A program made the position numbers and the translations under genes. The notes below the pieces were generated by a model. The model saw only the letters and a program-made list of their open reading frames with translations. It was not told the DNA's origin and searched no databases. A stretch of DNA of 26,210 bases from a bacterium (GTDB lineage: Bacteria > RBG-13-66-14): positions 1-26,210 of the forward strand of contig DATKYS010000092.1 of NCBI GenBank assembly GCA_035528375.1. The letters are read 5' to 3'. This document shows, in pieces, positions 1-26,210 of the stretch (the first letter of the stretch is position 1; the number at the start of each line of letters is the position of its first letter).

Positions 1-34
1 CATGCCGATCCTCGGACTCTTTGTTTGCCACCAT
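1..34 (-). CDS. IS1595-family transposase, N-terminal 11 codons only (runs off window)
   Basis: The start codon is at 34 on the minus strand, and the reading frame gives the same first residues (MVANKESEDRH) as the complete transposase starting at 26113. The rest lies outside the window, so nothing can be said about the integrity of this copy. The gene reads away from the window. Confidence 0.7.
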   Translation of the reverse strand, partial: MVANKESEDRH

Positions 35-130
35 GCCTCCAGTTCATGTGACATGATAGCATCCCCGTAAGTCCTTTATCTAGCGTTGTAGATGAGACTA
101 AGGATGGTCCAGGAACACAAAGGTATCCCT
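1..130 (-). mobile_element. Terminal part of an IS1595/ISXO2-like insertion sequence
   Basis: These 130 bases are identical to 26080-26209, which is the transposase-upstream end of the complete IS at the right of the window. The IS copy extends to the left beyond the window, and its end lies at about 129-130. The AT-rich bases 131-189 are the host flank. Identity stops at 131 (a here, t at 26210). Only the end and the first transposase codons are present, so this copy could be intact or broken. Confidence 0.85.
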
Positions 131-189
131 AAATTAATGCAAGGTTCCAGGTCAGATCCCCAAGGCATCGTAAGAGCTTAATATTATAA

Positions 190-903
190 ATGTTACAATT
201 TTCAATCGACGTCGTCCTCACCCTGGTGGCCCGGGAGGTTTCCGGCGAGAAGCCGCTCACCGTGGATCGGGAGGGCCGCTGGCAGGGCCCGCCGCCCCTG
301 GACCCCGACGCCTACCACCCCGCCCCCGCCAACGTCAGGAAAAACGCCCCCTTCCGCGTCCTCGTCGGCTGCCTGATCAGCCTGCGCACCAAGGACGAGG
401 TCACCGGCCCCGCCACCGAGCGCCTGTTCCGGTTGGCCGACACGCCGGAGGGGATGGCCGGTCTAGATCCCGGCCTCATCGCGAAGACCATCTACCCCGC
501 GGGCTTCTACAACCGCAAAGGGGAAACCATCCGCGACGTGAGCCGGAGAATCGCGGAGGACCACGGCGGCCGCGTGCCCGACACCGTCGAGGAACTGGTG
601 AAGCTCAAGGGCGTGGGCCGCAAAACCGCCAACCTCGTCGTCACCGTGGGCCACGGCAAGCCGGGCATCTGCGTGGACACCCACGTCCACCGCGTGGTCA
701 ACCGCTGGGGCTACGTGCGGACCGGGACCCCGGACCGGACGGAGACGGCGCTGCGGGAGAAGCTCCCCCGGCGGTACTGGATTGTGCTGAACTCGCTCCT
801 GGTGGTCTTCGGTCGCAACCGCTGCCAGCCGGTCTCCCCACACTGCTCCGACTGCCCCGTGGGGGTGTTCTGCCCCAGGGTGGGGGTCGTCCGCTCGCGC
901 TGA
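190..903 (+). CDS. nth: Endonuclease III (DNA glycosylase/AP lyase)
   Basis: The 237-residue protein is a base-excision repair glycosylase that removes oxidised pyrimidines and cleaves the abasic site. Visible hallmarks are the helix-hairpin-helix segment LKGVGRKTANLVV from residue 139, with the catalytic Lys at 145, the catalytic Asp at 163 in ICVDTHVHRV, and a C-X6-C-X2-C-X5-C [4Fe-4S] loop (Cys 212, 219, 222, 228). The LISLRTKDEVT segment resembles variants found in archaea and thermophiles rather than the E. coli form. The N-terminus is about 25 residues longer than in E. coli. The ATG at 190 has no clear ribosome binding site and sits 60 bases from the IS end, so the native 5' end may have been altered by the insertion. 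The next gene starts 3 bases after the stop. Confidence 0.93.
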   Translation: MLQFSIDVVLTLVAREVSGEKPLTVDREGRWQGPPPLDPDAYHPAPANVRKNAPFRVLVGCLISLRTKDEVTGPATERLFRLADTPEGMAGLDPGLIAKTIYPAGFYNRKGETIRDVSRRIAEDHGGRVPDTVEELVKLKGVGRKTANLVVTVGHGKPGICVDTHVHRVVNRWGYVRTGTPDRTETALREKLPRRYWIVLNSLLVVFGRNRCQPVSPHCSDCPVGVFCPRVGVVRSR

Positions 904-906
904 AAA

Positions 907-1389
907 ATGGAGAAGGAACCGAAAAGCCACGGCCGGGTGATATTCGGCGCTCTCCTGCTCGTCGCCGCGGCGGCGGTCATCCTGGCCAACGTCTCCACCT
1001 CGCCCGCCCGACTGGAGCCCGGCGGGAGCGGCGAGTACTACGTGGAGCGCGTGGTGGACGGCGACACCATCGTCTGCGGCGGTATCGGCAAAGTCCGCCT
1101 GCTGGGGATAGACACCCCGGAGCGCGGCGAGGCGGGGTTCGACGAAGCCCGGGACCGCCTGATCCGCCTCGTGGGCGGACGGTGGGTTACCCTCTACTTC
1201 GACGAGGTCGTCTTCGACAAGTACGGCCGCGTGCTGGGCTACCCCGTGGTGGACGGCGTCGAGGTCTGTCCGCTCCTGGTCTACGAGGGGCTGGCCGTGC
1301 CCTATTTCATCCCGCCCAACGAGCGCTTCCGGGACCGGATCGAGGCCGCCGCCCGGGGGGAGGAGCCGGCGGGGCTGGTGCTGGATTAG
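907..1389 (+). CDS. Membrane-anchored thermonuclease (SNase-like) protein
   Basis: This 160-residue protein has a staphylococcal-nuclease fold behind an N-terminal hydrophobic helix (about residues 11-27), so the nuclease domain is probably outside the cytoplasmic membrane. The SNase signature is complete: VVDGDTI (metal-binding Asp), VRLLGIDTPE (the catalytic Arg and the Asp/Thr/Glu cluster) and DKYGRVLGY (second catalytic Arg). A LLVYEGLA segment follows, as expected for the family. The ATG lies 3 bases after the nth stop, so the two are probably co-transcribed and translationally coupled. The family cleaves DNA and RNA with calcium; the substrate here is not known. Its pairing with nth may be only positional. 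Confidence 0.88.
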   Translation: MEKEPKSHGRVIFGALLLVAAAAVILANVSTSPARLEPGGSGEYYVERVVDGDTIVCGGIGKVRLLGIDTPERGEAGFDEARDRLIRLVGGRWVTLYFDEVVFDKYGRVLGYPVVDGVEVCPLLVYEGLAVPYFIPPNERFRDRIEAAARGEEPAGLVLD

Positions 1390-1416
1390 ACCCGGCCCGG
1401 AGCCTTTTACCACCGA

Positions 1417-1445
1417 CTGAAACTCCTTCCCCTTTGTGCTATACT
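1417..1445 (+). promoter_or_regulatory. Predicted sigma70-type promoter for the CNMP-binding regulator
   Basis: A -35-like CTGAAA (1417-1422) and a -10 TATACT (1440-1445) are separated by 17 bases. They lie 55 bases before the ATG at 1500. This separates the regulator from the nth-nuclease pair. Confidence 0.5.
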
Positions 1446-1499
1446 TCCTCCGTCAATCCCGCCGCGGGCGTCAATTTTCTACCGGGAAAGGACCGCGCC

Positions 1500-2159
1500 A
1501 TGCGCATGAGCGACGAGGTCTTCAAGAAGTTCGGCAAGACCTTCAAGAAGGGCGAGGTTATCTGCAAAGAGGGCGACATCGGGAATGAGATGTTCATCAT
1601 CCAATCCGGCAAGGTCTCCATCACCAAGATGAGCCGTGACGTGGAGACCACCCTGGCGGTCCTCACCGGCGGCGAGTTCTTCGGCGAGATGGCCATCATA
1701 GACAACCAGCCCCGCTCCGCCACGGCCAAGGCCATGGAGGACTCCAACGTCATCGTCCTCTCCAGCGACATCTTCGAGTCGCAGATTTCCACCAACCCCA
1801 AGCTCATCATGCGCATCCTGCGCAAGATGTCCAACCGGCTGCGCGAGGCCGACCGCAAGATCAAAACACTTCTCTACCGCGACAACTCCTCCCGCGTCAC
1901 CGGGACGCTGATGCTCCTGACCCAGAAGCACGGCGAACCCAAGGTCGGGGGCGGGATAAAGCTCGACAAGGATTTTTCCATCAAGGAGCTGGTGGGCATG
2001 GTCGGGCTGCCCAAGCCCAAGGTGGAGGAGATTCTGGACACGCTGGTGCGCGCCCGGGTGCTCGAGATGAAGGGCGACGATATGACCGTTTACTCCATGG
2101 AGCACCTCGAGCGTTTCATGAACTACCTGGAGATGAAGGAGCAGTTCGGCGACGCGTAG
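1500..2159 (+). CDS. Cyclic-nucleotide-binding-domain protein, Crp/Fnr-like regulator
   Basis: The 219-residue protein has a CNMP-binding beta-roll at about residues 10-115. Its phosphate-binding cassette reads FGEMAIIDNQPRSATA, with the Gly-Glu and Arg-Ser/Ala-Thr pattern typical of nucleotide-binding members. A linking helix follows, then a C-terminal winged-helix-like part (about 155-210, around DFSIKELVGMVGLPKPKVEE). It may therefore be a cAMP- or c-di-GMP-responsive transcription factor, although the helix-turn-helix is weaker than in Crp itself. The ATG at 1500 is chosen because GGGAAAGGA lies 8 bases upstream and the domain begins there; the open frame extends upstream without support. 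Genes controlled by it are not evident nearby. A terminator follows. Confidence 0.85.
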   Translation: MRMSDEVFKKFGKTFKKGEVICKEGDIGNEMFIIQSGKVSITKMSRDVETTLAVLTGGEFFGEMAIIDNQPRSATAKAMEDSNVIVLSSDIFESQISTNPKLIMRILRKMSNRLREADRKIKTLLYRDNSSRVTGTLMLLTQKHGEPKVGGGIKLDKDFSIKELVGMVGLPKPKVEEILDTLVRARVLEMKGDDMTVYSMEHLERFMNYLEMKEQFGDA

Positions 2160-2180
2160 GGGCGTGGACGATGGAATCAA

Positions 2181-2207
2181 CGGGAACCGAAAGGGTCCCG
2201 TTTTTTT
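2181..2207 (+). terminator. Rho-independent terminator after the CNMP regulator
   Basis: CGGGAACC and GGGTCCCG form an 8-bp stem with one mismatch around a GAAA tetraloop, followed directly by seven T residues. It begins 22 bases after the stop codon. Confidence 0.85.
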
Positions 2208-2241
2208 AAGGTGCCGCCGCGTGTGGGAGCTTGTCGCTTTT

Positions 2242-2449
2242 CCCCTCCCCTCTCTGGGAGGAGGTTTAGGGAGGGGGGTGGAGCGGCGTGGATGGGTATC
2301 TGCGACCGAAGGGCGACCGTGGACGGTCGCCCCTACGGGTGGGATTCGCGTAGGATGGACGTAGGGGCGGGTGTCCACACCCGCCCGTTTAATTATTCAC
2401 CGACGTGCGCCCAAATGTAGGGCGGGGATTTCGGTCCCCGCCCTACATT
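2242..2449. repeat. Intergenic hairpin-repeat block 1 (GTAGGGG-capped palindromes)
   Basis: Several palindromes stand in a row between two convergent genes. A C-rich/G-rich hairpin spans about 2242-2277. At 2311-2339, GGGCGACCGT pairs with ACGGTCGCCC and ends in CCCTACGGG. At 2361-2387, GTAGGGGCGGGTGT runs into ACACCCGCCC. At 2414-2449 there are perfect 15-base arms (AATGTAGGGCGGGGA and its complement) around six bases. The same modules recur at 13261-13450 and 17607-18147. They contain no gene I can support. They may act as terminators, RNA stabilisers or REP-like elements. Confidence 0.85.
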
Positions 2450-2469
2450 CAGGCACACGGTGATGGCGC

Positions 2470-3501
2470 CTACTGGGACATCTGGAAAATCGCCAGCTGG
2501 GAGAGGACCTGCAGGAGGGCTATGGAAAGCCTTCCCCCGTTACGCACGTGCTCCTCGATGAGCGACAGGGCGTCATCGAAGCGGCCGAGCTGGGCGTAGA
2601 GCACCGCCATGTTCTGCACCAGGGTCAGCCGGTTGCCATCGCTCAGGAAGGGCTTCGACAGCGCCTCCTCGGCGAGGGGAACCCCCGCGGCCAGGTCCGG
2701 GGTCGCCCCGCCGGAAAGCAGGACGAGCATCGCCTCCAGCGCCAGGGGGTCGCCGTATTCGGGAAACTTCTCCTTGGCTTCCTTCAGGTAGGTCTTGTGC
2801 GCGTCGGGTTTGGCGGGGTTGAAGCTGAACTGGATGAGCATCTCGTAGGCGGCCATCTGGTCCACGGGGTCGGTGGCGCGGGTCAAGGCTATCTCGGCCT
2901 CGGCCATGGCCTCGGTCATCCGGCCGGTCTGCGAGTAAATCTGGGCCAGGCCCCGGGGACCCGCCCAGTGGTCGGGGGCGATTTTGTCGCAGTATGTGAA
3001 CTGCGCCTCCGCCTTATCCGTGGCGCCATACTGGGCATAGGTGAGCCCCAGGAGGTAGTTCAGCCCCGGGTGGAGGGGGTCGGCCGCCAGACCTTCGTTG
3101 AGGGCCGCCAGACCCGCGGAGGTCAGGGGCGAGCTGATGATGTCCAGCCCGAGCTGCGCGCGGCTCATCTGCTCCTTGCTCATCCCCTGCTGCGGACCCA
3201 TGAGCATCGAGAGGGACTGCTCGTCCTCGAAATTCCTGTAGGCCACACGGTAGCAGCGCTCGGCCACGGCGGAGTTGAGCCCCTCCCGGGCCCGGGTCAG
3301 GTGCTCCTCGACGGCGCCCAGGCTCAGGACGAGGCGGTAGTCCAGCTCGGCTTCATCGTAGCGCCCCTCGGCCAGGGCCGTGTCGGCCGCCTCCAGAATC
3401 TGACCCACGTCAACCTTGTTCCCCGCCTCGGCCCCCTCGGTGCAGGCCGTGAGACCGAAAAGGACGGTGGCGCAGAGGGAAAAGAGAAGGAATTTGCGCA
3501 T
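2470..3501 (-). CDS. TPR-repeat lipoprotein
   Basis: The 343-residue protein begins with a lipoprotein signal peptide ending in the lipobox LTAC (Cys20), so it should be lipidated and anchored on the periplasmic or outer-membrane side. The rest is helical with tetratricopeptide-like repeats, for example around LNYLLGLTYAQYGATDKAEA, WAGPRGLAQIYSQTGRMTEA and LVQNMAVLYAQLGRFDDAL. TPR proteins are scaffolds for protein partners; no enzyme motif is visible. A GCGAGG ribosome binding site lies before the ATG. It has its own TATAAT promoter (3546-3574) inside the tail of the decayed gene upstream. Its partner is unknown. Confidence 0.85.
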   Translation of the reverse strand: MRKFLLFSLCATVLFGLTACTEGAEAGNKVDVGQILEAADTALAEGRYDEAELDYRLVLSLGAVEEHLTRAREGLNSAVAERCYRVAYRNFEDEQSLSMLMGPQQGMSKEQMSRAQLGLDIISSPLTSAGLAALNEGLAADPLHPGLNYLLGLTYAQYGATDKAEAQFTYCDKIAPDHWAGPRGLAQIYSQTGRMTEAMAEAEIALTRATDPVDQMAAYEMLIQFSFNPAKPDAHKTYLKEAKEKFPEYGDPLALEAMLVLLSGGATPDLAAGVPLAEEALSKPFLSDGNRLTLVQNMAVLYAQLGRFDDALSLIEEHVRNGGRLSIALLQVLSQLAIFQMSQ

Positions 3502-3535
3502 GGCACGCCTCGCTTGTAGGGGTAAAAAAAGCCAG

Positions 3536-3860
3536 TCAGGGGGGGATTATAGCGGGCGGCGGCGATAAATGCAACGCCCCGCCGGGCCGCGCCTGGAAGA
3601 TGAACTGTGCGCCAAGGCCGAATGAGCTGACCGGCGGTAAACTGTAAACATCAAACCCGAAGACGGTGTAGTCGGCGATGAGCCGGGAGCTCTCCGAGGA
3701 CTCCGCGTGCCCCCCGGAGTCAGCGGTTACGTAGAGTGGCGGGCACGGTCAGGTCCACCTTTCCAGCGCCCGCGGTCCGGGCCGTGGTCATGTTGTCCAT
3801 GTAGCAGCCGGCGGCGAGCAACAGCGCGGGCAGGATGAGGTGCAGAGATTTCCGATTCAC
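3536..3860 (-). pseudogene. Decayed outer-membrane lipoprotein gene (frameshifted, internally shortened)
   Basis: From a GTG at 3860, preceded by GGGGAGG, a frame encodes a lipoprotein signal with lipobox LAAGC (Cys19), then CYMDNMTTARTAGAGKVDLT, and stops at 3720. In the next frame, overlapping this stop and running to 3536, coding-like sequence continues (SRLIADYTVFGFDVYSLPPV then SSFGLGAQFIFQARPG). It has the alternating aromatic/hydrophobic pattern of a closing beta-barrel strand. I read this as one gene that has lost its middle and its frame. The promoter at 3896-3925 still looks intact. The alternative is a 46-residue small lipoprotein followed by chance coding potential. The family is not recognised. 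Confidence 0.6.
3546..3574 (-). promoter_or_regulatory. Predicted promoter of the TPR lipoprotein gene
   Basis: On the minus strand a perfect -10 TATAAT (3551 to 3546) lies 17 bases after a weak -35 TTGCAT (3574 to 3569). It is 45 bases before the start codon and overlaps the last codons of the decayed reading frame upstream. Confidence 0.6.
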
Positions 3861-3895
3861 GACCCTCCCCCCGCCGGACAGGCTCCCCTTAAATG

Positions 3896-3925
3896 ATTGT
3901 ATTGCACCCCGGATCACCCTGTAAA
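3896..3925 (-). promoter_or_regulatory. Predicted promoter of the decayed lipoprotein gene
   Basis: On the minus strand TTTACA (3925 to 3920) and TACAAT (3901 to 3896) each match the sigma70 consensus at five of six bases and are 18 bases apart. They lie 35 bases before the GTG at 3860. Confidence 0.65.
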
Positions 3926-3978
3926 GGCGAATTCCCACTTGATTAAGGGCGGGAGACGGGTTATCCTTGGTTTTGTGT

Positions 3979-4000
3979 GTCCGTTTTTAAAAACGCGGAC
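3979..4000. promoter_or_regulatory. Inverted repeat just upstream of paralog 1
   Basis: GTCCG-TTTTT faces AAAAA-CG-CGGAC, a dyad interrupted by a two-base bulge, 22 bases before the start codon at 4023. It could be an operator or a leader hairpin affecting translation. No similar dyad is seen before paralog 2. Confidence 0.35.
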
Positions 4001-4022
4001 GCAGCGGAGACTAAAAAAACCG

Positions 4023-4991
4023 ATGGCCAAGTTCCTGGAAAACCTGCGCTGGCAGCGGATGTGGGTGTCGCACCTCGGTGCGCTCAAGGGCTGCCTGGAC
4101 TACCTGGGCCTGGGCGTGTCCGAGCCGTGGCTCTTCGGCGCCACAGGCCACGCCTTCATCCTGAACATCCACGACGCCGTCTGCCCCAGCGGCCCCACCG
4201 CCTGGAACACCCGCGCGCTCCACGAGCTCGGGAGAAACCTCGGCTACACCGTCGAGGGCGTCTTCGCGCTCAAGGGGGACTCGGATTTCACGGAAAAGCA
4301 GAGATCGGCCTGGGAGATGGTGAAACTGGCTCTGGACGAATCCCGGCCCTGCTACGGCTGGGAGCTAGAGATACCCGAGTTCTACGTCATCCACGGCTAC
4401 GATGAGGCGGGATACCACTACTCGGGACCGCGCCGGGAAGCGGGGCGTGGACCCAAGCCCTGGGCCAGCCTGGGCACGACCCCCATCGGATGCATCGAGG
4501 TCTACGCCCTGAAAAAGGGCACTCCCGCCGACGACCTCGTCACGGTGCGCGACGCCCTCGCCTTCGTCCTGGAGCACGCGCGGAACCCGGCGGGATGGAT
4601 ATACCCGGGGTACCGGTCGGGGCTGGCCGGCTACGACGCCTGGATCAAGGCCGTGGCGGACAACACCGCCGAGGGCTTCGGCATGGCGTACAACTCCGTG
4701 GTCTGGTACACCTGCCGCTCGAACGGCGTGAAGTTCCTCCAGGAGGCGAAGGGGCGGATCGGCGGCGACACCGGACCCCTCTTCGACGAGGCGGCGCGCC
4801 ACTACCGGACGGTGACCGAGAGCCTGCGCGTCGTCGCCGACACCTTCCCCTTCTTCGCGGTCAAGCCGGCGTATATCGAGTACGAGGATCGGCGCCGGGC
4901 CGCCATCGAGGCCCTGACCAAGGCGCGCGGGGCCGAGGCCGCCGGGCTCGCGGCGATGGAGGAGCTGCTCAAACGGCTCCCCCCGGCGTAG
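4023..4991 (+). CDS. Unrecognised soluble protein, tandem paralog 1 (possible C39/BtrH-like fold)
   Basis: The 322-residue protein has no signal peptide or membrane segment. The first half contains KGCLDYLG (Cys near residue 22), a GATGHAFILNIHDAVCPSGPTAW block and a CYGWELEIPEFYVIHGYDEAG block. This order of a Cys, a buried Gly-His segment and a Gly-Tyr-Asp segment recalls papain-like C39/BtrH_N proteins, but I cannot confirm it. The second half is helical, with conserved WIYPGYRSGL and GMAYNSVVW segments and a charged C-terminal helix. The ATG at 4023 is chosen because it aligns with the paralog at 5289; the frame is open further upstream but unlike it. The ribosome binding site is weak (GGAG, about 13 bases away). 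By eye about half the residues match the paralog. Confidence 0.8.
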   Translation: MAKFLENLRWQRMWVSHLGALKGCLDYLGLGVSEPWLFGATGHAFILNIHDAVCPSGPTAWNTRALHELGRNLGYTVEGVFALKGDSDFTEKQRSAWEMVKLALDESRPCYGWELEIPEFYVIHGYDEAGYHYSGPRREAGRGPKPWASLGTTPIGCIEVYALKKGTPADDLVTVRDALAFVLEHARNPAGWIYPGYRSGLAGYDAWIKAVADNTAEGFGMAYNSVVWYTCRSNGVKFLQEAKGRIGGDTGPLFDEAARHYRTVTESLRVVADTFPFFAVKPAYIEYEDRRRAAIEALTKARGAEAAGLAAMEELLKRLPPA

Positions 4992-5288
4992 AAGTTGGGG
5001 AGTCGTTATCGAGGTGCCGGTCTGCGCGGGTCCGCTCCTGGGGCTCCTCAACGGCGCCCAAGCTCAAAACCGGCCGGTAATCCATGAGCGAGGTTTTCGA
5101 GACCCAGGCGCTTTCGCCCATGAGCGTGCCAAAAGCCGAATGGGCACGGGAACCGGGCCGTTACTAAGCTAAGTGCCATTAAAACCAACAACTTGGGGAC
5201 GAATCGCGTTGACGGCGGACCACCCCGGATATTAAAGTTTTTGTAAATAAGACGACCCTTTTTCTCAAGCGACCGCGAAGGGGACGAC

Positions 5289-6248
5289 GTGGGAAAAATA
5301 CTCGAAAACCTCCGCTGGAAGTGCATGTGGACCTCCCACCTCGGCTGCGTCAAGGGCTGCCTGGAACACCTGGGCGTCGAGATGTCCGACGCCTGGCTCT
5401 TCGGCCTCACCGGCCACGCCTTCATCATCAACGTGCACGAGCGGGTCTGCGCCAGCGGGCCCACCGCCTGGAACACGGAGACGCTGTCGAGGCTGGGGAA
5501 GAACGCGGGGTACGCCGAAGAGGTAATTACGGCGGTCAAGGCGGACCGCGATTTCGAGAAAAAGCAGGAGCTCGCCTGGAACAACGTCAAGGCGGCGCTC
5601 GACGCCGGGATTCCCTGCTACGGCTGGGAGCTGGACATCCCCGAGTTCTACATCATCTACGGCTACGACGACCGCGGCTACTTCTTCTCGGGCCCCAAGT
5701 GCGACGAGGGCAAGGGGCCCAAGCCCTGGCGGGAGGTGGGCGACACTCGGATCGGCTGCCTCGAGATGTACACGGTGAAGCGGTGCGACCCGGCCGAGCT
5801 GAAGACCGCGGTGAAGGAGGCGCTGGGATTCGCCGTGGAGCACGCCCGGAACCCGAAAAGGTGGATTTATCCCGGTTACCGGGCCGGCCTGGACGGCTAC
5901 GATTACTGGATCCGCGCCCTGAGCGACGCGACCGCCGACGGTTGGGGCACGGCGTACAACGCCGCGGTGTGGGGCGAGTGCCGCAGCTTCGCCCACGCCT
6001 TCCTCCGGGAGGCGGCGGAGAAGTTCAGCGGCCAACTGATGGCCCACTTCTACAAGGCCGCCGGCTACTACAAGGCCGTGGCGGAAAACCTTAAAAAGGT
6101 CGCGGACACCTTCCCCTTCTTCACCATGAAGCCGGAGTACATGGAGGATGAGAAGCGCCGCCGCACCGCCGTGGACGCGCTCCAGGCGGCGAAGAAGGCC
6201 GAGGCCGCGGGTCTGGAGCTCCTCGAGCGGCTCGTGAAGGAGCTCTAG
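5289..6248 (+). CDS. Unrecognised soluble protein, tandem paralog 2 (possible C39/BtrH-like fold)
   Basis: This 319-residue protein is collinear with the one at 4023-4991, sharing KGCLEHLG, GLTGHAFIINVHERVCASGP, PCYGWELDIPEFY, WIYPGYRAGL and DTFPFF. The His of IHGYD in paralog 1 is Tyr here (IYGYD), so if that His is catalytic the two differ in activity. The Cys of KGC and four other cysteines are kept. The GTG start at 5289 has GAAGGGGA a few bases upstream and matches the paralog N-terminus. The 297-base gap before it has no supported gene. It holds a possible promoter (TTGACG at 5209, TATTAA at 5230, 15 bases apart), so the paralogs may be expressed separately. Confidence 0.8.
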   Translation: MGKILENLRWKCMWTSHLGCVKGCLEHLGVEMSDAWLFGLTGHAFIINVHERVCASGPTAWNTETLSRLGKNAGYAEEVITAVKADRDFEKKQELAWNNVKAALDAGIPCYGWELDIPEFYIIYGYDDRGYFFSGPKCDEGKGPKPWREVGDTRIGCLEMYTVKRCDPAELKTAVKEALGFAVEHARNPKRWIYPGYRAGLDGYDYWIRALSDATADGWGTAYNAAVWGECRSFAHAFLREAAEKFSGQLMAHFYKAAGYYKAVAENLKKVADTFPFFTMKPEYMEDEKRRRTAVDALQAAKKAEAAGLELLERLVKEL

Positions 6249-6272
6249 CGGGTGCGCTTTTCCCTATTTTAA

Positions 6273-6297
6273 AAAAAACCCCGGCCCGGGGTTTTTT
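6273..6297 (+). terminator. Rho-independent terminator, probably bidirectional
   Basis: AAAAAACCCC (6273-6282) pairs perfectly with GGGGTTTTTT (6288-6297) around GGCCC. The A- and T-flanks allow function on either strand. It lies 24 bases after paralog 2 and separates it from the operon that begins at 6344. Confidence 0.85.
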
Positions 6298-6343
6298 CGT
6301 GGGCGACGACACGGACGCGGGACCAAGAAGGACGGGGCCACCC

Positions 6344-7162
6344 ATGTCCCCTGGAATCTCGGTCATCCTTCTGGGCACGGGGACGCCCAACGCCGAGCCC
6401 GACCGCTCGGGGCCGGCCGTGGCGGTGGTTGTAGGGGACAAAGCGTACCTGGTGGACTTCGGCCCCGGGGTGGTGCGGCGGGCCGTCGCCGCGGGACTCG
6501 ACGTGACCGGGTTGAACACCGCCCTCCTCACCCACCTCCACTCCGACCACACCGCCGGCTACCCCGACCTCATCCTCACCCCCTGGACCCTGGGGCGGGA
6601 GGAGCCGCTGAGTGTTTACGGACCCCGCGGCCTGGCGGCCATGACCGAGAATATCCTGGCCGCCTACGCCGAGGACGTCCGGGAGCGCGTGGAGGGTCCG
6701 GAACCGGCGAACCGCACCGGGCACCGCGTGGAGGCCCGCGAAATCGAGCCGGGTGTCTTTCTCCGGGACGACGAAATCGAAATCGAGGCCTTCGGAGTGG
6801 ACCACGGCTCCTGGCCCGCCTTCGGCTACAAATTCACCGCCCGGGACCGGACGGTCGTCGTCTCGGGGGACACGGCGCCCTGCGCCCTGCTCGTCGAAAA
6901 GGCCCGGGGGTGCGACCTGTTGGTCCACGAGGTATACTCGGCGGCGGGGCTGGAGAGAAGGCCGCCCGCGTGGCGACGCTACCACAAGAAGATGCACACC
7001 TCGGCCGTGGAGCTGGGGGAGATTGCGCGGAAAACCGGGCCCCGACTCCTGGTCCTCTACCACCAGCTTTTCTGGGGGGCGACCGAGGAGGAGCTCGTGG
7101 AGGAGGTCCGCTCCGGCTACGACGGGGAAGTCGTCTCCGGCCGCGACCTGGAAATTTTTTAG
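6344..7162 (+). CDS. Metallo-beta-lactamase-fold hydrolase (arylsulfatase/RNase Z-like branch)
   Basis: The 272-residue protein begins with the strand ISVILLGTGTPNAEPDRSGP and carries the zinc motif THLHSDHT. Downstream metal ligands are plausible at DHG, the VVVSGDTAP Asp and YHQLF. The LGTGTP opening and the TPWTLGREEPLSVYGPRG segment resemble the AtsA-type arylsulfatase and RNase Z group. I expect a cytoplasmic two-zinc hydrolase of a phosphate, sulfate or lactone ester, substrate unknown. The ATG at 6344 is preferred over the GTG at 6299, which lies against the terminator hairpin and adds residues outside the family. It is the first gene of a tight operon; the next start is 9 bases after the stop. 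Confidence 0.85.
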   Translation: MSPGISVILLGTGTPNAEPDRSGPAVAVVVGDKAYLVDFGPGVVRRAVAAGLDVTGLNTALLTHLHSDHTAGYPDLILTPWTLGREEPLSVYGPRGLAAMTENILAAYAEDVRERVEGPEPANRTGHRVEAREIEPGVFLRDDEIEIEAFGVDHGSWPAFGYKFTARDRTVVVSGDTAPCALLVEKARGCDLLVHEVYSAAGLERRPPAWRRYHKKMHTSAVELGEIARKTGPRLLVLYHQLFWGATEEELVEEVRSGYDGEVVSGRDLEIF

Positions 7163-7170
7163 GAGGTCCG

Positions 7171-7515
7171 ATGCTCATCCGCCGGAGGGTTGACGTACAC
7201 CAGGACGCCATAACAGAGACAGGCGCCGAAGGCGCGCGCATCCGCTGGCTCATCGCCGGGGAGGACGGGGCCCCGACTTTCGCCATGCGCGAGATCGAGG
7301 TGGACCCCGGCGGCCGCACGCCGTACCACTCCCACCCCTGGGAGCACGAGGTCTACGTCCTTGAAGGGACCGGCGTGGTCGCGGGGAAGGAGGGGGAAAA
7401 ATCCCTCGGGCCGGGGAGCGTGATTTTCGTCCCCGGCGGCGAGGAGCACAACTTCAAAAACACCGGCCGGGTGACGCTGCGCTTCCTGTGCTTGATCCCC
7501 CATCCCCCGGCGTAG
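7171..7515 (+). CDS. Small cupin-domain protein
   Basis: The 114-residue protein is a single cupin barrel. Cupin motif 1 is PGGRTPYHSHPWEHEVYVLEG, with the HXH...E metal ligands, and motif 2 is LGPGSVIFVPGGEEHNFKNTG, with the last His ligand. It probably binds one divalent metal and a small ligand. Stand-alone cupins of this size are dioxygenases, isomerases or sensors and cannot be told apart by sequence. AGGAGG overlaps the stop of the preceding gene and lies 4 bases before the ATG, and the radical SAM gene begins 7 bases after the stop. Confidence 0.9.
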   Translation: MLIRRRVDVHQDAITETGAEGARIRWLIAGEDGAPTFAMREIEVDPGGRTPYHSHPWEHEVYVLEGTGVVAGKEGEKSLGPGSVIFVPGGEEHNFKNTGRVTLRFLCLIPHPPA

Positions 7516-7522
7516 GGCGGCC

Positions 7523-8425
7523 ATGCTGACCGGCATACATTTTCTCCTGACCTACACCTGTAACTGGGAGTGCGACCACTGCTTCCTCTTCTGCTCGCCC
7601 AGGTCGGAGGGGACCTTCACCCTGGCGCGGCTGCGGGAGACCCTCGACGACGCGCGGAAAATCCCCTCGCTGGAGTGGGTGTACTTCGAGGGCGGCGAGC
7701 CCACCCTCTTCCACCCGCTGCTGGTGGAGGGGGTGCGGCTGGCGCGGGAGCGGGGCTTCCGGACGGGGGTGGTCACCAACGCTTACTGGGCCGCCGGCGT
7801 GGAGGACGCCAAGCTGTGGCTGGAGCCCTTCATCGCCCTGGGGCTGGAGGACCTCTCACTGAGCGACGATGCATTCCACTGCGAGGGTGAACAAACGCCG
7901 GGGAGCGTAGCGCTGGCCGCCGCCCTGGAGCTGGGCCTCCCCGCGTGCGCCATCTGCATCGAGCGTCCCGCCGTGGAGCGGACCGGCGCGAAGGGCGAGC
8001 CGGTAGTGGGGGGCGGGAGCATGCTCCGCGGCCGCGCGGCGGAGAAGCTCACCGAAGGCCTGCCCACCAGGCCCGCCGGGGAGATGACCTCCTGCCCCCA
8101 CGAGGACCTGGAGCACCCCGGGCGGGTCCACCTCGACCCCTTCGGCCACGTGCACCTCTGCCAGGGCCTCTCGCTGGGCAATTTCTTAAAAACGCCGCTC
8201 TGTGAGTTGGTATCATCTTACGACGCGGCGGGGCATCCAATCTGCGGCCCGCTGGTCCGGGGCGGACCCGCCGAGCTGGCCCGGGAGTACGGCGTCGAAA
8301 TCGGAGATCGTTTCGTGGACGAGTGTCACTACTGCTACCTGGTCCGCCAGGCCCTGCGGGAGAGGTTTCCCGACCTGCTGGCCCCTCCCCAGGTCTACGG
8401 CCGGGAGCCGAACGAGAAAGGGTGA
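7523..8425 (+). CDS. Radical SAM protein with C-terminal cysteine-rich extension
   Basis: The 300-residue protein has the radical SAM motif CNWECDHC (Cys13, 17, 20; C-X3-C-X2-C) and the SAM-binding FEGGEPTLFHP. Further cysteines in the second half (SCPHEDLEHP, VHLCQGLSLGN and CHYCYLVR near the C-terminus) suggest an auxiliary Fe-S cluster of the SPASM/twitch kind. SPASM proteins often modify peptides or activate other enzymes. No precursor peptide is evident beside it, so a small-molecule substrate or a maturation role is equally open. It sits in the middle of the operon and the tautomerase gene begins 3 bases after its stop. Confidence 0.85.
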   Translation: MLTGIHFLLTYTCNWECDHCFLFCSPRSEGTFTLARLRETLDDARKIPSLEWVYFEGGEPTLFHPLLVEGVRLARERGFRTGVVTNAYWAAGVEDAKLWLEPFIALGLEDLSLSDDAFHCEGEQTPGSVALAAALELGLPACAICIERPAVERTGAKGEPVVGGGSMLRGRAAEKLTEGLPTRPAGEMTSCPHEDLEHPGRVHLDPFGHVHLCQGLSLGNFLKTPLCELVSSYDAAGHPICGPLVRGGPAELAREYGVEIGDRFVDECHYCYLVRQALRERFPDLLAPPQVYGREPNEKG

Positions 8426-8428
8426 GAT

Positions 8429-8638
8429 ATGCCGAACGTCACCGTGGAAGGACCGCCCTTGGAGATAGAGAAGAAGCGCCTGCTGGTCAAGGCGCTCTAC
8501 GACGCGACCCGCGCCGTGTACAACATCGAGGACGTCGTCGTCTTGATCCACGAGAACCCGCCGGAGAACGTGGGGGTGGCGGGCGAGCTCATCGTGGACC
8601 GGCGGAAGGAAGCCGGCGGGCTCCGGAAGAAGTTCTAG
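8429..8638 (+). CDS. 4-Oxalocrotonate tautomerase-like protein
   Basis: At 69 residues it has the size of the small tautomerase family. It begins Met-Pro, so removal of Met would expose the catalytic N-terminal proline. The body (KKRLLVKALYDATRAVYNI then VVVLIHENPPENVGVAGEL) matches the beta-alpha-beta fold of 4-oxalocrotonate tautomerase. The family isomerises 2-hydroxydienoates and other enols, usually as a hexamer, in ring-cleavage or related degradation. The substrate cannot be read from the sequence. It is translationally close to the radical SAM gene. Confidence 0.88.
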   Translation: MPNVTVEGPPLEIEKKRLLVKALYDATRAVYNIEDVVVLIHENPPENVGVAGELIVDRRKEAGGLRKKF

Positions 8639-8652
8639 CCTAACCCCCGACC

Positions 8653-8856
8653 GTGGTGAGACTCACCAGCAGGGACGCGGAGGGACCGGAGAATCTGGAG
8701 CGCGTCCGGGAAGCCGGGTACAGCGCAATGCGCCTGGACACCGTCCCCGGAGACCTGCGGCCGGTCGCCCTCTACCGCCCCCCTGGTTTCGTCGAAATCG
8801 AGCCCTACCGGCCGAACCCGGTGACGGGCGCGCTCTTCTTCGAGCTCACCCCCTAA
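8653..8856 (+). pseudogene. C-terminal remnant of a GNAT-family acetyltransferase
   Basis: From a GTG at 8653 an open frame of 67 codons ends in MRLDTVPGDLRPVALY, then GFVEIEPYRPNPVTGALFFE. This is the characteristic last third of GNAT acetyltransferases. The acetyl-CoA loop (R/Q-X-X-G-X-G/A) and the N-terminal two thirds are absent; only about 25 residues precede the matching part. PPGF also replaces the usual SLGF. I read it as the leftover of a deleted gene that once belonged to the operon, though a short translated peptide is not excluded. RidA follows 16 bases later. Confidence 0.7.
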
Positions 8857-8872
8857 AATAACGGAGGCGGGA

Positions 8873-9262
8873 ATGGTTGGAACCAACGTCGGCTCCGGCT
8901 CGCCCTACGAGGACCCGACGGGCTTCTCCCGGGCGCGGCGGATCGGGCGGTACATCGCCGTGGCCGGCACCGCCCCCATTGCCCCCGACGGCTCCCCCGC
9001 CCACCCCGGCGACCTCTACCGCCAGACCCTGCGCTGCCTGGAGATAATCGAGAAAGCCCTGAAGGACCTGGGGGCGGAGCGGGAGAACGTCATCCGCACC
9101 CGGGTGTACCTCACCGACGCCGCCCGCTGGCCCGAGGCCGCCCGGGCCCACGGCGAGTATTTCCGTGAAATCAGGCCCGCCTGCACCTTCGTCGGAGTGA
9201 AGGGGCTCCTCGAGCCGGAGTGGCTGGTGGAGATCGAGGCCGACGCCGTACTGGAGGACTGA
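8873..9262 (+). CDS. RidA (YjgF/YER057c/UK114) family protein
   Basis: The 129-residue protein has the family pattern: GSPYEDPTGFSRARRIG at the start, VAGTAPIAPDG, the helix LYRQTLRCLEIIEKALKDLG, the key Arg in VIRTRVYLTD, and PEWLVEIEADAVLE at the end. RidA proteins hydrolyse reactive enamine/imine intermediates and form trimers; subfamily members act in specific degradative pathways. The ACGGAGG site before the ATG supports the start. In this operon it could clear an imine made by another enzyme. The next gene starts 3 bases after the stop. Confidence 0.92.
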   Translation: MVGTNVGSGSPYEDPTGFSRARRIGRYIAVAGTAPIAPDGSPAHPGDLYRQTLRCLEIIEKALKDLGAERENVIRTRVYLTDAARWPEAARAHGEYFREIRPACTFVGVKGLLEPEWLVEIEADAVLED

Positions 9263-9265
9263 ACC

Positions 9266-9931
9266 GTGCGGTTGACGATAATTTACGACAACGAGGCCGC
9301 CCGCGGCGACCTGCGGGCCGACTGGGGCTTCGCCTGCCTCGTGGAGGCGCACGGGCGGCGCATCCTTTTCGACACAGGCGCCCGGGGCGACATCCTCCTG
9401 GGCAACATGGACCGCCTGGGCCTCGACCCCGCCGCCGTGGACACCGTCTTCATCTCCCACGCCCACTGGGACCACACCGGCGGCCTGGAGGCCTTCCTGG
9501 AGCACAACGCGACGGCCCGGCTGTACGCGCCGGAATCGTGGCGCGAGGCGCCGGCGGACCGGGAAGTCGTCCGGGTGCGGCCGCCGGTGGAGCTGGGCCC
9601 GGGACTCCGCTCCACGGGCGAGCTCAAGGACGTGGAGCAGTCGCTCTTGGTGGAAGTCGAGGGCGGCCTGGCGGTCGTCGTCGGCTGCTCCCACTCCGGG
9701 GTGGGCACCATTCTGCGCCGGGCGGAGCGGTACGACCGTCCCCGAGCGCTCATCGGCGGGCTCCACCGGTTCAGCGATTTCGACGCCCTCGCGGGCCTGG
9801 CGCTCGTCTGCGCCACCCACTGCACCGCGCACGGGGGCGAAATCAAACGCCTGTACCCCCGGGCCTGGACCGAGGGCGGCGCCGGGCGGGTCATCGAGCT
9901 GAAAGACCGCCCCGCCCCCCCTGGTGTATAA
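9266..9931 (+). CDS. Metallo-beta-lactamase-fold protein, COG1237-like
   Basis: The 221-residue protein carries SHAHWDHTGGLEAF (zinc site), VVGCSHSGVG and ALIGGLH, then CATHCTAHGG near the end. This arrangement matches the group annotated as dihydropterin ribofuranosylaminobenzene-phosphate synthase-like or flavin-independent MBL hydrolases. I infer a cytoplasmic metal-dependent hydrolase; the pterin name should not be taken literally. The GTG at 9266 is supported by GGAGG 8 bases upstream and by starting 3 bases after RidA. Its stop codon TAA forms part of a TATAAT box for the next gene. It is the last gene of the 6344-9931 operon. Confidence 0.85.
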   Translation: MRLTIIYDNEAARGDLRADWGFACLVEAHGRRILFDTGARGDILLGNMDRLGLDPAAVDTVFISHAHWDHTGGLEAFLEHNATARLYAPESWREAPADREVVRVRPPVELGPGLRSTGELKDVEQSLLVEVEGGLAVVVGCSHSGVGTILRRAERYDRPRALIGGLHRFSDFDALAGLALVCATHCTAHGGEIKRLYPRAWTEGGAGRVIELKDRPAPPGV

Positions 9932-9932
9932 T
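9927..9932 (+). promoter_or_regulatory. -10 element (TATAAT) overlapping a stop codon
   Basis: A perfect TATAAT lies 31 bases before the ATG at 9964 and contains the TAA stop (9929-9931) of the preceding gene. No convincing -35 is seen at the usual distance. It suggests a new transcript for the VCBS-repeat gene. Confidence 0.45.
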
Positions 9933-9963
9933 CAGACGAACGCAAAAAAACGTCCGCCGGACA

Positions 9964-12012
9964 ATGCGCCTAATCGCCACCGTCTTCCTCCTCCTGCCGA
10001 CCCTCGCCCCGGCCGGGATCAACCTCACCACCACCCCCGTCTGGGAGTCCGAGGACCTGATCGAGGGCGAATACCCCCGCTCCACCGGCTGCGACTGGGC
10101 CGACGTGGACGGCGACGGCCGGGTGGACCTGGTCGTCTCCAACGGCAACGACATGCGGCGCGAGTACTGCGCGGTTTACTCCAACGCGCCGGAGGGACTG
10201 GACCCCGAGCCCGCCTGGTTCGGCGAGGCGCTCGAGTACCACGGCCATCTCGAGTGCTGCGACTTCGATGCGGACGGCGACCCCGACCTGGCGGTGACGC
10301 TGCTGGGCGGCGGCTACCCCGACTGGACCTTCGGGTACGACGCCCTGTACGCGAACCTCGGGACGACCTTCGAGACTGCGCCCTCCTGGGAGGGCGGACC
10401 GGCCCACAACGCCTTCGGCCTCGCCTGGGGCGATTACGACTCGGACGGCGACGCTGACCTGGCCGTGGCCGGCGGCATTGATTACGTCCTGCGCGCCGAG
10501 CCGCTGCGCGTGTACGAGAACGAGGGGGGCGTCCTGAGGCCCGTTCCGGCCTGGGAATCGGAGAAGAGCTCCTACTGGATGGACGTCCTCTTCGGCGACT
10601 TCGACGACGACGGTTACCTGGACCTGGCGGCTGCCGCCGAGCACGGCTCCAACGCCGTCTTCTTCGGCACGGGCGACGGCCTGGCCGAGACGCCGGGGTG
10701 GGAGGACTCACCGGAGTGGGACACCCTGAAAATCGCCGCCGGGGACCTGAACGGCGACGGCTGGCTCGACCTCGTTCTGGCCGACAACAACCAGATCGGT
10801 GAGGGGCAGGTGGACCTCATTCACCTCTCCGACGACGGGATGTTCGACGCCGAACCGGACTGGGTCTCCGCCGACGTCGAGATGAGCTCCTACGCCGCGC
10901 TGGCGGACCTGGACGCCGACGGCGACCTGGACCTGGCGCTCGGGGGTTGGTGGAGCCCCATCCGGATTTATGAGAACCGCGGAGGTCGCTTCAATCCCGA
11001 GCCCGACTGGCTCTCCGACTTCGGCTACGACCCGGTCACCGAGGCGCTCCTCTTCGAGGACTACGACGACGACGGACTGACGTCGGGACGGGAGTGGTTC
11101 ACGGGTGACGGCGCAGCCAAGTGCTTACGCCTCGAGGTGATGCCCGTGCGGAGCGTGGACGAGGTGCGGGTGAACGGCGTCCCCCTGCCGCGGGGCGCGT
11201 GGTGCTGCGGCCGCCAGGAGGGATGGGTGTCGCTGGGGACGGCGCCGCCCGCGGGCGCCGAGGTCGAAATTTCTTACACCTACTCCACCGACCTGGACCT
11301 AGCGCAGACCGACTGGTCGAACACGGAGCCCAACGTCCTTTTGCGCAACGACGGCGTCCTGGAGCTCTACGCTTTCCGGGCGCTGCCGCGCGAGGACGGC
11401 GTGCTCTTGTCCTGGCGTGTGGGCAACGGCGCGGCGGGGGTGTACCTCTACCGCCAGGGTTTTGCGCCCACCACGGCGACCGGCGACTACCTGGGGATGC
11501 ACGACGCCGCCTTCCGCTCGGCGCTGGCCCGGGGGCGGGTCCCCGGCGAGGAGCCCGGCCCCTGGGAGCCGCTGCACCCGGAGCCGATAGACTGTCTGGA
11601 GGGGAGCTACCTGGACCGCGAGCCGCCGTCGGGCCGGGTGCGCTACCTGGTGGAGGCCGAGACGGCGGACGGTGACCGGGTGCGCTTCGACCCCGTCGAG
11701 GTGTACGTGGACGACGGCGGGGGCGCCCTTCCCCTGAAAAGCGAAAGCTCGCTGGACCTCCCCTGGCCCTCACCCGCCGACGACCGGATTGACTTCGAGG
11801 TGGTCATCTCCGGGCCCGACGCCGGACGGCCCGTCACGTTGACGGTTTACGACCTGGCCGGGCGCCGTGTGATCGTCATCTTCACCGGGGAGCTGACCGA
11901 GGGAAGCCACCGCGTGACGGCCGACACCGCGGGGCTCACGTCGGGGGTATACATCCTGCGCCTGGAAACGGCGACCGCCGCGGTGAATCACCGCTTCGCC
12001 GTGGTGCGGTGA
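9964..12012 (+). CDS. Secreted VCBS/FG-GAP-repeat protein with FlgD/Por-type C-terminal domain
   Basis: The 682-residue protein begins with a short Sec signal (MRLIATVFLLLPTLAPAG). Residues about 25-370 hold six to seven calcium-type repeats with the DXDXDGXXD core, for example DVDGDGRVDLVVS, DFDADGDPDLAVT, DYDSDGDADLAVA, DFDDDGYLDLAAA, DLNGDGWLDLVLA and DLDADGDLDLALG; such repeats usually build a beta-propeller. A middle part of unknown fold follows. The last 85 residues (VTLTVYDLAGRRV...GLTSGVYILRLET) match the FlgD-Ig/secretion-sorting domain found at the C-terminus of surface proteins in FCB-type bacteria. It is probably exported and displayed or released; its ligand is unknown. Start chosen at the signal peptide; the ribosome binding site is weak. 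Confidence 0.85.
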   Translation: MRLIATVFLLLPTLAPAGINLTTTPVWESEDLIEGEYPRSTGCDWADVDGDGRVDLVVSNGNDMRREYCAVYSNAPEGLDPEPAWFGEALEYHGHLECCDFDADGDPDLAVTLLGGGYPDWTFGYDALYANLGTTFETAPSWEGGPAHNAFGLAWGDYDSDGDADLAVAGGIDYVLRAEPLRVYENEGGVLRPVPAWESEKSSYWMDVLFGDFDDDGYLDLAAAAEHGSNAVFFGTGDGLAETPGWEDSPEWDTLKIAAGDLNGDGWLDLVLADNNQIGEGQVDLIHLSDDGMFDAEPDWVSADVEMSSYAALADLDADGDLDLALGGWWSPIRIYENRGGRFNPEPDWLSDFGYDPVTEALLFEDYDDDGLTSGREWFTGDGAAKCLRLEVMPVRSVDEVRVNGVPLPRGAWCCGRQEGWVSLGTAPPAGAEVEISYTYSTDLDLAQTDWSNTEPNVLLRNDGVLELYAFRALPREDGVLLSWRVGNGAAGVYLYRQGFAPTTATGDYLGMHDAAFRSALARGRVPGEEPGPWEPLHPEPIDCLEGSYLDREPPSGRVRYLVEAETADGDRVRFDPVEVYVDDGGGALPLKSESSLDLPWPSPADDRIDFEVVISGPDAGRPVTLTVYDLAGRRVIVIFTGELTEGSHRVTADTAGLTSGVYILRLETATAAVNHRFAVVR

Positions 12013-12018
12013 GGCGGG

Positions 12019-12687
12019 ATGTCCGGGCGATACTACACCGAGAAGCTGTCGGCGGAGAGGCTCCGGCGTTGCTACGAGCTGGCCCCGCCCCGGGTGAGGC
12101 GCTACCTGGAGGCCGAGATCGGGCACGTCCTGAGCCGCATCGCCCCGGGCGATACGGTGCTCGAGCTGGGCTGCGGCTACGGGAGGATTTTGCAACCGAT
12201 GGCCGGCCGGGCGCGCCGCGCGGTGGGGGTAGACACCTCCCCGGAAAGCCTTCGCCTGGCGGGGGGACCGAACATCGGCCTGGCCTGCATGGACGCCGCC
12301 GCGCTCGGTTTTTACGACGGTTCTTTCGACGTGGTGGTCTGCGCCCAGAACGGCGTCTCGGCCTTCGGGGCGGACCGGAGAATTCTGATTGAAGAGGCCC
12401 TCCGCGTCACGCGACCCGGCGGAACCGCCCTCTTCGCAAGCTACGCCGCGGAGTTCTGGGACCACCGCCTGGAGTGGTTTCGGCGGCAATCCGAGGCCGG
12501 CCTGTTGGGGGAAATAGACGAGGGGCGCACCGGCGACGGCGTGATCGTCTGCCGGGACGGCTTCCGGGCGGAGACGGTGGGGGAGGAGGAGTTCCGCGGG
12601 CTGACCCGCGGGCTCGGGGCCGACGTGCGGTTCACCGTGGTGGATTCGTCCAGCCTTTTCTGCGAGCTCACCCGCACCCGCGAGTAG
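12019..12687 (+). CDS. Class I SAM-dependent methyltransferase
   Basis: The 222-residue protein has SAM motif I VLELGCGYGRIL (about residues 47-58), an acidic residue in GVDTSPESL, and FDVVVCAQNGV followed by EALRVTRPGGTALF as motifs II-III. A family of this type methylates small molecules or proteins, and the substrate is not indicated. It starts 6 bases after the VCBS gene and ends 10 bases before the AhpD-like gene, so the three are probably one transcript. Whether the methyltransferase acts on the secreted protein is pure speculation. Confidence 0.88.
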   Translation: MSGRYYTEKLSAERLRRCYELAPPRVRRYLEAEIGHVLSRIAPGDTVLELGCGYGRILQPMAGRARRAVGVDTSPESLRLAGGPNIGLACMDAAALGFYDGSFDVVVCAQNGVSAFGADRRILIEEALRVTRPGGTALFASYAAEFWDHRLEWFRRQSEAGLLGEIDEGRTGDGVIVCRDGFRAETVGEEEFRGLTRGLGADVRFTVVDSSSLFCELTRTRE

Positions 12688-12697
12688 AAGGAGCGAC

Positions 12698-13255
12698 ATG
12701 GCCTGGATCAAGGTGCTAGAGAAAACCGAGGCGGACCCGATGCTCAATGAAATCTACACCTACATCGAGCGTCGGAGGGGCAAGCTCTCCAACATCATGA
12801 AGGTGCAGAGCCTCGATCCGCGCTCCATCGAAACCCACATGGAGTTCTACCTCTCGATCATGTTCTCCAAGAAGGGCCTGAGCCGGGTGGAGCGTGAGAT
12901 GATCGGGGTCGTCGTCTCGAAGATAAACGGCTGCGATTACTGCGTCCGCCATCACGCCGAGGCGCTCTTCCACTACTGGAAGGACCGCGAGCTGGTCGAG
13001 CTCTTCGCCGAGGACATCGAGACCGTGGAGCTGCCGGAGAGGGTCCAGGCCATGCTCGCCTACGTCATCAAGCTGACCCTCACGCCCGCCGAGGTTTCCG
13101 AGGAGGACATTGACCTCCTGCGCGGGCAGGGGTTCTCCGACAAGGAGATTCTCAACCTCAACCTGACGGCGAGCTACTTCAACTTCGCCAACCGGGTCGC
13201 CCAGGGTCTGGGGGTGGAGTTCACCGAGGAGGAGGCCAGGGGGTACAAGTATTAG
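12698..13255 (+). CDS. AhpD-like / carboxymuconolactone-decarboxylase-family peroxidase-related protein
   Basis: The 185-residue, mostly helical protein carries NGCDYCVRHHAEAL, the CXXC plus His motif of the AhpD fold, in the position usual for peroxidase-related members. The conserved ELPERVQAMLAYVIKLTLTP and FSDKEILNLNLTASYFNFANRVA segments also fit. AhpD-type proteins reduce peroxides or hand electrons to peroxiredoxins through the two Cys. AGAAGGAG before the ATG is a strong ribosome binding site. It ends the operon that starts at 9964 and is followed by hairpin repeats. Confidence 0.9.
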   Translation: MAWIKVLEKTEADPMLNEIYTYIERRRGKLSNIMKVQSLDPRSIETHMEFYLSIMFSKKGLSRVEREMIGVVVSKINGCDYCVRHHAEALFHYWKDRELVELFAEDIETVELPERVQAMLAYVIKLTLTPAEVSEEDIDLLRGQGFSDKEILNLNLTASYFNFANRVAQGLGVEFTEEEARGYKY

Positions 13256-13260
13256 CAATG

Positions 13261-13450
13261 TCCCCTCCCCCCAAGGGGGCGAGGGCAATTGTGTATGGCG
13301 GCCCTTCAACGGGCCGCCGCGTGTCCCCTCTCCCTTTTAGGGAGAGGGTTAGGGTGAGGGTCGGATGCGGGAACGGCGGGGACAAAAGTCCCCGCCCTAC
13401 ATTGAGGCTACCGGCGGTGGATAAATAATAGCGGGCGGGTATGGACACAC
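13261..13450. repeat. Intergenic hairpin-repeat block 2
   Basis: This block lies between convergent genes (AhpD-like and hicA). GGCGGCCC/GGGCCGCC forms one palindrome near 13298-13318, and a second C/G-rich hairpin spans about 13324-13360. GGCGGGGAC (13375-13383) pairs with GTCCCCGCC (13388-13396) around AAAA and is followed by CCCTACATTGAGGC, as in block 1. Bases about 13414-13449 (CGGTGGATAAATAATAG then CGGGCGGGTATGGACAC) resemble the reverse complement of 2371-2402, so that module is present in inverted orientation. No gene is supported here. Confidence 0.75.
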
Positions 13451-13472
13451 ACTTTTGTAAACGTGCCCGGAC

Positions 13473-13711
13473 TTAGAACAGGATTCTGATCAGCTCGCCC
13501 ACAGAAATCCCGGTGTTTTTCGCGATGTCCCTTAAAATACCGCGCAGGGTCCCCATCTTCAAAGGCTTGTGATTTGGCACCGTTATACTGTTTTTTTATC
13601 ATCCTCTTTCGCCAGCCGAATATGACTACCAGTTTGTCTCGTAACCACGTAACCCAATTTACCCAGCCGTCTGGCCAGCTTCACCCCGCTTACGTCCCGG
13701 GGAAGCTTCAC
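13473..13711 (-). pseudogene. hicA: HicA-type toxin gene, frameshifted
   Basis: From a GTG at 13711, overlapping the hicB stop by two bases (GTGA-type junction), the frame reads KLPRDVSGVKLARRLGKLGY, then TRQTGSHIRL with the HicA catalytic His, and stops at 13583 after 42 codons. In the next frame it resumes as TVPNHKPLKMGTLRGILRDI through to LIRILF and stops at 13473. Together these are a complete HicA of about 79 residues. The break is at a run of seven A on the minus strand (13597-13591); one more A would restore the frame. HicA cleaves mRNA and is inhibited by HicB. The truncated product would keep the His but lose the second half. Confidence 0.82.
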
Positions 13712-13917
13712 AGAGCGATCACCTCTTCTTTGACGTAATGCAACCTGATCAGACGTGGACTTTCCCCCTCGTCAAAGTGGCACCGGACGGCGTCTTCGAT
13801 CATCCGCCGCAGTTCCTCGTACGTCTCGGCCTCGGTGAAGATGGAGTACCCTAGAGCCTTGGCCTCCAGGCCTCCCTCGGCGGACTCTTCTATGTAGAAA
13901 ATTATCTCGCTTTCCAT
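13708..13917 (-). CDS. hicB: HicB-type antitoxin
   Basis: The 69-residue protein shows the partial RNase H-like HicB fold: IIFYIEESAEGGLEAKALGYSIFTEAETYEEL, where the strand, Gly-rich turn and conserved E-T-Y/EEL helix are typical. The C-terminus (PRLIRLHYVKEEVIAL) has no added DNA-binding domain. AGGAGG lies a few bases before the ATG. It begins 8 bases after the FAD oxidoreductase stop and overlaps hicA, so it is probably read through from the oxidoreductase operon. With hicA broken it may be an orphan. Confidence 0.82.
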   Translation of the reverse strand: MESEIIFYIEESAEGGLEAKALGYSIFTEAETYEELRRMIEDAVRCHFDEGESPRLIRLHYVKEEVIAL

Positions 13918-13925
13918 ACCTCCTC

Positions 13926-15065
13926 CTACACCACGTTGGGCTCCAGGACCAGGTCGCCGCGCTCGAAGCGCTTGGCGTCCAGCGGCGCGATGAGCTCCGG
14001 CGTGCAGCCGCAGGCGACCGCCTCGGCGGTGAGCTTGGCCGTGGCGGGGGCGATCATGAACCCGTGCCCGGAGAAGCCCACGGCGTTGTAGAAACCGGGA
14101 AGGTCCGGGTGCTCCCCCAGGATGGGCTGGGCGTCGGGCGTTTTCGTGTAGAGCCCGGCCCACTGCCGGATGACCCGCACGCCGGCCAGAATCGGCAGGA
14201 TGCTGGTCACCGCCCGGGCCATGGCCTCGATGAACTCCCAGCCCGAGTCATCGTTGAAGCCCGGCGCCTCGGGCATCCCCAGCCCCATGATGAAGGCGCC
14301 GTGCACCACCTGCTGGCAGTAGAGGTGGTGGGCGAAGCTGATGACCATGGGGTCAAAGAGCCGCTCGTAGGGCTCGGTTACGAGTATCTGGTGCCGCTCG
14401 GGGAAGCAGTCGAGTTTCAGCCCGGCCAGTTTGCCCACCTCCGCCGCGTGCCCCCCGGCGCAGTTCACCACCGTCCGCGTCGCGTAGCGCCCCCTGTCCG
14501 TCACCACCGCTTGGATGCCCGAGCCGTCGGTTTCGATGGCCGTGGCCTCCTCGAAGGTGTGCAGCTCGCAGCCGGAGCGCACGGCGGCGTGGGCGTAGGC
14601 GAAGTTGGTCTTGAACGGGTCGGCGTGGCCGTCGGTGGGGCAGTGGGTGGCGGCGACCAGGCCCTCGATGTTCAGGACCGGCACGATCTCCCGGGCCTCC
14701 CCGGGGGCAACCAACCGCGCCGGGATGCCCAGGGAGTTCTGCAGCTTCAGGTTTTTTTTGTAGAGCTCGACGGTATCGTCGTCGTAGGCCAGCACCAGGT
14801 AGCCCGACTGCTCGAACTCGATGTCCTCGCCCAGCTCGTCGGAGAGCCCGGCGAACATGTCCACGGACATCTTGGCCAGTCGGCAGTTCATCTCGAGGCC
14901 CCACTGCTGACGGACGCCCGCCCCGCAGCGGCCCGTGGCCCCGCCGGAGACGTACCCCTTGTCCAGGATCAACACGTCCCGGATGCCTCGGAGGGCGAGG
15001 TAGTAACCGACGGCGGTGCCGATGACCCCGGCGCCGACGATGACCGCGTCGTAGGTCTTCCCCAC
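13926..15065 (-). CDS. FAD-dependent oxidoreductase (DAO / sarcosine-oxidase-beta-like)
   Basis: The 379-residue protein starts with the FAD-binding Rossmann motif YDAVIVGAGVIGTAVGYYLA and has the DAO-family second segment VRQQWGLEMNCRLA, the VVNCAGGHAAEVG strand and the C-terminal FYNAVGFSGHGFMIAPATAK. Such subunits oxidise the C-N bond of proline, sarcosine, opines or related amino acids. The GTG at 15065 is used because the Rossmann fold begins 5 residues later and it lies 2 bases after the stop of the [2Fe-2S] gene. With the next two genes it forms a dehydrogenase-type complex passing electrons to Fe-S centres rather than oxygen (inference). Confidence 0.88.
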   Translation of the reverse strand: MGKTYDAVIVGAGVIGTAVGYYLALRGIRDVLILDKGYVSGGATGRCGAGVRQQWGLEMNCRLAKMSVDMFAGLSDELGEDIEFEQSGYLVLAYDDDTVELYKKNLKLQNSLGIPARLVAPGEAREIVPVLNIEGLVAATHCPTDGHADPFKTNFAYAHAAVRSGCELHTFEEATAIETDGSGIQAVVTDRGRYATRTVVNCAGGHAAEVGKLAGLKLDCFPERHQILVTEPYERLFDPMVISFAHHLYCQQVVHGAFIMGLGMPEAPGFNDDSGWEFIEAMARAVTSILPILAGVRVIRQWAGLYTKTPDAQPILGEHPDLPGFYNAVGFSGHGFMIAPATAKLTAEAVACGCTPELIAPLDAKRFERGDLVLEPNVV

Positions 15066-15067
15066 GG

Positions 15068-15373
15068 CTAGTCGCCCCCTTTCGAGAAGGCGACGGCCTC
15101 TCCGGACTCGGCCAGGATGGTGGAGAAGGGGACGAGGTGGTAGGGCGGCCGGGCGCGCATGGGCCAGACCTCCGCCACGGGCCGTCCCGTCTCGCGGGCG
15201 ATGACCTGGGCCACCAGATGCCCGCAGGTGCGCCCCTGGCACGGGCCCATCCCGGCCCGCAGGAAGTGCTTGATCTCGTCCACGGTGGCGTAGCCCAGGG
15301 CGACGGCCCGTTTTATCTCGCCCAGGGTGATGTCCTCGCAGCGGCAGATGATGATGGAGTCGTCTTGGGTCAT
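15068..15373 (-). CDS. BFD-like [2Fe-2S]-binding protein
   Basis: The 101-residue protein has IICRCEDIT at residues 8-16 and MGPCQGRTC at about 42-50. These four Cys form the [2Fe-2S] site of the bacterioferritin-associated-ferredoxin-like domain. The same domain is found at the C-terminus of opine, hydrogen cyanide and sarcosine oxidase alpha subunits; here it is a separate protein. It lies immediately before the FAD subunit and should relay its electrons. The remaining residues (about 60-101) are of unknown fold. Confidence 0.88.
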   Translation of the reverse strand: MTQDDSIIICRCEDITLGEIKRAVALGYATVDEIKHFLRAGMGPCQGRTCGHLVAQVIARETGRPVAEVWPMRARPPYHLVPFSTILAESGEAVAFSKGGD

Positions 15374-15454
15374 GGTCTTCCGAGGGGGGAGGTATCGTTT
15401 ACGTTTTCGAGGCTGAAACCAACGCCCGTCGGAGCCGCGACTAATCGGCCGACT

Positions 15455-15958
15455 TTACGCGGGCGTTTCGGCGAGGGCCCGACGGTCAATCCCCCGCGCC
15501 TCCATCGCCAGCTCCGCGGGCACCGAGAGGTGCAGGACGTAGGTGCGGTCGCGGAAGCGCACGGCCTTGAGGCACACGCCCTTGCCGATGGGCTTCCCGG
15601 CCCGGTCGGTCAGCACCACCTCCCGTCCCTTCTCCGGGACGGGGATGTACTCCCAGGGTATCTGGACGACGGCGCGGCCCTCCCCCCCGGCGGTCATGTC
15701 CACGACGAAGACCGCCAGGCCCGGGCAGGCCGCCACGCAGACGCCGCAGCCGTCGCACAGGGAGGGATCGGTGCGCGGCAGGTCGTTCAGGTCCTCGAAG
15801 GGGAGAATGCAGCCCGACTTGCAGTTGGTGTGGCAGGGGTCGCATGGTATTTCCTGGAAGCACTCGATGACCACCACGGGGCCCCGGGCGAGGTCCTCCG
15901 GGGAGGGCCGCACCTTCTGGAGGTCCTCCGGGGTGGGGACGCCGTCCTCGTAGAGCAT
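15455..15958 (-). CDS. 4Fe-4S ferredoxin-type subunit of the oxidoreductase cluster
   Basis: The 167-residue protein contains CFQEIPCDPCHTNCKSGC followed by CDGCGVCVAACPG, the latter a classical C-X2-C-X2-C-X3-C-P [4Fe-4S] motif; the first group could bind a second cluster. The C-terminal half (about residues 75-167) has strands of unknown family. Proteins of this layout accompany FAD and BFD-like subunits in proline/hydroxyproline-type dehydrogenase clusters. The ATG at 15958 is preferred because the upstream extension is unlike a domain. Its 80-base distance from the [2Fe-2S] gene is the only gap in the operon. A NAD(P)/FAD alpha subunit is absent here. Confidence 0.82.
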   Translation of the reverse strand: MLYEDGVPTPEDLQKVRPSPEDLARGPVVVIECFQEIPCDPCHTNCKSGCILPFEDLNDLPRTDPSLCDGCGVCVAACPGLAVFVVDMTAGGEGRAVVQIPWEYIPVPEKGREVVLTDRAGKPIGKGVCLKAVRFRDRTYVLHLSVPAELAMEARGIDRRALAETPA

Positions 15959-15998
15959 GGTCCGCCTTCCCGGTGGGTCGCGTCGCGTAGCGGAGCAA

Positions 15999-16027
15999 AT
16001 ACTAGCACAGCGGCCGGCGGGCGGCAA
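15999..16027 (-). promoter_or_regulatory. Predicted promoter of the oxidoreductase operon
   Basis: On the minus strand TTGCCG (16027 to 16022) and TAGTAT (16004 to 15999) are 17 bases apart, each matching four of six consensus bases. They lie 40 bases before the ATG at 15958, in the divergent region shared with the phosphomutase gene. Confidence 0.45.
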
Positions 16028-16085
16028 GCTCGCGGGAGGGGCCCGGTTTTCGAGGGCGTCGGCCGTCCCGGGCTCGCCGTATTCC

Positions 16086-16114
16086 TTGACAGCCCGGCGG
16101 GGCTGAATTAACCT
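16086..16114 (+). promoter_or_regulatory. Predicted promoter of the phosphomutase gene
   Basis: A perfect -35 TTGACA (16086-16091) is followed after 17 bases by a poor -10 TAACCT (16109-16114). A weak -10 with a perfect -35 may mean an activated promoter. GGGAGGGG lies 5 bases before the ATG at 16144. Confidence 0.45.
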
Positions 16115-16143
16115 AGTTTTTTAAATGCCGCGGGAGGGGCTCC

Positions 16144-17574
16144 ATGGCCATCAAATTCGGGACCTCAGGCTGGCGGGCGCTCATCGCCGAGGAGTTCACC
16201 TTCGCCAACGTCCGCCGCGTCGTCGCCGCCATCGCGCAACACCTGGGGGAGACGGGCGACACCGGGAAGGGCGTTCTGGTCAGCTACGACACCCGTTTCC
16301 TGGCCGACCGCTTCGCCTGGTGCGCCGCCGACGAGTTCCTGCGCCACGGCGTCGGGGTTCGGCTCACCGACCGCGATGCGCCAACCCCGGCCATCGCCCA
16401 CGCCGTGGTCACCGGCGTCCTGGGCGGGGCGGTCAACATCACCGCCAGCCACAACCCGCCCCAATACTGCGGCCTGAAGTTCTCGCCGGCGACGGGCGCC
16501 GCGGCGCCGACCACGGTCACCGACCGCATCGAGGAAATCCTGCGGGGCGAGGTCGAGGTCCGGGGGGAGGGGCCGATCGAGCGCGACGACCTCCTCGAGC
16601 GCCCGGACTGCGCCCTGGTTTCGGCGAGGGAGCCCTACCTGGCCCGAATCGAGGAGATAGTGGACGTCCAGGCCCTGGAGGCCAATCCCCAGAAGGTGGT
16701 CGTGGATTGCCTCTACGGCACCTGCCGGGGATACCTGCCCGAATTTCTCATGGACCACGGCTGCGAGGTCAAGGTCCTCCACGCTTACCGCGACGCCTTC
16801 TTCGGCGGCCATACCCCCGAGCCCAGCGGTCGCAGCCTGGATGAGCTGTCCCAGGCGGTGCGGGACTCCGACGCCGTCATCGGGCTGGCCTGCGACGGCG
16901 ACGCGGACCGTTTCGGGGTGGTGGATTCCACCGGGCACTACGTGAACTCGAACATGATACTGGCGCTGGTCTTCTGGCACCTGGCGCGGCACCGGGGCTG
17001 GGAGGGCGGCATCGCCCGCTCCGTGGCCACCACCCACCTCGTGGACGCCCTGGCGGCCAAGCTCGGCCGGGAGGTCTTCCAGACGCCGGTGGGGATAAAA
17101 CACCTCGCGGCGTGGGTGGCGACGGGGAAGGTGGTAATCGGCGGCGAGGAGTCTTCCGGCATCTGCTTCCGGGACCACGTCCTGGACAAGGACGGCATCC
17201 TCGCCTGCTCCATCGTGGCCGAGATGCTCGCCCGCAGCGGGCGGACCGTCCGTCAGCTCATCGAGGACCTCTACGTGGAGGCCGGGCGCCGGTATCTGGA
17301 CGGGCGGCTGAACCTCCGCCTGACCGATGAGCTGGCGCCACTTATCCGGCAGCGCCTGGCCGGTGAGCCGCCGGAGACCTTCGCCGGGGTGGCGGTGCGC
17401 GGGGTGGACCGCACCGACGGCCTCAAGCTCCTGTTGGCCGACGACTGCTGGGTGATGCTGCGGCCCTCGGGGACGGAGCCGGTGGTTCGCATGTACGCCG
17501 AAGCATACGACGAGGGGCGCCTGGACGAGCTGGTGGCGGCCACGCGGGAGTACCTGTTCGAGGGCGCGGGGTAG
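16144..17574 (+). CDS. Phosphoglucomutase / phosphomannomutase family protein
   Basis: The 476-residue cytoplasmic enzyme interconverts hexose 1- and 6-phosphates. All four domain signatures are present: the opening FGTSGWRA, the phospho-serine loop NITASHNP, the metal loop ACDGDADRFG, the sugar-specificity loop GGEESSG, and the phosphate-binding RPSGTEPVVRMY near the C-terminus. GEESSG, rather than GEMSGH, favours the glucose type, but the substrate is not settled. The start follows a strong GGGAGGGG. It is probably a single-gene transcript, with a hairpin plus T-run at 17607-17653. Confidence 0.93.
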   Translation: MAIKFGTSGWRALIAEEFTFANVRRVVAAIAQHLGETGDTGKGVLVSYDTRFLADRFAWCAADEFLRHGVGVRLTDRDAPTPAIAHAVVTGVLGGAVNITASHNPPQYCGLKFSPATGAAAPTTVTDRIEEILRGEVEVRGEGPIERDDLLERPDCALVSAREPYLARIEEIVDVQALEANPQKVVVDCLYGTCRGYLPEFLMDHGCEVKVLHAYRDAFFGGHTPEPSGRSLDELSQAVRDSDAVIGLACDGDADRFGVVDSTGHYVNSNMILALVFWHLARHRGWEGGIARSVATTHLVDALAAKLGREVFQTPVGIKHLAAWVATGKVVIGGEESSGICFRDHVLDKDGILACSIVAEMLARSGRTVRQLIEDLYVEAGRRYLDGRLNLRLTDELAPLIRQRLAGEPPETFAGVAVRGVDRTDGLKLLLADDCWVMLRPSGTEPVVRMYAEAYDEGRLDELVAATREYLFEGAG

Positions 17575-17606
17575 GGGGCGTCGTTCAGACGTTGGATGAT
17601 TTGTAG

Positions 17607-17653
17607 GGCGGGGATTACCTTCGGTCGCAGATACATATCCCCGCCGTTTTTTT
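17607..17653 (+). terminator. Terminator-like hairpin after the phosphomutase gene
   Basis: GGCGGGGAT (17607-17615) pairs with ATCCCCGCC (17637-17645), leaving a 21-base loop, followed by G and seven T. The stem uses the same arms as the intergenic hairpin repeats, so here a repeat module appears to serve as a terminator. It begins 33 bases after the stop. Confidence 0.65.
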
Positions 17654-17670
17654 CAAAGGTAGCCCTCACC

Positions 17671-18147
17671 CCCATCCCCTCTCACACTGGGAGAGGGGGG
17701 ATGCGGGCCGCCGTATTTTACCCCTCACCCTCGTTTGCGATGACGTAGGGGCCGACCGACGGCACGCCGTTCAGGTCGGCCCGCGGGCGACCGTGGACGG
17801 TCGCCCCTACGGGTCTGATTCGCGGATTATCGTAGGGGCGGGTGTCCAGACCCGCCCGTGATTGTGTCAACCGCCGTGAACCCAAATGTAGGGCGGGGAT
17901 TTTAACCGAGCGTAGCGAGCTATGCCCCCGGCAAATCCCCGCCGTTTTACCACCCTCCACTTACCCTCCCCCCCAAGGGAGGAGGGGGAATAAGGCAGCC
18001 TTCACCCCGGTCCGTGCCTCGCTGCGATGACGTAGGGGCCGACCGACGGCACGCCGTTCAGGTCGGCCCGCGGGCGACCGTGGACTCATCGCCCCTACGG
18101 GTCTGATTCGCGGATTATCGTAGGGGCGGGTGTCCACACCCGCCCGT
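17671..18147. repeat. Intergenic hairpin-repeat block 3 with a duplicated 123/124-bp unit
   Basis: Between pgm and rel, a unit at 17737-17859 is repeated at 18024-18147, almost identical, with a period of about 287 bases. Each has GTAGGGGCCGACC/GGTCGGCCC, then GGGCGACCGTGGA and CGCCCCTACGGG, then GTAGGGGCGGGTGTCC and its partner arm. Copy 1 has GTGGACGGTCGCCC and copy 2 GTGGACTCATCGCCC, which breaks that hairpin. Between them GGCGGGGAT (17892-17900) pairs with ATCCCCGCC (17935-17943) across a 34-base loop. A C/G-rich hairpin lies at about 17671-17700. No credible gene lies in the 675-base gap. Confidence 0.85.
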
Positions 18148-18192
18148 TTCGTCATCACCCCACCCCCATGCAACGCGCCGTCCCGCGGCGGA

Positions 18193-18221
18193 TTGAGGGG
18201 GCGGCGGGGATGAGGTATACT
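18193..18221 (+). promoter_or_regulatory. Predicted promoter of the rel/spoT gene
   Basis: TTGAGG (18193-18198) and TATACT (18216-18221) are 17 bases apart and 28 bases before the ATG at 18250. The leader would be very short, and no clear ribosome binding site is visible. Confidence 0.6.
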
Positions 18222-18249
18222 GGTATCGCAATCCTCTATCTATACCGCT

Positions 18250-19953
18250 ATGAACCTCACCGCCTGCCGCCACGTCTTCGAGGACACCCTCGCCCTCCTG
18301 CGCCCCCGCACCGGGGAGGAGTGGCTCGAGCAGCTCGACGAGGCCTACCGTCTGGCCGCCAAGGCCCATCGAGGGCAGCGCCGCCGCTCCGGCGACCCCT
18401 TTTTAATCCACGCAGTCGAGGTGGCCTACATCCTGGCCGAGCTGGGGGGTGACGCCGAAACGGTCATCGCCGGCATCCTTCACGACACCCTCGAGGACAC
18501 GAACGTCGGCGGACTGGAAATCATGGAGGAGTTCGGCGAGGGGGTGTACCACCTCGTCCAGGGGCTGACCCAGGAGGCCAAGGCGGAGAGGTCGGCCCGG
18601 GCCGGGCCCTCGGCGACCCTCCGTCGGCTGCTCCTGGCCGCCCAGCACGACCCGCGAATCCTTTTAATCAAACTCGCCGACCGCCTCCACAACATGCGCA
18701 CCCTCCAGCACATGCCCCCGGAGAAGCGCCGCGAGAAGGCCCTGGAGACCCTGGAAATCTACGCCCCCCTGGCCCACCGCCTCGGCGTCGCCAAGCTGCG
18801 GTGGGAGATGGAGGACCGGGCGCTCATGTACCTCCACCCCGAGGTGCACGCCAACCTGACGGAGATCGTCCGCACCGGGAGGCCGGAGCAGGAGGCCATC
18901 CTGGGCGAGGTCATCGAGGAGCTGAAGCAAAAGCTGGAGGAGCTGGAGATTCAGGCGACCGTCTTCGGCCGCCCCAAGCACATCTACTCCATCTACCGCA
19001 AGATGATAGAGAAGGGCGAGTCGCCGGAGCACATGGTGGACCTGTTGGGAATCCGGGTCATCACGCGGCAGGTGCGCGACTGCTACAGCGTGCTGGGCAT
19101 CATCCACAGCCTGTGGCGCCCCATCGCCGGCGCCTTCTCCGACTACATCGCCAACCCGAAGCCCAACCGGTACCAGTCGCTGCACACGGCGGTTCACGGC
19201 CGTCTCGGCCGCCGCATAGAGGTCCAGATACGCACCGAGGAGATGAACTTCATCGCCGAATACGGCGTGGCCGCCCACTTCTTTTACAAGGAGGCCGGTT
19301 TCGACGCCGATCTCGACGACGAGCTTCTCTGGCTGCGGCGGATCGTGGACTGGGAAAAGCAGTCCGTCAACGCCCGCACCTTCGCCAGCGCGGTCAAGGT
19401 GGACCTCTTCGCCGAGCAGATTTTCGTCATCACCCCCAAGGGGGAGGCGCTGGACCTGCCAGTGGGCTCCACGGTGCTCGACCTCGCCTTCCGCATCCAC
19501 ACCGACCTGGGCCTGACTTGCTCGGGCGCCATGGTGAACGGACGGTCGGAGCCCCTGAACCACGTGCTGTCGGCCGGCGACCGGGTCGAGGTGCTGACCT
19601 CCGAGGAGATTCACCCCAGGCCCGGCTGGCTCCGGTTCGCGAAGACCTCCCACGCCCGTCACGCCATCCGCCGCTACCTCCACCACCACCCCGAGCTTGG
19701 GCGCAGGGTGAACTGCATCCTCGTGCGCTTCAGCCTCAAGGGCGACCTGAACGACTTCCAGCGGGTGTTGGTGGGGATTCACCGGCTCCCCGAAATCGAG
19801 CTCACCCGGGTCAGCTTCACCCGCTTCGGACCGGCGAACATCCGCATCAACGCGCGGGTGCCCGACACCGAGGAGACGCCGGCCGAGGACAGCCCGAGCA
19901 TCGCACGGCTCGCCGAGACGTTCCCCGGTCTCTCCGTCGAGGTCCGGCGGTGA
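18250..19953 (+). CDS. RelA/SpoT-family (p)ppGpp synthetase/hydrolase
   Basis: The 567-residue protein is a long Rel/Spo enzyme controlling the stringent response. Residues about 30-175 form the HD hydrolase (FLIHAVEVAYILAELGGD, ILHDTLEDT, LIKLADRLHNMRTL). Residues about 215-345 form the synthetase (FGRPKHIYSIYRKM, LLGIRVIT, PNRYQSLHTAV, IEVQIRTEEM). A TGS domain follows (IFVITPKGEALDLPVGSTVLD then FRIHTDLGLTCSGAMVNG). The C-terminus is short: there is no clear ACT domain, whereas classical members have over 700 residues. The HD motif is intact, so both activities are likely. The stop overlaps the start of the next gene. Confidence 0.93.
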   Translation: MNLTACRHVFEDTLALLRPRTGEEWLEQLDEAYRLAAKAHRGQRRRSGDPFLIHAVEVAYILAELGGDAETVIAGILHDTLEDTNVGGLEIMEEFGEGVYHLVQGLTQEAKAERSARAGPSATLRRLLLAAQHDPRILLIKLADRLHNMRTLQHMPPEKRREKALETLEIYAPLAHRLGVAKLRWEMEDRALMYLHPEVHANLTEIVRTGRPEQEAILGEVIEELKQKLEELEIQATVFGRPKHIYSIYRKMIEKGESPEHMVDLLGIRVITRQVRDCYSVLGIIHSLWRPIAGAFSDYIANPKPNRYQSLHTAVHGRLGRRIEVQIRTEEMNFIAEYGVAAHFFYKEAGFDADLDDELLWLRRIVDWEKQSVNARTFASAVKVDLFAEQIFVITPKGEALDLPVGSTVLDLAFRIHTDLGLTCSGAMVNGRSEPLNHVLSAGDRVEVLTSEEIHPRPGWLRFAKTSHARHAIRRYLHHHPELGRRVNCILVRFSLKGDLNDFQRVLVGIHRLPEIELTRVSFTRFGPANIRINARVPDTEETPAEDSPSIARLAETFPGLSVEVRR

Positions 19954-20651
19954 GGGGCGCCCGCTGGGATGTATTCCGGGTCGGACCGGCGACGGGGTTC
20001 ACCACCCTGCGGGCGGGAAATCCCGCCGACGACCCCCTGGACACCGTCCGCGAACTCCTGGACGGGGTCGCGCCGGGGGCGGGAATAGCCCGGGCACACC
20101 AGGTCCACGGCCGCGAGGTTTACCACGCCCGTGGCCCCACCTCCCTCCCCTATCCCCGGGCCGACGCCCTGGTCACGGGTAAAAAGGGGCTCGCCGTGGT
20201 CGTCCTCACCGCCGACTGCATCCCGGTCCTCCTGGCCGACGAGGGGGGGAGCGTGGCGGGGGCGGTCCATGCCGGCCGCCGGGGCGCCCTGGCCGACACG
20301 GTGGGAGCGGCGCTGGAGTTCATCGAGCGGCGCTTCGGTGCGGAGCCGCCCTCCCTCTTCGCGCACGTGGGCCCCGGTATCGGACCCTGCTGTTACGAGG
20401 TATCGGACGCAATCGCCGACGAAATCGCCTGTCGCTGGGGGGAGCGGTTCGTCCGCCGGGTTCCGGACGGCGGCCCCCGTCTGGACCTCCCCGGCCTCGT
20501 CCGGCACCAGCTCCTTGCGCGCGGGGTGGACCCGGACCGGATCACGGCCTCGGGCGACTGCACCCGGTGCCGAAGCGACCGCTACTGGAGCCACCGGGCC
20601 CTGGGGGAGGCGGCGGGCCGCATGGCCACGGGCGTGCTCCTCGAGGGCTGA
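19950..20651 (+). CDS. pgeF: PgeF/YfiH-type laccase-domain protein (purine nucleoside hydrolase/phosphorylase)
   Basis: The 233-residue protein belongs to the polyphenol-oxidase-like YfiH family, whose members act on purine nucleosides (phosphorylase and deaminase) or edit peptidoglycan intermediates. Visible motifs are RAHQVHGREV, VVVLTADCIPVLLAD, AVHAGRRG (usually HAGWRG) and GPGIGPCCYEVSDAI, which supply the His, Cys and His zinc ligands. The end YWSHRALGEAAGRMA replaces the common SYRR-type ending. The GTG start at 19950 overlaps the rel stop by four bases (GTGA), which implies translational coupling. Linkage to (p)ppGpp metabolism through purines is an inference. Confidence 0.87.
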   Translation: MRGARWDVFRVGPATGFTTLRAGNPADDPLDTVRELLDGVAPGAGIARAHQVHGREVYHARGPTSLPYPRADALVTGKKGLAVVVLTADCIPVLLADEGGSVAGAVHAGRRGALADTVGAALEFIERRFGAEPPSLFAHVGPGIGPCCYEVSDAIADEIACRWGERFVRRVPDGGPRLDLPGLVRHQLLARGVDPDRITASGDCTRCRSDRYWSHRALGEAAGRMATGVLLEG

Positions 20652-20808
20652 TAATCCCTCACACGATATCCATTTTTCAAGTACAATCACAGCGATTGAG
20701 AGCAACTTCGGGGTATAACCGATAAACTTGTACGCCGATTTGGAAGGGCCGAGTTAGTACCACTAGAGGTTCTTAGGCTTTTATTTACGCACCTTATACA
20801 AACAGGAT

Positions 20809-21972
20809 ATGAATCTAGAAAAGACACCATCGGGGCGCTATTTCAAGCTTCATGAGGAAGTTTTCGCTTTCATTCCCGAGCCACTACCACCGAAGATAGA
20901 TTATGATAAAGAGATGATAAATCTTCTCGTCGAAGCCAACGGAGCCTTGGGCGAGCTTCGGGGGTTGGCTCGGATGACACCCGATCCAAACCTTTTCGTC
21001 CGTCCCTTTATGAATCGTGAAGCTGTACTCTCGTCGAAGATCGAAGGTACGGAAACGGAAATCGAAGAGCTACTGGCGTACCAGGGCGGTCAGCTACGGC
21101 TTCCCGTCCAACCCGGTGAACCCGCTCAGAGGGATTTACGTGAGGTTGTGAATTATGTGGCGGCGATGAACTACGGCCTGAAACGCCATACCGAATTTCC
21201 GATATCGTTGCGGTTGATCCGTGAGCTGCACAAACGCTTGATGTACCGTGTGCGTGGATCGCAAGCCGCTCCAGGTGAATTCCGCCGTAACCAGAACTTC
21301 ATCGGGAAGCTGGGTTCGACCATCGAGGAAGCCAGGTACATACCACCGCTCATCACCGAGATGCACGAATCCCTGGATGGCTTAGAAAAGTACATTCACG
21401 GCTCATCTGACGATGACCGGCTTATCCGGCTTGCATTGATACATTATCAGTTCGAAGCGATTCACCCTTTCAGCGACGGAAACGGAAGGGTGGGCAGGTT
21501 GTTAATCTCGCTTTTAACCGTGTTCTGGGAACTCCTACCGCTGCCTCTTTTATATCTGAGCGCATATCTTGAAAGAAATCGCGATGAATACAACAAATCC
21601 CTGAACCGGATAAGCACGGAAGGTGATTGGTCTGGTTGGTTGAAATTCTTTCTGCGCGGTGTCAGAGAACAGGCCCTGGACGCTACTCAAAGATTCCATC
21701 AGCTTCTCGACTTGCAGTCCCGTTGGCACCGCAACGTAGAAAATCTCGGCTCAAACAAACCGATGGTGCTGGTAGATATGCTCTTTAAGCAGCCAATCAT
21801 ATCCATACCCCTAGTTCAGCGTTTGGTGGGTTACAGAACATACCAGGGAGCCCAGTATTGTGTGCACGGATTGGTCGAGCGAGGAATCCTACATGAGGTG
21901 GCTGAAACCAAACAACCGAAGCTGTATGTAGCTTTAGACATTGTCCGGGTTACGAACAAGCCACTAGCGTAA
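20809..21972 (+). CDS. Fic-domain AMP-transferase (class II, N-terminal inhibitory motif)
   Basis: The 387-residue protein has the Fic active-site motif HPFSDGNGRVGR (His at residue 219), which attaches AMP to target hydroxyls, and an inhibitory-helix motif SSKIEG (residues 75-80, S-X-X-X-E-G) near the N-terminus, so it is self-inhibited in the family manner. The C-terminal 90 residues resemble a winged helix (MLFKQPIISIPLVQRLVGY). The gene and its flanks are distinctly richer in A+T than every neighbour. The ATG at 20809 follows CAGGAT at a short spacing. It stands alone between pgeF and the AmmeMemo gene; no antitoxin partner is seen. Targets are unknown. Confidence 0.92.
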   Translation: MNLEKTPSGRYFKLHEEVFAFIPEPLPPKIDYDKEMINLLVEANGALGELRGLARMTPDPNLFVRPFMNREAVLSSKIEGTETEIEELLAYQGGQLRLPVQPGEPAQRDLREVVNYVAAMNYGLKRHTEFPISLRLIRELHKRLMYRVRGSQAAPGEFRRNQNFIGKLGSTIEEARYIPPLITEMHESLDGLEKYIHGSSDDDRLIRLALIHYQFEAIHPFSDGNGRVGRLLISLLTVFWELLPLPLLYLSAYLERNRDEYNKSLNRISTEGDWSGWLKFFLRGVREQALDATQRFHQLLDLQSRWHRNVENLGSNKPMVLVDMLFKQPIISIPLVQRLVGYRTYQGAQYCVHGLVERGILHEVAETKQPKLYVALDIVRVTNKPLA

Positions 21973-21975
21973 TGA

Positions 21976-22046
21976 TTATAAAAAATGCCATTTTTGTATA
22001 ATCCATCGTAGTAGCAGTATAATCGAGTGTAATCCACGTTAGGTGG
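21976..22046 (+). promoter_or_regulatory. Regulatory region upstream of the AmmeMemo gene
   Basis: TTATAAAAAATG (21976-21987) faces CCATTTTTGTATAA (21988-22001) as a dyad with one bulged base, overlapping a TATAAT (21997-22002). A second TATAAT is at 22018-22023. AGGTGG at 22041-22046 is the ribosome binding site for the ATG at 22052. No strong -35 is seen. The dyad could be an operator, or a weak end-of-gene hairpin for the Fic gene. Confidence 0.4.
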
Positions 22047-22051
22047 TTGAG

Positions 22052-23461
22052 ATGCAGTGGGATCTTGAAACGCTGAAGAAGAAGGCTGCGGGGAAGGTGC
22101 GCGCCCCGGCGGTGGCCGGGAGCTTCTACCCCGCGCCCGCGGATTCCCTGCGCCGCCAGGTCACCCAACTACTCCAGCGGGCCGGAGCCGAACCGCTCTT
22201 GGGTGTCCGCGCCCTCATCGCGCCCCACGCGGGGTACGTTTACTCGGGCGCCATCGCCGCCGGCGCCTACGCCTCCATCGGCGAGAACGCCTTCCGGCGC
22301 GTTGTGGTCATCGCCCCCAGCCACCGGGTGCCCTTCGACGGCGTGTCGGCCTTCGTGGGTGAGGCCTACGAAACGCCGCTCGGTCTCGTCGAGGTGGACC
22401 TGGAGGCCTTGGCGGCGCTGGCCGCCGCCTACCCACTGGAATCCGTAACCCCCGCCCACGGCCTCGAGCACTCCCTGGAAGTGCAACTCCCCTTCATCCA
22501 GCTCGCCCTGCCCGGGACGAAGCTCGTGCCGCTCTTGATGGGCTCCCAGGACGTGGAAACGGCCCGGGGGCTGGGCGCGGCGCTGGCCGAGTCCCTCGGC
22601 GGCGCGGACACCCTGGTCGCGGCCTCGAGCGATCTCTCCCACTACCACGAGGACTCGATGGCCCGGGTCCTGGACGGGGTGGTCGCGGGCCACGTGCGGA
22701 TGCTGGAGCCGGAGAAGCTGCTCGAGTCCGTGGAGTGCGAGCGGGCGGCGGCCTGCGGCGCGGGCCCCATGGCGGCGGCGATGTTCTACGCCCACGGCGT
22801 GGGGGCCACCCTCGCCCGTGTCATCTCCTACGCCACCTCGGGCGACGTCACCGGCGACCGGCGGCAGGTCGTCGGCTACCTTTCCGCCGTGTTCCACATG
22901 CCCGGCCCGAAAGAGGAAGCCCACGATCTGGATCGGGAGGAGAGGCGGCAGTTGCTGCACCTGGCCCGCGAGGCCCTGGAAAACCACTTCGCCGGACGGA
23001 AGCCGCCCGAGCTGACCGAGCCCTCGGCCCGGCTGCGGCAGAAGCGCGGCGCCTTCGTCACCCTGACCGAAGGCGGCCAGCTCCGGGGCTGCATCGGCTA
23101 CGTGGAGCCCGTCGTGCCGCTATGGAAGGCGGTGCGGGAGATGGCGGTGGCGGCGGCCACCGGCGACCCCCGTTTCCCCCCCGTGACGGCCGGGGAGCTG
23201 GAAAACCTGCGCCTCGAGATAAGCGCGCTATCGCCCCTGGCCAGGTGCGACGACCCGAGCCGGGTCACCGTCGGCCGCCACGGCCTCGTGGTGAGACAGG
23301 AAGGCCGGTCGGGTCTCCTCCTGCCCCAGGTCCCCTCGGAGCAGGGGTGGGACCACGAGGAGTTCCTGACCCACACCTGCCGCAAGGCCGGACTCCCGCC
23401 CGACGCCTGGAAGCGGGGCGCCGAGCTCTACACCTTCACCGCCCAGGTGTTCCACGAGTGA
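22052..23461 (+). CDS. AmmeMemoRadiSam system protein B-A fusion (MEMO1 domain plus AMMECR1 domain)
   Basis: The 469-residue protein joins two families. Residues about 15-270 are MEMO1-like (RAPAVAGSFYP, IAPHAGYVYSG, VVIAPSHRVPF, SSDLSHYHEDS, CGAGPMAAAMFYA), with His residues that bind metal in the family. Residues about 290-465 are AMMECR1-like (RGAFVTLTEGGQLRGCIGY, AVAAATGDPRFPPVT, LLLPQVPSEQGWDHEEFL). The third usual partner, an AmmeMemoRadiSam radical SAM protein, is not adjacent. The biochemical role of the system is unsettled. The ATG at 22052 is preferred to the GTG at 22043 because AGGTGG lies 5 bases before it. Downstream genes start 92 bases later. Confidence 0.9.
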   Translation: MQWDLETLKKKAAGKVRAPAVAGSFYPAPADSLRRQVTQLLQRAGAEPLLGVRALIAPHAGYVYSGAIAAGAYASIGENAFRRVVVIAPSHRVPFDGVSAFVGEAYETPLGLVEVDLEALAALAAAYPLESVTPAHGLEHSLEVQLPFIQLALPGTKLVPLLMGSQDVETARGLGAALAESLGGADTLVAASSDLSHYHEDSMARVLDGVVAGHVRMLEPEKLLESVECERAAACGAGPMAAAMFYAHGVGATLARVISYATSGDVTGDRRQVVGYLSAVFHMPGPKEEAHDLDREERRQLLHLAREALENHFAGRKPPELTEPSARLRQKRGAFVTLTEGGQLRGCIGYVEPVVPLWKAVREMAVAAATGDPRFPPVTAGELENLRLEISALSPLARCDDPSRVTVGRHGLVVRQEGRSGLLLPQVPSEQGWDHEEFLTHTCRKAGLPPDAWKRGAELYTFTAQVFHE

Positions 23462-23553
23462 ATCGGTGGAGACGAGGGCCCGCCAAAACCAGACGGAGAA
23501 ATAGCACTTCGATCAACCCTTTGTCATGCCTTCAGTACAATCAAGGAGGAACC

Positions 23554-23808
23554 GTGAAAAAGCTGCTGGTCCTCTTCCTGGCCGCGCTCACCCTGCCGGC
23601 GGCGGCGGGGCTGGTGTACGTGGTGGACGCCGAGTACCAGGCCGACGAGGACGGCCTCTGGTACTTCGTGGACGCCGAGTACCAGGCGGACTTCACGATT
23701 TACTACGTGGACGCCGAGTACCAGGCCGACCTTCTGGTGTATTTCGTGGACGCCGAGTACCAGGCGGGCTGGAACGCGAGCCACGAGCTTGAGGGCCAGC
23801 TGCACTAA
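23554..23808 (+). CDS. Small secreted repeat protein (VDAEYQAD repeats, DUF6150-like)
   Basis: The 84-residue protein starts with a Sec signal peptide (MKKLLVLFLAALTLPAAAG). Nearly all of the mature part is four copies of VDAEYQA(D/G), joined by aromatic-rich linkers (LWYF, TIYY, LVYF), with spacings of 15, 13 and 13 residues. The end GWNASHELEGQLH recalls the tail of small proteins grouped as DUF6150, recognised here from memory only. The alternating polar and aromatic pattern fits short beta-strands, perhaps a solenoid or roll. The GTG at 23554 follows a strong AAGGAGGA. It is between the AmmeMemo gene and a lipoprotein, so a cell-envelope role is likely but not shown. Function is unknown. 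Confidence 0.8.
   Translation: MKKLLVLFLAALTLPAAAGLVYVVDAEYQADEDGLWYFVDAEYQADFTIYYVDAEYQADLLVYFVDAEYQAGWNASHELEGQLH
23623..23765 (+). repeat. Four direct repeats inside the small secreted protein gene
   Basis: The 20-base core gtggacgccgagtaccaggc occurs identically at 23623-23642, 23668-23687, 23707-23726 and 23746-23765. Spacings are 45, 39 and 39 bases, so the frame is kept. Identity at the nucleotide level, including third codon positions, suggests recent duplication or gene conversion. Confidence 0.95.
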
Positions 23809-23875
23809 AGAGACGAATTATTGATGGATTGCGGGGGCCCCGGGTAGGGCCCCGCGCCGCACGAAGGGAGGTTCG

Positions 23876-25270
23876 ATGCGAGTCAGCCCGATTTTCACCG
23901 TCGCCCTGCTGACGGCGGCGGCCCTTCTCGCCGGTTGCGGGGGGGCCGGCGTCCTAAACACGGAGCTGGACGTCTCCGGGGAGTACTCCCTGGTCCTGGC
24001 CGACACCGATCCCGCCGCCCTGGTCAACGTCGAGCGGGACCTGAGCGGAAGCTACGACAACGTCACCACCTACGCCGACGGCGCCACGGACACCTACCCG
24101 GTGGAGCTCGAGCGGACGCCGGGCGGATGGTACGACGTGACGTGGCGCTGGACCGACGACAAGGGCACCGAGCAGAGCCTGACCGGCGTGGGGGCGGCCT
24201 TCGGGGAAAGCTACTTCGCCGTGGCCGAGCCGGTGGACGGCAACCCGCTCTACATCTTCACCGTGGGTTCGGGCGCCCTGGGGGGACACCTCTTCTTCTT
24301 CGGCGACACCGAGAGCACCGCCACCTCCTTCACCGCTGGGGGGAAGACGGCTCCCGAAGCGCCGGAGGTCACCCCCCTGGATACGAGCCTGACCCTCAAC
24401 GCCCTCGGCGTGGACGGCTCGGGCGGGCCCTACCTCGCCTACTACGGCCTCGCCCCCTGCGGGAAGTCCATCAACCTCTCGCAAATCATCAACCCCGGGA
24501 CCGAGAGCGAGACGACGCTCATCGGCACCGCCGCCCAGGTGGGCGATTACCTGGTCATGAACACCGCCGGCTTCCTGACGATTTTCCAGCGGGCGGGCGA
24601 GGACTGGGTCGGCATGTGGGTGGACCGGTCGGCCGGCGCCCTGGCCTCGGAAATCCTCACCCCCGACGACGCCAAGCTCGACGTGATGACCTTCTTCGTG
24701 GACAACGACTTCACGCTCACCGAGCAGGAGGACGGCTTCTACATCGCCCGGTGGGAGACCGACGGCGAGCCCTTCGAGGCCCCGGCGCTCGTCTTCGGCG
24801 AGAAGTACCTGGCGCTCTCCATCCCCGACCCCGCCGAGCCCTGGCTGGGCGTCTTCACCGTGGGCGAGGGGGCCATGGGGGGACGGTGGGTCACCTGGGG
24901 CTCCACCACCGTCCTGGACGTGGACATCGTGAGCGGCGGGGCCCGGCCGCCTGACCCGCCCGAGCTGGGACGGCTCCCCAGGGACGGCGACTTCTCCTGC
25001 CGGGGGACCAACACCGAGGGCGAGACCTACGAGGGAACCTACCAGATGCAGTCCAAGGGGGACATCGTCGCCTGCCGCCAGACCGTCACCCCCACCGAAG
25101 GCGAGACCGAAATCTACGAGGGGATAGGCGCGGTGGTGGACGGGTATCTGGTCCTGGCCACGGGGCCGTTCCTGACCGTTTACTCACCATCGGGGGACGA
25201 CTGGGACGGCATCTGGACCGATCCCTACGACAAGAAGCTCTGCGACGAGACGCTGACCTACAGCGAATAG
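23876..25270 (+). CDS. Four-module lipoprotein of unknown function
   Basis: The 464-residue protein has a lipoprotein signal ending in LLAGC (Cys21), followed by a Gly-rich linker. The rest is four beta-rich modules. Modules 1 (about 45-155) and 3 (about 265-360) share DVTWRW/YIARWE-type strands and IFTVGSGALGG / VFTVGEGAMGG. Modules 2 (about 165-262) and 4 (about 370-464) share VGDYLVMNTAGFLTIF / VDGYLVLATGPFLTVY and EDWVGMW / DDWDGIW. The order is A-B-A-B, pointing to duplication of a two-module ancestor. GGGAGG lies before the ATG. It is surface or periplasmic by its signal; no enzyme motif is seen. A terminator follows at 25291. Confidence 0.85.
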   Translation: MRVSPIFTVALLTAAALLAGCGGAGVLNTELDVSGEYSLVLADTDPAALVNVERDLSGSYDNVTTYADGATDTYPVELERTPGGWYDVTWRWTDDKGTEQSLTGVGAAFGESYFAVAEPVDGNPLYIFTVGSGALGGHLFFFGDTESTATSFTAGGKTAPEAPEVTPLDTSLTLNALGVDGSGGPYLAYYGLAPCGKSINLSQIINPGTESETTLIGTAAQVGDYLVMNTAGFLTIFQRAGEDWVGMWVDRSAGALASEILTPDDAKLDVMTFFVDNDFTLTEQEDGFYIARWETDGEPFEAPALVFGEKYLALSIPDPAEPWLGVFTVGEGAMGGRWVTWGSTTVLDVDIVSGGARPPDPPELGRLPRDGDFSCRGTNTEGETYEGTYQMQSKGDIVACRQTVTPTEGETEIYEGIGAVVDGYLVLATGPFLTVYSPSGDDWDGIWTDPYDKKLCDETLTYSE

Positions 25271-25290
25271 GGGTTTCAGCGGACGAATAA

Positions 25291-25317
25291 GGGCGGCCGT
25301 CGGGCCGCCCCTTTTAT
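25291..25317 (+). terminator. Rho-independent terminator after the lipoprotein gene
   Basis: GGGCGGCC (25291-25298) pairs perfectly with GGCCGCCC (25303-25310) around GTCG, followed by CTTTTAT. It starts 20 bases after the stop codon. Confidence 0.8.
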
Positions 25318-25339
25318 AAGAAAATGGCATCACACACGT

Positions 25340-26113
25340 TCATGGACCAAAGAGGATGCTTTTCAGATAGGGTAGCATATCCGGGTCGTTTCGGTGGTTG
25401 AAGCGGAACTCCATTTCTCTGATGAACAGGTGGAAGTTTCGCTTGAAGCCGCCGTGATAGACCTTCAGCCGCCGCTTGGCGTAGCCCCAGAAGTTCTCGA
25501 TGCCGTTTATGTGGCTGCGTCCGTCGGTGAAGGTCTCCCCGTGATTGACGCGCTCGTGATGGAAGCCTTTGAGCGACAGCTTGTTGTAGGCCGAGTAGCC
25601 GTCGGTGTAGACGATGGAGTCCAGCTCGACGTTGGCGAGGATGGCGCCGAGGAGTTGTTCGCCGTCGCAGCGTTTGGGCAGTATCACCCGCACCTCGCCG
25701 CCGCGCTTCAACAGGCCGAAGACGGGTATCTTCCCGGCGGCGCCCCGGCCGCGCTTGCCTTTGCGCACGCCGCCGAAGTAGGATTCGTCGGCCTCCACCG
25801 GCCCTTCGAGCTTCTTAAACTCTTGCCGGCGCTCCTCGGTTATACGCTGTCTAATCCGATGGTAGTATTTGGCTACGGTGTTGGGGTGCGCACCAACTTT
25901 CTTGGCGGCTCTGGCGGCGGGGACCTCCAGCCAGAACAACTCGGCTATCTGTTCGAGCTTCGAGTCGGATAGACCGCGGCGCAGGGGCCTGTGGGTGAAC
26001 TTCCTGCGGCATCGCCTGCACATCCGTCGTCCGTCGGTCAGCCGATAGTGGCTGCGGAAGCCGCAATGCGGACATTTGACATGCCGATCCTCGGACTCTT
26101 TGTTTGCCACCAT
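25340..26113 (-). CDS. IS1595-family transposase
   Basis: The 257-residue protein begins with a zinc ribbon (CPHCGFRSHY then CRRCRRKF), followed by a helix-turn-helix (AARAAKKVGAHPNTVAKYYH), then the DDE domain: EADESYFGGVRKGKRG (first Asp), IVYTDGYSAYNKL (second Asp) and GIENFWGYAKRRL (with the Asn/Glu part). This is the order of ISXO2-like transposases and the length is normal, so the enzyme appears intact. The stop codon overlaps the terminal inverted repeat. The gene converges on the lipoprotein transcript, with a terminator between them. Confidence 0.93.
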   Translation of the reverse strand: MVANKESEDRHVKCPHCGFRSHYRLTDGRRMCRRCRRKFTHRPLRRGLSDSKLEQIAELFWLEVPAARAAKKVGAHPNTVAKYYHRIRQRITEERRQEFKKLEGPVEADESYFGGVRKGKRGRGAAGKIPVFGLLKRGGEVRVILPKRCDGEQLLGAILANVELDSIVYTDGYSAYNKLSLKGFHHERVNHGETFTDGRSHINGIENFWGYAKRRLKVYHGGFKRNFHLFIREMEFRFNHRNDPDMLPYLKSILFGP

Positions 26114-26209
26114 GCCTCCAGTTCATGTGACATGATAGCATCCCCGTAAGTCCTTTATCTAGCGTTGTAGATGAGACTAAGGATGGTCCAGGAACACAAA
26201 GGTATCCCT
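26080..26209. repeat. 130-bp direct repeat of the window start
   Basis: These bases equal 1-130 without mismatch and hold the transposase start plus the IS end. The repeat explains why the two ends of the window look alike. Confidence 0.97.
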
Positions 26210-26210
26210 T

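What the first reader, a model, noticed from the sequence alone, without database searches (positions are those of the whole stretch)
23554..23808. Tiny secreted protein made almost only of VDAEYQAD repeats
Four identical 20-base cores encode VDAEYQA and are separated by aromatic linkers at 15-, 13- and 13-residue spacing. Identity at synonymous positions implies recent expansion. Acidic and aromatic residues alternate in a way suited to beta-stacking or ligand binding. The function of such proteins is not known.
Basis: partly seen in the sequence, partly recalled or inferred. Interest (0 to 1): 0.65.

Follow-up and report, generated by a model that had tools for sequence, protein, structure and literature searches.

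The report
Shortened relative of seven-crossing knot protein
The tiny secreted repeat protein is a genuine member of a bacterial protein family (DUF6150) whose normal six-repeat form is predicted to share the fold of the most complex knotted protein structure known; this copy is not a fresh expansion but has lost exactly two of its six ancestral repeats, which makes it a natural test of what happens to a protein knot when windings are removed.

Summary
Window 23554-23808 (+) encodes an 84-residue protein with a signal peptide and four VDAEYQA cores (20 identical bases each) at 15, 13 and 13 residues. It is DUF6150 (PF19647, E 1e-18). The interpretation "recent expansion" is wrong. Six repeats are ancestral and almost fixed: 147 of 156 relatives I could read have exactly six. 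The orthologue in the sister genome has the same neighbours and six repeats. The window gene equals that orthologue minus exactly 78 nt, with breakpoints inside a 36-nt direct repeat shared by repeats 1 and 3. So this is a contraction; assembly collapse is not excluded. AlphaFold2 folds the six-repeat orthologue confidently (pLDDT 92.9); its only solved fold matches at Z 2 or more are the three entries of Q9PR55, the 7_1-knotted protein (Z 6.5, 1.9 Å, 60 residues). The four-repeat window protein is predicted less well (pLDDT 74) and matches nothing. It has probably lost the 7_1 topology; whether it is a simpler (5_1) knot, unknotted or unfolded I could not compute. Side observation: the six helix "words" of one protein agree but differ between proteins, mostly without matching codon identity, suggesting structural coupling rather than recent duplication.

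The parts
23543..23549 (+). AAGGAGG, ribosome-binding-site-like sequence
   Evidence: Sequence; conserved in both congeneric orthologues
23554..23808 (+). DUF6150 (PF19647) gene, GTG start, 84 aa, four-repeat form
   Evidence: Pfam 67.5 bits, E 1e-18, profile positions 35-91 of 98 only
23554..23607 (+). signal peptide VKKLLVLFLAALTLPAAA (inferred cleavage before G19)
   Evidence: Lysines, hydrophobic core and AAA end, read from the sequence; matching leaders in the congeners
23623..23642 (+). core of repeat 1 (fusion of ancestral repeats 1 and 3); the 78-nt deletion junction lies in or next to it
   Evidence: Deletion model against L023: any breakpoint across a 36-nt direct repeat fits equally well
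23644..23667 (+). long linker segment DEDGLWYF, which in six-repeat relatives joins the two triads of repeats
   Evidence: Alignments A1/A2; spacing 14-18 instead of 13 in 147 of 147 six-repeat proteins
23668..23687 (+). core of repeat 2 (ancestral repeat 4)
   Evidence: GCG codon signature shared with L023 and L012 repeat 4
23707..23726 (+). core of repeat 3 (ancestral repeat 5)
23746..23765 (+). core of repeat 4 (ancestral repeat 6), followed by the conserved GW
22043..23461 (+). upstream neighbour, Memo-AMMECR1 fusion; fixes orthology of the locus
   Evidence: Pfam; same neighbour in L012 and L023 at 91-92% identity
23876..25270 (+). downstream neighbour, 464-aa lipoprotein-like protein; fixes orthology of the locus
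   Evidence: 81% identical in L023 in the same place; a distant relative also lies beside the six-repeat paralogue in L006

Best explanation
The gene encodes an exported DUF6150 protein. SHOWN: the family's standard form is six 13-residue repeats in two triads (13-13-long linker-13-13), and the window gene is the syntenic six-repeat gene of its genus minus exactly two repeats (78 nt). INFERRED FROM PREDICTION: each repeat is a short beta strand plus a short helical turn (the 'word' DAEYQA), and the six-repeat form wraps into the same fold as Q9PR55, a seven-crossing (7_1) torus knot. INFERRED: slippage or recombination between the identical stretches of repeats 1 and 3 removed two repeats in frame, so the first triad shrank from three repeats to one. 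The shortened chain most likely no longer forms the 7_1 knot and folds, if at all, into a simpler or looser form. Most likely role of the family (inferred, about 40%): a secreted, disulphide-free, very stable small scaffold or binding module in the cell envelope or outside, whose equal words pack or present the same side chains six times and whose knot resists unfolding and proteolysis.
For: PF19647 match. Six repeats in 147 of 156 distinct relatives, including the paralogue in the same genome, L006. Synteny of Memo-AMMECR1, DUF6150 and the 464-aa gene with L023, and of Memo-AMMECR1 and DUF6150 with L012. L023 minus 78 nt gives the window gene with 8 mismatches in 198 nt, 6 synonymous and 2 nonsynonymous codons, and the breakpoint interval is a 36-nt exact repeat. 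AlphaFold2 of the six-repeat orthologue: pLDDT 92.9, pTM 0.82, strand plus short helix per repeat. Foldseek top four hits are all Q9PR55; VIA-align Z 6.5, rmsd 1.9 Å, 60 residues, model 1-81 on chain 25-84, with no other entry shown at Z 2 or more. The knotted core of Q9PR55 is residues 27-83 (PMC9278004), so the match covers it. The window protein is predicted at pLDDT 74.4, pTM 0.52 and matches nothing.
Against: The knot itself was not computed: no coordinates were available. Only two of five AlphaFold2 models of the six-repeat form were confident, AlphaFold2 can ignore topological barriers (PMC10672856), Z 6.5 is modest and Foldseek's TM-score is low (0.33-0.38). The profile search against PDB sequences did not find Q9PR55, so common descent rests on fold alone. 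The low confidence of the four-repeat model may be due partly to the gapped alignment. The deletion could be an assembly collapse of short reads. No expression data were at hand and no functional assay of any member was found.
Confidence: 0.75

Rival explanations
1. Assembly artefact: the real gene has six repeats and a short-read assembler collapsed repeats 1 to 3 across an identical stretch of 36 nt or more.
For: The orthologue has a 36-nt exact direct repeat 78 nt apart, exactly where the window differs. The G001 contig breaks inside the same array (L012). The window genome is a 144-contig assembly.
Against: 36 nt is shorter than the word length most assemblers finish with, and a 150-nt read spans the 114-nt unit (own knowledge). 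L023 itself, another draft assembly, resolved the same repeat. A second two-repeat loss is seen in an unrelated lineage without such long identical stretches (L044 against L042).
Confidence: 0.17
2. Recent expansion of one or two ancestral units.
For: Four identical 20-base cores, less likely than about 1e-3 by codon usage alone.
Against: Six repeats in the sister species and in nearly all relatives across several phyla; position-specific synonymous differences shared between species; an exact 78-nt deletion accounts for the difference.
Confidence: 0.03
3. The four-repeat product is a decaying allele that no longer folds, on its way to loss.
For: Low-confidence model; asymmetric 1+3 arrangement around the long linker; one congener, G003, has no detectable copy; broken copies exist elsewhere (L104, L110).
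Against: Start, ribosome-binding-site-like sequence, leader and reading frame are intact; over the 66 shared codons there are 6 synonymous and only 2 nonsynonymous differences from L023, so selection held for most of the time since the split.
Confidence: 0.3
4. The four-repeat product folds as a simpler torus knot, 5_1: two repeats fewer, one winding fewer.
For: Q9PR55 (7_1) and its homologue P73136 (predicted 5_1) differ by one winding (PMC9278004). In designed knotted tandem repeats three repeats give a trefoil and five a pentafoil (PMC10598012). Both cleanest natural losses, window and L044, are exactly two repeats.
Against: The linker now sits after repeat 1 instead of in the middle; the model is poor and matches nothing; odd-numbered variants also exist (L076 with five, L111 with three).
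Confidence: 0.2

Closest known systems
PF19647 (DUF6150)
   Same: Sequence family; strand-word repeats, conserved alanine at each repeat end, LWYF linker and terminal GW.
   Different: Window protein has four repeats, not six; it matches only profile positions 35-91 of 98.
Q9PR55 of Ureaplasma urealyticum, PDB 8IWA/8IWB/8JRM, 7_1 knot
   Same: Fold of the six-repeat orthologue superposes over 60 residues at 1.9 Å, over the whole knotted core.
   Different: No detectable sequence similarity by profile; 20% identity in the aligned part; shorter repeats. The window's own four-repeat protein shows no match.
P73136, predicted 5_1-knotted homologue of Q9PR55
   Same: Precedent for one winding fewer within one fold family (PMC9278004).
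   Different: Known from prediction only; its sequence was not compared here.
Designed knotted circular tandem repeat proteins (kcTRP)
   Same: Torus knots built from equal repeats, the number of repeats setting the knot (PMC10598012).
   Different: All-helical, designed, much larger repeats.

Membership tests
PF19647 (DUF6150) | Score above Pfam's curated cut-off (27 bits) | tested here: met
   67.5 bits, E 1e-18
PF19647 (DUF6150) | Usual architecture of six repeats, 13-13-long-13-13 (not part of Pfam's own definition) | tested here: not met
   Four repeats, 15-13-13; 147 of 156 relatives have six. The six-repeat paralogue L006 in the same genome meets it
PF19647 (DUF6150) | Export signal, as in most relatives | tested here: inconclusive
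   Leader read by eye only, no dedicated predictor at hand; some relatives (L035, L013, L072, L076) lack one
7_1-knot fold of Q9PR55 | Shared fold over the knotted core, six-repeat orthologue | tested here: met
   Z 6.5, 1.9 Å, 60 residues, chain 25-84; no other fold shown at Z 2 or more
7_1-knot fold of Q9PR55 | Shared fold, four-repeat window protein | tested here: inconclusive
   Model pLDDT 74, pTM 0.52; no Foldseek hit
7_1-knot fold of Q9PR55 | Detectable sequence homology | tested here: inconclusive
   Profile of 26 sequences against PDB sequences did not find Q9PR55
7_1-knot fold of Q9PR55 | Knot type of the backbone | not testable with these tools

The most novel reading that the evidence does not exclude
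A single in-frame 78-nt deletion between direct repeats turned a natural 7_1-knotted protein into a functional 5_1-knotted one, so that in this family the repeat number sets the knot type; the identical words of all repeats, which change in concert, are the symmetric element that lets the chain lose or gain windings and still fold.
Probability: 0.15. Interest if true: 0.88.

Novelty: new variant of a known kind. Interest (0 to 1): 0.5.

Why it matters
How protein knots arise, change complexity and are lost is an open question, and the most complex knot known has had few relatives to study. If DUF6150 has that fold, there are well over a hundred natural tandem-repeat versions with near-fixed repeat number, plus rare natural variants with two repeats fewer (window, L044), one fewer (L076) or three fewer (L111). 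These are ready-made experiments on whether removing windings simplifies the knot or destroys the protein. The rule that all six words of a protein agree while words differ between proteins is a strong, testable constraint on the fold.

Tried and rejected
Recent expansion: rejected. A known PDB relative by sequence: single-sequence and profile searches gave only chance-like hits such as ExbD at E 0.004. AlcCBM31 carbohydrate-binding similarity in Pfam (E 0.054, below cut-off): not pursued. Phage or plasmid origin: no phage record and one weak plasmid match; three IMG/VR contigs carry relatives but the structural search of viral proteins gave nothing. NCBIfam and PHROGs gave no informative match. 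Conserved neighbours across the family that would suggest a function: none beyond local synteny. A strict even-number rule for repeats: not upheld, five- and three-repeat members exist. DUF6150 is not named in any paper of the library. From memory, unverified: later Pfam or InterPro releases may rename PF19647 after the 7_1 knot, which would make the fold of the six-repeat form known already.

Full report
WHAT IS THERE. The ORF at 23554-23808 (+) encodes 84 residues: a lysine-leucine leader ending AAA, then four repeats of strand plus VDAEYQA word, then GWNASHELEGQLH. The array is by far the strongest tandem repeat of the window. Codon usage alone would give seven agreeing codons in four copies with a probability of about 1e-4, and the six that do agree with about 8e-4 (from the values), so the identity is more than codon bias. 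The gene has a conserved AAGGAGG four bases before its GTG start. Pfam places it in PF19647, DUF6150, at E 1e-18.

WHERE IT LIES. The window is contig C92 of a 2.63-Mb, 144-contig genome. The nearest named relatives are Candidatus Coatesbacteria. The gene lies between a Memo-AMMECR1 fusion and a 464-residue lipoprotein-like protein. Memo-AMMECR1 and DUF6150 are neighbours in both congeners (L012, L023), and the 464-aa gene follows in L023. The same genome carries a six-repeat paralogue on another contig (L006) with the word DYESYA, next to a distant relative of the 464-residue protein.

NOT AN EXPANSION. I read repeats in all relatives fetched with one scoring script. Of 156 distinct proteins 147 have exactly six repeats, always 13-13-long-13-13 with the long step 14-18. 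The exceptions are: the window (4); L044 (4); L076 (five by eye, the script sees four); L111 (3); L072 (5, without the linker, fused to a long low-complexity, membrane and C-terminal part); L012 cut by a contig end; L104 and L110 with broken frames; and the divergent L129. The sister orthologue L023 has six repeats. Removing 78 nt from L023 gives the window gene with 8 mismatches in 198 nt, and the breakpoint can lie anywhere in a 36-nt stretch shared exactly by L023 repeats 1 and 3 (alignment). The GCC/GCG signature of each repeat is shared between species position by position. A second, independent loss of 26 residues, from the other triad, separates L044 from the six-repeat L042; both carry a related gene upstream. 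So the array is old and this copy is shortened. Because the shared stretch is long, an assembly collapse cannot be excluded without reads; I give it 17%.

FOLD. With 26 family sequences AlphaFold2 gives the six-repeat orthologue pLDDT 92.9 and pTM 0.82 (two of five models confident), each repeat being a strand followed by a short helical turn. Foldseek's first four hits among solved structures are all Q9PR55 (E 0.007-0.07, probability up to 0.91). VIA-align scores it Z 6.5 at 1.9 Å over 60 residues, model 1-81 on chain 25-84; its three entries are the only ones shown at Z 2 or more. Q9PR55 is the 7_1-knotted protein predicted by Brems et al. with knotted core 27-83 (PMC9278004) and confirmed by crystallography (PMC13352647; PMC11223836). 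The match therefore spans the knotted core. I infer, but could not compute, that six-repeat DUF6150 proteins are 7_1 knots. The window's four-repeat protein gives pLDDT 74.4, pTM 0.52, and no match. Its gapped alignment may contribute, but the 1+3 arrangement around the linker also breaks the 3+3 symmetry of the family.

ALL WORDS CHANGE TOGETHER. Across the 147 six-repeat proteins the six-residue word is 81.5% identical between repeats of one protein, but only 44.8% between proteins at the same repeat and 44.3% at different repeats. The four preceding strand residues behave the other way: 41.9% within, 60.4% between at the same repeat. In 135 of 147 proteins all six copies agree at word position 4, although S, Y, N and others alternate between proteins, and Tyr tends to sit at position 2 with Ser at 4, or the reverse. 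Tandem paralogues side by side in one genome (three in L010, two in L033) carry different words in all or nearly all copies. A rough tree from non-word columns counts about 25 changes at position 4; with 51 columns this is only indicative. Codon identity within words is 0.58 against 0.51 expected from neighbouring genes, and 0.52 against 0.47 in the strands. DNA-level homogenisation thus contributes a little, but most of the uniformity is kept at the protein level, as expected if the words pack against each other or present one surface six times.

FUNCTION AND MECHANISM. No member has a known function that I could find, and neighbours give no common lead. I commit to a secreted, disulphide-free, very stable scaffold or binding module (about 40%). 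For this copy the likeliest fates are partial loss of fold or decay (30%), a simpler knot such as 5_1 (20%), an assembly artefact (17%), or an undecided other fold or oligomer. The 5_1 idea has precedent in P73136 and in designed torus-knot repeats, where three repeats give a trefoil and five a pentafoil (PMC10598012). Against it stand the poor model and the existence of odd-numbered members.

VERDICT. Observation confirmed; 'expansion' refuted and replaced by contraction; membership in DUF6150 met; fold of the family linked to the 7_1 knot by prediction; knot state of this copy open. Interest 0.5.

Noticed in passing
147 six-repeat relatives, e.g. L010:730-1794: The six-residue word of every repeat is kept nearly identical within a protein but differs between proteins, even between tandem paralogues, while the neighbouring strand residues are repeat-specific. 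Tyr moves between word positions 2 and 4 in all copies at once.
   Followed up: partly
L072 (G110), minus strand: Five 13-residue repeats without the long linker, fused through a serine-rich stretch to a membrane segment and a C-terminal domain, 239 aa in all: a DUF6150-like module in a larger protein.
   Followed up: no
L111 (G874) and L076 (G604): Three-repeat and five-repeat DUF6150 proteins, further natural length variants; L076 and L035 also lack a leader.
   Followed up: partly
L006:518-1300: Lipoprotein-like 260-aa protein beside the six-repeat paralogue, a distant relative of the 464-aa neighbour in the window, with a weak hit to the LIC10280 family (E 9e-7, below cut-off). DUF6150 and this lipoprotein family are adjacent at two loci of one genome.
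   Followed up: partly
window 20809-21972: Fic-like protein (motif HPFSDGNGRVGR) whose third-codon GC is 0.56 against about 0.9 for most neighbours, probably acquired from elsewhere.
   Followed up: no
window 25340-26113 (-): IS1595-type transposase (PF12762) two genes downstream, at the edge of the window.
   Followed up: no
L077, L078, L079: DUF6150 relatives on three contigs classed as viral in IMG/VR; whether these are true viral genes or host flanks was not examined.
   Followed up: no
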